This document shows, piece after piece, positions 1 through 64,000 of a DNA stretch of 64,000 nt (the first letter of the stretch is position 1; each line of letters starts with the position of its first letter). The notes under the pieces were generated by a model that saw only the letters and a program-made list of their open reading frames with translations, made no database searches and was not told where the DNA came from. The translations under genes were made by a program, and so were the position numbers. Location of the stretch: contig NZ_MCWZ01000277.1 in NCBI RefSeq assembly GCF_002877365.1, positions 1 through 64,000 of the forward strand, written 5' to 3'. This DNA is from Vibrio sp. 10N.261.55.A7. GTDB taxonomy: Bacteria; Pseudomonadota; Gammaproteobacteria; Enterobacterales; Vibrionaceae.

Positions 1-2
1 CA

Positions 3-311
3 ATGAACCCGATTCAGGGCACGCCTAGCCTACCAATCGAAGACGAGGCAACACCTGAAGCGGACAACGGCCGCAGCGTAGATAAAGCCGCTGAGAACAT
101 GTGGATCTTGTCGACACACGGTGAAATCGACGGTTACATTATTCTAGAAAATGGTGGCGTGACAATACGTGATAGTGAGCGTAATGAAATTGGTCACTGG
201 TCCCCTAAGAACCAAATTGCGCTAAACCTGAGTGATGTAAGAAATAAAGTTAAGTCTTTAACTCAAGAGCAGCGTGACACAATAAAAAGGCACCTTCGTG
301 GCCGTAAATAA
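3..311 (+). CDS. hypothetical protein, possibly 5'-truncated
   Basis: A 102-residue acidic, soluble protein with no signal peptide or membrane segment. The first ATG lies two bases from the window edge, so the real start may be upstream. The middle holds a stretch suggesting small beta strands (GYIILENGGVTIRDSE), and the C terminus is basic and helical (EQRDTIKRHLRGRK). I do not recognise the family. A perfect hairpin follows the stop, so it is the last gene of its transcript. Confidence 0.55.
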   Translation: MNPIQGTPSLPIEDEATPEADNGRSVDKAAENMWILSTHGEIDGYIILENGGVTIRDSERNEIGHWSPKNQIALNLSDVRNKVKSLTQEQRDTIKRHLRGRK

Positions 312-334
312 GATAATGAGTTAATTGTCTTAAT

Positions 335-356
335 AAGCCCTCTATTCAGAGGGCTT
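335..356 (+). terminator. intrinsic terminator-like hairpin
   Basis: AAGCCCTCT and AGAGGGCTT form a perfect 9-bp stem with a 4-base loop, 24 bases after the stop at 311. The tail is only loosely T-rich. Confidence 0.7.
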
Positions 357-405
357 CAACTTCAATTTTCCAGCTAAGGACAGTGACGATACAAAGAGAA
401 TTCGC

Positions 406-1137
406 TTGAAAAAAATATCCATTTCCCTTCTATGCTTCATGTCTTTCTTTGCATTCTCAGAAAATAAAGATGGCCAAGAATTTGAATCCGATGTTCTAGC
501 ATTCATCACTGACACGTTCGATATTACCGTTAGCAATTCAAATTTTTTAGATGAACGATCTAATGACTATATTTTCACACTTAGCGGTTCATATAACCTG
601 AATGAGACTTGGAGAGTATTCGGCTCTATCGATACTAGCGAATATGCTGACATTGGCTTTGGTTACTCATTTTTTATGGCCGATCGTATTTACAATGAAA
701 TTACAATATCTGCCGGCGCTGACACTAACGGGACAACGGTTTACACAACCGGACTGTTTTCTGCGACGAAATGGAAAAGCTTTATTTTTTATACCAACTT
801 TGAAGGGCAATACATTGGGTATGAATTTGATACGGATCCCTATCCTCTTACCATAGAAAAATCAGAATTCATGTTCAACAAACTCATTGGTTCAGTGTAC
901 GAAGTCAGTAGCTGGTTTTCTTTCACCGTAGCCTATGGTCACGACAAATCGCATTACAATCACTGGACAATCAATGATCATAGTTTTACTACAACGCCTC
1001 AGGAAACAGTCAGAGATTATATTAGTTTGGGTGCGATTGTGAATTTATGGGGAGTAAAGCCAAACATTTCCCACCGGTTCGATCTAAAGAATAGCGAAGA
1101 AAATTACTGGGATATCAGTGTATCGTTTGATTTTTAG
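406..1137 (+). CDS. exported protein, probable small outer-membrane beta-barrel
   Basis: The 243-residue product begins with a typical signal peptide (MKKISISLLCFMSFFAFS, cleavage near ENKDG). The rest is rich in alternating aromatic and polar residues (YIFTLSGSYNL, WRVFGSIDTSEYADIGFGYSF) and ends in a terminal phenylalanine (ISVSFDF), as outer-membrane barrels do. The start is a TTG with AAAGAGA 6-8 bases upstream; no in-frame ATG would preserve the signal peptide. It is a single gene between two hairpins. Family and ligand are unknown; the barrel assignment is inference from composition and C terminus. Confidence 0.7.
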   Translation: MKKISISLLCFMSFFAFSENKDGQEFESDVLAFITDTFDITVSNSNFLDERSNDYIFTLSGSYNLNETWRVFGSIDTSEYADIGFGYSFFMADRIYNEITISAGADTNGTTVYTTGLFSATKWKSFIFYTNFEGQYIGYEFDTDPYPLTIEKSEFMFNKLIGSVYEVSSWFSFTVAYGHDKSHYNHWTINDHSFTTTPQETVRDYISLGAIVNLWGVKPNISHRFDLKNSEENYWDISVSFDF

Positions 1138-1154
1138 ATTCGGTATAACATCAA

Positions 1155-1179
1155 CCCCTACTTCATTTAGCAGTAGGGG
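1155..1179. terminator. hairpin between convergent genes
   Basis: CCCCTACT and AGTAGGGG form an 8-bp perfect stem between the convergent exported-protein gene and yccF. The T-tract is short, so it is a moderate call. Confidence 0.55.
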
Positions 1180-1206
1180 AGCTTTACCTACATTCCGAAT
1201 AAATCA

Positions 1207-1638
1207 CTAACGATAAGATGAGTATTTCGCCGCAGCAGCTTCCTCTTTCGGAACAATCGTTTTACCAATAGGAGCTAGTGATATTAGCGCAAGCTTTAAG
1301 TGCTGTAGCGCGAATGGAATACCAATGATGGTAATAAAACAAGCAACAGCCGATAAAACATGCCCAATCGCCAACCATACGCCCGCAAGAACAAACCAAA
1401 TCACGTTACCAATAAACCCGAAAGGGCTGGTTCCAATATCAGTTTGATTGGTGAGTTCATCACGAGCTATCGCTTCTTGCCCTAAGGGAAAGAATGAAAA
1501 GTTGCCCATGACAAAACATGCTCTTCCCCATGGAATCCCGATAATGCTGATAAAGGCGAGTATTCCAAACATCCACCACATCAGTCCCATGAAAACGCCG
1601 CCAAATAAAAACCAAATAATATTACCTAAAGTACGCAT
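1207..1638 (-). CDS. yccF: YccF-family inner membrane protein
   Basis: A 143-residue protein with the two YccF repeats, each beginning GNIIWFLFGG or GNVIWFVLAG and carrying an IIGIPWG / IIGIPFA hydrophobic turn. There are two to four membrane segments and a short basic C-terminal tail. The family is an inner-membrane protein of unknown function (DUF307). AGGAGT lies four bases upstream of the ATG, supporting the start. It is apparently monocistronic. The length is close to E. coli YccF (148 residues). Confidence 0.9.
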   Translation of the reverse strand: MRTLGNIIWFLFGGVFMGLMWWMFGILAFISIIGIPWGRACFVMGNFSFFPLGQEAIARDELTNQTDIGTSPFGFIGNVIWFVLAGVWLAIGHVLSAVACFITIIGIPFALQHLKLALISLAPIGKTIVPKEEAAAAKYSSYR

Positions 1639-1779
1639 AATAACTCCTGTTCCAATACCGCATTGATTTCAAACTCATTAGATTCATAAAGATTACTTCG
1701 CCCTAATTTCAATCTATCCAAATCGGTCTAATAAGCTTTAATCTATCAACCTTGGATTAACACAAAATGAACTGACTTG

Positions 1780-2502
1780 TTATATTGCTTGCCACACGGC
1801 CGTTATTCCACTTATTGAACACAGCAATAGCGCCCCTAATCGAATCTTCTCTTTTGGCAAAGATTGAGTTGTCATCATTGCCAATTTATAACCTAACCAA
1901 GCGGCAGGAATGAGCGGAATGGTGATCCAAAGGTGATGCGTATTAAGGAATCCCGCAGGTATCTGGATAATCAAAGAAATGATAGAACTAAACACAAAGA
2001 ATGCCGATAGATTACCACGTAACTGATTGGCTTCTTGGTGTTGAAGAAGCAACGCCATCGGTGGGCCGCCTATCGATGAACTTGTACCAAAAAAACCAGA
2101 AAAGAATCCTGCAACCCCCATACGCATTGGCGTAGGCTCTATACGAAACGGTAACAAGCTGACAGCTACCGCAAACAAAACGAGCAGCCCTAGCCACAGT
2201 GCCAATACATCAGTGGACACCATGACCAATAAAAAACCACCGGCAACAGAGCCTGGTACTCGTCCAATGAGGGCCATTTTCAAGCCTCCAATAGAAACGT
2301 TTGATCGGTGTTTCATGGCATTCAGTATTGAAATGAAAAGAGCCACGAGACAGATTGGTGCGGGAACGTAATCAGGAGAAACGAGAAACAACAATGGCGC
2401 TGCAACGATGGCTAATCCGAAGCCTATTGCCGTTTGCACAAACGAGCCCAAGAAAATGAGAAACATGGCAATTAACGCAGGGGTCGTTATCCACTCAGAC
2501 AC
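1780..2502 (-). CDS. sulfite exporter TauE/SafE family permease
   Basis: A 240-residue integral membrane protein with about eight hydrophobic segments. The repeated half motifs typical of the family are visible: GSFVQTAIGFGLAIVAAP near residue 20 and GFFSGFFGTSSSIGGPPMAL near residue 130. Members export sulfite, sulfoacetate or related organosulfur anions; the substrate cannot be read here. The start is GTG with GGAGC six bases upstream. There is no sulfur-metabolism neighbour, so the role stays open. Confidence 0.88.
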   Translation of the reverse strand: MSEWITTPALIAMFLIFLGSFVQTAIGFGLAIVAAPLLFLVSPDYVPAPICLVALFISILNAMKHRSNVSIGGLKMALIGRVPGSVAGGFLLVMVSTDVLALWLGLLVLFAVAVSLLPFRIEPTPMRMGVAGFFSGFFGTSSSIGGPPMALLLQHQEANQLRGNLSAFFVFSSIISLIIQIPAGFLNTHHLWITIPLIPAAWLGYKLAMMTTQSLPKEKIRLGALLLCSISGITAVWQAI

Positions 2503-2584
2503 AATACAGCTCCTTAATGAGCGACATAAAAAACCATCATAATCTATTCATGTGAATATTGAATAACTAATTAAATTTAAAAAT

Positions 2585-2607
2585 AAAGCTGACATTTCGC
2601 CAGCTTT
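2585..2607 (-). terminator. terminator of the kef operon
   Basis: On the minus strand AAAGCTG and CAGCTTT pair around a 9-base loop and are followed by ATTTTTAAATT. The hairpin lies 30 bases past the antiporter stop. Confidence 0.75.
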
Positions 2608-2636
2608 ACCTTAAGTCACGACTTACTTGACGTTAG

Positions 2637-4568
2637 TTATTCCGTCGATGCTTGATCGTCAAAATCATCAGCATAGCCTTTCGGCGGAGGTGTCCACCCT
2701 CGCTCGGCACGTGTGTGTTTGTCACTCCGATCAACTTGCATTTCCTTCGCCATATGCTGCTCTAAGTGCATGAACAATTCGCGGTAGTTATTATCAAAAC
2801 GCTCACCTTCAGAGTCGTCCTGCCAAGCCGCATAGAGTAAATCTGACTTCTTCTGCTCGACTCGTTTATACGTTACCTTGCGTTGTTCAACATAGAATGG
2901 GTGAAGCCCCATGACTTTCATGACATGTCCACCAGTTTCAAGAGAAGAGTGATACGTTTCCAGTTCAATGTAATCCGCGCCAGCCTGCTTTAACCTATAG
3001 CCATGGCCCCGGTCAAATGCACGAGCAATAATCGATACATGAGGATGGCTATGTTTAACATACTTAACCAATTCCACGCTGCTCTCTTGGTTATCTAAGC
3101 CAATTACGATCGCTTTTGCTTCATCAATACCTGCAGTGTGAAGCAGATCTGGACGAGTAGCGTCACCGTAATAGGCTTGTGTACCAATCTTTCTCATGAC
3201 ATCAACTTGATTCGCTTGATGATCAAGCACCACCGTTTTAACACCATTAGACACCAAAAGGCGATTGACGATTTGGCCAAAACGACCGATTCCTACAATG
3301 ATGACTGAACCCGATTCATCAATACTATCCGCTTCTCGATCATTTGACTGCTCCACAAATTTAGGAAGAATGACCTTATCAAAAAGAATAAACAGCCCAG
3401 GTGTGAAGAACATAGACAGAGCAACAACCAGCGACAAGGTTTGAGCAATGTCTGTTGGTAATACATGGTTTTGTACTGAGAAGCCGAGTAATACAAAACC
3501 AAACTCCCCTGCCTGCGCCAAACTCAAGGCAAATAGCCATCTATCACTGCCTTTTATCTTGAAAATGATCGCCAGTAGGTACAGAACGGCACCTTTTAGG
3601 GCCATGACCCCAATTGTCAAACCCATGATAATGAAGAATTGATCAAACAGGGTCGAAAACTGAATACCCGCCCCAACCGTGATAAAGAACAAACCGAGTA
3701 GCAGTCCTTTAAACGGATCAATATTGGATTCTAATTCATGTCTGAATTCACTGTTGGCAAGCACCACCCCCGCTAGGAAAGTGCCAAGAGCAGGCGACAA
3801 ACCGACTAAACTCATTAATGCCGCAATGCCAACGACGAGCATGAGCGCTGTTGCCGTGAAGATTTCGCGAAGCCCAGAGCTTGCGACAAAACGAAAAAGC
3901 GGCCGACTTAAATAGTGCCCACCGATCACAACAGCAGCAATCGATGCCATGATGACCAAACCGTACGCCCAACCAGGAAGACCAACCACTAGGCTTAATT
4001 CTTCATGATGAGCAGAAGCATCCACCGCCGCGTTTTGTGCTTGTTCAACAAGTTCAGGTAGTGCGAGAAGCGGGATAAAGGCTAACATTGGGATGACGGC
4101 AATATCTTGGAACAACAAAACAGAGAACGCGTTTTTGCCACCTTCTGTTTTATTTAACCCCTTCTCATTAAACGTTTGCAGAACGATCGCCGTTGAAGAA
4201 AGCGCAAAGATCAATCCTATCGTTAGCGAAAGACTCCAGACTAAGCCAAAGGACTGCGCAATCAACATAACCGCAATCGTCGTGCCACCCACTTGGAGGC
4301 CGCCTAACCCCATGAGCCGATTTCGCATGGCCCACAGCATTTTAGGCTCAAGCTCTAATCCGACTAAAAACAGCATCATGACCACGCCGAATTCAGCAAA
4401 ATGTTGGATTGTCGTGGTTTCTTCACCCACTAACCCGATCACCGGCCCAATCACAACGCCAGCAATCAGATAACCCAGCACCGACCCTAGCCCTAACCTT
4501 TTCGCGATAGGAACGGCAATCACAGCAGCTATTAAATAAATAAATGCCTGTAAAAATAGACCCGTCAT
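2637..4568 (-). CDS. Kef-type (CPA2) glutathione-gated K+/H+ antiporter
   Basis: A 643-residue protein. The N-terminal two thirds is a CPA2 antiporter with about twelve membrane segments (RLGLGSVLGYLIAGVVIGP near residue 25, LLFQDIAVIPMLAFIPLL near residue 150). The regulatory loop HELESNIDPFKGLL matches the KefC Q-loop. The C-terminal third is an RCK/TrkA-N domain with GIGRFGQ and YYGDATRPDLLHTAG. In E. coli KefB and KefC release K+ and acidify the cytoplasm when glutathione adducts of electrophiles bind. It overlaps the upstream flavoprotein gene by four bases (ATGA). The N terminus looks more like KefC and the tail is longer than either E. coli paralogue, so I leave the letter open. Confidence 0.92.
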   Translation of the reverse strand: MTGLFLQAFIYLIAAVIAVPIAKRLGLGSVLGYLIAGVVIGPVIGLVGEETTTIQHFAEFGVVMMLFLVGLELEPKMLWAMRNRLMGLGGLQVGGTTIAVMLIAQSFGLVWSLSLTIGLIFALSSTAIVLQTFNEKGLNKTEGGKNAFSVLLFQDIAVIPMLAFIPLLALPELVEQAQNAAVDASAHHEELSLVVGLPGWAYGLVIMASIAAVVIGGHYLSRPLFRFVASSGLREIFTATALMLVVGIAALMSLVGLSPALGTFLAGVVLANSEFRHELESNIDPFKGLLLGLFFITVGAGIQFSTLFDQFFIIMGLTIGVMALKGAVLYLLAIIFKIKGSDRWLFALSLAQAGEFGFVLLGFSVQNHVLPTDIAQTLSLVVALSMFFTPGLFILFDKVILPKFVEQSNDREADSIDESGSVIIVGIGRFGQIVNRLLVSNGVKTVVLDHQANQVDVMRKIGTQAYYGDATRPDLLHTAGIDEAKAIVIGLDNQESSVELVKYVKHSHPHVSIIARAFDRGHGYRLKQAGADYIELETYHSSLETGGHVMKVMGLHPFYVEQRKVTYKRVEQKKSDLLYAAWQDDSEGERFDNNYRELFMHLEQHMAKEMQVDRSDKHTRAERGWTPPPKGYADDFDDQASTE

Positions 4569-5185
4569 TTTAGAACTCCATCGGCTGATACATCGATAAT
4601 CGCATTCAACTTCTCGGCCTTAGCCGCCTTTTCTAAGTCAATGTTATCTTCACTCAAATCTCGAAGCAGAGTTGCCCACTGCTCTACGTGATCGGCAATG
4701 CGATTCTCTTCTAAAGCAGTGCGTGAACCAAATAAGGCAAATGGCGCGAGGTAATTCATTCCTGTTAATGATGCGGTTTGCTCAAGAGGTTGCAGCAACT
4801 GGCGAATGGTAAAGTGGTTGTACCCATCGCTTTGGTACGCATCCGCTTTACCGCCTGCAGTGATCGCGCAAAAGAAGGTTTTACCTACCAGTTCCTTGCC
4901 ATCGTGGCCGTAAGCAAAACCGTACTCTAGTACTAGGTCTTGCCACTCTTTGAGTATTGCTGGTGTGGAATACCAGTAGAGCGGGAACTGGAAAATAACA
5001 ATATCGTGCTCTTTTAGTCGCTGCTGTTCGCTGTCAATGTTGATATCAAAAGTGGGATAAAGAGCGTAGAGATCAACAGCCGTAACGTTAGGGATCGTAG
5101 ACGCCTTATTATAAAGCAACTGATTGACTTCAGAGCGATGCTGCGACGGATGGGCGTATAAAACCAACACCTTTTTCTTTTCCAT
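4565..5185 (-). CDS. Kef ancillary NAD(P)H oxidoreductase (KefF/KefG type)
   Basis: A 206-residue flavodoxin-fold quinone reductase-like protein. It opens with VLVLYAHPSQHRSEVN, the FMN phosphate loop of the family. FQFPLYWYSTPAILKEWQD and AYGHDGKELVGKT follow, matching KefF/KefG. These proteins bind the cytoplasmic face of Kef antiporters and are needed for full efflux. Its stop overlaps the antiporter start by four bases, which implies translational coupling. The start ATG is followed by a lysine run (MEKKK). Confidence 0.9.
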   Translation of the reverse strand: MEKKKVLVLYAHPSQHRSEVNQLLYNKASTIPNVTAVDLYALYPTFDINIDSEQQRLKEHDIVIFQFPLYWYSTPAILKEWQDLVLEYGFAYGHDGKELVGKTFFCAITAGGKADAYQSDGYNHFTIRQLLQPLEQTASLTGMNYLAPFALFGSRTALEENRIADHVEQWATLLRDLSEDNIDLEKAAKAEKLNAIIDVSADGVLK

Positions 5186-5278
5186 ACTGCCTCTTTACTT
5201 ATCAACTATATGAATACCTTAATCTTAAATTATTATCACTAATCTCCAGATAAACAACGTTTTACTGCAGATAGTATG

Positions 5279-5308
5279 AAAAAGCCCATCAATGCAGACG
5301 GGCTTTTT
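5279..5308 (-). terminator. terminator after the MFS gene
   Basis: AAAAAGCCC and GGGCTTTTT form a perfect 9-bp stem with a 12-base loop. It lies 26 bases downstream of the MFS stop on the minus strand, with T-rich flanks. Confidence 0.85.
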
Positions 5309-5333
5309 CTCATTTCTCAGTTTTAGCTTGTAA

Positions 5334-6542
5334 TCAACTCTGAAGGGCTAATCGAGCAACGGGTTTATCATTGATAGGTAAATGAATCAGTGCCGCAGCA
5401 AATGCAAGAACCACCGTCGACCACCAAATTGGATCATAGGAACCATAGTAATCATACATACGCCCACCAGCCCATGCGCCCAAGAAACTCCCAACCTGGT
5501 GAGTAAAGAAGACCAAGCCATACAAGGTAGACAAATATCGAGCACCGAAAATTTGGCGTACTAAGCCTGATGTGAGTGGCACCGTTCCCAGCCAACAAAA
5601 GCCGATGGCAGCGCCAAAAATAGCGGCGGTACTCTCTGTGACAGGAAGAGTGACAAATGCACCTATCACCAAAGTACGCATTAAGTACAAAGATGACATC
5701 ACGTGTCGTTTATTAAATCGGTCACCCATAACACCCCAGAAGTACGATCCAAAGATGTTAAAAATACCCACGTAAGCCAATGCCATTGCTGCGCTGGATG
5801 CAGGAAGACTTTTGTCCGCTAGATAACTGGGTAAGTGAGTTGCAATAAACATCACATGGAAACCACATACAAAGAAACCAGCATGAATAAGCCAGTATCC
5901 TTTATGGGAAAACGCTTCTTTAAGTGCCTGTTTCAACGTTTGAGTTTCATCTTGCTTCTGCAAAGATTGATCCGACGACTTAGCCGTTTTCATAAACATC
6001 GCAAACGCAATCATCGCGGTACAAAGCAGTGCAAAAGCCTGCATCGCTCCCTGCCAGTCATAATGCGTCATCAAAGTTTGAGCACCAGGGATCATGGCGA
6101 ACATACCAAATGATCCTGCCGCTGTGGTTAGACCAAACGCTTTCGCCGCATGTTGCGCAGGCACGACTTTGGCCACTGCACCTAGCACAATGACATAGCT
6201 TGTTGCGCTTAAACCCAAACCAACCAAAACACCAAGTGACAGATACAGCATGCTTGGCTCTACCGTAATGGAGGTAAGATAGAGGCCCGCTGCGTAAGAG
6301 ACCGCACCCAAGATAACAATGCGTTTGGCCCCCCACTTATCAGCGGCCATGCCAACAAAGGGCTGGAACACCCCAAACAGCAAATTCTGTAAGGCAATCG
6401 CAAAACTAAAGAACTCGCGACCTGTGCCGAAAAAGTCCGAGATCGGCATCATAAAGATACCAAACGACTGTCTGATCCCTAGACAAATAATAAGAATGCC
6501 TATGCCTAGCCATACTAAAGGGGGAAATCGAAAAATACTCAT
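5334..6542 (-). CDS. MFS transporter
   Basis: A 402-residue protein with twelve hydrophobic segments. The family A-loop is visible as GMAADKWGAKRIVILG after the second helix and again as GVMGDRFNKRHVMSSL in the second half. It resembles the monocarboxylate/oxalate-formate-type branch, but no substrate can be assigned. Twenty-three bases upstream lies the histidine-rich small protein gene, so the two are very likely cotranscribed. A strong terminator follows. Confidence 0.88.
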   Translation of the reverse strand: MSIFRFPPLVWLGIGILIICLGIRQSFGIFMMPISDFFGTGREFFSFAIALQNLLFGVFQPFVGMAADKWGAKRIVILGAVSYAAGLYLTSITVEPSMLYLSLGVLVGLGLSATSYVIVLGAVAKVVPAQHAAKAFGLTTAAGSFGMFAMIPGAQTLMTHYDWQGAMQAFALLCTAMIAFAMFMKTAKSSDQSLQKQDETQTLKQALKEAFSHKGYWLIHAGFFVCGFHVMFIATHLPSYLADKSLPASSAAMALAYVGIFNIFGSYFWGVMGDRFNKRHVMSSLYLMRTLVIGAFVTLPVTESTAAIFGAAIGFCWLGTVPLTSGLVRQIFGARYLSTLYGLVFFTHQVGSFLGAWAGGRMYDYYGSYDPIWWSTVVLAFAAALIHLPINDKPVARLALQS

Positions 6543-6565
6543 ACAATGTTCTTCGTAATTATTAG

Positions 6566-6742
6566 TTAATGATGATGGTGAGAATGATCTATATCAGCCG
6601 TATGCTGATGACAGCCGCTATTAATGGCTTGTTCTGCTAACAACTCCAACAACGCTGGCGAGTGATGCACAGCGACTAACGACAAAGCGAGCAGCAACGC
6701 CATTCTCATCAACTGAGCAAGGGTAGATTGTGACGACCACAT
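6566..6742 (-). CDS. small histidine-rich membrane-type protein
   Basis: A 58-codon ORF, found by reading the minus strand between the MFS gene and the rhodanese. It starts MWSSQSTLAQLMRM, has one hydrophobic segment (ALLLALSLVAVHHSPALLELL, about residues 15-34) and ends CHQHTADIDHSHHHH. Six of the last fifteen residues are histidine and one cysteine precedes them, so metal binding is plausible. An AAGGGG stretch lies about nine bases upstream of the ATG. It ends 23 bases before the MFS start. I do not recognise a named family. Function is inference only: a metal-binding or sensing accessory to the transporter. Confidence 0.65.
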   Translation of the reverse strand: MWSSQSTLAQLMRMALLLALSLVAVHHSPALLELLAEQAINSGCHQHTADIDHSHHHH

Positions 6743-6744
6743 GG

Positions 6745-6810
6745 CTAAAGCCCCTTTTGTTCACAGGTCTGTTCGAATAAAAAGAGCGCGAAGTGTAGTG
6801 AACTATTCAT
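6745..6810 (-). CDS. possible 21-residue leader peptide
   Basis: A 21-codon ORF (MNSSLHFALFLFEQTCEQKG plus a final leucine) with GGAG five bases upstream of its ATG. Its TAG lies two bases before the ATG of the His-rich protein (TAGCCATG), an arrangement typical of translational coupling. There is no homology support. It may be a chance ORF, but its Shine-Dalgarno and its abutting position argue for translation. Confidence 0.35.
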   Translation of the reverse strand: MNSSLHFALFLFEQTCEQKGL

Positions 6811-6840
6811 AATGACTCCAATGACTTTTAGTAACAAACC

Positions 6841-6859
6841 CTATGCATTTTATGCATAG
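6841..6859. promoter_or_regulatory. 19-base palindrome upstream of the small-protein/MFS operon
   Basis: CTATGCAT and ATGCATAG are perfect 8-base arms around TTT. The palindrome lies between the rhodanese stop and the leader ORF. No U-tract follows on either strand, so an operator is more likely than a terminator. The binding factor is unknown. Confidence 0.4.
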
Positions 6860-6876
6860 ACTTTGTCGACTCTAAA

Positions 6877-7281
6877 TCACTCTTCATTGAGAGGGATAAG
6901 AGAAAACCCTTCGTCTATCCAACCCGTCACACCACCAATCATTTTCTTCACCGGACGCCCCAATTTAGCGAGCCTAATAGCGGCTTTTTCCGTACCGTTG
7001 CAATGTGGGCCTGCACAATAAACAACAAACAATGTGTCTTTTGAGTATTCGTCTAGACGCTTCTCATTAAGCCTTGGATGAGGGATATTAACTGCACCTT
7101 CTATGTGCCCAATCTGAAACAACTCCTCTCCTCGGACATCAAGCAGCACGAAGTCTTGACGCCCATTGGTCATCGCATGGTGAACATCCCAGCAATCAGC
7201 TTCAAACTGAAGTAATGTCTGAAAATGTGCTAGCGCGGCGTCACTGTCCGCAGCGGGTATTCTAGAAACTGCACTCGTCAT
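6877..7281 (-). CDS. rhodanese-like domain protein
   Basis: A 134-residue single-domain rhodanese. It has the LLDVRGEELFQIGHIEGAVN motif near residue 50 and the active-site loop VVYCAGPHCNGTEKAA around residue 90, where the first cysteine is the expected sulfur carrier. It ends with the GGVTGWIDEGF motif. Transcribed divergently from the FtrA/GlxA-type regulator about 140 bases away. That pairing (regulator plus single-domain rhodanese) suggests regulation by the neighbour, but the physiological sulfur acceptor is unknown. Confidence 0.9.
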   Translation of the reverse strand: MTSAVSRIPAADSDAALAHFQTLLQFEADCWDVHHAMTNGRQDFVLLDVRGEELFQIGHIEGAVNIPHPRLNEKRLDEYSKDTLFVVYCAGPHCNGTEKAAIRLAKLGRPVKKMIGGVTGWIDEGFSLIPLNEE

Positions 7282-7419
7282 AATAAGTCCTTTTGATTAA
7301 CAAATATCGCCTTACGGCAAGAGAGACCATTATTAATGCCTGAACAACATTTAAACACTGGCGCAAAAGACATGGTTCGTTAATAATAAGCCAAGATGTC
7401 AGATAGAAAGGAAATGAAG

Positions 7420-8361
7420 ATGAAAGTCGCGATACTCTCTCATGCCCACGTCTCTTTATTCGAGATTGCATGCGCAGTCGAACTGTTCGCCCTACCAAGG
7501 CCAGAATTCGAATCTTGGTATCAAGCTGATGTCATCAATCTAGGCTGCGACACAATTAACAGCACAGCAGGTGTTGGTTTAATTACACGCCAGGTTTCCT
7601 CACTCGAGGAGTATGATTTGCTCGTTGTACCAAGCTGGCCAACAACCGCGCAACCCATCCCAAGCCTGATTCAGCAAGAAGTCACGAAATTTCACCATCA
7701 GAATAAACGTCTACTGTCTTTTTGCTCCGGCGCGTTTTTGCTCGCCGAGCTCGGTATCCTAAATGATAAAAAGGCCACCACTCATTGGCGTTTTGAATCT
7801 ACCTTTCGCGAGCGTTTCCCCCGCGTCGAATACGCATCAAATGTGCTTTACGTTTTTGATGGAAACATAGGGTGCTCGGCAGGCAGCGCGGCGGGGCTCG
7901 ATCTTGGCCTAGCGGTCATTCGACAGGATTTTGGTTACCAAATAGCCAATCAGGTTGCGAAGCGTTTGGTCGTGTCAGGGCACCGTAATGGCGGGCAATC
8001 TCAGTTTGTCGATTCACCCATCTTAGAAGTGCCAAATCAGTTTTCCCACGCCATTGAGTGGGCTATTGATAACATCAGTGGAGCGATAAACATTGATGAT
8101 CTTGCCGTTAAAGCCAACATGTCACGCCGAACCTTCGACAGGAAATTTCGAGCGAGCTTTAACCTTTCGCCGAAAGAGTGGTTAATCAACCAAAGAGTAG
8201 AACGAGCAAAAGGCTTGCTGGAAAGCAGTACAATGCCAATTGAACAGCTCTCTCAAGCAGCAGGGTTCGATACAGCAATGACAATGCGGCACCACTTTCG
8301 CCAACTCGTCGGCGTTGCCCCAAAAACGTATCGACAGCAATTTTATCGTGATACTCCATAG
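7420..8361 (+). CDS. GlxA/FtrA-type AraC-family transcriptional regulator
   Basis: The N-terminal half (residues about 1-190) is a DJ-1/PfpI, class I GATase-like domain with the nucleophile-elbow region LLSFCSGAFLLAELG. The C-terminal half holds two AraC helix-turn-helix motifs (INIDDLAVKANMSRRTFDR and IEQLSQAAGFDTAMTMRHHF), ending VAPKTYRQQF. Length and architecture match FtrA-like regulators. GAAAGGAA at 7406-7413 positions the start at the ATG at 7420 (MKVAIL) rather than the upstream in-frame ATGs at 7396 and 7414. It faces the rhodanese gene, a probable target. The ligand is unknown. Confidence 0.88.
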   Translation: MKVAILSHAHVSLFEIACAVELFALPRPEFESWYQADVINLGCDTINSTAGVGLITRQVSSLEEYDLLVVPSWPTTAQPIPSLIQQEVTKFHHQNKRLLSFCSGAFLLAELGILNDKKATTHWRFESTFRERFPRVEYASNVLYVFDGNIGCSAGSAAGLDLGLAVIRQDFGYQIANQVAKRLVVSGHRNGGQSQFVDSPILEVPNQFSHAIEWAIDNISGAINIDDLAVKANMSRRTFDRKFRASFNLSPKEWLINQRVERAKGLLESSTMPIEQLSQAAGFDTAMTMRHHFRQLVGVAPKTYRQQFYRDTP

Positions 8362-8488
8362 ACGAAGGCTTATAAAAGCGCGCGGTAATTTACGCGTTGG
8401 AAATGCACGAATCAATCTTAAAGCCATACTAGACATAAGCTTCAGCAAATTCATTACAACGACATCCACATTGGGAAGTGAAACGACG

Positions 8489-9508
8489 ATGACAGAACAA
8501 CATTTGAAGATCTGCACGATCAACCTGTTCAATTATGTTGCTCCACCAGATGCCTTTTATGACTTTGCCAATATTTACACTCAGCACGAGTGGCAATTGA
8601 AAACCCAATGGCTGACTCGAACCATAGAAAAAATCGCCCCTGATGTGATTGGTTTTCAAGAAGTCTTTAGTATCGATGACCTAAAGAGCACCCTTAGCCA
8701 ACTGGGCTACCCATACTTTGCTACGGTCGAAAAACCCGAGGTAGAGCAAGGCTATATTTACTCTAATCCCGTTGTTGCCATCGCATCACGTTACCCCATA
8801 ACTGATACGTACCCAATTGATACTCAGTCAGCGATTGCCAGCCATACCCCTGAATTCGAATTCAGTCGCCAACCTATACACGCTGTCATCGATATACCAG
8901 TATTGGGTCTTACTGACATCTATGTGGTGCACTTTAAATCGCAAAGGCCGTCTCAGCTAGAAACGAAAGCCACACCACACTCAAGCAAGACTGACGCTGA
9001 GCCATTGAATTCAGAACCACCGCTTACAGACCGATGGTTAGCGGAAAATCAAGGTAAGTGGTTATCAACAATACAACGCGGAATGGAGGCACACGTTCTT
9101 CACCAACATCTTATCGACACCAAACAGAAGCACTTACGTCCATGCGTGATGATGGGCGACTTTAATCAGTCCTTAGCGAGTAATGAATTCCACTGCCTAA
9201 CGTCAAAGCAGCTGTTTCGCGATGTGAGTAGCCGCACTGAGTTGTCAGAGTGGCATTTGCACAACAGTCGAGATCTATCCGTTGAGCAGAACGAAAACAA
9301 CACTAAGCCCACCTATTACGTTGGTGCTACTGGTAAAGAACTTGACTATATTTTGCTTTCTAGCGAGTTCTCATCGTACTCAAGCCATACACACGCCATC
9401 GTCAATCATTATGTTGTGGAAGATTCCCACCTCGTGAATCCACGTTTTGGTATCGATCATGTCAGCACCGATCACGGTATAGTAATCGTCGATATTTCAA
9501 TAATTTAA
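8489..9508 (+). CDS. endonuclease/exonuclease/phosphatase-fold hydrolase
   Basis: A 339-residue protein with the EEP metal-dependent hydrolase motifs: ICTINLFNY at the N terminus, IGFQEVF (metal-binding Glu), MMGDFNQS, ELDYILLS and STDHGIVIVDI (catalytic Asp-His). The open frame extends upstream into the regulator, but the natural start is the ATG at 8489, preceded by GGGAAG. The substrate (nucleic acid, phosphoinositide or sphingolipid-like) cannot be told. It follows the regulator by 127 bases on the same strand and could be cotranscribed. Confidence 0.85.
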   Translation: MTEQHLKICTINLFNYVAPPDAFYDFANIYTQHEWQLKTQWLTRTIEKIAPDVIGFQEVFSIDDLKSTLSQLGYPYFATVEKPEVEQGYIYSNPVVAIASRYPITDTYPIDTQSAIASHTPEFEFSRQPIHAVIDIPVLGLTDIYVVHFKSQRPSQLETKATPHSSKTDAEPLNSEPPLTDRWLAENQGKWLSTIQRGMEAHVLHQHLIDTKQKHLRPCVMMGDFNQSLASNEFHCLTSKQLFRDVSSRTELSEWHLHNSRDLSVEQNENNTKPTYYVGATGKELDYILLSSEFSSYSSHTHAIVNHYVVEDSHLVNPRFGIDHVSTDHGIVIVDISII

Positions 9509-9575
9509 TTTCAATTCTTATCCACTTATGGTTTAAATAGTGGCACGGTAAGCAAACTAGGGAGCTGACGTCACT

Positions 9576-10112
9576 ATGCCGGATAAACAAATGGAATTAG
9601 ACAGAAAGAATCAAAAAAGACCAAACATCATTGTAAGGCCAACCCAGCTGACAGACGCCGCGGCTCTTTGTGAAATTTACTCACAGCCCCTAGCTCAAAG
9701 TGAAACCCTCCAGCTCCCCAACCCATCGATCAACATGTGGGAATCTCGTTTAGAGAACATGCCTATTGGCGTTTATTCCTATGTTGCAGAAATAGACGGG
9801 AAAGTAGTTGGGAACATTGGCTTTGAGCACTCTCAGCGTCCTAGAACATCTCACTGCGCGAGCTTTGGTCTGGGTGTTCACGATGATTATCATGGCAAAG
9901 GGATCGGCACTGCACTCATTTCAACGGTGATAGACCTGGCTGATAACTGGCTACAAGTGAAACGCATTCAAATTGAAGTCAATGCCGACAATAGCAATGC
10001 CATCGCTTGCTATAAAAAGTTTGGATTTGAGATTGAAGGAACAGCAAAAGCAGGCAGCTTCCGCCATGGTGAATTTATCGATACTTTATATATGGCTAGA
10101 GTAAAGATCTAA
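9576..10112 (+). CDS. aaaT: GNAT acetyltransferase, AaaT/YhhY type
   Basis: A 178-residue GNAT enzyme closely resembling E. coli YhhY (AaaT, an L-amino-acid N-acetyltransferase). Shared landmarks are LQLPNPSINMW, SQRPRTSHCASFGLGV, the acetyl-CoA loop YHGKGIGTAL, NWLQVKRIQIEV, YKKFGFEIEGT and the end YMARVK. About 20 residues precede the usual YhhY start; the ATG at 9576 has AGGGAG ten bases upstream. It is followed by a terminator. Confidence 0.85.
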   Translation: MPDKQMELDRKNQKRPNIIVRPTQLTDAAALCEIYSQPLAQSETLQLPNPSINMWESRLENMPIGVYSYVAEIDGKVVGNIGFEHSQRPRTSHCASFGLGVHDDYHGKGIGTALISTVIDLADNWLQVKRIQIEVNADNSNAIACYKKFGFEIEGTAKAGSFRHGEFIDTLYMARVKI

Positions 10113-10153
10113 GTCATGAATTTTTGGCCACATCATTGAATAAATGCTCGACA

Positions 10154-10181
10154 AGACGCGCAGATTCGCTACAGCGCGTCT
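10154..10181 (+). terminator. terminator of the acetyltransferase gene
   Basis: AGACGCGC and GCGCGTCT form a perfect 8-bp stem with a 12-base loop, followed by CTTTTC on the plus strand. The hairpin overlaps the last bases of the convergent kinase-fold gene. Confidence 0.75.
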
Positions 10182-11149
10182 CTTTTCACTAACTGCTCAA
10201 GTGCTCGTTCTTTTAGTGACTCAGTATAGGGATTAATCTTCCAGTGGCCAGGACTCCAACCTTTTATAAAACGTTGAAAGTCAGCCCATGCAATAGAAAA
10301 CAGCGGCCTCCATTGTGCTTCGACATCTTGCCCGTCAATGTCTGGTCGATACAGTTCAAGCGCAGGTCGAAGGAAGCCGAAGTACTGATCAAGGATAGAC
10401 GATTCCATTTCCCAACATGCATCTGGCTCTACAGCACTACTCATAAACAGGGCAACATCTTTCATTGCGCAGCCTCTACCTACATATTGAAAATCGACCG
10501 CTGCGGCAACATGACCGCAATCACTAAAACAGAAATTCGCTAGCTTGGCATCACCATGAACAAGGGTTTGAAAAGGAGCGTCGGTTAAGACTCGATCTAA
10601 GGTTTCTGCTACTTTCTTCAAAGGGGCGTCTGCCAGCTTATCCAACTCATCTGGACGAGTTTGCAAATGCCAATAGGTTCCTGAAGGCCATAGCCCCTCG
10701 CCCAAATGGCCAATATGCTTGGCATGAAAATACGCTAACCACTTCAAACATGCAGCGAGTTGCGCTTTGGTGGCTTTCGTACTGACAATAGGAAACCCTG
10801 CTTGGGCGAGATCTTCCATCACTATCAAATGCTTCTGTGCCTGCTGTTCAATATGCAAAGGCTGCGGAACATAGCATTGTTCATCGCATTCAGACGCGTA
10901 CTTTTTATACCAGGTCAATTCCACGAGATAAGACATTAACTTGCGTTGGTGTGATAGATCGGTATTCCAGCCTTTAGGATGAGAAATGGGCCGAGGCAAG
11001 TCGATGGATTTGACTATGACACTCGTATCGACGCCGAACAAGCGAACCAACTCTCCATAACCTCCCCACAGCTCTTGAATGGTTTCTTTATGTAAAATGT
11101 TCTTCCAGCCGAGGACATCTTGAACTCTTAGGTCACAATTGCTTACCAA
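10169..11149 (-). CDS. aminoglycoside phosphotransferase/ecdysteroid-kinase-like protein
   Basis: A 326-residue kinase-fold protein. The catalytic loop is LVHGDAKLANFCF (HGDxxxxN) near residue 215, and the metal-binding motif is AVDFQYVGRG. LIVMEDLAQAGFP near residue 118 corresponds to the hinge. It belongs to the APH/choline-kinase superfamily, in the branch annotated as ecdysteroid kinase-like or oxidoreductase family. The phosphate acceptor is unknown; resistance should not be inferred. Monocistronic, converging with the acetyltransferase gene. Confidence 0.82.
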   Translation of the reverse strand: MVSNCDLRVQDVLGWKNILHKETIQELWGGYGELVRLFGVDTSVIVKSIDLPRPISHPKGWNTDLSHQRKLMSYLVELTWYKKYASECDEQCYVPQPLHIEQQAQKHLIVMEDLAQAGFPIVSTKATKAQLAACLKWLAYFHAKHIGHLGEGLWPSGTYWHLQTRPDELDKLADAPLKKVAETLDRVLTDAPFQTLVHGDAKLANFCFSDCGHVAAAVDFQYVGRGCAMKDVALFMSSAVEPDACWEMESSILDQYFGFLRPALELYRPDIDGQDVEAQWRPLFSIAWADFQRFIKGWSPGHWKINPYTESLKERALEQLVKRDAL

Positions 11150-11367
11150 AATCTCATTTCCCTATAGCGTTAATTGTTGCAATTCATGATTTTAAAATAG
11201 CGCGAAGCAATGCAAATTGTTACCCAAAACACATTCTCAACGCTTATTAATTTCTTTTGATAGATTACTCTAATAATACCATGCATATTATGGGCAACAG
11301 CTCATATCAAAGTTCCAAGATTTACCTTGCTGCTTTATATACCAATGTCCATGTAATAGGTGGCAAA

Positions 11368-12102
11368 ATGTCCTCTTCCTCCGCAGCTACTGCTGACAAA
11401 AGAAAAAACACTCGTTCATCTAACGAGACCACGACGATCAATAGTACCGACGCGTTAGCAATGATTGAGCATGGTAGTGAATTGACTATCGCAATCACAA
11501 CGCCCGTTGGCACAACGTTTCAGTGCAAAACCCCTTTTATTGGTACCCACGATAACACCTTAATCTTGATTGAAGTTCCAAAAGTCTCAGACGATGATCT
11601 TAACTTTTTCTTCCAAGAGGGATTTTGGCTCGTTGTTAAAGCGATATCTCCTCGCGGTGAAGGCGCTGTCATCAATTTCCGCTGTAAGCTTATTCACTTT
11701 ATTCATGAGCCGATTGCGATGGTTGCCCTTTCAATTCCTAGCACAATGCAGATAAAGCAATTGCGCAAAGAATCACGCTACGATGTGAATATACTAGGAA
11801 AGGTGACTGCGAACTCTCATCGTGGAGATTGTGAAATCAGAGATTTATCGAAAAGTGGTTGCCGTTTTGTGACCACGCCTTTGAGTCGCCCTTTTCAAGT
11901 CGGTGATGTGGTCTCGATTGACATTATAGACACGACTCGCGGCAAACAAGAATTTGAACCTTTAACAGGAAAGGTGTGCAATTTGCAACGCTCACTACAT
12001 TACGCTCGCTATGGGTTAGAGTTTAATGAAAATGGTCAACAAAACGCTAAATCGTTACTAGGGCAGCTAAAATATAACGGGACTAAGCTTACGTTTAAGT
12101 AG
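11368..12102 (+). CDS. PilZ-domain c-di-GMP-binding protein, YcgR-like
   Basis: The ATG at 11368 is preceded by AGGTGG at the right distance; the open frame continues upstream from a weak TTG that I do not use. The 244-residue product has an N-terminal beta-rich domain (about residues 25-120) like the YcgR/PilZN partner domain. The C-terminal PilZ domain carries RKESRYDV (RxxxR) near residue 137 and DLSKSGCRF (DxSxxG) near residue 163, the c-di-GMP-binding signature. It probably modulates motility or surface behaviour. Alone in its transcript, with a strong terminator after it. Confidence 0.88.
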   Translation: MSSSSAATADKRKNTRSSNETTTINSTDALAMIEHGSELTIAITTPVGTTFQCKTPFIGTHDNTLILIEVPKVSDDDLNFFFQEGFWLVVKAISPRGEGAVINFRCKLIHFIHEPIAMVALSIPSTMQIKQLRKESRYDVNILGKVTANSHRGDCEIRDLSKSGCRFVTTPLSRPFQVGDVVSIDIIDTTRGKQEFEPLTGKVCNLQRSLHYARYGLEFNENGQQNAKSLLGQLKYNGTKLTFK

Positions 12103-12153
12103 CTACTTATCTGTCCCACTAGTAGAAAGGCGCGCAAAAACGCCTATCCATCA

Positions 12154-12185
12154 AAAAGGCCAACCTAAAATCGGGTTGGCCTTTT
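12154..12185. terminator. bidirectional terminator
   Basis: AAAAGGCCAACC and GGTTGGCCTTTT form a perfect 12-bp stem with an 8-base loop between the convergent PilZ and gltS genes. Confidence 0.92.
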
Positions 12186-12214
12186 CTAGTAAGCATTGGC
12201 GTATTTAAGCGCTT

Positions 12215-13441
12215 CTATCCAATAAAACTGATGTAACTTTGAAGAATAATCAGATTAACAATATCAATGAAAAATGCGCCGACAATGGGCACCACCATAA
12301 ACGCCTGTGGTGAAGGGCCGTATTTATTCACCAGCGAGCCCATATTCATCACGGCTGTGGGCGTCGCCCCTAAACCAAACCCACAGTGTCCGCCAGAGAT
12401 GACTGCAGCGTCGTAGTTCGACCCCATCATCTTGAAAGTGACAAAGTAGGCGAACAAGCCCAGTATCACCGATTGAACCGTTAATATAATGAGAAATGGT
12501 ATCGCGAGATCGAAAATATTCCATAGTTTTAGACTCATTAAAGCCATCGCTAAAAACAGAGAGAGCGATACCGTACCTAGTATATCGACCGTCTCGGTAT
12601 CTATTTTGTGTGTCTTGGTCACTTCTAATACATTCGTAATGAACACACCGATGAACAGAGCGTAGACAAAATCAGGGATCATTAGCCAGTCTATGTTGAA
12701 TGTACTGACCCACTGTTCAAGATACTTAGCTCCGGTCACACAGATCAATAACGTAAACAGAACTTCAATCACTTTCTTTGCTGTTACTTTATCTTCTTCA
12801 TATTCATTGTATGTCACTAACTCCGGGAAGCGCTCATGGGTATGTATCCCTGTCCCATATTGAGATTCGAAGCCGTGTTTGGAAATGAGTTTTTGTGCAA
12901 CAGGACTGCCGATGATGCCACCAATGATCAAGCCAAATGTGGCAGATGCCATGGCAATCTCAAGCGTATTTGGCAAACCAAAACTCTCAGAAAACGTTTG
13001 AGACCACGCCGCCCCGGTTCCATGACCACCTGAAAGCGTGATAGAGCCTGCGATCAAGCCCATTAAAGGGTCAAGCCCCAACACGGTCGCTAAACTCACG
13101 CCCACACCATTTTGTATAACAATGTAGATTGACGCTATCGCCAAAAAGATGAAGACCTTAGCGCCACCTTTCATCAACTGAGTGTAATTAGCCGCTAAAC
13201 CAACAGTACTAAAAAACATCAGCATAAATGTATTTTGGAGTGGCAAAGAAAACGTCAAGTCAACGCCATTGAAATGCATAATCGTAATGACAATAGCAAC
13301 GATCAACCCACCAACAATAGGCTCAGGTATGTTGAATTTTCTTAGAACGGGTAGTTTGTTATTAACGAAATGACCTAGAAATAAAACGCTAATCGCGATT
13401 AGGAAAGATTCTAGTGGCCCAACTGAAATTAAATGATTCAT
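12215..13441 (-). CDS. gltS: sodium/glutamate symporter GltS
   Basis: A 408-residue membrane protein with the GltS hallmarks: inverted repeats with GGHGTGAAW near residue 140 and GGHCGFGLGATPTA near residue 350, LRKFNIPEPIVGGLIVA near the N terminus, and about ten membrane segments. It imports glutamate with Na+. The start is ATG. The roughly 300 bases upstream hold its promoter, then the 3' end of the qrr RNA, which is transcribed in the same direction but is closed by its own terminator. Confidence 0.95.
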   Translation of the reverse strand: MNHLISVGPLESFLIAISVLFLGHFVNNKLPVLRKFNIPEPIVGGLIVAIVITIMHFNGVDLTFSLPLQNTFMLMFFSTVGLAANYTQLMKGGAKVFIFLAIASIYIVIQNGVGVSLATVLGLDPLMGLIAGSITLSGGHGTGAAWSQTFSESFGLPNTLEIAMASATFGLIIGGIIGSPVAQKLISKHGFESQYGTGIHTHERFPELVTYNEYEEDKVTAKKVIEVLFTLLICVTGAKYLEQWVSTFNIDWLMIPDFVYALFIGVFITNVLEVTKTHKIDTETVDILGTVSLSLFLAMALMSLKLWNIFDLAIPFLIILTVQSVILGLFAYFVTFKMMGSNYDAAVISGGHCGFGLGATPTAVMNMGSLVNKYGPSPQAFMVVPIVGAFFIDIVNLIILQSYISFIG

Positions 13442-13747
13442 ATAACCTCTTTCGTTGTTTCAACCATCTTCCATAATAGTATGAACAGTGTGTGATGTTG
13501 CTTCTCTCTGTGAATATTAACATCGATGACTTCGTCTATTTTAGTTGATCTTTTAACAGACCATCAGCTAAAAGCCGAAACGAATCGTTGAGAAGCGAAT
13601 GTTTATTACGGTAAATTTCCAGTAAGTTTCAAGAAAAGGGGCGCATTATGCAGTAATTGGTCGATATTTGTCGAGGTTAGTTCACTGTTTTAATCGTCAT
13701 TTAATCATTAATCTGATGTACGTCATTTAAATCAGCACTATTTTTCC
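13442..13747. other. gltS upstream region, no gene seen
   Basis: About 300 AT-rich bases between the gltS start and the 3' end of the qrr RNA. I see no ORF with a ribosome binding site and no convincing operator. The gltS promoter must lie here. Confidence 0.5.
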
Positions 13748-13854
13748 AAAAAAAATGGCCAACCGCAAAGGTGCGATTGGCCGATATATAGTGTGAACAA
13801 AATATTCACTAACAACGTCAGTTGGCTAGGTGACCCTCGGCTTAAGAAGGGTCA
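13748..13854 (-). ncRNA. qrr: Qrr quorum-sensing regulatory small RNA
   Basis: The minus strand contains the invariant Qrr core CACCTAGCCAACTGACGTTG, continuing into TTAGTGAA. The 5' end is TGACCCT...AGGGTCA (first stem-loop), then the single-stranded core that pairs with luxR/hapR-type, aphA and luxO mRNAs with Hfq. A GTGAA...TTCAC stem follows, then the terminator GGCCAATCGCA...TGCGGTTGGCC with eight Ts (minus strand, ending near 13748). The +1 falls at 13854, exactly 12 bases past the sigma-54 GC element and on the T of TGACCC, as in known qrr genes. Predicted length is 107 nt, normal for the family. Which numbered Qrr it is cannot be told from sequence alone. Confidence 0.96.
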
Positions 13855-13864
13855 TTACTTTATA

Positions 13865-13880
13865 TGCAGTTAGTGTGCCA
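13865..13880 (-). promoter_or_regulatory. sigma-54 promoter of qrr
   Basis: Minus-strand TGGCACACTAACTGCA has GG and GC separated by exactly ten bases (-24/-12 consensus). It is placed 12 bases from the predicted qrr start. Confidence 0.93.
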
Positions 13881-13952
13881 ACATGTTACATCCAATTTTT
13901 GAGTGTTTGGATCGCAGTTTTTGCGGTTTTTAGGCATAAAACTATACGTTAT

Positions 13953-13994
13953 TTGCATTTCGCATTCGCAAATTGCAACAAAAAGCAAATTGCT
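13953..13994. promoter_or_regulatory. probable LuxO enhancer sites for qrr
   Basis: Two near-copies of the LuxO motif TTGCA-N3-TGCAA lie about 100-125 bases upstream of the qrr start: TTGCATTTCGCA at 13953-13964 and TCGCAAATTGCAA at 13966-13978. The palindrome AGCAAATTGCT follows at 13984-13994. Position and spacing suit a sigma-54 enhancer bound by phospho-LuxO. Motif recall is from memory of the literature. Confidence 0.75.
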
Positions 13995-14150
13995 ATTCCA
14001 TTAATTGCTTATTAACAGGATTAATAATACGAGAATTCATTAGAGTAAAAACTCAGCATCTAGATGCCGCTGCAAGTACTACGTTTTTTTCATACATTTC
14101 CATACCAAGAGTTTGTATACTGCTCCCAACATTTACTACATGACCAAAAC

Positions 14151-15071
14151 ATGAACTATTTCAAAATATTCCTTAAAGGCATGGCAATGGGAGCCGCTGA
14201 TGTCGTCCCAGGCGTATCCGGTGGCACTATCGCATTCATTACTGGCATCTACGACACACTTCTAGAAAGTATCCGCCGCATTAATCCCTCAGTGTTACGC
14301 ATATGGAAACAGCAAGGTTTTTCAGCCGCATTTTCTCACATTAATGGCCTATTTTTGATTGCTCTGTTCGGTGGTGTATTAACCAGTATTGCAACACTCG
14401 CTAAACTCATTTCTTGGCTGCTGGTCACGCACCCAATTCCTCTGTGGTCATTCTTCTTTGGCTTAATCTTGGTGTCGATTTTTCACATCCTCAAACAAAT
14501 CGAACAGCGCTCACTGTCTCGCTTGGTGTTTCTCATTCTTGGGGTAGCCTTTGCTTATAGCATCACTGTTCTTAATCCCTTGCAGCTTGAAGTCACCAAC
14601 GTAAATATTGTTTTGGCTGGTGCGATTGCTATTTGTGCCATGATTCTACCGGGCATTTCGGGTAGCTTCATATTGCTCCTAATTGGCATGTACTCACCGG
14701 TACTTACAGCGGTTAAAGCGGCGCAAATCGATGTTCTTCTGCTGTTTTTAACAGGATGCGTTGTTGGGTTACTGTGTTTCTCGCACTTGTTATCACGACT
14801 ATTGAACTCGTTCCGAGACTTCACGTTGATCTTCTTAACAGGGCTGATGATAGGTACCTTGCCTAAGATTTGGCCTTGGAAAGAAACTCTTTCCTGGAGA
14901 ACTAATTCAAGTGGAGAACAAGTACCGTTAGTTGAGCAAAATCTATCTCCGTTTCAGTTCGAAGCAGTGACCTCTGAGCCTGCACAGTTAGTGCTTTCTA
15001 TTGTCATGATGTTATGCGCAATTGGCTTAGTCCTTGGCCTAGAGAAATTTGCTGACAAAGACAACACCTAA
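14151..15071 (+). CDS. popT: DUF368 undecaprenyl-phosphate translocase PopT
   Basis: A 306-residue polytopic membrane protein. Both DUF368 signature repeats are present: DVVPGVSGGTIAFITGIYD near residue 18 and ILPGISGSFILLLIGMY near residue 165. DUF368 proteins have been shown to return undecaprenyl phosphate to the cytoplasmic face for cell wall and O-antigen synthesis (PopT of V. cholerae). The open frame begins upstream, but the conserved start is the ATG at 14151 (MNYFKIFLKGM). The gene is transcribed away from qrr, whose regulatory sites lie within 200 bases of its start. Confidence 0.9.
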   Translation: MNYFKIFLKGMAMGAADVVPGVSGGTIAFITGIYDTLLESIRRINPSVLRIWKQQGFSAAFSHINGLFLIALFGGVLTSIATLAKLISWLLVTHPIPLWSFFFGLILVSIFHILKQIEQRSLSRLVFLILGVAFAYSITVLNPLQLEVTNVNIVLAGAIAICAMILPGISGSFILLLIGMYSPVLTAVKAAQIDVLLLFLTGCVVGLLCFSHLLSRLLNSFRDFTLIFLTGLMIGTLPKIWPWKETLSWRTNSSGEQVPLVEQNLSPFQFEAVTSEPAQLVLSIVMMLCAIGLVLGLEKFADKDNT

Positions 15072-15196
15072 TCCTCCTACTATGCGGAGTTAACCTAACT
15101 CCGCATGATTGTTAGCACATTTTTATAATTGTCTTAATAATCATATTTCTAAGCGTGCTAGTATCCTAGTCTCATCAAAAACTGATATGGATTCTT

Positions 15197-15628
15197 ATGC
15201 ATCCTGTATTAAAAGTCGCGGCTGTCATCACCGCACTCGTTATTGGTTTTTTTGCCAATGATCTTCGCCAACTCGCATCCCCCTCTTCTAATGAATCCAT
15301 CGCATTAGAAGATTATTGTTTTGTTTCAACGAAGCCTTGTGAGCAAGATACTGTCACGATGACGTTAGACACCGATAACGCTCAACCACTAATTCCAGCA
15401 ACAATCACCGTTAACTGGAAAGGCGCTCAGTCTGAAACACTCATGCTCGATCTTAAAGGTGTTGAGATGGATATGGGTACTGTCAAATATGTATTAAAAC
15501 CCGTGCAAGATAATCAATTCCAAGCAGAGATTATTCTGCCGATTTGTACCTCGCATGAAATGACTTGGATAGGCACTTTAACAGATGGTCAACAAACTGT
15601 ATTTCCAGCAATAAGGATTGAACGATGA
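15197..15628 (+). CDS. membrane-anchored FixH/YtkA-like protein in a copper operon
   Basis: A 143-residue protein with one N-terminal membrane anchor (VAAVITALVIGFFA). Its periplasmic beta domain contains EMDMGTVKYVLKP and ends with CTSHEMTWIGTL. The Met-rich turn followed by a Trp near the end recalls YtkA/FixH-like domains, but this is fold-level inference. Four cysteines or His-Met pairs could bind copper. Its stop overlaps the Sco start by four bases (ATGA), and PCuAC follows, so it probably acts in periplasmic copper handling. Confidence 0.65.
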   Translation: MHPVLKVAAVITALVIGFFANDLRQLASPSSNESIALEDYCFVSTKPCEQDTVTMTLDTDNAQPLIPATITVNWKGAQSETLMLDLKGVEMDMGTVKYVLKPVQDNQFQAEIILPICTSHEMTWIGTLTDGQQTVFPAIRIER

Positions 15629-16227
15629 GCAAAAACTGGTCCCTACTACTCGTCATCGCTTTTGTCTTTGGCATTGCGATTAACAGTTATATAACTGAGC
15701 AATCAAACGTAGAAAAGACGCCATCGAACAGCGTAGAAAAAGAAAGCAACCCAACATTCTTCGGTAAAGAAGGAAGCCCCGTTGATGTCTTTGATCAGAC
15801 GGATACACGAGTCAGAGTGATCTACTTTGGTTTTACTCGTTGCCCAGATGTATGCCCAACCTCTTTAGCCATGCTGGCCGGGGCTTTGAACGAGCTGGAT
15901 GACAAAACACTGGCGCAAATTCGTCCTATGTTCATTTCTATCGATCCAGAACGAGATCAAGCGGCGACGTCTCATCAATACGCGCAATACTTTCACCCTA
16001 TGATCGAAGGCTTATCAGCACCACTTGACGTGACAACTAAGGTTGCCCATCAGTATGGGGTGATATTTAGAAAAACCGAATTAGAGAACTCGGAGCTCGG
16101 TTACACAGTCGATCACAGCTCTTATTTTTACTTCACCAAACCTGATGGGACATTAATTACGAAAGTTCCCCATACGCTATCTCCAGCGCCTTTGGTAGAA
16201 GCAATCAACCAATTACAAAACCAATAA
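15625..16227 (+). CDS. SCO1/SenC family copper chaperone
   Basis: A 200-residue protein with an N-terminal anchor and a thioredoxin-like fold. The copper site is FGFTRCPDVCPTS (Cys73 and Cys77) with the distal His in VDHSSYFYF near residue 163. Sco proteins deliver copper to the CuA site of cytochrome oxidase or act as thiol reductases. It lies between the FixH/YtkA-like gene (4-base overlap) and PCuAC (28-base gap), a classic copper-delivery trio. Confidence 0.93.
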   Translation: MSKNWSLLLVIAFVFGIAINSYITEQSNVEKTPSNSVEKESNPTFFGKEGSPVDVFDQTDTRVRVIYFGFTRCPDVCPTSLAMLAGALNELDDKTLAQIRPMFISIDPERDQAATSHQYAQYFHPMIEGLSAPLDVTTKVAHQYGVIFRKTELENSELGYTVDHSSYFYFTKPDGTLITKVPHTLSPAPLVEAINQLQNQ

Positions 16228-16255
16228 TGAACGCCCAGTAAAAAGGAATTGTTCC

Positions 16256-16768
16256 ATGACACTCTTAAAATCTCTCCTTGTTTGCAGCCTAATCGCCAGC
16301 CCGTTGGCCTTTATTTCCACCAGCTCTGCATCTTCAGATTCGAATAACCATAGTTCACACGATGCCCATGCTCACGAGGTGAACATAATGGCTCATCACC
16401 CTTACGCTCGCGCAACACCGCCAGGTGCAGTCAATAGCGCTGTGTTTGCTCACCTAATGAACAACTCGACAGTCGATCAGGTGATCGTTAGCGCATCGAC
16501 TAGTGTTGCTGGTAAGGTGGAATTGCATGATGTTGTAATGGATGGTGACGTAATGAAAATGCGTCAGATTTCTCAACTCGTTGTTCCAGCAGAAGGGATG
16601 CTCGAACTCAAACCCGGTGGTTTACACATTATGTTGTTTGATCTAAGCAAGCCACTGGTTGAAGGGGAATCCATTGATGTTGAGTTCACCCTAGAGTCGG
16701 GCGACAAGTACTCCTTTACTGCGCCGATCAAAAAGGTGATGGCGGGTATAAAACACAAACATCACTAA
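16256..16768 (+). CDS. periplasmic copper chaperone PCu(A)C
   Basis: A 170-residue exported protein with a signal peptide (SLLVCSLIASPLAFISTSSA). A His-rich segment (SSHDAHAHEVNIMAHHPYAR) is followed by the PCuAC copper-binding pattern: VELHDVVMDGDVMKM and GGLHIMLF. It ends with a basic His tail (IKHKHH). PCuAC hands Cu(I) to oxidase or to Sco. AAAAGGAA lies seven bases before the ATG. A terminator follows at 16811. Confidence 0.93.
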   Translation: MTLLKSLLVCSLIASPLAFISTSSASSDSNNHSSHDAHAHEVNIMAHHPYARATPPGAVNSAVFAHLMNNSTVDQVIVSASTSVAGKVELHDVVMDGDVMKMRQISQLVVPAEGMLELKPGGLHIMLFDLSKPLVEGESIDVEFTLESGDKYSFTAPIKKVMAGIKHKHH

Positions 16769-16810
16769 GGCTCAGCACTGCACGGTGCCACAGTGCTCTA
16801 ACATATCTAT

Positions 16811-16835
16811 AAGGAAGCAACATTGCTTCCTTTTT
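16811..16835 (+). terminator. terminator of the copper operon
   Basis: AAGGAAGCAA and TTGCTTCCTT form an inverted repeat followed by TTTTCTTC on the plus strand. Confidence 0.8.
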
Positions 16836-17069
16836 TCTTCCTTGCTTTCCATTGATACCCATTAAGGCAACCTTCAAAGAAACAATGACAAAAACCAATC
16901 ACACAACCTAAAAAGGTGTAAAATTTTGCATACTTAACAAAAATGCAATTTATTATCCCAAATTTTAATTGCATATAGACATAAACCACGCCTCATATAT
17001 CATTGCCGCGATACACACAGTAAACCCCATAATTACAACTCCACATACCTATTCACTACAGGGATGATT
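16836..17069. other. sstT upstream region, no gene seen
   Basis: AT-rich stretch between the copper-operon terminator and sstT. I see no supported ORF or RNA. The sstT promoter is expected here. Confidence 0.5.
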
Positions 17070-18284
17070 ATGCAAAGCAACAATATTTTTGCCCGTTTCG
17101 CCAGAGGTAATCTGGTTCTACAAATTCTAGCTGGTATCGTTTTCGGTGTCCTTTTAGCCACAATTTCTCCGGAAACAGCGATAAGTGCAGGCTTATTAGG
17201 TAGTCTATTCGTCGGCGCTTTGAAAGCTGTCGCTCCAATATTGGTTTTCATTTTGGTTGCGGCGTCTATCGCTAACCAGAAGAAGAATCAACACACTCAC
17301 ATGCGTCCAATCATTACTCTTTATCTGATTGGTACACTAACTGCGGCGCTAACAGCGGTTGTACTCAGCTTCATGTTCCCAACGACTCTGACACTTGTTG
17401 AAGGAGCGGCAGGCGCAACACCTCCTCAAGGGATTGCTGAAGTACTGAACACATTGCTGTTCAAAGTAGTTGATAACCCAGTGAGTGCTCTCATGAATGC
17501 CAACTACATCGGTATTTTGGCTTGGGCTATTGGCTTGGGTATTGCGCTGCACCATGCATCTTCAACGACCAAAGCGGTATTCGAAGACTTGAGTCACGGC
17601 GTTTCTCAAATCGTGCGCTTTATCATTCGCCTTGCACCATTCGGTATCTTCGGCCTTGTGTCAGTAACGTTTGCAACAACAGGCTTTGAAGCGTTGGCGA
17701 GCTACGCTCAATTGGTATTGGTTTTATTAAGTGCAATGCTTTTCATTGCTCTGATTGTGAACCCAATCATCGTATACGTTAAGACGAAAGAGAACCCGTA
17801 CCCACTGGTTCTACAATGTTTACGTGAAAGTGGCGTTACTGCTTTCTTCACACGTTCAAGCGCAGCAAACATCCCAGTGAACATGGCGTTATGTGAAAAA
17901 CTAAAACTTGACGAAGATACGTACTCTGTATCGATCCCATTAGGTGCAACGATTAACATGGCTGGCGCAGCGATTACAATCACTGTTCTGACGCTTGCAG
18001 CCGTGCACACCGTTGGTATTGAAGTGGATCTGTTCACCGCGCTTTTGCTTAGCGTTGTCGCAGCTGTGTCAGCATGTGGCGCTTCTGGCGTTGCGGGTGG
18101 CTCTTTACTGTTAATCCCATTAGCATGTGGACTGTTCGGTATTCCTAACGAAGTCGCGATGCAGGTTGTGGCTGTTGGCTTTATTATTGGTGTTATTCAA
18201 GATTCAGCAGAAACGGCACTGAATAGTTCTACCGATGTCGTATTTACTGCTGCAGTTTGCAAAGCGGAACAAAAAAACGCTTAA
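17070..18284 (+). CDS. sstT: Na+/serine-threonine symporter SstT
   Basis: A 404-residue dicarboxylate/amino-acid:cation symporter. The family core is visible in [18 protein letters not shown] near residue 270, [16 protein letters not shown] near residue 300 and [16 protein letters not shown] near residue 375, which match SstT closely. It imports serine and threonine with Na+. AGGGA five bases upstream selects the ATG at 17070 rather than 17064. It stands alone, ending at a strong bidirectional terminator. Confidence 0.95.
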
Positions 18285-18336
18285 CGAGACTGTGTAACGC
18301 TTTTTGATAGCAACGGCTATTGGAATTTGAAGCAGA

Positions 18337-18371
18337 AAAAGCCCGACCTGTTGTTCACAGGTCGGGCTTTT
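18337..18371. terminator. bidirectional terminator
   Basis: AAAAGCCCGACCTG and CAGGTCGGGCTTTT form a perfect 14-bp stem with a 7-base loop between the convergent sstT and Sel1-repeat genes. Confidence 0.95.
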
Positions 18372-18403
18372 CATTGCCATAAGGGTTATCCATTCAAAAT
18401 AAC

Positions 18404-19558
18404 TCAGTGATTCGGTTTATCTATCTGGTTTTGTGAATAATCAAAAGCAGCATTACCCGACTCATTTGTTTTAATCTCTTGCACTTCGCTAACCAATGCT
18501 TGCGTCAATTCGGTCATCTCTTCAGCTAGCTTATCACTTGGCTTCGCCACTTTTTCAGGAATAAACACATCCCGTTTATAAAGCTTATTCAATGCCTTAA
18601 TGATCGAGTGTTTACCTACCTTGTTGGCTGAAATCTTTTGTATCAATGGCTTAGCTAATGACTGTAATCCCACGACCGAATCAACACCGATATTTCCCCC
18701 AACTTTATCTCTCAAACTCTTAGCTGGTTCATAACCAAAGTGGGCAGAAAGAAATAGCCAAATGTACGCGATGGCATTGCCCGTTTTACTTCTATCAATC
18801 CAGGCTTCACCTGCATGATACATGGACTGGGAGTGCCCTTTTTCTGCCGCTCTTTCAAGCCAGTAACAGCCTTTGCTGTGATTCTGTTCGACACCAATAC
18901 CGTTTAAATAATTCAACCCTAACTTCATTCGACCTTCTAAACTATGCAGTTTGGAGGCTTTGTTATACCAGTGGTTTGAATCTTCAGGGGAAGGCATTGG
19001 GTTGCTTGCCGCCGTACACCAATCACCTAAGAAAAGAATGGCAGGAAGGTAATTCTCCTCCGCTGCGGTATGGGTCATCTCAAGTGCTTTATCCATATTC
19101 ACAGAGGTGCCTTGCCCTTTAAGCAAAGCCATCCCCATCTCAAACTTAGATTTCGTGTCTCCCTCAATCGCAGCGATACAAGTCTGCCAAAACTTGGATT
19201 TTTCTTTCAAAATAACGTCTTCACGCATTTTCTGGCTGATTCGAACCACACCATACATGCCCGTTACATTGTCTAACTCCGCGGCTTTGTTATACCAATA
19301 CAAAGCCTCTTTGACGCTGGTTCTCTCCGCTTCTTTTGCTAGAAACAGGATAGTGGGAACATGGCCGTTCTCTGCCTTACTCAAGCGCTCTTGCTTTTCC
19401 AATAGGCGTGCTTTTTCTAACGCTTTACGATAAGCAGACTCACGCTGTTTTCTATCTTCTTCAAGGCGCTTTCGACGAAGCGACAGTGACAGCATCCAAA
19501 GGAATGCCAAAATTAATGATAAACCGGTTGCGCCAATCGCAATCCCAATAATACTCAT
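18404..19558 (-). CDS. membrane-anchored Sel1/TPR-repeat protein
   Basis: A 384-residue protein. An N-terminal membrane segment (IGIAIGATGLSLILAFLWML) is followed by a basic coiled region (about residues 28-65). Several Sel1-like repeats then run to about residue 290: TSVKEALYWYNKAAEL, VNMDKALEMTHTAAEE, SPEDSNHWYNKASKL and QNHSKGCYWLERAAEKGHSQ. The C-terminal 70 residues are polar and apparently disordered. Such proteins act as interaction scaffolds; the partner is unknown. Apparently monocistronic. Confidence 0.85.
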   Translation of the reverse strand: MSIIGIAIGATGLSLILAFLWMLSLSLRRKRLEEDRKQRESAYRKALEKARLLEKQERLSKAENGHVPTILFLAKEAERTSVKEALYWYNKAAELDNVTGMYGVVRISQKMREDVILKEKSKFWQTCIAAIEGDTKSKFEMGMALLKGQGTSVNMDKALEMTHTAAEENYLPAILFLGDWCTAASNPMPSPEDSNHWYNKASKLHSLEGRMKLGLNYLNGIGVEQNHSKGCYWLERAAEKGHSQSMYHAGEAWIDRSKTGNAIAYIWLFLSAHFGYEPAKSLRDKVGGNIGVDSVVGLQSLAKPLIQKISANKVGKHSIIKALNKLYKRDVFIPEKVAKPSDKLAEEMTELTQALVSEVQEIKTNESGNAAFDYSQNQIDKPNH

Positions 19559-19734
19559 ACGTTGAATTCTTTAATCATGATTGCTTTGTTATCGGTCGTT
19601 AGAAAAAAAAATTGAGTGATACTCATAAAACTGACTGTCTCTAACTCAAGTATATGTGACTCTAACTGAAACAGCCCTGAAAGTGGGCTTGCCACTAAAG
19701 TAACATAAAGTCGTTTGTTAAAGGCTCTTTCAAT

Positions 19735-19762
19735 AAAAAACCCCGCAAAAATGCGAGGTTTC
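19735..19762 (-). terminator. terminator after the bactofilin gene
   Basis: On the minus strand AACCTCGCA and TGCGGGGTT pair (one mismatch) around a short T loop and are followed by TTTTATTG. Confidence 0.85.
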
Positions 19763-19789
19763 GGTAGGTTTAGGTATTTAAAGTAAAAA

Positions 19790-20305
19790 TTACTTGGCGT
19801 TGCTCACTTGGCGAGCATTTTCAGCTATTTTTTTTTCAGCCAATTTCTTATCTGCAAGCTTCTTTTCTGCCATCTTATTTTCAACAACCTTACTTTCAAC
19901 AACATTGTTGTCGACCGAACTCTTAGCGTTGTTTAATTCTACGACCTGTTGTTCTGGCGTTGCATGAGTCACACCGGTAAATTTTCCGCCAGATTGAATA
20001 CTTAAGTTATCACTGTAGATAGTCCCTACAACGCTTCCTCGAGCAAGAATTTCAATCGTCTCTGCATGACAAGTGCCTTCGAACTTGCCGTTGACAAGAA
20101 CACGTTCGGCATACACTTCGCCACTCACAATGCCAGTTTCGCTGATGGTGAGTGTATGATCTGATTTGATTTCACCATCAACAGCACCATCTATCTGTAG
20201 ATTGCTTTCTAACCTGAGTTGCCCTTCGATCGAGCAGCCTTTTGCGATGATAGTTGTAGCTGACTGCTGACTCTTAGCTCGACCTTGTTTACTAAAGATT
20301 CCCAT
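19790..20305 (-). CDS. bactofilin
   Basis: A 171-residue protein with the bactofilin (DUF583) beta-helix from about residue 18 to 118: TTIIAKGCSIEGQLRLESNL, QIDGAVDGEIKSDHTLTI, VSGEVYAERVLVNGKFEG and SVVGTIYSDNLSIQSGGKFT. A charged tail follows with imperfect repeats (AEKKLADKKLAEKKIAE). Bactofilins polymerise into filaments that position cell-wall enzymes. The start (MGIFSKQG) lies 97 bases inside the 3' end of the M23 peptidase gene, so the two form an operon and probably act together. Confidence 0.93.
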   Translation of the reverse strand: MGIFSKQGRAKSQQSATTIIAKGCSIEGQLRLESNLQIDGAVDGEIKSDHTLTISETGIVSGEVYAERVLVNGKFEGTCHAETIEILARGSVVGTIYSDNLSIQSGGKFTGVTHATPEQQVVELNNAKSSVDNNVVESKVVENKMAEKKLADKKLAEKKIAENARQVSNAK

Positions 20306-21162
20306 CGGATACCTCTTACTTTACTGAATATGGTCTCAAAATCATCCACTCCCCAATCGACAAAGGGTCTAGGATCTAATGCACGACCAACAAATCTAAC
20401 TTCATAATGCAAATGCGGACCAGATGACAACCCGCTATTTCCTGAATGAGCAATTAAGTCCCCTTTCTGGACGAAATCACCACTTTTCACTAAAAACTTA
20501 TTCAAGTGTGAATATGAACTGGTAAAGCCATAACTGTGTTGCAACCGAAGGAAATTGCCTGATCCCTTGTTACTCGCTCTTGTGACTTCTACTACCCCAT
20601 CCGCTGGCGCATAGACTGGCGTACCTGTGTTCACAGCAAAATCTTGTCCCCGATGTGTTTTTACTACACCTGTGACTGGGTGTATTCTCTTTCCATATCC
20701 TGACGAAATTCTCGCATTATGAACAGGAGGACCGCTCGGAATCTGAGTCAACATCACCATTCTAACCGAAGATGTAATAGCCGCGGTGTCAAGACGTGAC
20801 TCAATTTCACCTTCGGCCTCAAGATCACTCATGCCAAGTACTTTCTCTAGGTCGCCCAGTCGATCGGAAACTGAATTCATTCGCTCTTCACGAACCAACA
20901 AATCACTCTCTAAGCTCAGTTTGAGCTCTTGAAGTGAAGAGACTTCCTCAGTCAAAGACATTGACTGAGTCTCAAGTTCTCTTTGCTTCAATTTTGCGAA
21001 ATCGACTTCATCGATTAAGTGGTAGATCACTCCGGCAGTGACGACAACCGCAATCAACGAGAAATAGCCTAACCCTTTAAGAAAATGACGAAGCCATTTC
21101 CCAAAATGAAAATGTCGAGTTCCGTGAATCGACGAAACTGAAACTATTACTCTCTCTTCCAT
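20209..21162 (-). CDS. M23 family peptidoglycan endopeptidase
   Basis: A 317-residue protein. The N terminus is cytoplasmic and basic, then a membrane segment (YFSLIAVVVTAGVIYHLI, about residues 34-52), a coiled coil (about 55-110), and the M23/LytM domain (about 160-275). Zn ligands are visible in THRGQDFAVNTG (His and Asp) and GPHLHYEVRF (HxH). The last ~32 residues overlap the bactofilin gene in another frame and lie outside the catalytic domain. M23-bactofilin pairs control cell shape in several proteobacteria. Confidence 0.92.
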   Translation of the reverse strand: MEERVIVSVSSIHGTRHFHFGKWLRHFLKGLGYFSLIAVVVTAGVIYHLIDEVDFAKLKQRELETQSMSLTEEVSSLQELKLSLESDLLVREERMNSVSDRLGDLEKVLGMSDLEAEGEIESRLDTAAITSSVRMVMLTQIPSGPPVHNARISSGYGKRIHPVTGVVKTHRGQDFAVNTGTPVYAPADGVVEVTRASNKGSGNFLRLQHSYGFTSSYSHLNKFLVKSGDFVQKGDLIAHSGNSGLSSGPHLHYEVRFVGRALDPRPFVDWGVDDFETIFSKVRGIRWESLVNKVELRVSSQLQLSSQKAARSKGNSG

Positions 21163-21435
21163 ACTTCCATCAGTTTCATTGCACTAAAAAATTATCGGGA
21201 TTCTAGCAAACATGTTCGCTTAACAAAACAAAGTCCTGTTTGTGATTACATCAATCTCACACCTTGAATGCTAACTATGTGACTCACTACCAGTCTATCT
21301 TTACACTTATATGACAATAAGCATTTCTAAAATCTAGCTTTTTCCCTAACTTCCATGCAATTTCAATTTAATCTCTTTTTTAATTGAAAAAGATCTCTTA
21401 ATATCGCCCCACTGTCCTTTTATTTACCTATTATT

Positions 21436-22140
21436 ATGAACAAGAGCTTACTCACCAATATCCTTGCCCTGATCGTGTTAATTGCGGGCTACAGCTTTGA
21501 CAACACCCTCATATTTTGTGCGGGTCTTTTTGCCTTCTCTGGCGCTGTCACCAACTGGTTAGCCGTTCACATGTTGTTCGAAAAAGTACCGGGCCTATAT
21601 GGCTCAGGCATTATTCCAGCACGCTTCGAAGAATTTAAAGCCGCAATAAAAACGCTTATGATGGAACAGTTCTTCACAGAGCAGAATATTGACCGATTCT
21701 TAAACAAAGAGATGGCAGGAGAAAAAACACTCAACCTCGAACCTATACTCGAAAAAGTAGACTTCAACCCGACCTTCGATTCTTTGGTTAACGTTATCGC
21801 AAACTCGTCATTTGGCGGCATGCTCGCAATGGTGGGAGGCACAGAAGCGCTCGTGCCATTGAAAGAACCGTTTGTAGAGAAAATGCAAGAAGCCGTTGTT
21901 GAAATAAGCCAAAGTGACTCAGTGAAGCAAGCTATTAAAGAGCAGTTTGAAAGTCCTGAAATGATGGGTGAAATCACAGCCAACATTGAGAACATCATTG
22001 ATCAAAGATTGAACGAATTAACACCAGCATTAGTCAAATCCATGGTTCAGACCATGATTAAAACGCATTTAGGCTGGCTCGTTGTATGGGGTGGTGTCTT
22101 TGGCGGCCTAATTGGTGTTGTCTCATCGCTGGTTCTGTAA
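21436..22140 (+). CDS. DUF445 family membrane protein
   Basis: A 234-residue protein with two N-terminal membrane segments including the DUF445 motif GAVTNWLAVHMLFEKVPGLY near residue 35. A charged helical middle follows (about 65-205), and a C-terminal membrane segment (WLVVWGGVFGGLIGVVSSLV). The family's function is unknown. The gene is monocistronic, divergent from the M23/bactofilin operon with 273 bases between them, and ends at a bidirectional terminator. Confidence 0.88.
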   Translation: MNKSLLTNILALIVLIAGYSFDNTLIFCAGLFAFSGAVTNWLAVHMLFEKVPGLYGSGIIPARFEEFKAAIKTLMMEQFFTEQNIDRFLNKEMAGEKTLNLEPILEKVDFNPTFDSLVNVIANSSFGGMLAMVGGTEALVPLKEPFVEKMQEAVVEISQSDSVKQAIKEQFESPEMMGEITANIENIIDQRLNELTPALVKSMVQTMIKTHLGWLVVWGGVFGGLIGVVSSLVL

Positions 22141-22169
22141 AGAAACGACAAGAACAAATAGGATCTTAA

Positions 22170-22205
22170 ACGAGAAAAGAAAATACTCAGTTTTTCTTTT
22201 CTCGT
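22170..22205. terminator. bidirectional terminator
   Basis: ACGAGAAAAGAAAA and TTTTCTTTTCTCGT form a perfect 14-bp stem between the convergent DUF445 and Lrp genes. Confidence 0.85.
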
Positions 22206-22214
22206 GTTCTCATT

Positions 22215-22691
22215 TTACAGAGTAGACAGCAGTTCCGGATTAACACCAAAACCACATTTATGCTCTTCAATCACAACTTCACTTCTCGTTTGAATGACAC
22301 CCGGCAGGGTTCCTAGCTTGCTAGACATAAAGATCTGATAAGCTTTCATGTCTTTAACCCGTACTTTAATCATCGTGTCAAAATCCCCAGACAGCGAATA
22401 GCACTCCTCAATTTCAGGCATCTCAGAGACAGCGTCTGCAAATTTTTCAAAAATAGAAAAGCTGGTTTGATCAAGCCGAATATGAATGAAGACTTGTACA
22501 TCCAAGCCCAATTTTTCCGGGTTGAGCTCAGCGTGGTAACCATTGATATAGCCCTCTTTCTCTAATCTTTTGACGCGATCAGAGCAAGGAGAGGTTGTCA
22601 GGTTTACTTGTTTGGCGAGTTCCACCATAGATAAACGCCCTTGGAGATGGAGCGTTCTTAGAATTTCACGGTCGATTCGGTCTAGGTCCAT
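22215..22691 (-). CDS. Lrp/AsnC family transcriptional regulator
   Basis: A 158-residue protein. The N-terminal helix-turn-helix is clear (LDRIDREILRTLHLQGRLSM, then LAKQVNLTTSPCSDRVKRLE). The C-terminal RAM domain contains GYHAELNPEKLGLDVQVFIH and CYSLSGDFDTMIKV. It is probably a local amino-acid-responsive regulator rather than global Lrp, given divergence from the E. coli sequence. The target is not evident; the put operon lies 600 bases upstream but on the same strand. Confidence 0.9.
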   Translation of the reverse strand: MDLDRIDREILRTLHLQGRLSMVELAKQVNLTTSPCSDRVKRLEKEGYINGYHAELNPEKLGLDVQVFIHIRLDQTSFSIFEKFADAVSEMPEIEECYSLSGDFDTMIKVRVKDMKAYQIFMSSKLGTLPGVIQTRSEVVIEEHKCGFGVNPELLSTL

Positions 22692-22785
22692 TGTTCATGC
22701 ACATCAATCATACGTATGATTGATGATAACCTAAGTATCCGGTGTTGACGTTAAACTCTGTTTCTATCAGTAAAGAGAGCGTGGA

Positions 22786-23016
22786 TTAGATCACTCTTAT
22801 GTCTGAAAAGTTCGTTTCAGTCAGCGTTGAACGACTATTGCAGTCGCGACAGAAACCTTGTTTTTCCATTTTTACGTAGTGATCGCCTTGAAATAGGCTA
22901 GTGAATAAGGCCTGGATTGATTGAATAGCCGATGGCTGTTTTTCTGTCTGACAACGTTTCATCACCACTTTGTGGTGAGTGGGTTTGCGGCAACAGTGGC
23001 AGTAGACCTTCGACAT
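22786..23016 (-). CDS. small zinc-ribbon protein
   Basis: The best start is the ATG at 23016 (MSKVYCHCCRKPTHHKVV), which has GGAG seven bases upstream; the longer frame has no ribosome binding site. The 76-residue product holds a CxxC pair near residue 6 and a CRDC pair near residue 57, spaced as a zinc ribbon. No membrane segment. I do not recognise a named family. Monocistronic as far as can be seen. Confidence 0.75.
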   Translation of the reverse strand: MSKVYCHCCRKPTHHKVVMKRCQTEKQPSAIQSIQALFTSLFQGDHYVKMEKQGFCRDCNSRSTLTETNFSDIRVI

Positions 23017-23184
23017 TTCATTTCTCCAAACGATAATAGGGTTATTGATAATTGACATATTCTGTATGTGCAAGTTCCAATGACCCAAACTTTAGTTTGA
23101 AAAACGTGAGCGAAGTTCAAAAAGAAGTTCAGCTTTTTCAAAAATAGCAACTAGCAAAGTGACTGGGTCTCAAATCTAATACAA

Positions 23185-23211
23185 CAATGTCCTGCCAAAA
23201 GCAGGACATTG
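23185..23211. repeat. perfect hairpin without U-tract, after putP
   Basis: CAATGTCCTGC and GCAGGACATTG form an 11-bp perfect stem with a 5-base loop. It lies 91 bases past the putP stop. Neither strand has a proper T-run, so it may be a weak terminator or an mRNA 3'-end stabiliser. Confidence 0.5.
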
Positions 23212-23301
23212 CGAATAGTAAGACCTCTTAAGAAACACTTCGTCAGAGGACAGTCATCGTTTATTCAAATGATGACTTTAATCGAACGCTTTCGACGACG
23301 A

Positions 23302-24792
23302 TCACTCTAATTCTTGTAGTTTCTTCTCAAAATCCGAGTGTAACTGAGCAACTTCTTCCTCAGGCTCACCGGTCATTAAGCTAACAACAACAATGCTGAT
23401 CGTAGACAAAATGATTCCTGGTACGATTTCATACAGATCGAAGATGCCGCCAGACAGCTGTTTCCATACTACGATGGTAACGCCACCAATAATGATACCA
23501 GCAAGCGCGCCGTTTCTATTCATGCGTCCCCAGTACAAGCTAAGTACAACTGCAGGACCAAATGCCGCACCGAAACCAGCCCATGCATAAGATACAAGGT
23601 CGAGTACTGAGCTATCAGGACTCATCGCAAGAGCAAGTGCAACCAGAGATATACCAATTACAGCAATACGGCCGATGCGAACGACATCTTCTGAACTCGC
23701 TTCTTTATTAATGATTTGCTTATAGAAATCTTCAGCCAGTGCAGATGACGACACAAGCAGCTGAGAATCGGCAGTACTCATGATCGCCGCTAAGATAGCA
23801 GCCAACAGCATACCCGCAATCACAGGGTGGAAAATAGCATTAACAAGCAGCATAAAGATTGTCTCGCCATCTGCCAACTCACCCGCTGGAGAGTTTGTAA
23901 CGTACACAAGACCGACTAAACCGACAAGTAACGCACCAATCATCGATAGCGCCGTCCAGAAAACAGCAATTCGACGTGCCGTCGTGAGATCTTTGTTCGA
24001 GCGAGTTGCTTTAAAACGCGCCAAAATATGAGGCTGACCGAAGTAACCTAGACCCCATGCCACTAGAGAAATGATCGCAATCGCAGATAAAGGCTCACCC
24101 TTTGTGTCATTCCATAGCGTCAGTAACTCAGGGTTGATGCTGCTCAGGTCGCTCGTCAATTGGCCAAGTCCACCTTGCATCGCGGCCACCGGAACAATCA
24201 TTAGTGCCGCCGCCATCAGTAAACCTTGAACTAAATCTGTCCATGATACGGCTAGGAAGCCACCAAATAAGGTGTACGAAACCACACAAATTGTGCCTAT
24301 AACAACGGCAATGGTGTAATCAAGACCAAAGACTGTTTCAAACAATTTTCCGCCCGCAACCAAGCCTGAACTTGTATAGAAAAGGAAGAAAAGCAAAATG
24401 AAAAACGCAGAAATCGTTTGAATCATTTTAGATTTATCATTGAATCGTCTTGATAGAAATTCAGGAAGGGTCAATGCGTCGGTTGTGATGCTGTAGGTTC
24501 TTAGACGTTTAGCGTTGATGTACCAGTTCGCCCAAGTACCAATGAGCAGTCCACCTGCCAACCATACTGCTTCAATACCTGCTGCATACGCATAGCCAGG
24601 CAAGCCAAGCAATAACCAACCACTCATGTCAGACGCGCCAGCGGAAAGCGCAGCAGGCCAAGGCCCTAGTGAACGTCCTCCCAGAAAGTAATCCGTTGAG
24701 TTCTTCGTTCTCTGATACGCAATGATACCAATTGCCATCATCATGATCAGATACGCAATAAAGGTGGTTGTAATAGCAAAGCTATTTTCCAT
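23302..24792 (-). CDS. putP: sodium/proline symporter PutP
   Basis: A 496-residue SSS-family symporter with about thirteen membrane segments. Visible PutP landmarks are YFLGGRSLGPWPAALSAGAS near residue 35, DMSGWLLLGLPGYAYA, the ALTLPEFLSRRF loop and STADSQLLVSSSALAEDFYK near residue 340. It imports proline with Na+ for catabolism by PutA. It is the last gene of putA - PutA C-terminal-domain gene - putP. A small hairpin (TGCCC...GGGCA, near 24829-24849) lies in the 68-base gap before it. Confidence 0.95.
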   Translation of the reverse strand: MENSFAITTTFIAYLIMMMAIGIIAYQRTKNSTDYFLGGRSLGPWPAALSAGASDMSGWLLLGLPGYAYAAGIEAVWLAGGLLIGTWANWYINAKRLRTYSITTDALTLPEFLSRRFNDKSKMIQTISAFFILLFFLFYTSSGLVAGGKLFETVFGLDYTIAVVIGTICVVSYTLFGGFLAVSWTDLVQGLLMAAALMIVPVAAMQGGLGQLTSDLSSINPELLTLWNDTKGEPLSAIAIISLVAWGLGYFGQPHILARFKATRSNKDLTTARRIAVFWTALSMIGALLVGLVGLVYVTNSPAGELADGETIFMLLVNAIFHPVIAGMLLAAILAAIMSTADSQLLVSSSALAEDFYKQIINKEASSEDVVRIGRIAVIGISLVALALAMSPDSSVLDLVSYAWAGFGAAFGPAVVLSLYWGRMNRNGALAGIIIGGVTIVVWKQLSGGIFDLYEIVPGIILSTISIVVVSLMTGEPEEEVAQLHSDFEKKLQELE

Positions 24793-24860
24793 GTGTTGTT
24801 CCTCTGTTTAAAAATATTCTTCCATGATTGCCCCACTCCCGTAGGGCAGTATAGGAATGA

Positions 24861-25559
24861 CTAGTGAGCATCACTTCCAAGCTCAAGCAGAGTGGCGTTT
24901 CCACCCACTGCAGTTATATTTATGGTTCTTGTTCTCTCAGTAATAAAACGCAAGCATAAAGCAGGGTCTTGCGTGTTTGTTAGCTGAGCTAAATCAGTTT
25001 CTGATGTCAGTAGGACAATCGCGCCATCTTTCGCCACTAGCTGACGGTTAATGGCAACTTCAGTGTCAATGGTGCCGACATAACCAACACTGCGAACATT
25101 CGTTTCAAGTAGAGGCATGTACGCGTCCAACGATTCAAATTGCAATGCGCCATGTGGCAAAGAAGCCTCTTGAGACGCAGTTTCTAGCAGTGAAATAAGC
25201 TCGACATCATCACTGCATAAGATGACCGTATTTCCAGCAAGAAGAGACGTCGTCAACTGTGCAACAATGGCCAATCGCGATGTCGCCACATCACTGTCTT
25301 GTATCAACAAAGCCACGCCACGACCCGACGTATACAGCTCATTGGTTTCACCTGTTGGGCCAACCAATTGATGAGTATGATTTAACATCGTATCGGTGTG
25401 CGTCATGTGGAACTTAATCACAGAAGCAAGAGACGGTATGGTCTCTTCAACTTTGTTCAATATGGCGAGTAGACACTCATTTCTTTTTGAATAAGATTCT
25501 AAGTTCCAACTTTCCCAAACGGCATAAGAGTCAGAAAAGCGAGTAATTTGATTCATCAT
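24861..25559 (-). CDS. detached PutA C-terminal (ALDH-superfamily-like) domain protein
   Basis: A 232-residue protein usually annotated as a pyrroline-5-carboxylate dehydrogenase, but too short and lacking the catalytic Cys and Glu of aldehyde dehydrogenases. Its end (RFITERTRTINITAVGGNAT) resembles the C terminus of long type-B PutA proteins, and GRGVALLIQDSDVATSRLAI resembles the Rossmann-like part of their ALDH-superfamily domain. The neighbouring PutA lacks this domain. I infer that it docks onto PutA to close the channelling cavity. Eleven bases separate it from the putA stop. Confidence 0.8.
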   Translation of the reverse strand: MMNQITRFSDSYAVWESWNLESYSKRNECLLAILNKVEETIPSLASVIKFHMTHTDTMLNHTHQLVGPTGETNELYTSGRGVALLIQDSDVATSRLAIVAQLTTSLLAGNTVILCSDDVELISLLETASQEASLPHGALQFESLDAYMPLLETNVRSVGYVGTIDTEVAINRQLVAKDGAIVLLTSETDLAQLTNTQDPALCLRFITERTRTINITAVGGNATLLELGSDAH

Positions 25560-25570
25560 TGTCCTTTCTC

Positions 25571-28500
25571 CTAAGCCTGAATGGCCGTTAGTTGTAATCG
25601 CGAAAAGCGGTAAAGATAGTGAGGGCCACCCGCTTTAGGGCCAGTTCCAGACAAGCCTTGCCCACCGAATGGCTGAACACCGACCACCGCACCAACTTGA
25701 TCGCGGTTGATGTAGCAGTTACCGACTCGAGCATGTTTCTCAATCCAACGGTACGTGGTTTCATTTCGGCTGTGAATGCCCATCGTTAGACCAAATCCAG
25801 TGTCGTTAATCTGCTCAACAACCCGTGTTAGTTCCGATGCTTTGTAGCGGATGATATGCAAAATAGGGCCGAAATGTTCCTGATCCAAAACGGAAATATC
25901 GCTAATTTCGAACGCACTTGGAGGAACAAAGTCACCATGCTCACAGCTTTCATCTAAATTCAGTTGCGCCACTTTCTTTGTTGTCGCCGTCATATGTTCA
26001 ATATGAGAAAGAAGCTTCTGTTTAGCCGTTTCGTCAATGACGGGCCCGACATCTGTGCTGTGTAAGTAAGGGGCACCAACACTCAATTCATTCATCGCAC
26101 CTTGAATCAACGCAATGATTCGGTCTGCGATATCTTCTTGCACAAAGAGGACTCTTAATGCAGAGCAACGCTGGCCAGCAGACGCAAAAGCAGAGCGAAC
26201 CACATCGCGAACCACTTGTTCAGGCAACGCCGTGCTGTCAACAATCATGCTATTCTGGCCACCCGTTTCAGCAATGAATGGAACAGGCGCTTGTGTTCTA
26301 GAAGCCAACGATCTATTGATATGTTGCGCGGTCAACGTTGAACCAGTAAACGCCACGCCTGCAATGGCTGGGTGTGTTGTTAGGGCTGCTCCGATTTCCG
26401 CGCCTTTACCAGGCAGTAATTGAATAGCTCCTTTAGCAAAACCAGCTTGATGCATCAGCTCAACGGCTTTTGCAGCAATTAAACTCGTTTGCTCTGCGGG
26501 TTTCGCAACAACGGTATTTCCGGCCACTAAGGCCGCTGTGATTTGGCCTAAGAAAATCGCCAGAGGGAAATTCCATGGGCTAATACAAACAAATACCCCT
26601 AACCCTTCACGAGAAGCCATTTGCGGTTTTCCATCGAAGCCCTGTATCTCCGTTGGCCCCAATGTTTCAATTTGCTTCGCGTAGTAACGACAAAAGTCGA
26701 CCGCTTCACGCACTTCATCGATACCGTCATGAATTGTCTTACCTGCTTCTTGATGGCAAATAGCCACCAATTCTGCCAAGTTTTCTTCAAGCAGATCAGC
26801 AAGCGTATTAAGCGATTTAGATCGTTCACTGATAGCAGTTTGATTCCACTCAATAAACGACGACTGTGCCGCTTCAATCGCTTGTGAAGCCTGTTCCAAC
26901 GTAGCGAACGTAACTCGACCTACGTCAATACGGCGATCGTAAGGAGCTGTCACTGTCAATATTTCAGAGTTCTCAGCTATTTTACTGACGTCAGATTGAG
27001 CAAGTTCAGGAGTAAAATACAATTTCTCGCCATTTAGAATCGGGCCGGCATGCCACTGCTTTTTCATGAAAGAATCGACCTGCTCCTCAAATGGTGTCGC
27101 TTCACTTTCAATATCGATGTTCACACCAGCAGAGTTCTTTCTTTCCGGAAATACATCACTTGCCAATGGAATACTCTGATTATTCAAAGAGGCATGAGCG
27201 GTTAGCATATCGACAGGGTGCTGCGTTAACGTATCAACGGGACAGCGAGCATCGACCAAGCGATGAACAAATGAACTATTGGCACCGTTCTCGAGTAATC
27301 GACGAACCAAGTAAGGCAGAAGATCTTTATGGCTACCGACAGGAGCGTAGATTCTGACTGGTTGGCCAAACGCCTCTTTAGCGTGGTTGTACAGTGAATC
27401 TCCCATTCCATGTAGGCGTTGAAACTCGAACTGATCATGCGTCGACATGACCGAAATGGCCGTTACTGTATGGGCATTATGACTAGCAAACTGCGGAAAT
27501 ATATGACCTTTCACGTGCTCACTCAGTAAGAATCGAGCACACGCTAAGTAAGCAACATCCGTCGCTTCTTTGCGGGTATACACAGGATAATTGGCGAAAC
27601 CACCTTGTTGAGACAGTTTGATTTCAGTATCCCAATACGCTCCTTTCACCAAGCGCAGTGGAATTTGATCGCCTTGCTCTTTTGCCAGTCCAGCTAACCA
27701 ACCCAATACAGCTAACGCTCGCTTTTGGTACGCTTGAACAACGAGACCCAGTTTTCCCCAGCCTTGTACTTTTTCGCTGCGGTACATTTTTTCGAACAGG
27801 CGCAAAGAAAGCTCTAAACGATCCGCCTCTTCCGCATCAATGGTGATCGCTACGTTGAGCTCTATCGCTCTATCAAGCAGTTCCATCACTGTTGCGTATA
27901 ACTCTTCCAAGACACGTTTCGAGTTGGCGACTTCATATCTTGGATGCAGTGCTGATAGCTTAATCGATACAGACGACAACGGTCCATTCGATTGATTTTT
28001 AGCCTGACGCCCCACAGACTCAATGGCCATGAGGTAGCTCTTAAAGTACTTGTTGGCGTCGGCTGTCGTTAGCGCCGCTTCGCCTAGCATGTCGTAAGAA
28101 TAGCTGTAGCCTTTATTGACTAAAGGTGCACCGTTCTTCTGAGCTTGATCAATACTGCGACCAAGAACAAACTGGTGGCCCATGATCTTCATCGCCTGAT
28201 TCATTGCTTGACGAATAACAGGCTCAGAAAGCTTATTAACCAGTCGATTCATTGCTTGAGAAGGGCTATTCGACTCTTTTTCAGATAAGCCGATCACTTT
28301 TCCAGTGAGCATCAAGCCCCATGTAGACGCATTGACGAATACTGAATCTGAGTTTTTGAGGTGAGATCGCCAATCTGCAACGCTGAGCTTGTCTTTGATT
28401 AATGCATCAGCTGTGGCGCTATCTGGAATTCGCATCAGTGCTTCTGCAAGACACATCAGCAAAATACCTTCATGTGTGTCCAGACTGTATTCAAGAAGCA

Positions 28501-28729
28501 AAGCATCGATCATCTGAATCGACGTTTTATCAGCACGTATCGCTTCGATTAGCTGAGTAGTCTTACTCTCAATCAGCCGTTTTTCATCATCTGAAGAAGT
28601 CGCAAGGGGCAATAATTGCTCCAGCCATTGTGATTCGTCCACCATATACAGTGGCGAGATTTGTGCCCATAAGGCATCAAGTGGCTGATCCACAAACTCT
28701 GCTTTCAACACATTAGTCGCTGTAAACAT
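25571..28729 (-). CDS. putA: bifunctional proline dehydrogenase / L-glutamate gamma-semialdehyde dehydrogenase PutA
   Basis: About 1052 residues. The proline dehydrogenase barrel spans roughly residues 180-490 (RLVKGAYWDTEIKLSQ, YAPVGSHKDLLPYLVRRLLE). The aldehyde dehydrogenase follows at about 560-1045 with PFIAETGGQNSMIVD (general-base Glu) and ASAGQRCSALRVLF (catalytic Cys). It oxidises proline to glutamate. There is no N-terminal ribbon-helix-helix, so it is not an autogenous repressor, consistent with a separate AraC-type regulator next door. GAGG six bases upstream selects the ATG at 28729. Confidence 0.95.
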   Translation of the reverse strand: MFTATNVLKAEFVDQPLDALWAQISPLYMVDESQWLEQLLPLATSSDDEKRLIESKTTQLIEAIRADKTSIQMIDALLLEYSLDTHEGILLMCLAEALMRIPDSATADALIKDKLSVADWRSHLKNSDSVFVNASTWGLMLTGKVIGLSEKESNSPSQAMNRLVNKLSEPVIRQAMNQAMKIMGHQFVLGRSIDQAQKNGAPLVNKGYSYSYDMLGEAALTTADANKYFKSYLMAIESVGRQAKNQSNGPLSSVSIKLSALHPRYEVANSKRVLEELYATVMELLDRAIELNVAITIDAEEADRLELSLRLFEKMYRSEKVQGWGKLGLVVQAYQKRALAVLGWLAGLAKEQGDQIPLRLVKGAYWDTEIKLSQQGGFANYPVYTRKEATDVAYLACARFLLSEHVKGHIFPQFASHNAHTVTAISVMSTHDQFEFQRLHGMGDSLYNHAKEAFGQPVRIYAPVGSHKDLLPYLVRRLLENGANSSFVHRLVDARCPVDTLTQHPVDMLTAHASLNNQSIPLASDVFPERKNSAGVNIDIESEATPFEEQVDSFMKKQWHAGPILNGEKLYFTPELAQSDVSKIAENSEILTVTAPYDRRIDVGRVTFATLEQASQAIEAAQSSFIEWNQTAISERSKSLNTLADLLEENLAELVAICHQEAGKTIHDGIDEVREAVDFCRYYAKQIETLGPTEIQGFDGKPQMASREGLGVFVCISPWNFPLAIFLGQITAALVAGNTVVAKPAEQTSLIAAKAVELMHQAGFAKGAIQLLPGKGAEIGAALTTHPAIAGVAFTGSTLTAQHINRSLASRTQAPVPFIAETGGQNSMIVDSTALPEQVVRDVVRSAFASAGQRCSALRVLFVQEDIADRIIALIQGAMNELSVGAPYLHSTDVGPVIDETAKQKLLSHIEHMTATTKKVAQLNLDESCEHGDFVPPSAFEISDISVLDQEHFGPILHIIRYKASELTRVVEQINDTGFGLTMGIHSRNETTYRWIEKHARVGNCYINRDQVGAVVGVQPFGGQGLSGTGPKAGGPHYLYRFSRLQLTAIQA

Positions 28730-28913
28730 GGTTTTCCTCAATCTCACACCTAAAGAGAATCTCTAGGTTTCCTACCATGGCTGGCAGTGTATTTTGAGGC
28801 CGAGTTGATTACTTGTCAAAAACTCCGAGTTATTTGCTGTATTCTACGATCATTAACAGAAGTTAAACAAAGTCACGATAAATTAGACAACTGATTATGC
28901 CGGAAATCATCAA

Positions 28914-29741
28914 TCACTTAACATTATGTGTTTTTTTGTAATGCCTTGGTGACATACCTAATAGGCGAGAAAATGCGTGAGTAAAGGTACTCTGAGAGGA
29001 AAAGCCAGTGAATTCAGCTACTTGACCTAACGTATACTGACCTTTCTCGATCAATGATTTTGCAAAGTCTATACGTTTTCCCAGCACATACTGATGCGGA
29101 GTAATACCCATCTGCGATTTGAACAGATGATGAAAATGGCTTTCTGCAAGGAAAACACTGCCTGCCAACTGCGCTACGGTAATTTTTCGACTCAAGTGCT
29201 GTTCAATATAGCGATCAATGGCATCAAGAGAAAAACGCGACTCTTTCTTTGATGGTTCATAATTCAGCATATGTCGTTGAAGAAGTGCAATAACCGTATC
29301 GTTGCATGCGCGGCTCAGTAACAAGTCATCAGGGCTGGCTTGCATTTCAACACTCAACATTTGAATGAGTTTTTGTATCGAGCCATCTAACTGGAAATAG
29401 GTATCTTCTAGTGCGAGTTGATTCAGTTTTTGTAAAATAAGCGGGTCGTCATTTTTTGGAGGAGGCATGTTGAGAACCAAGATATCAGAGCCACCAATAA
29501 CGCCACCAAAAGCATGATCATTTCCAGAAGTCACAACGCAGCCTTGACCAGGTCCAACTAAGTTACCTTTCCCAGACACCTCAAACTCAACTGTCCCTTT
29601 TAGGCCGATCACAATCTGAGTGTATTGATGATCATGGCAGTCCATGAATGATGGCAAAGTAACCAGTTCAGCGGGTTTGGGTGACAAAAGATTGGCTCTT
29701 TCATCGGTTCCTTTGTTTATTGGCTTACTCATATCTGACAT
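28914..29741 (-). CDS. AraC-family regulator, probable put operon activator
   Basis: A cupin-type sensor domain occupies the first half (SFMDCHDHQYTQIVIGLKGT, with the QGCVVTSGNDHAF strand). The C-terminal two helix-turn-helix motifs are clear: KITVAQLAGSVFLAESHFHH and YTLGQVAEFTGFSSQSTFTH, ending MSPRHYKK. About 185 bases upstream of putA in the same direction. V. vulnificus controls putAP with a regulator called PutR together with CRP; this gene's position suits that role. AGG nine bases upstream favours the ATG at 29741 over the TTG at 29747. Confidence 0.85.
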   Translation of the reverse strand: MSDMSKPINKGTDERANLLSPKPAELVTLPSFMDCHDHQYTQIVIGLKGTVEFEVSGKGNLVGPGQGCVVTSGNDHAFGGVIGGSDILVLNMPPPKNDDPLILQKLNQLALEDTYFQLDGSIQKLIQMLSVEMQASPDDLLLSRACNDTVIALLQRHMLNYEPSKKESRFSLDAIDRYIEQHLSRKITVAQLAGSVFLAESHFHHLFKSQMGITPHQYVLGKRIDFAKSLIEKGQYTLGQVAEFTGFSSQSTFTHAFSRLLGMSPRHYKKTHNVK

Positions 29742-30166
29742 TTTCAACGACCTACGGATTTCAGAATTCGCATGTTACAGCAAAATACCCGGGCTTAATA
29801 ACTCTCTTGAATAACTTCAAATCATGTAAAATCACACTCATATGCGCATGAACACATTGTTGAAAAGTTCGCCACTTCTAAAAAATGAATAATGATCAAG
29901 CGCACATTAATTACGGTTAACCAGCTTTCAATCGAAATAGATGGACGCTGCATCAAATTATGGACTTGCATATTTTAAGATAAAGACCAAAATGGACGAT
30001 GCATGACATAAAATCTATAGAACACATTTTTTATCAACTTGTTATTGATAAATTATACGTGTAAATAGAAAGAATATTTAGAATATGAGACGACCTTGAA
30101 CGTCGTCAAAAGTTTGTCTTTTCCACTGGTTAAGTGGGTTAACACGTCAATTTGTTGCAGGGACCT
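29742..30166. other. intergenic region with direct repeats and a small hairpin
   Basis: A 425-base AT-rich gap between divergent genes. It holds three ATGGAC...TGCAT repeats (29941-30004) and a small hairpin, GACGAC...GTCGTC at 30091-30109, in the presumed 5' leader of the PEGA gene. I see no supported ORF. Confidence 0.6.
29941..30004 (+). repeat. three spaced ATGGAC(n)TGCAT repeats
   Basis: ATGGACGCTGCAT at 29941, ATGGACTTGCAT at 29960 and ATGGACGATGCAT at 29992. The first and third differ by one base in 13. They lie about 165-225 bases upstream of the PEGA gene start and could be regulator binding sites. Confidence 0.5.
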
Positions 30167-31270
30167 ATGATAAAACGTCGAATCCCAGCGCTCTTGCTTG
30201 CGCTAAGCCCTTTTTGGGTGTCTCTATCGGTGAATGCGGAAGAAACCAACCAGGTTGATCCGGTTGCAGCTATCGATGAGAAAATCAATATTAAGCAAAA
30301 CGAACTCGCTACTATTGCTTCAGAATTTGAGACTGAAGGAGGGAAACTTCAGCAGCTTAAAAATGAACAAGCTCGATTAACGCGTGATGAGAAAGAACTC
30401 AATGCTAAGCGTAACAGAGCGAAGTCAGCACTGGATAAGCAATATAGCCGCCTCCTTGAAGATCCAGAAACCGATCTCGTCTCTTTCCAAAAGAAATACC
30501 AAGAGTCGTGGGCTGCTGTAAAACAAAATCAGGCTGATGATCTTGAAAATAGCCAAGCTATCACTGAAGCAGAAATGCGCCTTTCTCAAGTTAAACAGAG
30601 ACAAGCTCGCCTAAACACTGAGTTTTCAAACTTAAAAGAACTTCGAGTTGAAGCCCGTGTGAAACGAATTCAATCGGAATTGCGTGAGAGTGACGTGCTT
30701 GAAACAAGCTATAAGACAACGTGCTCTACAACCATGACACTGGGTGAATGTGCCAACCAAGGCAGCCACCTAACTAAGCAAAAAGCTGTTAAATCTTTCA
30801 GAGCAAAACTGCTTGGCAACCTTACAGAATCGGTTATCGCGAAACAGAATCTAAAAGGCGTTCAACTGAATATTCATATCCAAGAAAGCCAAGTTATTCG
30901 TAGCGGCTTCGAAGGAAACAATGAGTATTTCACGCAACTTCAAGCACAGCTTCAAGCGAAGCCTGAAGCTGTGGCTGCATGTAAACTGCTCGATGTTTCT
31001 CCTCGATACTGTTTACGTGGTGAAACAGCATCTACGCCAAAAAAGAACGATAAGAAATGGGCTAATGTAACTGTTCGTTCAGACCAATATAACGATTCTG
31101 TTGTCATCAACGGCGTTGATTATGGAAGCACTCCAGTCGAAGTCGTTCTTCCAAATGGTCGCCACCAAGTAAGCGTTTCAAAAAATGGATACGAAACATA
31201 CAGCCGCGTACTTACTATCAATGGTAGTGATACCATCTGGGTAAAACTGCGTCCTAGCAAGGAGAGCTGA
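30167..31270 (+). CDS. exported coiled-coil protein with C-terminal PEGA domain
   Basis: The 367-residue product has a signal peptide (RRIPALLLALSPFWVSLSVNA), a long coiled coil (about residues 30-175), a middle domain with paired cysteines (TCSTTMTLGEC and ACKLLDVSPRYC, about 185-285) and a PEGA domain at about 300-360 (VINGVDYGSTPVEVVLPNGR). Start at the ATG at 30167, preceded by AGGGA; the frame also opens at an upstream TTG. It is a paralogue of the next gene, with the same order of parts. PEGA domains usually lie in cell-envelope proteins. Function unknown. Confidence 0.82.
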   Translation: MIKRRIPALLLALSPFWVSLSVNAEETNQVDPVAAIDEKINIKQNELATIASEFETEGGKLQQLKNEQARLTRDEKELNAKRNRAKSALDKQYSRLLEDPETDLVSFQKKYQESWAAVKQNQADDLENSQAITEAEMRLSQVKQRQARLNTEFSNLKELRVEARVKRIQSELRESDVLETSYKTTCSTTMTLGECANQGSHLTKQKAVKSFRAKLLGNLTESVIAKQNLKGVQLNIHIQESQVIRSGFEGNNEYFTQLQAQLQAKPEAVAACKLLDVSPRYCLRGETASTPKKNDKKWANVTVRSDQYNDSVVINGVDYGSTPVEVVLPNGRHQVSVSKNGYETYSRVLTINGSDTIWVKLRPSKES

Positions 31271-31408
31271 TCGTTATGAAATAAGGCCTATGCCCATTTC
31301 TTGACGATGTAACACACACGCCATTTTCCCTAGGTTGTTCAATGTCACCCAAGGTAAGATGGCGCTTCTATTTAGAACAACTAGTTAATTTGATGAAGTA
31401 GGAAGATA

Positions 31409-33232
31409 ATGCGACAAGGTTTACCCGCTCTCTTACTAGCACTCGCGCCAGGTTTGGTAGCAACATCGACGATTGCAGAAGACGCTCCAAAATCAGTACT
31501 TGCCGTTGATGATGCTTTGTTTACTAAGCATTCCGAACTGTCGAATGCTATGAAAGACAGAGACACACAGCAACAGGTTGTCGATACGCAGCAAAACGAG
31601 TTAAACAGGCTTAATAAGTTAGCTAAAAAACTTGATGAGGCGTTAAAAAAGTCTAAATCAAATTTAGAGCGTGATTATTCACGCATGATCGATGAGCCAG
31701 AGCTCGACCTTTCTTCATCACAGTCTGCCTACCAAAGTGCTTGGGCAGACGTGAAACAAAACCAAGTTCTACGCCTCGAAGCAGAACAAGGTCTTACCGA
31801 ACAACAAAACAGTCTCACTCAGAAACAATCAAACGTCGATAATATCGAAGAGAGCATCACGCAACTGGATCACTCCAAACTACGGGCTCGTGCAGATCGA
31901 TTGAAACTAGAACTGCAACAATCTGGTGAACAGAAAGTAAGTTTCACTAATGTTTGTGCCGCTTCTATGACGATCGCGCAGTGTGATAAACAAACCGTAG
32001 ACTTAGCTCTACAAAAATCAGTTAAGCAATTTCAATCGTCACTCATCAGTGACACATCTGAACAGAACTTAGTCCAGCAAAACCTTGATAAAGTCTCTCT
32101 TAATATTCATGTGCTACGTCATAAAACGACTGACTCTGGATTTTATGATGGTAAGCGCTACCGTGTTCTTATGGATGTCCAGCTTGATGCTAGGCCAACT
32201 GAAGCGACAGCTTGTTCACTGTTAAATATTGATTCTCAATTCTGTTTCGCACCAGGCCAGTACAACGAATCTCAAGTAAAACAGAAAGAAACAGCGTGGG
32301 TTAACTTGATGGTACGCTCAAATCAATACAATGATCGAGTGACCGTTAACGGTGTGAACTATGGAAGCACTCCAGTTGAAATCATGTTGCCAGTAGGCGC
32401 ACACATGGTCAAAGTATCGAAGGAAGGCTACAGCTCATTCAACCAAGAGCTCACCGTCAATTCAGACCACCAACTTCGAGCCGTACTTCACGAAAATCAA
32501 AATGAACTAAAAGCCGGACATATATTTGCGGATGCATTGAGTAATAACGCTTCAGCACCGAATCTAGTGACATTTTTGCCAGGCACATATCTAATTGGCG
32601 AGCATGGTTCTAAGCAAGTTCACCTTGATCATGCTTTCGCGATAGGAACCACACCGACGACGGTTCAACAATTTGAACACTTTATCGATAGCACCAATTA
32701 CCAAACCGATGCAGAGCTGACTAAAGTATGCACGACGATCAAAAACTCTGAGATTACACCTATTTCAGACAGCTATTGGAGAAATCCAGGCTTCAAGCAA
32801 TACATGAACTCGCCTGTCGTGTGTATGAGCCAAAATGATGCCAATGCCTATACCCGTTGGTTAAGCGAGCAAACGGGCTATACCTATCGTCTACCAACAG
32901 AAGACGAGTGGGAAATTGCGGCACTTGCAGGCGCAGAAACGAATTACTGGTGGGGTGATAAATTCCAACCCGGTGAAGCGAATACAGGCTGGAGTGGTAC
33001 TCCATGGTCAAATACCAGCACTTCCCCAGTGAGTGCATTCCAGCCAAACAGCATGGGGCTGTATGACATGGTAGGTAACGTTTGGGAGTGGACAAACGAC
33101 AAACGTGGTATGTCTAAAGGTGGCGCTTGGAGCTTCTCACCAGCTATGGCTTATGCACATGAACGGTTGTTCGTAGCACCTTCGTCAGCTTCAAACTATG
33201 TCGGTTTCAGAATTATTCGCGAAATAAACTAG
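31409..33232 (+). CDS. exported coiled-coil/PEGA protein with an FGE-like (SUMF1) domain
   Basis: A 607-residue paralogue of the preceding gene: signal peptide (GLPALLLALAPGLVATSTIA), coiled coil (about 35-165), cysteine-paired middle domain (CAASMTIAQC, ACSLLNIDSQFC) and PEGA (VNGVNYGSTPVEIML). It then adds a formylglycine-generating-enzyme-like domain at about 390-607 (YRLPTEDEWEIAALAG, MGLYDMVGNVWEWT, SKGGAWSF...VGFRII). The tandem active-site cysteines of true FGEs are missing; the corresponding region reads SFSPAMAYAHERLF. A binding or structural role is likelier than sulfatase activation. AGGAAG precedes the ATG. It shares the sequence TATGGAAGCACTCCAGT with its neighbour. Confidence 0.85.
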   Translation: MRQGLPALLLALAPGLVATSTIAEDAPKSVLAVDDALFTKHSELSNAMKDRDTQQQVVDTQQNELNRLNKLAKKLDEALKKSKSNLERDYSRMIDEPELDLSSSQSAYQSAWADVKQNQVLRLEAEQGLTEQQNSLTQKQSNVDNIEESITQLDHSKLRARADRLKLELQQSGEQKVSFTNVCAASMTIAQCDKQTVDLALQKSVKQFQSSLISDTSEQNLVQQNLDKVSLNIHVLRHKTTDSGFYDGKRYRVLMDVQLDARPTEATACSLLNIDSQFCFAPGQYNESQVKQKETAWVNLMVRSNQYNDRVTVNGVNYGSTPVEIMLPVGAHMVKVSKEGYSSFNQELTVNSDHQLRAVLHENQNELKAGHIFADALSNNASAPNLVTFLPGTYLIGEHGSKQVHLDHAFAIGTTPTTVQQFEHFIDSTNYQTDAELTKVCTTIKNSEITPISDSYWRNPGFKQYMNSPVVCMSQNDANAYTRWLSEQTGYTYRLPTEDEWEIAALAGAETNYWWGDKFQPGEANTGWSGTPWSNTSTSPVSAFQPNSMGLYDMVGNVWEWTNDKRGMSKGGAWSFSPAMAYAHERLFVAPSSASNYVGFRIIREIN

Positions 33233-33270
33233 TTAGATTAGGCAGGAAAAAGAAGCATCCGCCTTCCCTC

Positions 33271-33312
33271 ACTAAATATAAAGCCGCTGTTCAAAGCGGC
33301 TTTATATTTAGT
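33271..33312. terminator. bidirectional terminator, 18-bp stem
   Basis: ACTAAATATAAAGCCGCT and AGCGGCTTTATATTTAGT are perfectly complementary with a 6-base loop, between the convergent PEGA/FGE-like gene and pdxH. Confidence 0.93.
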
Positions 33313-33351
33313 ATTCCGTCAATCATATTTACACATTCATTGAGCGTGTAC

Positions 33352-33987
33352 CTATGGCGCTAAACGATCTATTTCCCACTGGCCGTTCGGCTGAGAGAAC
33401 AAGAAGCGATCGTGCAGTCGACGTTCACCACCTTGCCAAAACTCAATGGTTTCAGGTCTAATCCGGTAGCCTCCCCAAAAAGTGGGTACCGGTATTTCAC
33501 CTTTCTCGAATTTCTTCTTGAGCTCTAAAAATTTTCCCTCTAAAACCCCTCTAGCAGAAATACGGCTACTCTGACGACTTGCTATCGCAGCAATTTGGCT
33601 ATCCTTGGGGCGCGAAGTGAAATACTTCATATTTTCGACGGCGCTAAGCTTCTCTGCGGTACCAGTGATATGAACTTGACGTTCCATTGGGTGCCAGGGG
33701 AAATGAAGGCTAACCTTACTGTTTCCTTCGATTTGCTGTGCCTTACGGCTACCAAGGTTGGTGTAAAAAACAAACCCATTCTTGTCAGCATTTTTAAGCA
33801 GTACTATACGTTGAAAAGGTTGACCACTCTCATCCACTGTCGCTACCGTCATCGCGGTTGGATCGGTCATATTGGCATCAATGGCTTGCTGAAGCCAAAT
33901 ATTGAATTGCTCCACTGGATCTGGATTAAGATCACTGCGTCTTAGTCCATCTTTTGCGTACTCTCGACGAATTCCTGAAAGCTCCAT
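33352..33987 (-). CDS. pdxH: pyridoxamine 5'-phosphate oxidase
   Basis: A 211-residue PdxH, close in length to the E. coli enzyme. Recognisable segments are [16 protein letters not shown] at the N terminus, [33 protein letters not shown] (FMN binding), [25 protein letters not shown] and [13 protein letters not shown]. It makes pyridoxal phosphate, which tryptophanase in this window uses. AGGAG five bases upstream selects the ATG at 33987 rather than the GTG two codons earlier. Confidence 0.97.
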
Positions 33988-34230
33988 TTCCACTCCTAAT
34001 AATTTTTCTTAGATTGTGCTCTGATAGAACACAGAACTCAAGCCTACATTAGAAATTCAAGTCTGGTACATATATTGAAAAGAGAGCTAAACTCAATGAT
34101 ATGTCACAAAGCCAACGCTGTTTATTACCCAAAGCCAATACATTGCACTGATATTACTTATCAATAACTTAACATTTGGCCCAAGTAGTAATAAAATCAA
34201 TAGAATAATAGCTAGGGTAAGGAAACACCT

Positions 34231-35622
34231 GTGAGCAAAAGTAGTTACGAAAAGCTCTCCCCGACAGAATTAGAATATGTCGACGATAAAACAGCAGCAC
34301 TATTGCTCAATACACCCAGCAGTGCTCGGGTAATGCTGTGGGTCATGATCTTATTTTTTATCATTGCTATTGCTTGGTCATCATGGGCCGAAATAGACAA
34401 AGTGACCGTTGGGCAGGGTAAGGTCGTTCCCTCCTCGCAAGTCCAAGTGATTCAAAATTTGGAAGGTGGTTTGGTCAAACAAATCTTGGTTCGAGAAGGT
34501 GACATCGTCGAGCAAGGGCAGCAGCTATTGCTTATTGATGATACTCGCTTTCGTTCTGACTTTAGAGAACGAGAGCAGCAAGTCGCTAACTTAACCGCAA
34601 ATGTACTCCAACTGTCGGCTTCAATGACGAGCGTTGTCATCAATGAAGAGTTCGATACCAGTAACTGGCGTGAAAACGTCACACTTAACTACGGAAAATT
34701 AGCATTTCCCCCTATTCTTGCAGAAACTCAACCTAAATTAGTTTCAAGGCAGATCGCCGAGTATCGTCAAGATCTCAATAAGCTCAGAAACCAAATATCG
34801 GTGATAGACCAGCAAGTCTCACAGAAACAGCAAGATCTCGTTGAGATCCAAGCTCGTGTGAAGAACCTACGCCAAAGCTATAACTTTGCACAAAAAGAGC
34901 TAGAGATCACCCGACCACTCGCAGACGAAGGTGTGGTTCCTCAGATTGAGTTACTCAAACTTCAAAGACAAGTCAACGATACTCGCCGTGAAATGACATC
35001 AAGTGAGCTAAAAGTGCCTGTACTACGGTCTGCTATCAGAGAATCTATGTTAAGCAGAATAGATACTGCGCAAAAATTCCGATCCGAGCAGCAGGAGAAA
35101 CTTAATCAAGCTCAAGACAAGCTTTCATCCATTACTGAATCGACTGTCGGTCTTGAAGATAGGGTAAACCGAACCACCGTTGTTTCCCCAGTGAATGGAA
35201 CAGTCAAAACACTGTACGTTAATACGGTCGGCGGAGTTATTCAGCCAGGTATGGATATTGTTGAAATAGTACCAGCAGAAGATACCCTACTAGTTGAAGC
35301 TCAAATTGCCCCACAAGATATCGCTTTCCTACGACCAGAATTAACCGCTATCGTTAAGTTTAGTGCTTATGACTTTACCAAGTACGGTGGACTAGAAGGA
35401 GCATTGGAACACATAAGCGCGGATACGACCCAAGATGAGGAAGGAAACAGCTACTACTTAGTTCGTGTTCGAACCAATGAAACCAGTTTAGGAAAGGAAG
35501 ACACCTTGCCTATCATTCCTGGAATGACAGCTTCGGTTGACATTATTACGGGTAAGCGCACGGTGATGAACTATTTACTCAAACCGATACTCAGCGCACA
35601 GCAGAACGCTTTAAAAGAATAG
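34231..35622 (+). CDS. lapC: HlyD-family membrane fusion protein of a Lap-type type I secretion system
   Basis: A 463-residue adaptor starting with GTG (AAGGAAA upstream). One membrane segment (VMLWVMILFFIIAIAWSSWA, about 34-55) is followed by a biotinyl/lipoyl half motif (VIQNLEGGLVKQILVREGD), a long coiled-coil hairpin (about 175-300) and a beta-barrel ending in IIPGMTASVDIITGKRTVM, a signature of T1SS adaptors. With LapB and an outer-membrane TolC-like protein (not in the window) it would export a large RTX adhesin. First gene of lapC-lapG-lapD-lapB. Confidence 0.9.
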   Translation: MSKSSYEKLSPTELEYVDDKTAALLLNTPSSARVMLWVMILFFIIAIAWSSWAEIDKVTVGQGKVVPSSQVQVIQNLEGGLVKQILVREGDIVEQGQQLLLIDDTRFRSDFREREQQVANLTANVLQLSASMTSVVINEEFDTSNWRENVTLNYGKLAFPPILAETQPKLVSRQIAEYRQDLNKLRNQISVIDQQVSQKQQDLVEIQARVKNLRQSYNFAQKELEITRPLADEGVVPQIELLKLQRQVNDTRREMTSSELKVPVLRSAIRESMLSRIDTAQKFRSEQQEKLNQAQDKLSSITESTVGLEDRVNRTTVVSPVNGTVKTLYVNTVGGVIQPGMDIVEIVPAEDTLLVEAQIAPQDIAFLRPELTAIVKFSAYDFTKYGGLEGALEHISADTTQDEEGNSYYLVRVRTNETSLGKEDTLPIIPGMTASVDIITGKRTVMNYLLKPILSAQQNALKE

Positions 35623-35713
35623 ATATCCACCGCTCTCAAAGGAATGGAGAAGACACACCCAAAATGCTCTATGTAAAGCCAATGTGCACCGACAAATTAA
35701 TGTATTTATAACC

Positions 35714-36379
35714 ATGCTTAAATACAGCCTTGCACTGTTGCTACTGCTTTTTTCAACATCAAACAGTGTTGCTCTAAATACTAAAGAGCAACAGTGGGTT
35801 GATGCCGTCAGTCGCACCTATGGTGGACGAGCAGGCCAACGCGTCGAAACTTGGCGCAAACAACTGGCTGTATTCAAAGGGCTTCCTGAGAAAGACCAGT
35901 TGACCGAAGTTAACCGATTTTTTAACCAGCTCAATTTTGTCAACGATATCCATTTATGGGGTAAAAAGGATTACTGGGCGACACCACTAGAGTTTTTAGG
36001 TAGCAATGCGGGTGACTGCGAAGATTTTACAATCGCCAAATATTTTTCCCTACTTGAGCTCGGTGTTTCAGACAAGAAACTGCGTTTAGTTTATGTTAAA
36101 GCGATAGAGTTAAATCAGTTTCATATGGTTCTCGCGTATTATTCAACACCGAGTGCCGAACCGGTGATCTTAGACAACATAAATGGCCAGATTAAACTCG
36201 CTTCACAAAGAAGAGATTTACTACCGATCTACAGTTTCAATGGTAAAAATCTATGGTTAATGAAATCGAAGCAAGGCCAGCTCGCTGGCAAATCCTCTCG
36301 CTTGAGCTTATGGAATGACCTAAGAGCAAGAGAACGATCACTAAAACTTAACAAACCAATTGTTAGTTACGATGAGTAA
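35714..36379 (+). CDS. lapG: periplasmic transglutaminase-like cysteine protease LapG
   Basis: About 221 residues: a signal peptide (MLKYSLALLLLLFSTSNSVA) and a DUF920/BTLCP protease domain. The catalytic triad is visible as NAGDCEDF (Cys102), FHMVLAYY (His137) and VILDNI (Asp154), with spacing as in Pseudomonas LapG. LapG cleaves the retention module of LapA-type adhesins near a di-alanine, releasing cells from surfaces. An upstream in-frame GTG at 35684 is possible; neither start has a strong Shine-Dalgarno, and I choose the ATG that begins the signal peptide. Confidence 0.9.
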   Translation: MLKYSLALLLLLFSTSNSVALNTKEQQWVDAVSRTYGGRAGQRVETWRKQLAVFKGLPEKDQLTEVNRFFNQLNFVNDIHLWGKKDYWATPLEFLGSNAGDCEDFTIAKYFSLLELGVSDKKLRLVYVKAIELNQFHMVLAYYSTPSAEPVILDNINGQIKLASQRRDLLPIYSFNGKNLWLMKSKQGQLAGKSSRLSLWNDLRARERSLKLNKPIVSYDE

Positions 36380-36384
36380 GCAAC

Positions 36385-38295
36385 ATGACATTATATAAAC
36401 AGCTTGTCGCGGGTATGATTGCGGTATTTATGATGCTAATGGCATCTGTATTTATTATCGAATTCAATACCACACGAGATAACTTAGAGCAGCAGCAACG
36501 CTCTGAAATTAACAACACCATCAACACTGTAGGGTTAGCTCTGGCTCCTTATTTAGAAAACAAGGACACCGTTGCCGTTGAATCGGTGATTAACGCCTTG
36601 TTTGATGGCAGTAGCTATGCTGTTGTTCGGCTAATATTCTTGGATAGCGGTGAAGAAATACTTCGCTCTTATCCCGTGAAACCGAGTGACGTGCCAACAT
36701 GGTTTACCGACATGAACCTATTCCAACGAATTCATGACCGACGTGTTGTGACCAGTGGTTGGATGCAATTAGCTGAGGTTGAAATCGTCAGCCACCCAGG
36801 TGGGGCTTACAGCCAACTCTGGATTGCATTAAAAAGGCTAGCGATCGCGTTTACCATGATTTTCTCCATTGGCTTACTTTCTATAGCGTTTATTCTTAAG
36901 CGCGCATTGAAGCCACTTCAACTCATCGTAGAGAAAATGGAACAAGTCGCCAAAAACCAGTTCGGTGATCCTTTACCAAGACCAACGACTAAAGACCTCA
37001 TCTATGTGGTAGATGGTATCAATAGCATGTCTGCTCAGGTTGAATCTGCTTTCCGAGCGCAGGCTAAAGAAGCTCAACAGCTTCGTGAGCGCGCGTATAT
37101 AGACCCTGTATCCAAACTTGGCAACCGTGCTTACTACATGAACCAGTTAAGCTCGTGGCTCAATGAAAATTCTGGTGGAGGCGTTATCATCCTGGAAGCC
37201 GGTTTTATCAAAGAGCTCTATGATGACAAAGGCTACGAGTCTGGCGATGGCATGGTTCAACACTTAGCCGAACACCTCAAAATATCCATTTCGTTCCCTA
37301 ATATGACCATCGCTCGTATTTCCACCGAAGAGTTTGGGTTTATCTTCCCAAATATGGATGACAGTGAACTCAAAATTACCGCCGAAAGTGTGATCAATTA
37401 TGTCGGAGATATTAACCCCGACCCAACTGGAACCTCTACTCTCAATATGGCACTAGGCGTTGTACACACTAAAGAGTCTAAATCTTCAACAGAGATCTTA
37501 ACGCTACTCGATAATGCTCTAGCCAATGCAAAATCGAATCCTGAAATTACCTATGGTTACGTCTCAAGCGACAGTCACAAGAACATCATGGGTAAACAAC
37601 AATGGAAATCATTGGTTGAAGAAGCAATCAATAACGACCTATTCCAATTCCGATTCCAAGCGGCAAACAACAGTTGGGGGCAAACCTATCACCGTGAAGT
37701 TTTCTCGTCGATTGAGAAAGATGGCGAACGCTTTAGCGCAAATCAATACCTATTCGCCCTTGAGCAGCTGAACGCCAGCCATATTTTCGATCAATATGTC
37801 ATTCAAGCCATGATAGATAAGCTTGAAAGTAACGAAATAACCGATCCATTGGCAATTAACATTTCACAAAGCAGTATTTCTCAGCCGAGCTTTATCCGTT
37901 GGATCAGCCAAGTATTGGTTAAGCACCCTAAAATCGCGGGCAGGCTTCATTTTGAAATACCAGAAACCTGTTTTAATACATCGCCTCACCACACTGCCCT
38001 ATTCTGTAACGCTGTAAGAAGTGCCGGTGCTGAGTTCGGTGTTGATAACTACGGTCGAAACTTCCAGTCGCTTGATTACATCAACGAGTTCAGACCTGCT
38101 TATGTGAAACTAGATTACCTGTTTACCCATCATCTAGATGATGAAAAACAGAAATTCACTTTAACCTCAATATCTCGAACTGCCCATAACCTTGGCATTA
38201 AAACCATCGCGTCTAGAGTAGAAACGCAAACACAGCTCGACTTTTTATCAGAGCACTTTATTGAAGTTTTCCAAGGCTTTATTGTCGATAAATAA
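36385..38295 (+). CDS. lapD: LapD-type c-di-GMP receptor with degenerate GGDEF and EAL domains
   Basis: A 636-residue inner-membrane receptor: first membrane segment (about 8-28), periplasmic LapD/MoxY domain with TSGWMQLAEVEIVSHPGG near residue 130, second membrane segment (about 155-175), HAMP, then GGDEF and EAL domains. The GGDEF signature is replaced by STEEF and the EAL position reads HREVF, so neither domain should be catalytic. When c-di-GMP is bound to the EAL-like domain, LapD sequesters LapG and the adhesin stays on the surface. Six bases after lapG. Confidence 0.92.
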   Translation: MTLYKQLVAGMIAVFMMLMASVFIIEFNTTRDNLEQQQRSEINNTINTVGLALAPYLENKDTVAVESVINALFDGSSYAVVRLIFLDSGEEILRSYPVKPSDVPTWFTDMNLFQRIHDRRVVTSGWMQLAEVEIVSHPGGAYSQLWIALKRLAIAFTMIFSIGLLSIAFILKRALKPLQLIVEKMEQVAKNQFGDPLPRPTTKDLIYVVDGINSMSAQVESAFRAQAKEAQQLRERAYIDPVSKLGNRAYYMNQLSSWLNENSGGGVIILEAGFIKELYDDKGYESGDGMVQHLAEHLKISISFPNMTIARISTEEFGFIFPNMDDSELKITAESVINYVGDINPDPTGTSTLNMALGVVHTKESKSSTEILTLLDNALANAKSNPEITYGYVSSDSHKNIMGKQQWKSLVEEAINNDLFQFRFQAANNSWGQTYHREVFSSIEKDGERFSANQYLFALEQLNASHIFDQYVIQAMIDKLESNEITDPLAINISQSSISQPSFIRWISQVLVKHPKIAGRLHFEIPETCFNTSPHHTALFCNAVRSAGAEFGVDNYGRNFQSLDYINEFRPAYVKLDYLFTHHLDDEKQKFTLTSISRTAHNLGIKTIASRVETQTQLDFLSEHFIEVFQGFIVDK

Positions 38296-38313
38296 CATTG
38301 AAGGTTTAACTGA

Positions 38314-40431
38314 ATGCAGGACCCGCTACTGAATTCGCTCATTTACGTGAGCCGCTATTATGGATTGGCTAATTCTCCAGAAGCGTTGATTAATGGACTC
38401 CCTTTATCTGAGGGGAAATTGACCCCTTTTCTACTGCCGCGCTCTGCAGAGCGTGCCGGTTTGGTTGCAAAAGAAAATAGAGCCGCTCTTTCTGAAATAC
38501 CAGAGCTGATTCTCCCAGTCATATTATTGCTCAAAGGCGGAGACGCTTGCGTACTGAACAGTATTAATGCGGAAAAAAAAGAAGCTGAGATCGTCACTGG
38601 TGAATCCGGATTGGTTCCTATTTCTATTCCCCTAAGTGAGTTGGAAGAGCGCTTTAACGGGCGTTACTTTTTAGTAAAGAAACAGTTTCGCTACGATGAA
38701 CGATCTCCCGAAATATTAAAAACGCGTGAAGGACACTGGTTCTGGAGCACTATTTGGCAATCGAAGCGCATCTATCGTGACGTATTTATCGCCTCGATTT
38801 TAATTAATATCTTTGCGATTGCTGCGCCAATGTTTACTCGACTTGTTTACGATAAAGTCGTACCCAACCTGGCATTCGAGACGCTTTGGGTGTTAGCGAG
38901 TGGTATATTTGTCATCTTCTTGTTCGATTTGTTGCTAAAACTTCTTCGAAGTTATTTTATTGATGTAGCAGGGAAAAAGTCAGACATTCTGATTTCATCC
39001 AAGCTATTTAGTAAAGTGCTTGGCATTCGCATGGAATCCAAGCCGCCTTCAGTCGGTGCATTTGCAAGACATTTACAAGAGTTTGAGTCCATTCGAGAGT
39101 TCTTCACTTCAGCGACAATATCGTCACTGATTGACTTGCCATTTGCACTTTTGTTCTTGGTTCTCATTTGGCTTATGGCGGGAGATATCGTTTATGTTCC
39201 TGTCATCGGCGTACTGATTCTGGTTATTTACTCTCTCTTAATACAAGGTCCACTGCGCAGGGCGATTGAAGAAGGATCCCGCCTGGCGTCTCAAAAATAC
39301 GCTAACTTGATCGAAAGCTTGGCTGGTTTAGAAACCGTTAAACTGTTCGGCGCACAGAGCCAGTTCCAATATCGGTGGGAAGAAGCCGTAGCGCATATGG
39401 CCAACTGGAACATCAAGAGCCGACGCATAACTGATGGCATACAAAACACCGCTGGATTTGTTCAACAAGCGTCGAATGTTGGCATGATCATCGTGGGTGT
39501 ATACCTAATCGCCGAAGGCGAACTTACAATGGGTGGCCTAATCGCGGCCACCATGCTCAGTGGGCGTGCCATTGGCCCTATGGTTCAACTTTCGCTTCTT
39601 TCTACTCGCTATAATCAAGCGAAATCTTCCATGTCGATCATTGAGCAAGTCATGGACATGCCTGACGAACAAGAAGAGGGTAAACGCTATATTCATCGCC
39701 CTATCGTGCAAGGAAAGATTGAGTTAGATCGCGTGACATTCAACTACCCTGATGCGCCAATTGCTTCTATTCGTGAGCTGAGCTTAACCATTAACCCAGG
39801 TGAGAAAGTCGCCATTATCGGTCGTATTGGTTCGGGCAAAACAACCTTGGAACGCCTGATCATGGGATTGTACCAACCCATTGAAGGCAGTGTTCGAATC
39901 GATGATACCGATATTAAACAACTGCACCACATCGATATCAGACGCAATATCGGTTGTGTCCCACAAGACAGTAACCTGTTTTATGGTTCTATTCGCGACA
40001 ACATTACGCTTGGTCGACCACTCGCAGATGACAGAGATGTCATGGATGCCGCTAACCGAGCTGGCGTGACCGTGTTTACTCAGCAAGATCCAGCAGGGCT
40101 TGAACGTCAGGTGGGTGAAGGAGGATTGCTCCTGTCTGGCGGACAGAGACAGGCTGTTGCAATTGCACGTGCTATTTTAGGCCGCCCACCCGTGCTATTA
40201 CTGGACGAACCAACAAGTGCGATGGATAACCGTTCAGAAATGCACATCAAGCACCAGTTAGGCCAAATGACAGAGAAAGAAACCCTGATCTTAATTACCC
40301 ATAAGACATCCATGCTAGATATTGTCGACCGAGTCATTGTGATGGAAAAAGGCAGCATTATTGCGGATGGCCCTAAAAACCAAGTTCTAACGAACCTCAA
40401 GCAAGGCAAGGTTCGAGCTGTAAACGGTTAA
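38314..40431 (+). CDS. lapB: type I secretion ABC transporter LapB
   Basis: A 705-residue ATPase/permease. The N-terminal C39-like domain (about 1-130) has no cysteine at the catalytic position (LIYVSRYYGL), as in transporters of non-cleaved RTX proteins. A six-helix membrane domain follows (about 155-435), then an ATPase with Walker A GRIGSGKTT, signature LSGGQRQ and Walker B VLLLDEP. It powers adhesin export with LapC. Nineteen bases after lapD; last gene of the operon. Confidence 0.93.
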   Translation: MQDPLLNSLIYVSRYYGLANSPEALINGLPLSEGKLTPFLLPRSAERAGLVAKENRAALSEIPELILPVILLLKGGDACVLNSINAEKKEAEIVTGESGLVPISIPLSELEERFNGRYFLVKKQFRYDERSPEILKTREGHWFWSTIWQSKRIYRDVFIASILINIFAIAAPMFTRLVYDKVVPNLAFETLWVLASGIFVIFLFDLLLKLLRSYFIDVAGKKSDILISSKLFSKVLGIRMESKPPSVGAFARHLQEFESIREFFTSATISSLIDLPFALLFLVLIWLMAGDIVYVPVIGVLILVIYSLLIQGPLRRAIEEGSRLASQKYANLIESLAGLETVKLFGAQSQFQYRWEEAVAHMANWNIKSRRITDGIQNTAGFVQQASNVGMIIVGVYLIAEGELTMGGLIAATMLSGRAIGPMVQLSLLSTRYNQAKSSMSIIEQVMDMPDEQEEGKRYIHRPIVQGKIELDRVTFNYPDAPIASIRELSLTINPGEKVAIIGRIGSGKTTLERLIMGLYQPIEGSVRIDDTDIKQLHHIDIRRNIGCVPQDSNLFYGSIRDNITLGRPLADDRDVMDAANRAGVTVFTQQDPAGLERQVGEGGLLLSGGQRQAVAIARAILGRPPVLLLDEPTSAMDNRSEMHIKHQLGQMTEKETLILITHKTSMLDIVDRVIVMEKGSIIADGPKNQVLTNLKQGKVRAVNG

Positions 40432-40568
40432 TGAAAGAGTGATGATTAGATCGGCATGGCATAAACAATACATTGCTATTCAATCAAAATAGCAGCCTTA
40501 GATGTGCGCTTACATTGTTTGTCTATCAATAAAAATGCCTAAGGGTCTAAGAGATATCGAGCCAAGAA

Positions 40569-40596
40569 AAAAGCTCTGCTAGTTAGCAGAGCTTTT
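40569..40596. terminator. bidirectional terminator
   Basis: AAAAGCTCTGCT and AGCAGAGCTTTT form a perfect 12-bp stem with a 4-base loop between the convergent lapB and chiA genes. Confidence 0.92.
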
Positions 40597-40669
40597 CATT
40601 AACGCCTTAGTAAGAATATCCTTACACAGGCTTGGTGATGGGTTTTAGACACCAGCTAAACTCCATCGA

Positions 40670-43213
40670 TTAGTTTGTTGCACAATCTGCAGCGCCCATG
40701 TCCTTCCAAACACCCCACTCACCCGTTGTTGATGGGTCTTCACCTGTCGTCCACCATTTCGCTTCATACACTTTTCCAGCCCACGAAACCTGTTGACCTC
40801 CAGTGTATACCGCGCCAGTGTCCCAAAGGTTCGTACAAGTACCACCACCCGTTGTATGCTTCAGTACTACGACATCAACAGCAGCATCAGTGCTCAATTG
40901 ACCATCACTGACCGTTACGCTAAAGCCTAACGTAGTATCTTGCGTATATTCACCCGCCACAAAGCTTACTGTCGCGCCTTGGATTGTTGCACCAATCGAG
41001 GCTGGAACATTCCATGTGTATGTGAGCACGTCACCTTCAGCATCGGTAGACCCTGACGCGTCAACGACTACGATGTCACCAGCACTGACTTGTGAAGGTG
41101 CGGAAATAGTCGCGACAGGTGCAGAGTTAACCGGCCCAGTATCCACAGGACTCACTGTGACTTTGATCGTGTCAGTTGCCGTCGCGGCTTCATTATCCGT
41201 CACTGTCAACTCAAAGGTTAAGACTTCAGTCTGAGCGACCTCAGAAACATCAAAAGTAGCGACCGCAGTGTTGTCCCCTTGCAGTACCACTGCCGTACCT
41301 GATGTTTGTTGCCATTGATGGGTAACAATTGTTCCATCGCTATCCGTCGACGCTGAGCCATCAAGTGTTACTGACGCTGACCCTACAACGGCAATATCCG
41401 CTCCTGCTTGTGCAATAGGCTTCTTGTTAACAGGCTCAGTTGTTCCACCCGCTAAACCTTCGTGCATCGCGTTTAAGATATCGCCATTATCCGCATCGAT
41501 TTCCCACGAGAATAGACCCGCTAGCCCAAGGCTTCGAGCGTAAGCACCTTTTGCTTTGACAGAACGATCATCATCAAAGCTGATCAGTTGCCCCGTCGTC
41601 GGGTTCCATACCCACGCCGCTTCCGCTTGAGCATCATAACCATACTCAAAACCATTAACACCGGTATTATTTGCACCTAGCATGTACGTTTTAACGCCTT
41701 TATAGTCGATGACGCCATCTTCCCACACACCCTGTGCTGTTGAGCCTTTCAGTTTACCGTTACCAACGCCCGTCATTGGGTCGGTTGGATCCGATAACGT
41801 ATCAGGCGTCACACCTTCCCAGCCTCGGCCATACATTGCCGTACCTAACACTAACTTGTTCGCGGGCACGCCCTGCGCTAGCAGCAGTTGAATACCATTG
41901 TCAGCGGTATAAGCGGGACCTTTATATGCTTCACCTGTTTCATCAACACCAGAGCCATCACATTGACCAGGGCGCATGAAGCTGCCACAGTTCAACGCAG
42001 TTTGGTGACCCAGTACGTTGTTCCAACCACCATAAAAGTCGTACGTCATGGCAAAGATGTAATCCATGTATTGAACAGCGTCTGCATAGTTCACATCTTC
42101 AATTTTGTCATAACCCACACCGATTGCAGAAGTCAGTTCGTAGGTACGACCATTTGTCGCTTCAAGCTCATCAAGCATGGCTCGTAGTTCTTGCATTAAA
42201 GCAACATACGCTGGGCCATCATTCACTGGGTCACCTAAATCTGCTGCTGCACCGCCGCCCCCAGGGAATTCCCAATCAATATCCACACCATCATAGAATT
42301 TCCATGTTTGTAGGAATCGTTTAACCGATGCAACAAACGTATCTCGATTCGCTTTAGTGGTGAAATCGAAGAAAGGGTCAGAGAGTGTCCAACCACCAAT
42401 AGAAGGAATGATTTTAAGGTCTGGATTACGCTGTTTAAGCGCCATCATCATTGCGTAGTTGCCTTTAATTGGCGTGCTGTATTCATGGCCAGCCTGAGTG
42501 AAACTCTTTTGGAACGCCGCCCAAGGGTCATGAATGACTACTTCATAATCATTGACTCCCTGACACGCCGTCATAAGCGCGTTATAGCTGTTACCACCCA
42601 CTGATTTCACTGACTCGTTCGGCCCACAAACCGGAATAAACCCGTAAAGAATATGCGTTAGATTATCCGCAGGAAGGTTATCAACCGTATAGTCACGGCC
42701 ATAGATTCCCCATTCTACAAAATAGGTACCTACGACGGTATTTGGGTCAGTGTTGTACGTTTTATTGTTTGAATCTATGTTCATTGCAAGAGGGGCAAGG
42801 TGAGAACCATCAGTGTCTGCAATCGTTATTTCCGACGGAGCACTTTTACTACAGCCAGTCGCATCACACGCCTCTACTTCCATCTGAAATAAACCACCAG
42901 AAGGGTAGGTAAAACTCGCTGCTGTTTGACCACCACTGATTGGGCCCGTCGCGACTTCTACTCCATCAAAGTAGATCTTGTAAGTATCACCAGTTTCACC
43001 ACTCCACTGATTAAACTGGATCGTAATTTTAGCTTCATCATGGTACGTCACCATTTGGTTATAGCCAGACGTTGTTTCCATAGCCAGTTCAATTTTTGAA
43101 AATTGAAGGTTATTTGATCCATACACATCGATACTTGGTGCTGTTGGCGCTGCTATTGCTAGACCAGAAAGGCCCATAGCAACGCTCGCTGCGCACATGG
43201 TTAGTCGATTCAT
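40670..43213 (-). CDS. chiA: secreted GH18 chitinase
   Basis: An 847-residue exported enzyme. Signal peptide (CAASVAMGLSGLAIA), N-terminal ChitinaseA-type beta domain (about 25-135), GH18 barrel (about 160-590) with the catalytic DGVDIDWEFPG (DxxDxDxE) near residue 315 and the MTYDFYGGW strand. Two PKD/REJ-like beta domains follow (about 605-790). The C-terminal CBM5/12 chitin-binding module is marked by YTGGQQVSWAGKVYEAKWWT. It closely resembles V. cholerae ChiA-2. It degrades chitin to oligosaccharides outside the cell. Regulation probably acts in the 526-base region upstream. Confidence 0.95.
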   Translation of the reverse strand: MNRLTMCAASVAMGLSGLAIAAPTAPSIDVYGSNNLQFSKIELAMETTSGYNQMVTYHDEAKITIQFNQWSGETGDTYKIYFDGVEVATGPISGGQTAASFTYPSGGLFQMEVEACDATGCSKSAPSEITIADTDGSHLAPLAMNIDSNNKTYNTDPNTVVGTYFVEWGIYGRDYTVDNLPADNLTHILYGFIPVCGPNESVKSVGGNSYNALMTACQGVNDYEVVIHDPWAAFQKSFTQAGHEYSTPIKGNYAMMMALKQRNPDLKIIPSIGGWTLSDPFFDFTTKANRDTFVASVKRFLQTWKFYDGVDIDWEFPGGGGAAADLGDPVNDGPAYVALMQELRAMLDELEATNGRTYELTSAIGVGYDKIEDVNYADAVQYMDYIFAMTYDFYGGWNNVLGHQTALNCGSFMRPGQCDGSGVDETGEAYKGPAYTADNGIQLLLAQGVPANKLVLGTAMYGRGWEGVTPDTLSDPTDPMTGVGNGKLKGSTAQGVWEDGVIDYKGVKTYMLGANNTGVNGFEYGYDAQAEAAWVWNPTTGQLISFDDDRSVKAKGAYARSLGLAGLFSWEIDADNGDILNAMHEGLAGGTTEPVNKKPIAQAGADIAVVGSASVTLDGSASTDSDGTIVTHQWQQTSGTAVVLQGDNTAVATFDVSEVAQTEVLTFELTVTDNEAATATDTIKVTVSPVDTGPVNSAPVATISAPSQVSAGDIVVVDASGSTDAEGDVLTYTWNVPASIGATIQGATVSFVAGEYTQDTTLGFSVTVSDGQLSTDAAVDVVVLKHTTGGGTCTNLWDTGAVYTGGQQVSWAGKVYEAKWWTTGEDPSTTGEWGVWKDMGAADCATN

Positions 43214-43387
43214 ATCTTTATCATTCCTTGAATGTTTCTAAAAGGTTTCGGCATCGCCTCTATATTTAGGCTTAATTATCTATGCCTCATTGTCTGTCCT
43301 TATAAATAGGTTCATAAGCACATCCCCTTTAGTATTCGAGAAACTTAATTATTAGGGCAAAAAAATAAATTCACTTTCGAGGCATGA

Positions 43388-43412
43388 GTGATAAATAGAC
43401 AATTGTTATCAC
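43388..43412. promoter_or_regulatory. 25-base palindrome upstream of chiA, candidate operator
   Basis: GTGATAA and TTATCAC are perfect 7-base arms separated by 11 bases. It lies about 175 bases upstream of the chitinase start. The binding factor is unknown. Confidence 0.4.
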
Positions 43413-43703
43413 CTTGTTGCACGTCAAAAGCAACGCTGAGTCAATAAATTGAAAAATTGACACTACAAAGTGGAAAAACTAAAGCTAATGGTATAGCGAC
43501 AGTGTAAGTCTCTATTTTTTAAACATAAATTAGATTTATATGAACTAAGATCACAGAGATATTGCAAATTGAAGAGCGATCTACAGTTGAACGTTGTCTA
43601 GAAAAATCGATACGTTAGGGACTTTAAAAGTGATGCGAACGAAGAAGTGAGATTGAGAGAATCGTATCCCCAGAGAACGAACGTTAGAGGAACCGTTTTG
43701 GAT

Positions 43704-43728
43704 AACCCGTACCATTAAGATACGGGTT
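43704..43728 (-). terminator. hairpin after tnaA
   Basis: AACCCGTA and TACGGGTT form an 8-bp stem 11 bases past the tnaA stop. The following minus-strand sequence is only weakly T-rich. Confidence 0.5.
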
Positions 43729-43739
43729 CGAGTCAGCAA

Positions 43740-45137
43740 TCAACGGGAAACAAACTTCGCCGTAAAGTGACGTAATACAGGTGGCTCATAGTCAAAATCC
43801 AGCCCCTTTAGTTGCGACGCGTGTTTGGCCAGCTCAATGATCGCATCAGCGATATAATCCATATGGTCATTAGTGTAAACCCTTCTAGGAATCGTCAGTC
43901 TCATTAGCTCAAGTTCTGCAGGCTTTTGCACTCCGGTTTCAGGGTCTCGGCCAAGCAATAGTGAGCCAATCTCCACCGCTCGTATCCCTGCCTCTAAGTA
44001 AAGTGCATTACACAGAACCTGTGCTGGGAACTGCTCTGGTGGGATATGAGGAACGATCTTAGCTGCGTCAACAAAAACAGCGTGCCCACCGGTCGGATAT
44101 TGAATGGGAATTCCTGCCTCTTTCAGGCGCTCACCCAAGTACGCCACTTGGCTGATGCGGTAATGCAGATAATCTTCATCCGCACCTTCGTGCATGCCTC
44201 GAGCCAGTGCTTCCATATCTCGACCGGCCATCCCCCCATAAGTGACAAAACCTTCCATCGGCACACAGCGCGTGCGCACCGCTTGAAACAACTCTTCATG
44301 ATCACGTATGCAGCACAGGCCACCAATATTCACTAAAGGATCTTTTTTCGCCGACATCGTCAGCATGTCGCCATGTTGATACATCTCCCGAATAATGTCT
44401 AAGATGCTTGCGTCTTGATAGCCCTCCTCTCTCTGCTTGATAAAGTAAGCATTTTCACAATACCTGGCAGAATCAATGACGACAGGAATGTCATGCTTGC
44501 TCGCCATCTCATAGACAGCACGCATATTCTCCATGGAAACAGGTTGACCGCCGGAACTATTACAAGTCACTGTCGTGATGATCGCACAGATATTATTTGA
44601 GCCATATTCTTCTATCGTTTCTTGAAGACGAGTGAGATCAAAGTTCCCTTTCCAATCATAAGCGGTTGTTGTATCAAACGCTTCTTGAGTAAGTACATTG
44701 ATGGCTTTACCGCCATTTAGCTCAATGTGACCCGCTGTCGTATCAAAATGATAATTGGAAATAAATACCGGGTTATCGCCTCCGCGAACCTGACGCATCC
44801 TTTCAATCAAGGCTGGGAACAAAATTTGCTCAGCACCTCTTCCTTGGTGAGCGGGCACGGTCAGTTTGTAGCCAAAAAAGTGCTCTACCGCTTCGCATAG
44901 GTGGTAATAGTTTCGGCTTCCGGCATAAGACTCATCGCCCATCATCAGACCTGCCCACTGATTATCACTCATCGCCCCCGTACCTGAGTCGGTTAATAAA
45001 TCGATATAGACATCATCACTTCGAAGTAAGAATGGGTTTAGCCCCGCCTCTTTCAATGCGACGGTTCTGTCTTCAAGCGTGGTCATTTTAATTGGTTCCA
45101 CCATTTTGATGCGGAATGGCTCTGGAATTCGTTTCAT
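43740..45137 (-). CDS. tnaA: tryptophanase
   Basis: A 465-residue PLP enzyme converting tryptophan to indole, pyruvate and ammonia. The start [15 protein letters not shown] matches E. coli TnaA and has AAAGGA seven bases upstream, selecting the ATG at 45137 over the longer frame. The PLP lysine lies in [14 protein letters not shown] near residue 260. Other landmarks are [14 protein letters not shown] and [15 protein letters not shown] tnaC leader peptide lies 182 bases upstream, so expression is probably tryptophan-induced by antitermination. Confidence 0.97.
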
Positions 45138-45319
45138 TTGCGTATCCTTTCTATCCATCAAGACAACGTGTGTAAACGCCGTACATTTCCCAACTAGCAG
45201 AGCGCAAATATGAATGAGGCTACGCTGAGCATGTGGAACGTGGTCTTAACGGTTTTTTAGTTGAATAATTTGAGTTGTACTAAAAATCTGGTGCATTAAA
45301 GACCAGTAGAAAGGGGCGA

Positions 45320-45412
45320 TCAGATTTGTTTATTAAGAAGGGACAAGCAGTAGTCAATATTGTACCAAGGCGACAACACTAACATGTTGTCGAGCTGAAC
45401 AAATTGGCTCAT
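45320..45412 (-). CDS. tnaC: tryptophanase leader peptide TnaC
   Basis: A 30-residue ORF upstream of tnaA, with GGAG before its ATG. It reads MSQFVQLDNMLVLSPWYNID and continues YCLSLLNKQI. WYNID aligns with WFNID of E. coli TnaC, where Trp12 and Asp16 are essential for tryptophan-dependent ribosome stalling; here they are Trp16 and Asp20. E. coli TnaC ends in a proline that matters for stalling, but this peptide ends in isoleucine. The 180-base spacer to tnaA would carry the Rho-dependent termination region. Confidence 0.8.
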   Translation of the reverse strand: MSQFVQLDNMLVLSPWYNIDYCLSLLNKQI

Positions 45413-45638
45413 GGCGCTATCTCCATAATATCGAATGATAGTTAACTATAGTCCATCCGCTAGGTGAATATCTGTGATGCTTGGCTCAAAGCAAAATCAA
45501 ATAATAAAAGTAGAACGACACGCCGAAACATTAACAAATGATGAAATTTGCATACTTATCACAAAGCTCTATTGCGTTTATCGACTTTACTAGGCAGTCT
45601 CTGTGAGTGAATTTTATGTTTCAAGTTAGGATAAACTG

Positions 45639-46277
45639 ATGAATCTAATAAAAACCCTTTCTTGTACCTGTGCCTTAGTACTTAGCCAAGCAGCGTTGGC
45701 GGATGTCACAATTCAGGTTCCAGATACTATTGACTTACTCGTGGCAAATGGGGAAACACCAGAACTCTCTGGAGGCTTTTTCTCATCAGGTAAAACCTTA
45801 ACGCTCCCAGATGGCGTCAACCAAATTGCCTTTCGCTATACGGTTAATTTCGACAAAAGCAACGATCGTATTACAGTTGAAAGCGATACTGTGATTGCTA
45901 AATTCAATGCACAAGATAAAGAGCTTACCTTCAATGTGCCACGCTATCGAAATGAACGTGAAGCAAAATCTCAAATCAAAGCACTAGATTGGACGCTGGT
46001 TGATAAATCGGGTCAAGCCGTCGAAATGCTAGAAGACAAGTTAATGAAAGAAGGCATGCAGATAGGCCGAGACTACCAACGCGAAGTTGAAGACTACAAT
46101 CGCGCCGGTGGAATTGCTGCTGTAGCAGTCGCTGGCGCAGTTATGCCCGTCACCCTACCCGCACAATTGCCAGAATCATCAGCATCTTCAGATACAGCAG
46201 AAGAAATGCTGCATTTTTGGTATGACAAGGCAGACGAAGAAACAAAAGCCCGCTTTAAAGCTCATATCAATCAATAA
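45639..46277 (+). CDS. DUF2057 (UPF0319/YccT) periplasmic protein
   Basis: A 212-residue exported protein with a signal peptide (LIKTLSCTCALVLSQAALA) and a beta-rich body. The family pattern is visible in VTIQVPDTIDLLVANGETPE, the YTVNFDK strand and VPRYRNEREAKSQI. E. coli YccT (CsgI) is a periplasmic inhibitor of curli assembly; whether this homologue has that role is unknown, since no curli genes are here. Alone in its transcript, divergent from tnaC-tnaA. Confidence 0.85.
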   Translation: MNLIKTLSCTCALVLSQAALADVTIQVPDTIDLLVANGETPELSGGFFSSGKTLTLPDGVNQIAFRYTVNFDKSNDRITVESDTVIAKFNAQDKELTFNVPRYRNEREAKSQIKALDWTLVDKSGQAVEMLEDKLMKEGMQIGRDYQREVEDYNRAGGIAAVAVAGAVMPVTLPAQLPESSASSDTAEEMLHFWYDKADEETKARFKAHINQ

Positions 46278-46468
46278 TCACGACCACACACTGGTTAGAA
46301 AATTGACACTCAGCGATGTTGCTTCAGGCTTGAAATGCTTGGCTATCAGCATCGCTGCACTCTAATCTCGCATTTCTTCTTTTCCCCTGTAGCCACTCTG
46401 ACTAGAGTCTGCTAGCGTATTTCTACTTACTGCTTCATTTTGTTCTTTCACTAAAACGTGGTGTTTCT

Positions 46469-47008
46469 GTGTTTAGTTACCCTATTGATAACGAACTAAA
46501 AATCGCATTGGTTCAAGAGTCTTTCGCCCCCCTCTATGCCGATCTTGTCTTTGACCAAAAAGACTATTTATCTCGCTGGCTTGCTTGGCCTAAGCATTGC
46601 CATTCAGAACAAGATTTCTGTCTATTTGTTCAACGATCACTTCACGACTATGCGGATGGAAAGTCGATGACTTGCGCGATCATCTACCACGATGAACTTG
46701 TTGGAAACTGCAGCTTTAACAGTATCGATCACGATCTTAAGAAAGTGGAAGTGGGGTATTGGCTATCTCAGTCCAAACAAGGGAAAGGCATCGTTACACG
46801 AGTCGTCAACAAACTTATTCAGATTGCTTTCGATGATCTCGATATGAATAAAGTCGAATTATCAGCTGCAACAGAAAATAAACCAAGTCGCGCAGTGGCA
46901 GAAAGAGTGGGAATGAAGTTTGAAGGAGTCATCACCAATAGAGAAAACATCGAAGGGCGAATTCTAGATCACGCTATTTATGGTATTCACCGCAACAACG
47001 GAAAGTAG
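46469..47008 (+). CDS. GNAT acetyltransferase, RimL-like
   Basis: A 179-residue N-acetyltransferase. The acetyl-CoA loop YWLSQSKQGKGIVTRVVNKL near residue 92 and NKPSRAVAERVGMKFEGV near residue 135 are typical of the RimJ/RimL branch. Family members modify ribosomal proteins or small amines; the substrate is unknown. The start appears to be GTG at 46469 with a weak ribosome binding site. Monocistronic. Confidence 0.85.
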   Translation: MFSYPIDNELKIALVQESFAPLYADLVFDQKDYLSRWLAWPKHCHSEQDFCLFVQRSLHDYADGKSMTCAIIYHDELVGNCSFNSIDHDLKKVEVGYWLSQSKQGKGIVTRVVNKLIQIAFDDLDMNKVELSAATENKPSRAVAERVGMKFEGVITNRENIEGRILDHAIYGIHRNNGK

Positions 47009-47116
47009 ATAGTCACGACTCGGTGATCGATATGCCAAAGTCATGCTTAAACCACATGTCATTGTATTCACTCATTTTTGAACACTTAAAACGCTCAACT
47101 CAAACGTATCAAACGT

Positions 47117-47141
47117 AAAAAAGGCCGCCAATGGCGACCTT
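47117..47141 (-). terminator. terminator of the cold shock gene
   Basis: On the minus strand AAGGTCGCC and GGCGGCCTT pair (one mismatch) around a 3-base loop and are followed by TTTT. Confidence 0.8.
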
Positions 47142-47174
47142 CTACAAATATTTCAGCTTACTAGTAGCGTCTAA

Positions 47175-47387
47175 TTAAATAGCGACAACGTTGCTAGCTT
47201 GAAGACCTTTTTGGCCTTGCTCTACTTCGAAAGATACTTTTTGACCTTCGTTTAGAGTCTTAAAGCCCTCAGAAGCGATTGCACGGAAATGTACGAATAC
47301 GTCTGCGCCACCGTTATCTTGAGTTAGGAAACCAAAACCTTTAGTTTCGTTGAACCATTTAACAGTACCAGTAATTGAGTTAGACAT
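47175..47387 (-). CDS. cold shock protein, CspA family
   Basis: A 70-residue single cold-shock domain with RNP1 KGFGFL and RNP2 VFVHF, beginning [15 protein letters not shown]. It binds single-stranded RNA or DNA and melts mRNA structure. Which Csp it is cannot be told. The 302-base gap upstream may include a long 5' leader of the kind many csp mRNAs have, which I cannot verify by eye. Confidence 0.95.
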
Positions 47388-47689
47388 TTTATGTCCCTTG
47401 TTTATTTAAATTAATGAAAAGTTTACTATCAACACGAATGTTAATGAGTTGAATTATATTATGTTAAGCCTAAATAAAAGGGAAACGCCTATCTACAAAA
47501 CTGAGGTTTAATAGTAGAAATTTTACTTGTACTTGATGCTGCATTTCATAACTCTCTGAATAACTGCGGCATATAATAATGATTGTTCATTTTTTGTACA
47601 GCAATTTTTAACAAAAAAAAGAAAGAATCTTCCCCCAACACTTGAGAAGATTCTGCCCATTGAATGAAAACTAGTTAGAGCTAAACAAC
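47388..47689. other. csp upstream region with the SLC13 gene's terminator
   Basis: About 300 AT-rich bases. The right part holds a hairpin at 47624-47654. The rest is probably csp promoter and leader; I see no ORF. Confidence 0.6.
47624..47654 (-). terminator. terminator of the SLC13 carrier gene
   Basis: AGAATCTTC and GAAGATTCT form a perfect 9-bp stem, followed on the minus strand by TTCTTTTTTTTG. Confidence 0.9.
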
Positions 47690-49078
47690 TTACGCCCAAA
47701 ACAACATAGCAATAATGGTTAGTGCACCAATACAGACAATATTCAAAATAATACCCACACGCATCATTTCATTTTGTTTGATATGCCCGGAACCAAACAC
47801 TATTGCGTTTGGAGGCGTGGCGACTGGCAACATAAAGGCACATGACGCGGCGACAGCAATCAATACGGATAAAATCACAGGGGACATACCAAACGCTTCA
47901 GCGACCGTTGCAAAAACAGGGATCAGCAGCGCTGCACTCGCAGTGTTACTCGCAAATTCTGTCAAGAACACCACAAAGGCGGCGACAATCAGAACAATCA
48001 GTACAATCCCAAGTTGAGAAATCAGCTCACTGAGTTCATTCGCAAGAAACACGCTTGTTCCCGTCGCCTTTAAAACGTTACTTAAACAAATACCACCACC
48101 GAAAAGCAGCAATACGCCCCAATCAGCTGTTTTTTCAACATCCTTCCAATGAACGACTCGTGCAAAGTTCACCATGACAATCGCACCGAGTGCTACGATG
48201 GTATCGAATTTGGCGTAACCACCGATCATTGCGTTGATTGGCTTGCTAAAGATCCAAAGCAGTACCGTGGTAGCAAATATAGCCAACGTGACAACCTTAC
48301 CCTTATCCCACTCGACAGCTTGGCGATTGAGCTCAAATTCACCCTGTAAATCAGGCTTCACAACAAAATACAAAACAAGGATCACCAGGGGTAGCAAGAT
48401 CATTGCAGCAGGTAGACCAAAAGCCATCCATTCAGTAAACGTTAAGCCGACTTCCACAGCAGCAATGGCATTTGGCGGGCTGCCCACAATGGTAGCGATA
48501 CCACCAATACTCGCACTGTAGGCAATACCGAGTAAGACAAACACGTACGTCTTATGCCCTGATTCTGAATTCACTTTACTAAGCACACCAAGAACGAGCG
48601 GTAGCATCATAGCTGCCGTTGCAGTATTGCTTATCCACATGGACAGAGCCGCAGTGACTCCAAACAACATATAGACAGCCACACTCATGCGACCCTTGGC
48701 GAGAATTAAAACTTTGTCAGCAATGACTTTATCTAAGCCTTGCGTATGCATGGCGGCTGCGAGGGCAAATCCTCCAAGAAACAAGAATATGATCGAGTTA
48801 GAGAAATTGTTGAGCGCAGTCTGTGTATCAAAAACGCCGAAGATGACGGCGAGAACGGGCACCAAAATCGCAGTCACTGTGACATGCAACGCTTCAGTCA
48901 GCCATAACACTGCGATAAATGTGAGCAGGCTAAGCCCCAAAACCACTTGTGGATCAAAGGGCAGCGTTTTGTACATCAGCAGACAAACAAAGACGTTTGC
49001 AATAATAATGATGCTATTGCGATTTAAAAACCATTCTCGGGTATTCGTGGGAAGTGGAACACTGTCATTTCTATTCAT
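47690..49078 (-). CDS. DASS/SLC13 family sodium:dicarboxylate symporter (INDY-like)
   Basis: A 462-residue carrier with two repeated SNT motifs, [14 protein letters not shown] near residue 150 and [14 protein letters not shown] near residue 375, each binding Na+ and substrate in VcINDY. The length equals VcINDY, the structurally known succinate transporter of V. cholerae. It imports C4-dicarboxylates with Na+. AAGGA eight bases upstream favours the ATG at 49078 over the one three codons earlier. Confidence 0.93.
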
Positions 49079-49265
49079 TGTTATCATTCCTTATAGGAGA
49101 AGTTGACAACAATAGAGTCACACAAAATTAACGATTCTAATAATTCATACCGCGAAGTTGTTAACCATATCAAATATAAGGTTAATTACATTAACAAGCT
49201 GAAATAATTAGAGTTTTAAAATATTTCCCACATCACTTTTTCTATACCAATTACCAATAGAACTA

Positions 49266-50123
49266 TCAGTTGGCGCTAACTAACTCATCAAAACTATCCA
49301 TCACTTGTTTCGACGCCATGACTCTTCCATGCCCTTGGCCTGTCGTCGTGCGCAATGTGACATTTTCTATCTCATTGAATGCTCGCTGAGACACTGAATA
49401 ATCGGCAAACTTATCATTTTCATCGTGTACGATGATGGTTTGTGCTTCTCTAGCACAGAGCTTTTGATAAGGATTAACGGATTGAATCGGGTAGTGATAT
49501 TGCTCTTCAATCTCAGACACGACCGCCTCAAACAAGCGCATCGAATAACCAGAACGGGCAATACTTCCAAAAAGGTTGTCTAGATAATCAAGAACAGGTG
49601 CGATGAGAAGCATTGGGCAGTGTTCAATTTTACGGTGACGACACTCCAGAGAAGAAGCGGTGCCCATGCTATGCGCAATCAAACCAGCAACCTCTTCCTC
49701 AAAGCTATCAAGTATTGCTTCTAACCCTTCAACAAACACAGGAATATGACCATGGACGCCATCACTTTTTCCATGCGCAGGGTGATCATACGCTAGTGCC
49801 GTATAGCCACGGCTCGCAATATGTTCCATCAGTGGATAAAACTGACTCGCCGTGCCCGACCAACCGTGACCTAACACCCATATAGGTCCACTGCCGAGTT
49901 GATAGGTTTTTAATTCCCCGCCACTCCATTTGACTTCGCCTTTTGTCAACCCAATGGGTTCACTGTTTTTCGGCTTAGATCGAACTGGCGTGAGCAACAG
50001 TTTTCGTGCCGTTTTCTTCGCATGATTTGGCGCTAATGTGTGGTGCAAGCGAGTAGAAAGATTCAACACGCTTCGTTTAACGCTAAAACGCGCTGATGTA
50101 TTAAAGTAAATTTTGTCACTCAT
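49266..50123 (-). CDS. alpha/beta hydrolase
   Basis: A 285-residue cytoplasmic alpha/beta-fold hydrolase. WVLGHGWSGTASQFYPLM carries the oxyanion loop, LIAHSMGTASSLE the nucleophile serine near residue 150, VHDENDKFADY the acid and GQGHGRVM the catalytic histidine. The substrate is unknown. The TetR-family gene lies 105 bases upstream on the same strand, separated by a terminator, and may regulate it. Confidence 0.87.
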   Translation of the reverse strand: MSDKIYFNTSARFSVKRSVLNLSTRLHHTLAPNHAKKTARKLLLTPVRSKPKNSEPIGLTKGEVKWSGGELKTYQLGSGPIWVLGHGWSGTASQFYPLMEHIASRGYTALAYDHPAHGKSDGVHGHIPVFVEGLEAILDSFEEEVAGLIAHSMGTASSLECRHRKIEHCPMLLIAPVLDYLDNLFGSIARSGYSMRLFEAVVSEIEEQYHYPIQSVNPYQKLCAREAQTIIVHDENDKFADYSVSQRAFNEIENVTLRTTTGQGHGRVMASKQVMDSFDELVSAN

Positions 50124-50180
50124 GATTAATCCTTTATTTTATTTACCAACAATAGTACGACCGTGCTATTTGTAATTCTA

Positions 50181-50206
50181 AAAAAGCCAACGGATACATT
50201 GTTGGC
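50181..50206 (-). terminator. terminator of the TetR gene
   Basis: On the minus strand GCCAAC and GTTGGC pair around a 9-base loop and are followed by TTTTTTAG. Confidence 0.82.
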
Positions 50207-50227
50207 GTCGATGTTATTCTTTATGGC

Positions 50228-50818
50228 CTAAGCGCGCCAGCTGATAAGTAACCTCTTCACGCCATTCCAAAAATGTTCATAGCTCGCTTCTTCACCACGA
50301 ATAGAATAGAAAAGGTGCGCACTCAGATAAAGCCCATACAACTCAAACACAGCCTGGCTTGGTTGAAGATTTTGGCGGAACTCTTCGCTATCTACGCCTT
50401 TTTCGATTTGAATCTGAAGATAGCGAATCCACGTCGAGATGGTTTTTTTCAAAGCCAATTGGGTAGAACTTGGCGCAACCTGAGTATCTTTCCAGGCATC
50501 CAAAAACATACAACTGCCTTGAAACGAGTGGTTCCATGTCAACCAATTGTCCAACAGCGCAGTGAGTTTCTGCTCAATGCTAATGTCCGTTTGTTCTCTA
50601 GCTGGTGCAATGACACGTTGAGTAAAAGTCATATTTGCGTACTCAAGAACACTGACCTGCAGATTATCTTTCGAGTTAAAATGTGCAAACAAGCCACTCT
50701 TTGACATACCACACTCTTTAGCCAGTGCACCAATGGTCAAGCTTTCTAAGCCATTAACACTTGCTAGATCGAACGCAGTATTCAAAATGTGCTCTTTGGT
50801 CACTTTGCCTTTACTCAT
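50228..50818 (-). CDS. TetR/AcrR family transcriptional regulator
   Basis: A 196-residue repressor-type protein. The DNA-binding domain is clear: HILNTAFDLASVNGLESLTI then LAKECGMSKSGLFAHFNSKD. The C-terminal half (about 85-195) is a TetR_C ligand domain of the YcdC-like kind (TALLDNWLTW, GSCMFLDAWKD). The ATG at 50818 (MSKGKVTK) is the usual start for such proteins; the open frame begins four codons earlier. Divergent from the AEC permease, 120 bases apart, and likely its or the hydrolase's regulator. Confidence 0.88.
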   Translation of the reverse strand: MSKGKVTKEHILNTAFDLASVNGLESLTIGALAKECGMSKSGLFAHFNSKDNLQVSVLEYANMTFTQRVIAPAREQTDISIEQKLTALLDNWLTWNHSFQGSCMFLDAWKDTQVAPSSTQLALKKTISTWIRYLQIQIEKGVDSEEFRQNLQPSQAVFELYGLYLSAHLFYSIRGEEASYEHFWNGVKRLLISWRA

Positions 50819-50938
50819 ATTCACCATCAAAATAATTTCACTCCCTTATATTTAGCACGTTCGTTCTTTTTTGCAAATTAAATTTTCATCGTTCAATAAT
50901 ATAGGCACAATATGTGTGACTATATTTCGAGGCTAACC

Positions 50939-51895
50939 ATGAACACACTTTTTGAGCAACTTGTCTTTTCTGCATCGGTCACAGGCCCTATTTGCCTCAT
51001 GTTATTTCTTGGCGTTTTTCTTAAACGAATCAACTTGATCAACGAAAACTTCATCGACATTGCCTCAAAATTGGTCTTTCAAGTGACGCTGCCAGCGATG
51101 CTTTTTCTCAGTATTGTTCAATCTAAGCATGATTTTTCAACCAGCGGCAGTTTAGTCATCTTCGGTCTCATTGCTAACGCTTTGTTCTTTCTTTTTACGA
51201 TGGTCGTGACAAAGCAGGTCTTCCCGAACCCAAAAGATCAAGGCGTGATCATTCAGGGTGGATTTCGCGCAAATACGGCGATCATTGGCCTTGCCTATAT
51301 GGCGAAATTATACGGTGACTCAGGCGTTGCACTGGCTGCCGTTTACGTTGCTTCAACGACAGTGTTGTACAACATTCAAGCCGTTATTGCTTTGTCACCG
51401 TCTGAAAAAGGCTTCGGGCCAAAAGCACTCTCTGTGATAGGTAAAACGCTCACCCGTAACCCACTCATCATATCAATTATGCTCGGCGTGTTAGCTTATG
51501 CGCTGTCCCTACCGATTCCAAAAATGGCACTCGATGCGGGACAATATTTTGCCGATATGACGTTGCCTCTCGCACTTCTTTGTACGGGTGGCTCTCTTAA
51601 TATTCAGTCATTGAAACACGACAAACTCCCAACTTGGTTCGCGACTGGTTTCAAATTGGTACTCGCGCCATTAACGGCCACACTCGCTGCCGTCGCACTC
51701 GGTTATGAAGGCCAACAACTTGGGCTTATATTTCTGATGACGGCTGCACCCACTGCCGCTGCAAGTTATGTCATGGCTCGCGCAATGGGTGGAAACTCGA
51801 CCCTAGCCGCTAACATCATTGCACTGACCACCATTTTGTCGTTAGTCACCTGTACTTTCGGTATCTTTTTACTCACAAGATTTCAGCTCATGTAA
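50939..51895 (+). CDS. AEC (auxin efflux carrier) family permease
   Basis: A 318-residue membrane protein with ten segments. AEC landmarks are GVFLKRINLINENFIDIASK near the N terminus, GGFRANTAIIGLAYMAKLYG near residue 107 and LALLCTGGSLNIQSLK near residue 213, with APTAAASYVMARAMGGN near residue 275. Bacterial members carry malate, malonate or related acids; the substrate is unknown. GAGG eight bases before the ATG at 50939 decides the start. Confidence 0.88.
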   Translation: MNTLFEQLVFSASVTGPICLMLFLGVFLKRINLINENFIDIASKLVFQVTLPAMLFLSIVQSKHDFSTSGSLVIFGLIANALFFLFTMVVTKQVFPNPKDQGVIIQGGFRANTAIIGLAYMAKLYGDSGVALAAVYVASTTVLYNIQAVIALSPSEKGFGPKALSVIGKTLTRNPLIISIMLGVLAYALSLPIPKMALDAGQYFADMTLPLALLCTGGSLNIQSLKHDKLPTWFATGFKLVLAPLTATLAAVALGYEGQQLGLIFLMTAAPTAAASYVMARAMGGNSTLAANIIALTTILSLVTCTFGIFLLTRFQLM

Positions 51896-52020
51896 TCAGC
51901 TAGGTCATGCCTAAGTAGTATGCATTCACCAAGCGCATCAAATGAAAGACAGTTTTCCTAAACTGTGGCGATTTATATTAACCAGCGCGCACTTTGAAAA
52001 AGTGCCTGACAAATTCTTTT

Positions 52021-52054
52021 GGGGTGTAAAATTAACTTTGATAGTCTACACCCC
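52021..52054. repeat. inverted repeat upstream of the acyltransferase gene
   Basis: GGGGTGTA and TACACCCC are perfect 8-base arms with an 18-base spacer, ending ten bases before the gene. It could be an operator or an mRNA hairpin over the start region. Confidence 0.4.
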
Positions 52055-52064
52055 TACTCTTTAA

Positions 52065-53117
52065 ATGGTTAAAATCATGCATTCTAATTCCACGCAGGCG
52101 AAAGCGAAGATAGCCAGCATCGAGCTTGGTCGTAATGTTGCCATGCTCGTTATTCTTGCCATGCACTGTCAGATGTTTCTTGGGTATTGGCACACTAACG
52201 AAGAGCCATGGTTTGGTTACATCTTCAACCAAATTACCCGTTTTGCTGTGCCATTGTTCTTTATTATCTCAGGGTATTTTGTTTACCCTAAGCTCGTGAA
52301 TAGCCCTATCGATGCAATGAAAGCTTATTCCAAACCACTGTTCAAAGTTTGGGTGGTCTGGAGCGTTTTAAGTTTGCTCATGCCATTTAATCTCGGCGTG
52401 GTGGCTGAACACGGCTATCTTGCAGAAAGGCAAGGGTATTGGAATTACCTTATGCAAGCACCGCTCAATACATTGTTTGAAGGGGGCTTGGTTCATTTGT
52501 GGTTTATCCCAGCCCTCATCTGTGCAGTGGCTATTTTGGCGTTTCTGATTAATTCGAAACAATCGTCTCTCATCATTCCTGTTGGGATCGTTCTATACGG
52601 TTACGGTGTGCTCGCGGGCAGCTATCAGGTCATCACAGAAATCGAGCCGCCAATCTTCACTCGTAATGGGCCATTCTTCGCTACATTAATGGTCGGAATA
52701 GGGTTTGCCATTAGGCAACGTGAACTGCGTTGGACTAGCACCAAAGCACTCTTCATCGCCTTAGCTGGATTAGCGATTCATTTTGCAGAGGCCGCAGTCT
52801 TACACAGTTATGGTCAACCGTTTAATAGCAATGATTTCTTATTCGGCACAGCACTTTGGGGGCTAGGCTGCTTTATGTGGTTGCTCGCTAAGCCAAACCT
52901 TGGCGATAGTGACGTTACTTATTCTATCTCTAAACGTATATTGCCAATCTATGTCAGCCACCTGTTAGTGATCATTTTAATGAACAACGTGGTCGCTATT
53001 GCTGCGCTTACGAATTTAACAAAAGACATGACGGTGTTTATCGGTTCGTTAGTACTGACTTATTTATTGGTGCTTGGGATAGAAAAAACACCGCTTAACA
53101 AGCTACTCTTTAGGTAA
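52065..53117 (+). CDS. acyltransferase-3 family membrane protein
   Basis: A 350-residue protein with about ten membrane segments. The N-terminal signature SIELGRNVAMLVILAMHCQM holds the conserved histidine of the family, followed by RFAVPLFFIISGYFVYPK and GGLVHLWFIPALIC. Members O-acetylate surface polysaccharides, lipids or glucans. An ATG four codons downstream (MHSNST) is an alternative start. There is no glycan cluster nearby, so the acceptor is open. Confidence 0.85.
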   Translation: MVKIMHSNSTQAKAKIASIELGRNVAMLVILAMHCQMFLGYWHTNEEPWFGYIFNQITRFAVPLFFIISGYFVYPKLVNSPIDAMKAYSKPLFKVWVVWSVLSLLMPFNLGVVAEHGYLAERQGYWNYLMQAPLNTLFEGGLVHLWFIPALICAVAILAFLINSKQSSLIIPVGIVLYGYGVLAGSYQVITEIEPPIFTRNGPFFATLMVGIGFAIRQRELRWTSTKALFIALAGLAIHFAEAAVLHSYGQPFNSNDFLFGTALWGLGCFMWLLAKPNLGDSDVTYSISKRILPIYVSHLLVIILMNNVVAIAALTNLTKDMTVFIGSLVLTYLLVLGIEKTPLNKLLFR

Positions 53118-53141
53118 TTAAGCGCGTACAAGGGGAACACA

Positions 53142-53828
53142 ATGCAACATATTCAGTTCACGGTTCCCCTTTGTATTTTGCTGTTCTTTTCTTCTAGCGT
53201 TTTTGCTTCGCCAAACTCACATTGGCAATTTGTGAAAACTGAAGATCAAATAACCCTGCACACGCGACCTCATAGTGATGGATTAATTGAGATTCGCGCG
53301 CAGATGTTTATCCCCACCAGCTACTCCGCTTTCTTGTTATTACTTGAAGACAGCAAACGTGTACCCAAATGGATCGATAACGTATCGAAAAGCCAAGTAT
53401 TGCGACAAATAAGCCCCAATGAAAATATCGTTTACACAGAGTTCAAAGCACCTTGGCCAGCGCTAGACAGAGATATGGTGACGTATTCTCGTTACTACTT
53501 TGAAGAGGCGGCTTTCATCCTACTGATCAAAGATGCACCAGACATGCTAGCCGAGCAATCTGGATACATCCGCATTACTGACGTGAAGGCACAATGGAAA
53601 CTAGAAAAGTTGACTAACGGAATCACGCATTTGGAATACGTCGCATTTGCTAACCCGGGGGGCGTGCTACCCGACTGGCTGGTCAATAAACTCGCCATTA
53701 ATAGCGCGTTAAAAACCTTCCAAGGCTTGAGAGAAGAGATAAAAAGCTATCAAAAAATGACTCACTCAAACATAGGGGCAAATGAAACTTCGTTGATTGC
53801 AGTTCCCACCGTTTCGAGTGGAAACTGA
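53142..53828 (+). CDS. exported START-domain protein
   Basis: A 228-residue protein with a signal peptide (FTVPLCILLFFSSSVFA). A START/SRPBCC lipid-binding domain spans about residues 28-205: WQFVKTEDQITLHTR, VPKWIDNVSKSQVLRQ, WPALDRDMVTYSRYYF and VAFANPGGVLPDWLVNKLA. Bacterial periplasmic START proteins are often linked to hydrophobic ligand transfer. It follows the acyltransferase by 24 bases and is probably cotranscribed. The neighbouring aryl polyene genes are on the other strand. Confidence 0.85.
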   Translation: MQHIQFTVPLCILLFFSSSVFASPNSHWQFVKTEDQITLHTRPHSDGLIEIRAQMFIPTSYSAFLLLLEDSKRVPKWIDNVSKSQVLRQISPNENIVYTEFKAPWPALDRDMVTYSRYYFEEAAFILLIKDAPDMLAEQSGYIRITDVKAQWKLEKLTNGITHLEYVAFANPGGVLPDWLVNKLAINSALKTFQGLREEIKSYQKMTHSNIGANETSLIAVPTVSSGN

Positions 53829-53920
53829 TTCCTAAGAAGCAAAGCTTTAAACGCTCACGTGAAATAGAAGTCACCAAATACAAGCGCGCTTTCTACAAGA
53901 TCATCCATTCCAGAAAATGA

Positions 53921-53958
53921 AAAAGGCATCGCAGCTGAAATGTCACTGGATGCCTTTT
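53921..53958. terminator. bidirectional terminator
   Basis: AAAAGGCATC and GATGCCTTTT form a 10-bp stem, extendable inside the loop by CAG/CTG, between the START gene and the flavoprotein gene. Confidence 0.85.
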
Positions 53959-53981
53959 CTTATATTAAGTATCCAAAGACA

Positions 53982-55229
53982 CTATGCATTTTCTTGGCGA
54001 ATAACTTCCGCTAAACCGCTCAGTCTTCGCTTAGAATCCTTCACATACGGGTTGCTTTCATCCCAAGCGTAACCCGCCAATATCGAACAGATCATTTGCT
54101 TAATGCGCGCATTAGGATTTTGATAGAAAATCACCTCTTGCAGCGACCCGTCATACCAACCTTCGACATACGTTCTAAATGCATCAACACCAACCGTTAA
54201 CGGTTTAGCATATTCTGCACCCCAGTCTACTTGTTCGCCGTTGAATTGACGCACCAAACACTCACTCGCAATTTGCGCCGACTTCATCGCGATGGTCACA
54301 CCGGAAGAGAAAACAGGGTCCAAAAACTCCCCTGCATTACCTAATAACGCATATCGGTGAGTAGCCAAATGCTTGACGTTAGCCGAATAACCGTTAAGCA
54401 CGCCTGCAGGGTTGGAAAATTCAGCATCGCGCAACAAAGGTTTTAGACCGAGTTCTTCGTTCGCTAGCTGCTGTAGAGCTTCAATACGATCCTCTGGGTA
54501 CCGTTCAAAGAACTCAGGATTACCGACAACACCGAAAGAAGAAACGCCATTCGAGAATGGGATCAGCCAATACCACACGCCTGGCTCTTCAGGGTGAACA
54601 GATATGAGTATTTTGTTTCTATCGTGACGAGGATGAACTAGAGGATCGATGTTATCAATGATATGAGTAAACAAAGCCGTACGAGCAGGAAGACAAGAAG
54701 GTGTTTCCAAGTCAAGCAACCTTGGCAGAACACGGCCAAAACCACTGGCGTCCAACACATAGTCCGCTTCAATCTGATATTGACTGCCATCTTCACGAGA
54801 TACACTTAATCGTGACTTTTCTTCCTGTATATCAATGCTATCTAGATGATGCTGATATCGAACTTCAACGCCCTGCTCTTCAGCGGTATCGGCAAGTAAC
54901 TTATCAAAATTACCCCGTTGAACCTGATACGTGGTTCCAGGCCCTTGGGTAAACTTATCTTCAAACTCAAATTCCGTATATTGGCCGTTCCGATGAAACG
55001 CTGCCCCATCTTTGAATTGAAATTGAGCTGATTCAACAGCAGATTTCATTCCCGCTTTTTCAATCACTTCCATACAAGCAGGCAGCAGACTTTCCCCGAT
55101 GGAAAATCGAGGAAACAGTGATTTTTCAATCACCACAACATCAATGCCTTGCTGATGTAGCAAAGAAGCGGCGACAGAGCCTGAAGGCCCTGCCCCTATA
55201 ATCACAACTTGAGTCGATTCTTTTTTCAT
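53982..55229 (-). CDS. FAD-dependent oxidoreductase, tryptophan-halogenase-like
   Basis: A 415-residue flavoprotein. The GxGxxG site is IIGAGPSGSVAASLL (residues 10-24). FQFKDGAAF places a lysine at residue 73, near where halogenases carry their catalytic Lys. The motif WxWxIP, diagnostic of flavin-dependent halogenases, is present at residues 219-224 (WYWLIP), and GNAGEFLDPVFSSG follows at about 298-311. It is 15 bases downstream of the methyltransferase in a minus-strand unit beside the aryl polyene operon. It could halogenate or hydroxylate the aryl head group. Halogenase-like monooxygenases share these motifs, so activity is unproven. Confidence 0.82.
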   Translation of the reverse strand: MKKESTQVVIIGAGPSGSVAASLLHQQGIDVVVIEKSLFPRFSIGESLLPACMEVIEKAGMKSAVESAQFQFKDGAAFHRNGQYTEFEFEDKFTQGPGTTYQVQRGNFDKLLADTAEEQGVEVRYQHHLDSIDIQEEKSRLSVSREDGSQYQIEADYVLDASGFGRVLPRLLDLETPSCLPARTALFTHIIDNIDPLVHPRHDRNKILISVHPEEPGVWYWLIPFSNGVSSFGVVGNPEFFERYPEDRIEALQQLANEELGLKPLLRDAEFSNPAGVLNGYSANVKHLATHRYALLGNAGEFLDPVFSSGVTIAMKSAQIASECLVRQFNGEQVDWGAEYAKPLTVGVDAFRTYVEGWYDGSLQEVIFYQNPNARIKQMICSILAGYAWDESNPYVKDSKRRLSGLAEVIRQENA

Positions 55230-55244
55230 TACAAAACTCTCAAG

Positions 55245-56315
55245 TTAAGACTGTGCTTTAAGCTGCAATAATGTATGGCCCAGGCCAATATCATCCGTGC
55301 GTTCAACCACTTCCAAACCCGCCTCTTCAACGATTTCTAAGAAATCTTCGCTACGATAAAATCGGCTGTTTCCGTTCGCTAAGCAGGTAAAATACAGTGA
55401 AGTCGCATTGAGGCTATACGCCGCAGCATCGTATTTCTGAGCATCCCAAAAGAGCTCTAAGATATACACCTTAGAATCAGGAAGTAGCTGAGCTTTCACT
55501 CGCTTCAAGATGCTGAGTATTTCCATTGGAGAAAAACAGTCTAGGAACTGGCTCATCCACCATACATCTGCGTTTTCCGGCAGAGATTGTTTCTTATCCA
55601 ACATATTCGCTGGATACGGGTGAACGCGATCTGCAAAGCCATGTTCGTCTGCATTTTTCATCGCCATTTCAAGCTGTTGAGGCAAGTCGACTATCGTGAC
55701 TTTGACCTCATCACTATGCTGGCAACACTGCATTGCCCACTTACCGGTGTTTCCACCGATATCGACAATGTGCTTCGGTTTAGAGGCAAACACTTCTTCA
55801 AGCAATACAGGGAAAGAGCGGTCGGAATAGAAATGATCAAATTTAAACCAGCTCGCTTTGGCTTTCTCAGGCAATCGAGACAACCCTTGGTAGATGGTTT
55901 CCCAGTCGCCCAATTCCTTCAAACCAGCAGGCTTACCCTCCTGAATGGATTCCGTTAAATGCATCATTGCGGCGTAACAAACGTCGGCGGTAAAGTCCAT
56001 ATTGGCCTGTGTCATACCATCATGGAGCAAGAAAAAACCTAAGTTTGCGAGTGAGTAATTCGGCTTGTTCCACAAAACGATATGGGCGCTGATTGCCATA
56101 TCAAGTAAAACCTTCACGCCATACTCGGAAACGCCAGTCGCCAAAGCAATTTGCTCGGCACTCAGGCCGTCGCTTCCTGCCTCATCAATCGCTTCGAGAA
56201 TGTTAAGGTCGCGAAGTGTGCGAGCCGTATGGAAAACGATGGGAGCAAACGCGAGCTTTTGTGCTTCCGTTTTTGCTTCTAAAGCATTAAATGGGTCTGT
56301 ATTTTGATCTAACAC
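55245..56315 (-). CDS. SAM-dependent methyltransferase of the aryl polyene cluster
   Basis: A 356-residue protein of the plant-O-methyltransferase-like fold. An N-terminal winged-helix dimerisation domain (about 25-95; AEQIALATGVSEYGVKVLLD) precedes the Rossmann SAM domain with VDIGGNTGKW at residues 184-193 and WWMSQFLDCFSP near residue 262. Start is GTG. It sits between the lipoprotein and flavoprotein genes. Known aryl polyenes carry methylated hydroxyphenyl heads, so ring methylation is the likely task; this is inference from context. Confidence 0.85.
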   Translation of the reverse strand: MLDQNTDPFNALEAKTEAQKLAFAPIVFHTARTLRDLNILEAIDEAGSDGLSAEQIALATGVSEYGVKVLLDMAISAHIVLWNKPNYSLANLGFFLLHDGMTQANMDFTADVCYAAMMHLTESIQEGKPAGLKELGDWETIYQGLSRLPEKAKASWFKFDHFYSDRSFPVLLEEVFASKPKHIVDIGGNTGKWAMQCCQHSDEVKVTIVDLPQQLEMAMKNADEHGFADRVHPYPANMLDKKQSLPENADVWWMSQFLDCFSPMEILSILKRVKAQLLPDSKVYILELFWDAQKYDAAAYSLNATSLYFTCLANGNSRFYRSEDFLEIVEEAGLEVVERTDDIGLGHTLLQLKAQS

Positions 56316-56339
56316 GAATGAACCTAACCAAATTATTTA

Positions 56340-56729
56340 TTATTGTGCGGCTAAAAAAGAGAGTTTCTTTTGGATATCAACATTGAGGTTGTTGATCCAT
56401 CGATTGTAGTTGCGGTGTATTTTTCCATCGCTCGCCTTCAAATTAGACGAACTCACGTAGGTAATGGAATAGTACTTTTCTGAATACTGAACATTGATTT
56501 TCGCAGAGTGTGAACGAACCATTATACTGGCAGACAAACTATCAGAATCGATGTCTTCAACTACCCAGCCTCTGTTCATCGCCGAATCGACAATTGCACT
56601 TTTCACCTGTTTACTGGTCAAGTTATAGGCAACGGGTTGGTCTTCAACATTCATAACAGGTTGAACTCTGCCACAGCCTACCAAAAGAAGGGTCAAAATT
56701 AGCGAAATAACTACATTAATAGTTTTCAT
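56340..56729 (-). CDS. small lipoprotein at the aryl polyene cluster
   Basis: A 129-residue protein with a lipoprotein signal peptide; the lipobox LLVGCG puts the lipidated cysteine near residue 19. The mature part is a small alpha/beta domain (YNLTSKQVKSAIVDSAMNRG, then SASIMVRSHSAKINVQYSEK, YYSITYVSSSN). It is the first gene of the minus-strand unit, 24 bases before the methyltransferase and 77 bases from the divergent apeC. No function is known to me; small lipoproteins occur often in aryl polyene loci. Confidence 0.8.
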   Translation of the reverse strand: MKTINVVISLILTLLLVGCGRVQPVMNVEDQPVAYNLTSKQVKSAIVDSAMNRGWVVEDIDSDSLSASIMVRSHSAKINVQYSEKYYSITYVSSSNLKASDGKIHRNYNRWINNLNVDIQKKLSFLAAQ

Positions 56730-56806
56730 AACAGTTCCTTGTCATTAATATGGTCTTTGTGAATGGCCCCTAGTATTTCGTCACAAAGGCAACAAATCAA
56801 TATCTT

Positions 56807-57550
56807 ATGTCAAAACAAACTCAATTAGCTTGCTTCAATATCATTGACCACTTTGCGCTGTCTGCTGGATTAACTCAAACTGACCAATGGCAACAATGGG
56901 CCAAGACTCTCGATTGGCCGCAAGATAACCAAATCGATGTTCATCATATTCCACCAATGATGCGTCGCCGAATGAGCAGCCTAAGTAAACTCGCGGTACA
57001 AACGGCTTTAGAGTTATTGGCTAAACATGAGATTGATTATCTGGTCTTTGCCAGTCGACATGGGGAACTTAAGCGCAGTGCCAATCTAATCAAAGACATT
57101 GTCCAAGGTGAAGAAGCCTCGCCAATGGCCTTTTCGCAATCCGTCCATAACACTGCCGCAGGGTTAACCACCATTGCTGCAAAAAAGGCCATTCCAGCCA
57201 CGTCTATTGCCGCTGGGCTGAATACCTTCCAAAGTGCCATCATCGACGCTTGGCTCTATTTAACCGAGCATCCTAACCATAAGGTATTGGTGATAGATTT
57301 CGATGAACCCGCCCCGGAGCCTTATCAACAATATGTACAAAATGAATATCAGGGGTACGCACTAGGAATGGTGTTAAATCACGGCGACACAATTGCGATT
57401 ACAGCAAAACAAGACAAAAAGCAGGCATCTGCCACCAACACGTTACCGCAAGGGCTGGATTTCTTGCAATACTATCTTAACGATCACCGGGAGTGGCGAT
57501 TAAACAATAACTTACAAGGATGGACATGGACGCGCTCTTCACTAAGTTAA
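56807..57550 (+). CDS. apeC: beta-ketoacyl synthase chain-length-factor-like protein
   Basis: A 247-residue thiolase-fold half protein of the Ketoacyl-synt_2 family. It has MMRRRMSSLSKLAVQTALEL and FASRHGELKRSANLIKD, and SQSVHNTAAGLTTIAAKKAI where a catalytic ketosynthase would have its cysteine. It is the non-catalytic partner of the ApeO ketosynthase in the type II aryl polyene synthase. ApeO itself is expected beyond the right edge. First gene of the plus-strand operon; it overlaps the next gene by 25 bases. Confidence 0.88.
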   Translation: MSKQTQLACFNIIDHFALSAGLTQTDQWQQWAKTLDWPQDNQIDVHHIPPMMRRRMSSLSKLAVQTALELLAKHEIDYLVFASRHGELKRSANLIKDIVQGEEASPMAFSQSVHNTAAGLTTIAAKKAIPATSIAAGLNTFQSAIIDAWLYLTEHPNHKVLVIDFDEPAPEPYQQYVQNEYQGYALGMVLNHGDTIAITAKQDKKQASATNTLPQGLDFLQYYLNDHREWRLNNNLQGWTWTRSSLS

Positions 57551-58308
57551 ATCAATATTGGCGAATAATCGCAACCGGATTTTGTTTCTCAGTCTTTGGC
57601 ATCGGGGGGCTATGGCTAAGTTTTGTTTTTATTCCACTGATCCACCTTTTCAACCGAGATAAGACGGAACAAGAACTTCAAGTCCAGCAGCTCATACAAC
57701 AGAGCTTTCACCTATTTTGTCGTCTCATGCGCTTTACTGGAGCCATTGACTATCGGATCGAAGGAGAAGAGCTTCTCACTCAAGACCGGAATTGCCTCAT
57801 CGTCGCCAATCATCCAAGCCTGATTGACTATGTATTGATCGCCTCATTACTTAAGCAGTGTGATTGCTTAGTCAAATCGGCCATCTGGTCAAATATGTTC
57901 ATGAAACATGTCGTGAAAGGCGCGGGATACATACCCAATGAAGCACCGGAAGATTTACTCGAACAGTGTGAACATAAGTTCAATCAAGGTAACGTATTGC
58001 TGGTTTTTCCAGAGGGCACGCGGACAAAAGTGAACAGTGATGTCAAACTTCAACGCGGCGCCGCACAAATTGCCGTTCGAACTGAACGAGATTTGCGCAT
58101 TATTCATATATCAGTGACGCCCAGCTTTCTCACAAAGGAGACGAAGTGGTATCAAGTACCAAAAACCAAGCCACTTTTCCTTGTAGAAGTTAAGGACAAA
58201 GTTGAGGTCGCGCCTTTTATAGAGCAAACTAGCAACGCGACTTTAGCGGCAAGAAAACTGAATGAACATTTAGCCAGCGCTATTTTCCCCCAAGAATATA
58301 CAAATTAA
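57526..58308 (+). CDS. apeD: lysophospholipid acyltransferase-family protein
   Basis: About 260 residues: an N-terminal membrane segment, then the PlsC fold with NHPSLIDYVLI (HxxxxD) near residue 90 and VFPEGTRTK near residue 163. AAGGA six bases upstream selects the ATG at 57526. It probably transfers an acyl group, perhaps the polyene, onto a membrane glycolipid anchor. The letter follows the C-to-J order of known ape clusters, recalled from memory. Confidence 0.85.
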   Translation: MDALFTKLNQYWRIIATGFCFSVFGIGGLWLSFVFIPLIHLFNRDKTEQELQVQQLIQQSFHLFCRLMRFTGAIDYRIEGEELLTQDRNCLIVANHPSLIDYVLIASLLKQCDCLVKSAIWSNMFMKHVVKGAGYIPNEAPEDLLEQCEHKFNQGNVLLVFPEGTRTKVNSDVKLQRGAAQIAVRTERDLRIIHISVTPSFLTKETKWYQVPKTKPLFLVEVKDKVEVAPFIEQTSNATLAARKLNEHLASAIFPQEYTN

Positions 58309-58318
58309 GTAGGTGCAA

Positions 58319-58582
58319 ATGGAAGTACTACACAACGAAATTAAACAACTCATCATTGATGCTTTGAACCTTGAAGACCTCACCATTGATGATATTGAGG
58401 CTGAGGCACCTTTATTTGGAGATGGATTAGGCCTAGATTCAATTGATGCTTTAGAGCTTGGTTTAGCCATCAAGAAAAAGTACAATTTCGTTATTGATGC
58501 TGACGACACGAATACTCGCCAGTATTTTTCTTCAGTAGCTAATTTAGCTAAATTTATTTCTTCTCAAACCAACAGTAAATAG
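58319..58582 (+). CDS. apeE: acyl carrier protein
   Basis: An 87-residue carrier with LGLDSIDALELGLAIKKKY; the DSID serine takes the phosphopantetheine. Eleven bases after apeD; GTAGGTG supports the ATG at 58319 over the GTG at 58313. One of two adjacent carriers of the aryl polyene synthase. Confidence 0.92.
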   Translation: MEVLHNEIKQLIIDALNLEDLTIDDIEAEAPLFGDGLGLDSIDALELGLAIKKKYNFVIDADDTNTRQYFSSVANLAKFISSQTNSK

Positions 58583-58589
58583 AACCGTT

Positions 58590-58847
58590 ATGGCAGATGT
58601 AAACCAAGAACAAGTGTTTGAACAAGTACAAAGTGCACTTGTAGAGCTTTTTGAAATCGATGAAGCGGATATCACCCCTGACGCTCATCTGTATCAAGAT
58701 CTTGATTTAGACAGCATCGACGCGGTTGACCTTGTTGTCCACTTACAAAACGTAACGGGCAAGAAAATCAAACCTGACGAATTCAAAGCCGTGCGTACGG
58801 TTAATGATGTTGTTGAATCAGTCACTGAGTTATTGAAAGGCAACTAA
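58590..58847 (+). CDS. apeF: acyl carrier protein
   Basis: An 85-residue carrier with DLDLDSIDAVDLVVHLQNVT, the serine being the phosphopantetheine site. It is more acidic than its neighbour. Its stop overlaps the start of the membrane protein gene by one base. In studied clusters one carrier accepts the aryl starter and the other the extender units; which does which cannot be told. Confidence 0.92.
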   Translation: MADVNQEQVFEQVQSALVELFEIDEADITPDAHLYQDLDLDSIDAVDLVVHLQNVTGKKIKPDEFKAVRTVNDVVESVTELLKGN

Positions 58848-59437
58848 TGCAAACATTGCTGACCGCGTTGTCTGCAATTGCACTGCTTGCTTATCCTTTC
58901 GCCGTGTATTTCGGCATTGACCATTTTGGCATTCAGATAATTGGAGTAATTCTTGTCGCACTTTTTGCGATAAGAATTCTCTCTGCCAGCAGCGCCAAAC
59001 TTAAAGAGCTTAAACAATTAGCGGTCATCACCGGCGTAACCGGCGTCACGTTGACTCTTTTGGGTATTCTCTTTAAGCAACAGGGATGGTTAACCTTCTA
59101 CCCTGTCATTATGAACCTTTGCTTGTTTTCCCTCTTTTTCCAAAGTTTAAAACAGCCGCAGACCATTATTGAGCGACTCGCAAGGCTCCAAGAGCCCGAC
59201 TTACCCCATCACGGCGTCGTCTATACACGTAAAGTAACCAAGGTGTGGTGTGTGTTTTTTATCGCTAACGCTTCGATTGCTTTGTACACCTGCTTTCAAA
59301 GCATTGAGGTATGGACACTGTACAATGGGCTGGTGAGTTATCTCCTTATTGGTGCACTCTTTACCATTGAATGGGTCGTTAGAGTATGGGTGCGTCGTAA
59401 AAACCTAACGGTAGACACGAAATCGCGCAACAACTAA
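58847..59437 (+). CDS. apeG: COG4648-type membrane protein
   Basis: A 196-residue protein with about six hydrophobic segments and a conserved middle (FQSLKQPQTIIERLARLQEP then DLPHHGVVYTRKVTKVWCVF). It is a regular member of aryl polyene loci, of unknown function, possibly in lipid handling or membrane assembly of the synthase. One-base overlap with apeF. Confidence 0.82.
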   Translation: MQTLLTALSAIALLAYPFAVYFGIDHFGIQIIGVILVALFAIRILSASSAKLKELKQLAVITGVTGVTLTLLGILFKQQGWLTFYPVIMNLCLFSLFFQSLKQPQTIIERLARLQEPDLPHHGVVYTRKVTKVWCVFFIANASIALYTCFQSIEVWTLYNGLVSYLLIGALFTIEWVVRVWVRRKNLTVDTKSRNN

Positions 59438-59476
59438 AAATTTACTCGGAACTCCCTCCAAAAGGACGCTGGATAC

Positions 59477-60943
59477 ATGTCAAACCACACCGCCACCCAA
59501 TTCTCTTCATTAAGCGAGATCATGAATGCCGCTCGGGCTGATTCACATCCCGTTTCTTTTTCTGAACAAGGCACTTGGACATGGCAACAGTTTAAATCAG
59601 ACATTGCGACTCTCGTTTCTCAGTTGAGAGGAATTCAGCAGCAACACATCGCACTCTGTTCCAATGACACGTACTTATTTGCTATCGGCTTCTTTGCACT
59701 GAGTCAGACCAACAAAACCATTGTTCTTCCTGGGAATTACCAACCTAACGCCCTTATTGAGTTAGCGAGTCAATATGAACTTCTACTGTGTGATCCAGTA
59801 ATAGCGGCTTCAATTAGCGCCGCAGAAAACAAACACAATATTGATGGTTCCGTAGAAATGATGCTATTGGTGTCAAGCTCTAGCGATCAATCCAATCGAC
59901 TTGACTCCGATCAACGTGAATCGCACCAACGTGAATCAAGCCAGTGCGAATCGACGCCAACCTTTGAAACACTTGATCTCGATGCCCAGCAAATCATTTT
60001 ATACACATCTGGATCAAGCGGTCAGCCTAAGGCGATTACAAAAACGATGGCTCAACTCAATGCAGAGGTTGCGGTCTTAGAAAGACAATGGGGAAAACAC
60101 CTGCAAGGTACCACCATAGAGAGCACTGTGTCACATCAACATATTTATGGGTTGTTGTTCAAGCTTCTCTGGCCACTGTGTGTGGGGCGAGCATTCAACA
60201 AGATGACTTTGGAGTACCCAGAACAACTTCTCACGCACTGTGACAAAGATACTCTGCTTATCTCTAGCCCTGCTTTGCTAAAAAGACTCACTGGCCAAAT
60301 GCCAGGGGCTTACCGCATGATCTTTTCATCGGGTGGGCCTTTGCCATTCCAAGCGGCGCAAGAATCGAAACAATGGTTAGGTCAACTCCCAACAGAAGTA
60401 TTCGGTAGCACCGAAACGGGGGGAATCGCCTTTCGGCAGCAAGCCAATGACACATCACCTTGGCAGCTCTTTCCAAGCATAGAAGCCGGCTTAAATGCTG
60501 AGCACTGCTTGAAGCTAAAATCTCCTTACATCGACCCTTCTCGCTGGTATCAGACCGCAGATCAAGTAGAGCTATTGGGAGAGGGTTTATTCAACCTCAA
60601 AGGAAGAGCCGATCGCATTGTAAAAATAGAAGAAAAGCGCATCTCACTGGTTGAAGTCGAAAAACGTCTTGAACAATTGCCTTGGATAGAGGAAAGTGCG
60701 GTAATCCCAATGTATGATGACGAACGTTTGACACTCGTCGCCGCCATTGCTCTGACACCGTTAGGTGAAGAGAAAATACGAAATCTCGGAAAAGGGAAGT
60801 TTTGGTTAGCACTTCGCGCTGAGCTGCGTCAATGGCTAGAGCCGATTGCAACGCCTAAACGCTTTCGGGTTGTCAACGAGATTCCATTGAGTAGCCAGGG
60901 CAAGCGACTCACGACTAATATCGAACAACTATTTGAAAAATAA
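59477..60943 (+). CDS. apeH: AMP-dependent aryl-acid:ACP ligase
   Basis: A 488-residue ANL-superfamily adenylating enzyme, about the family's usual size. The P-loop-like motif ILYTSGSSGQPKAITKT lies near residue 175, EVFGSTETGG near residue 310 and LKGRADRIVKIEEKRISL near residue 375, with the C-terminal lysine near NEIPLSSQGKRL. It is expected to activate the aryl carboxylate and load it on a carrier. Residues about 135-160 hold a repetitive DQRESHQRESSQCES insertion, unusual for the family. Confidence 0.88.
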   Translation: MSNHTATQFSSLSEIMNAARADSHPVSFSEQGTWTWQQFKSDIATLVSQLRGIQQQHIALCSNDTYLFAIGFFALSQTNKTIVLPGNYQPNALIELASQYELLLCDPVIAASISAAENKHNIDGSVEMMLLVSSSSDQSNRLDSDQRESHQRESSQCESTPTFETLDLDAQQIILYTSGSSGQPKAITKTMAQLNAEVAVLERQWGKHLQGTTIESTVSHQHIYGLLFKLLWPLCVGRAFNKMTLEYPEQLLTHCDKDTLLISSPALLKRLTGQMPGAYRMIFSSGGPLPFQAAQESKQWLGQLPTEVFGSTETGGIAFRQQANDTSPWQLFPSIEAGLNAEHCLKLKSPYIDPSRWYQTADQVELLGEGLFNLKGRADRIVKIEEKRISLVEVEKRLEQLPWIEESAVIPMYDDERLTLVAAIALTPLGEEKIRNLGKGKFWLALRAELRQWLEPIATPKRFRVVNEIPLSSQGKRLTTNIEQLFEK

Positions 60944-60982
60944 ATTTATTCACCAGCAGTAGATGTAGAATCAGAATTCATT

Positions 60983-61351
60983 ATGGTAAAACGAAAACCC
61001 ACGCTGATAGAGTCAGAGATACATTTTCCTTCCGCTCAACTGACGCTAAAAGTTGATGCGGATATCTTGGACTTTTCAGGTCACTTTAAACACTTCCCAA
61101 TCTTGCCGGGCGTCACTCAAATTGACTGGGTACTTTTTTATGGTGTCGATTTTCTCAACATTCCGCCAGCGTTCAAAGGCATGGAAGTGATCAAATTCCA
61201 AGAGCCTATACTGCCAGATTCCATCGTCCGTTTATCGTTAAGCTGGGACGAGGTGAAGCATAAGCTCTCTTTCAAGTACACTTCGATCCGTGATGAAGAA
61301 GAAATTATTCACTCTTCAGGAAAGATGAAACTTGGAGTGCCTAGTGAGTAG
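60983..61351 (+). CDS. apeI: hotdog-fold 3-hydroxyacyl-ACP dehydratase
   Basis: A 122-residue FabZ/FabA-like hotdog protein with FSGHFKHFPILPGVTQIDWV, where the His and Pro-Gly pattern marks the active site near residue 34. In aryl polyene synthesis it forms a heterodimer with ApeP (expected outside the window) and dehydrates the beta-hydroxyacyl intermediates. Its stop overlaps apeJ by eight bases. Confidence 0.88.
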   Translation: MVKRKPTLIESEIHFPSAQLTLKVDADILDFSGHFKHFPILPGVTQIDWVLFYGVDFLNIPPAFKGMEVIKFQEPILPDSIVRLSLSWDEVKHKLSFKYTSIRDEEEIIHSSGKMKLGVPSE

Positions 61352-63092
61352 CTACTCCGCTTGCTTCTTAATTCCATGCTACAACCATGGCTCAACGGTG
61401 ACTCAAGTTGTTGAATCGCTTGCAGCCTTCTCTTTGCCGATCGTTATTGTCGATGATGGTAGCGAAGCCGCGACCAAAGAAGTTCTGTCAACATTAGAGG
61501 CCCAAGCGTCTGTACATTTGGTGACGTTACAAGAGAATCAAGGAAAAGGTGGCGCTGTCATGGCTGGGCTGAGCGCAATCAGCGGCATGGGTCATAGCCA
61601 CGCGATACAAATCGATTCTGATGGCCAACATGACCTAGAAGCCTTGCCGAACTTAATCACCGCTTCACAACAACGCCCTCACCAATTAATTTCTGGTCGT
61701 CCAATTTATGACGACAGTGTGCCAAAATCGCGCTTGTATGGACGTTACTTGACGCATGTTTGGGTCTGGATTGAAACCCTATCTCTAAGCATAAAAGACA
61801 GCATGTGTGGGTTTCGTGCCTACCCAATAAAAGAGACGATACCGGTACTTTCTAAGTACAACATCGGTACAAGAATGGATTTTGATATCGAAATTCTAGT
61901 TCGACTCTATTGGGAAGGCGTCGACAGCCACTTTATCGACACGCGAGTAATTTACCCGGAAGGTGGCCTATCTCACTTCGATGCGCTGCATGACAACATT
62001 AAAATCAGCAAAATGCACACCAAGCTCTTCTTTGGCATGTTACCCAGAATACCTAGGTTGATTGGCCGACATTTCAGTGCTCCATCCAATAACAAACCTG
62101 CGGAAAGTAAACCCGATGAACAGGCCCAACAGAAGCATTGGTCAGCCCGTAAAGAGCGCGGTACGGTATTTGGCATAAAGCTGCTTTTGGGTGTCTATAG
62201 CTTATTGGGTAGGAAAGTCTTTAATCTCATTCTTTCTATCGTTATGCGTTACTACCATGTCACAGGCAAGCAAGCGAAACAGGCTTCACAGCAGTATCTA
62301 GATACCCTAACTCGCTTTGCAAAAGAAAGAGCTATATCGCTTCCTGACAACCTCAACAGCTATCAGCACTTGCTCTCATTTGGGCACACCATGCTCGACA
62401 AGCTTGCGGCGTGGAAAGGCGATTTCTCAGTCGAGAATCTGACCATACATGGCCAGGAACACTTTGAAGAAATCACGAAGCAGAACCAAGGTGTCGTTTT
62501 ACTCGGTTCACACCTTGGCAATATTGAATTGTGCAGGGCACTCAGTCGACGTCATTCACATGTTAAAATCAACGCGTTAGTCTTTACCGAGCACGCTGAA
62601 CGATTTAACAGTGTCATGAAAGCCATTAATCCCAACTCTGAACTAAACCTGATCCAAGTCAGTCACATGGGGCCAGATACCGCTATCCTCTTACAGCAAA
62701 AGATAGAGCAAGGCGAGTGGATCGTTATCGTGGGTGATAGAACCTCAACCAGTAAAGAGAGCCGTTCAGTGTGGGCGGATTTTCTCGGCAAATCCGCGCC
62801 ATTTCCACAAGGACCCTTTTTACTGGCTTCCATCCTGAAGGCTCCGGTATACCTTCTTTTTGGATTGCGTGACGATAGCCGAAAAGAACCACATTTTAAC
62901 GTCTACTTTGAGCATTTTAGTGACAAAATAGACTTCCCAAGAAAAGAGCGACAAATCGCAATTCAGCGTACGGTTCAACAGTACGCGCAGCGACTTGAAC
63001 ATTACACCTTAAAAGCACCTTTGCAGTGGTATAACTTTTTTAATTTTTGGACTTTAAGTAAGCAACAAGAAGACGGAAAACATGAAAAATAG
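61344..63092 (+). CDS. apeJ: glycosyltransferase 2 / lauroyl-type acyltransferase fusion
   Basis: About 582 residues. The N-terminal GT2 domain (about 1-240) has FLIPCYNHGSTVTQVVESLA, VDDGSEA and QIDSDGQHDLEALPNL. The C-terminal HtrB/LpxL-type acyltransferase domain (about 285-575) has LGSHLGNIELCRALS (HxxxxE) and GDRTSTSKES. GGAG supports a GTG start at 61344. The fusion suggests coupling of sugar transfer and acylation on the polyene's lipid anchor. It overlaps the next gene by 11 bases. Confidence 0.87.
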   Translation: MSSYSACFLIPCYNHGSTVTQVVESLAAFSLPIVIVDDGSEAATKEVLSTLEAQASVHLVTLQENQGKGGAVMAGLSAISGMGHSHAIQIDSDGQHDLEALPNLITASQQRPHQLISGRPIYDDSVPKSRLYGRYLTHVWVWIETLSLSIKDSMCGFRAYPIKETIPVLSKYNIGTRMDFDIEILVRLYWEGVDSHFIDTRVIYPEGGLSHFDALHDNIKISKMHTKLFFGMLPRIPRLIGRHFSAPSNNKPAESKPDEQAQQKHWSARKERGTVFGIKLLLGVYSLLGRKVFNLILSIVMRYYHVTGKQAKQASQQYLDTLTRFAKERAISLPDNLNSYQHLLSFGHTMLDKLAAWKGDFSVENLTIHGQEHFEEITKQNQGVVLLGSHLGNIELCRALSRRHSHVKINALVFTEHAERFNSVMKAINPNSELNLIQVSHMGPDTAILLQQKIEQGEWIVIVGDRTSTSKESRSVWADFLGKSAPFPQGPFLLASILKAPVYLLFGLRDDSRKEPHFNVYFEHFSDKIDFPRKERQIAIQRTVQQYAQRLEHYTLKAPLQWYNFFNFWTLSKQQEDGKHEK

Positions 63093-64000
63093 TATAGAAT
63101 TTGGCTCGGATCGCCTTACGATCGAAGATGTTGTTGCTATCGCTCAAGGTGCTAATGCAAGCATCAATCAATCTCCTGAATTTAATGAAAAAATTGACCG
63201 AGGCGTTGCATTCCTCGAACGCTTACTGAAAGATGAAGGCGTCATCTACGGCGTTACGACCGGTTATGGCGACTCCTGTACCGTTGCTATTCCGCCTGAA
63301 CTAGTGGATGAGTTGCCACTACACCTCACTCGATTTCACGGTTGCGGCCTTGGCGAGGTGCTCACTCATGAACAATCAAGAGCAGTACTGGCGACGCGAT
63401 TATGCTCACTGTCTCAAGGCGTGTCAGGCGTCACTCATGATCTTCTTAATCAGATCATTACGCTGATCAATCACGATATCTCACCACGTATTCCGCAAGA
63501 GGGCTCCGTCGGTGCTAGTGGTGACCTCACTCCGCTTTCTTACCTTGCCGCCGTGTTGATTGGCGAACGTGATGTCTACTACAAAGGCGAGTTGCGCCCA
63601 ACCCAAGACGTTTTCTCTGAACTCAATATCGAACCGATTAAACTGAAACCCAAAGAAGGCTTAGCGTTAATGAACGGCACGTCGGTAATGACAGCGTTAG
63701 CGTGTTTGGCGTATCAACGTGCCGAATACCTCACTCAGCTTTGTACAAAAATTACGGCGATGGTGTCGGTTGGTATTCACGGGAACGACTTCCATTTCGA
63801 TGAAGGATTGTTCGCGGTCAAGCCCCACCCTGGCCAACAACAAATTGCCGCTTGGTTAAGAGATGATCTAAAAGCGGAGCGAACACCACGCAATAGTGAT
63901 CGCTTGCAAGACCGATACTCACTACGTTGTGCTCCTCATGTTATTGGCGTGGTGCAAGACTCTCTGCCTTGGCTTCGTCAAATGATTGAGAATGAACTCA
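63082..64000 (+). CDS. HAL/PAL/TAL family aromatic amino acid ammonia-lyase (partial)
   Basis: A start (MKNSIEFGSDRLTIEDVVAI) and 306 codons are present before the window ends; family members are about 500 residues. VIYGVTTGYGDSC (about 54-66) and GSVGASGDLTPLSYLAAV (MIO-forming Ala-Ser-Gly at 145-147) are diagnostic. The selectivity pair is Phe85-His86 in LTRFHGCGLGE, unlike Ser-His of histidine lyases and His-Leu of tyrosine lyases as I recall them. In the cluster it should make the cinnamic or coumaric starter acid. It overlaps apeJ by 11 bases. Confidence 0.9.
   Translation, partial: MKNSIEFGSDRLTIEDVVAIAQGANASINQSPEFNEKIDRGVAFLERLLKDEGVIYGVTTGYGDSCTVAIPPELVDELPLHLTRFHGCGLGEVLTHEQSRAVLATRLCSLSQGVSGVTHDLLNQIITLINHDISPRIPQEGSVGASGDLTPLSYLAAVLIGERDVYYKGELRPTQDVFSELNIEPIKLKPKEGLALMNGTSVMTALACLAYQRAEYLTQLCTKITAMVSVGIHGNDFHFDEGLFAVKPHPGQQQIAAWLRDDLKAERTPRNSDRLQDRYSLRCAPHVIGVVQDSLPWLRQMIENEL

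Follow-up and report, generated by a model that had tools for sequence, protein, structure and literature searches.

LuxR and OpaR were reported to bind upstream of qrr2, qrr3 and qrr4 and to activate these genes (PMC3323551). For V. harveyi qrr2, the LuxR-binding site is listed at -165 (PMC3323551, Table 2), and for V. parahaemolyticus qrr2, located in the VPA1623-1624 intergenic region, the same work provides an OpaR footprint upstream of the gene. Concerning LuxO, putative binding sites of the V. fluvialis qrr genes were placed at -89 to -120, with mismatches marked in the corresponding figure (PMC11443567). Furthermore, of two regions required for aphA activation, one was reported to be missing from Qrr1 (PMC3262071).

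The window, i.e., the whole 64-kb stretch of DNA analyzed in this study, contains a qrr gene on the minus strand (13749-13854) that was compared with these described systems. V. harveyi/V. campbellii qrr2 (VIBHAR_04846; locus L049) resembles the window copy in its Qrr family match, its sigma-54 promoter and LuxO-like sites, the presence of a LuxR-type site upstream and the location of popT on the divergent side. The two loci differ in the gene that flanks qrr opposite to popT, which is malT in V. harveyi and gltS in the window, and also in their LuxO-like sites: V. harveyi features three of them at -134, -121 and -101 (the last one being perfect), and the window has a pair at -124 and -111, both imperfect. 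V. parahaemolyticus qrr2 likewise possesses an OpaR-type site upstream, but this published site is without a match of at most two mismatches in the window or in the 114 loci searched.

In total, four qrr genes were found in the genome to which the window belongs. Their neighbors are popT and gltS in the window (both confirmed by family search), a uvrB-like gene (name read from its translation) and luxO (confirmed by family search) at locus L004, ModE-like and AraC-like genes at L001, and genes for an XRE-type regulator and an acetyltransferase-like protein at L003 (the names at the latter two loci were read from translations). In all four copies, GG-N10-GC lies at -25 and is accompanied by one or more LuxO-like sites with no more than two mismatches. 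The copy adjoining luxO, which was taken as qrr1, shares the Qrr core, the sigma-54 promoter and a LuxO-like site with the window copy, but the alignment shows its first stem-loop to be shorter by 8 nt, whereas the popT-linked window copy has the full stem-loop.

To name the window copy, six published LuxR/OpaR sites were searched. The V. harveyi qrr2 LuxR site recurs next to the qrr that is linked to popT in V. harveyi (two mismatches, -165) and was also observed upstream of the popT-linked qrr in Vibrio sp. L051 (two mismatches, -166). The sites of V. harveyi qrr3 and qrr4 and of V. parahaemolyticus qrr2, qrr3 and qrr4 gave no match with at most two mismatches in the 114 loci or the window, and the window's own box deviates from the V. 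harveyi qrr2 LuxR site at more than two positions. Because the V. harveyi qrr2 LuxR site marks the popT-linked qrr of that species, the popT-linked gene was read as qrr2. Based on popT synteny and one published LuxR site of the six searched, the window gene is most likely orthologous to V. harveyi qrr2.

The qrr gene and its promoter

The Rfam Qrr model search proposed as a check in the initial annotation was performed and returned RF00378 at 13749-13854 (minus strand), with 107 bits compared to a gathering score of 50, an E-value of 1.2e-19 and coverage of model positions 1-108 of 108. No other Rfam match in the 64-kb window exceeded its gathering score. A complete Qrr RNA on the minus strand, as annotated initially, is thus present, with a length of 106 nt according to the Rfam match instead of 107 nt. 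The gene is indeed overlooked by protein annotation, as stated earlier, yet Rfam detects it and V. harveyi qrr2 has a gene identifier. The conserved Qrr core CCTAGCCAACTGACGTT, which had also been claimed, was found intact in an alignment of 34 Qrr genes. These genes were used to build the model R1, which scored the window copy, itself one of the 34, with 119.5 bits. Moreover, the RNA is predicted to fold with -38.9 kcal/mol compared to an average of -20.4 for shuffled sequences (z -6.1; 0/200 shuffles as good). The gene's own terminator, likewise annotated before, was recovered by a terminator scan and in the predicted fold as a stem-loop at 13757-13782 (minus strand) followed by a T run.

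Upstream of the gene, a sigma-54 promoter of the form TGGCAC-N6-TGCA (TGGCACACTAACTGCA) with the exact GG-N10-GC spacing described initially is located at 13865-13880 (minus strand) and represents the sole exact match to this pattern in the window. Its GG-N10-GC begins at -25, and the element occupies the identical position in all 28 popT-linked qrr loci (the window and 27 from the best 80 of 576 popT loci).

LuxO-like sites had been noted about 100 bases upstream of qrr and less than 200 bases from popT. Using the pattern TTGCAW3TGCAA, a pair of such sites was predicted on the minus strand at -124 (13966-13978, one mismatch) and -111 (13953-13965, two mismatches), approximately 173-198 bases from the popT ATG (14151), in agreement with both statements. 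Since the number of LuxO-like sites in the window is at chance level (13 compared to 12.7 expected), support for the pair comes from its pairing, placement and conservation. Two LuxO-like sites within 65 bases, one of them with at most one mismatch, are unique to this place, occurring in 40 of 63,935 stretches of the window, all of which cover the qrr spot. Among the 28 popT-linked loci (27 of them from the best 80 of 576), a LuxO site with at most one mismatch precedes qrr in 27; it is perfect in 21 of these orthologous loci, whereas both sites of the window are imperfect. In Vibrio penaeicida (L070:3756-4156), the popT-adjoining qrr has a sigma-54 promoter, and no LuxO-like site with up to two mismatches was found in the 400 bases upstream of the gene.

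The initial annotation also named the neighboring genes correctly. The sodium/glutamate symporter gene gltS (12215-13441, minus strand; PF03616, TIGR00210) follows qrr downstream in the same orientation, and the polyprenyl-phosphate transporter gene popT (14151-15071, plus strand; PF04018, 340.6 bits; NF052564, 493.9 bits) starts with the ATG at 14151. These results confirm 13749-13854 (minus strand) as a real, complete and ordinary qrr gene with a sigma-54/LuxO-type promoter. The locus is of an already known kind, namely a textbook Vibrio qrr2 in its ordinary popT neighborhood.

Control elements between qrr and popT

Apart from the LuxO-like pair, a LuxR/OpaR-type (MQSR) box, which is absent from the initial annotation, was predicted at 14010-14029 (minus strand), corresponding to -175 of qrr. 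The matrix applied was derived from the published sites in Table 2 of PMC3323551 after omission of those belonging to qrr genes. The box obtained a matrix score of 16.5, which 2/200 dinucleotide shuffles also reached. In 16 of the 28 popT-linked loci (the window and 27 from the best 80 of 576), the best LuxR-type box is located at -160 to -180 of qrr compared to approximately 1.8 expected for a uniform distribution, several of these loci being close relatives with one common LuxR-type site. A box better than 5% of shuffles was obtained for only 6/28 of these loci. At the V. harveyi locus, the published LuxR site at -165 reached a score of 7.1 with the reduced matrix, which is lower than that of a site at -194. 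If real, the box at 14010-14029 most likely serves qrr2.

Regulation of popT in addition to qrr by the same box, making popT cell-density controlled via LuxR instead of LuxO, is unlikely. It would be in line with the location of the box, which precedes the predicted popT -10 element by 87-106 bases, with the clustering of the best boxes in 16/28 loci and with the stationary-phase defect described for V. cholerae after loss of VCA0040 (PMC9876793). However, the position of the box is kept relative to qrr, the published action of LuxR/OpaR is on qrr2-4 (PMC3323551), and, as given above, a box better than 5% of shuffles was obtained for only 6/28 linked loci. There is only a slim chance that undecaprenyl-phosphate recycling is subject to quorum-sensing control at the shared qrr2-popT intergenic region via the LuxR/OpaR-type box and not via LuxO; if it were, Vibrio would adjust carrier-lipid recycling as the culture turns dense and alkaline.

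It had further been proposed that LuxO or the qrr promoter could affect popT, and the evidence collected here speaks against this proposal. A -10 element, TATACT, of a sigma-70-like promoter belonging to popT itself was predicted at 14116-14121 (plus strand). A generic sigma-70 promoter scan did not report a popT promoter, and the element was recognized solely by its conservation. The exact hexamer occurs 32-39 bases upstream of popT in 24/28 linked loci, and a CATAC(A/T)TTT block lies near it in 17/28 (the window and 27 from the best 80 of 576). Within the same best 80, TATACT is also present upstream of popT in three of the four Vibrio loci without an adjacent qrr. Vibrio intestinalis (L048) has neither qrr nor gltS at popT, yet the popT core promoter is retained.

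The distance from the LuxO sites to qrr ranges from 82 to 130 bases in the 28 linked loci (27 from the best 80 of 576) compared to 106-464 bases to popT, the latter measured to the popT alignment start, which may be up to about 3 bases off the ATG. For 51 of the 53 loci of the best 80 that lack an adjacent qrr, the 600 bases preceding popT contain no LuxO-like site with one mismatch or fewer; the exceptions are two Shewanella loci (L072, L073) with such a site approximately 400 bases upstream. LuxO is a sigma-54 activator according to its family match, but the interval between qrr and popT contains no sigma-54 element with up to one mismatch that is oriented toward popT, and qrr is transcribed away from popT. 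Because the spacing is kept to qrr, 51 of 53 qrr-less popT loci are without a site and a popT-facing sigma-54 element was not found, we conclude that the predicted LuxO-like sites belong to qrr. In this arrangement, popT is a divergent neighbor with a predicted promoter of its own. Control of popT by the LuxO sites or by qrr transcription itself, which would link undecaprenyl-phosphate recycling to quorum sensing, is therefore very unlikely, although the sites lie less than 200 bases from the popT ATG and popT and qrr are linked in 27 of 31 Vibrio loci (best 80 of 576 popT loci). Moreover, in the literature search no work tying VCA0040 to Qrr or quorum sensing was found.

That the window qrr is a decayed, non-functional copy, as suggested for V. 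harveyi qrr5 (PMC3323551), would fit the imperfect state of both LuxO-like sites but is extremely improbable in view of the full-length Rfam model match, the intact core and the intact promoter and terminator.

Distribution of the qrr-popT neighborhood in Vibrio

In a draw of 148 genomes from the genus, including the window's own genome, at least one Qrr match was detected in 140. Six of them (G068, G073, G085, G111, G112 and G132) showed 7-9 Qrr matches each compared to 1-5 in the other Qrr-carrying genomes of the draw.

For evaluation of the neighborhood, the best 80 of 576 confirmed popT loci, including 30 from named Vibrio and one from a Vibrionaceae MAG, were scanned with R1. Among these 31 Vibrio loci (the MAG included), qrr directly adjoins popT in 27, and no qrr was found beside popT at three loci (L048, L060, L063). 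In Vibrio methylphosphonaticus (L054:7802-7909), a qrr lies approximately 3 kb downstream of popT in different surroundings, and no LuxO-like site was found for it apart from one with two mismatches at -35. Seven popT loci of other Vibrionaceae (five Photobacterium, Grimontia and Salinivibrio) gave no R1 match above 22 bits, and the same was true for the other 42 of the best 80. Twenty weak R1 matches (18.1-26.5 bits), 17 of them on the plus strand and many opposite a true qrr, were considered to be hairpin complements or chance matches and left uncounted.

The gene gltS adjoins qrr in the window and in 12 of the 27 popT-linked loci among the best 80 of 576. Since gltS is found beside qrr in only these 12 loci and is replaced by malT in V. 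harveyi, popT is the more widely kept neighbor. Thus, a qrr2-popT neighborhood that is widely kept in Vibrio, unlike its gltS side, has now been placed in this Vibrio genome.

In practice, the qrr2 control region can be carried along or disturbed when constructs include the native popT promoter or when popT is deleted. In V. metoecus, which is closely related to V. cholerae, the qrr start lies 281 bases before popT (L058:3720-4001). A V. cholerae vca0040 complementation construct was described in which 350 bp of upstream sequence served as the native promoter (PMC9876793); as this length exceeds the 281 bases of the V. metoecus layout, the construct, judged by analogy, may carry the qrr control region together with a cut qrr.

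Partner genes and candidate targets

The regulatory partners of a Qrr RNA were searched for in the window's own genome. LuxO is encoded beside another qrr (L004) and was assigned by NF041946 with 834 bits (cut-off 800). Genes for sigma-54 (rpoN) and Hfq (hfq) are also present, as is a LuxR/HapR homolog (NF040929), for which the best solved chain is LuxR 7amn. The luxR homolog carries AACGTCAATAGGCAAGG, which is complementary to the Qrr core save three positions and ends 10 bases before the ATG. Matches to this pattern with three mismatches numbered 13 in the genome compared to 11 for the reversed control, so that the pattern alone is not significant, and the predicted Qrr-luxR duplex compared with shuffles gave p values of 0.03 for the core alone and of 0.20 and 0.10 with longer Qrr segments. 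The complement in the luxR homolog agrees with the known Qrr mechanism without proving it.

Based on the sequence, predicted structure, promoter geometry, conservation and partner genes observed, we infer expression of the RNA, binding by LuxO and LuxR and regulation of the target. The locus is almost certainly a Vibrio qrr2 encoding a LuxO/sigma-54-driven Qrr RNA that, together with Hfq, would repress the luxR/hapR homolog, with popT as a divergent neighbor. At low cell density, phosphorylated LuxO would bind the paired sites approximately 110-124 bases upstream of qrr and activate sigma-54 polymerase at the -24/-12 promoter, resulting in a Qrr RNA of approximately 106 nt. Together with Hfq, this RNA would pair with the luxR/hapR homolog at its ribosome-binding site and keep the homolog off. 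Furthermore, the intact first stem-loop of the window Qrr would allow action on aphA as well, and the LuxR/OpaR-type box at -175 probably mediates the published feedback on qrr2.

The flanking genes were also considered as pairing partners. Pairing of Qrr with the popT 5' region was rejected, with p values of 0.71, 0.95 and 0.16 depending on which of three Qrr segments was used, and for the gltS start the corresponding comparison with shuffles gave 0.11, 0.46 and 0.42. Within gltS, codons 6-8 (13419-13426) contain TCAGTTGG, which is complementary to the most conserved part of the Qrr core, and these 8 bases are exact in 6/13 qrr-adjoining gltS genes.
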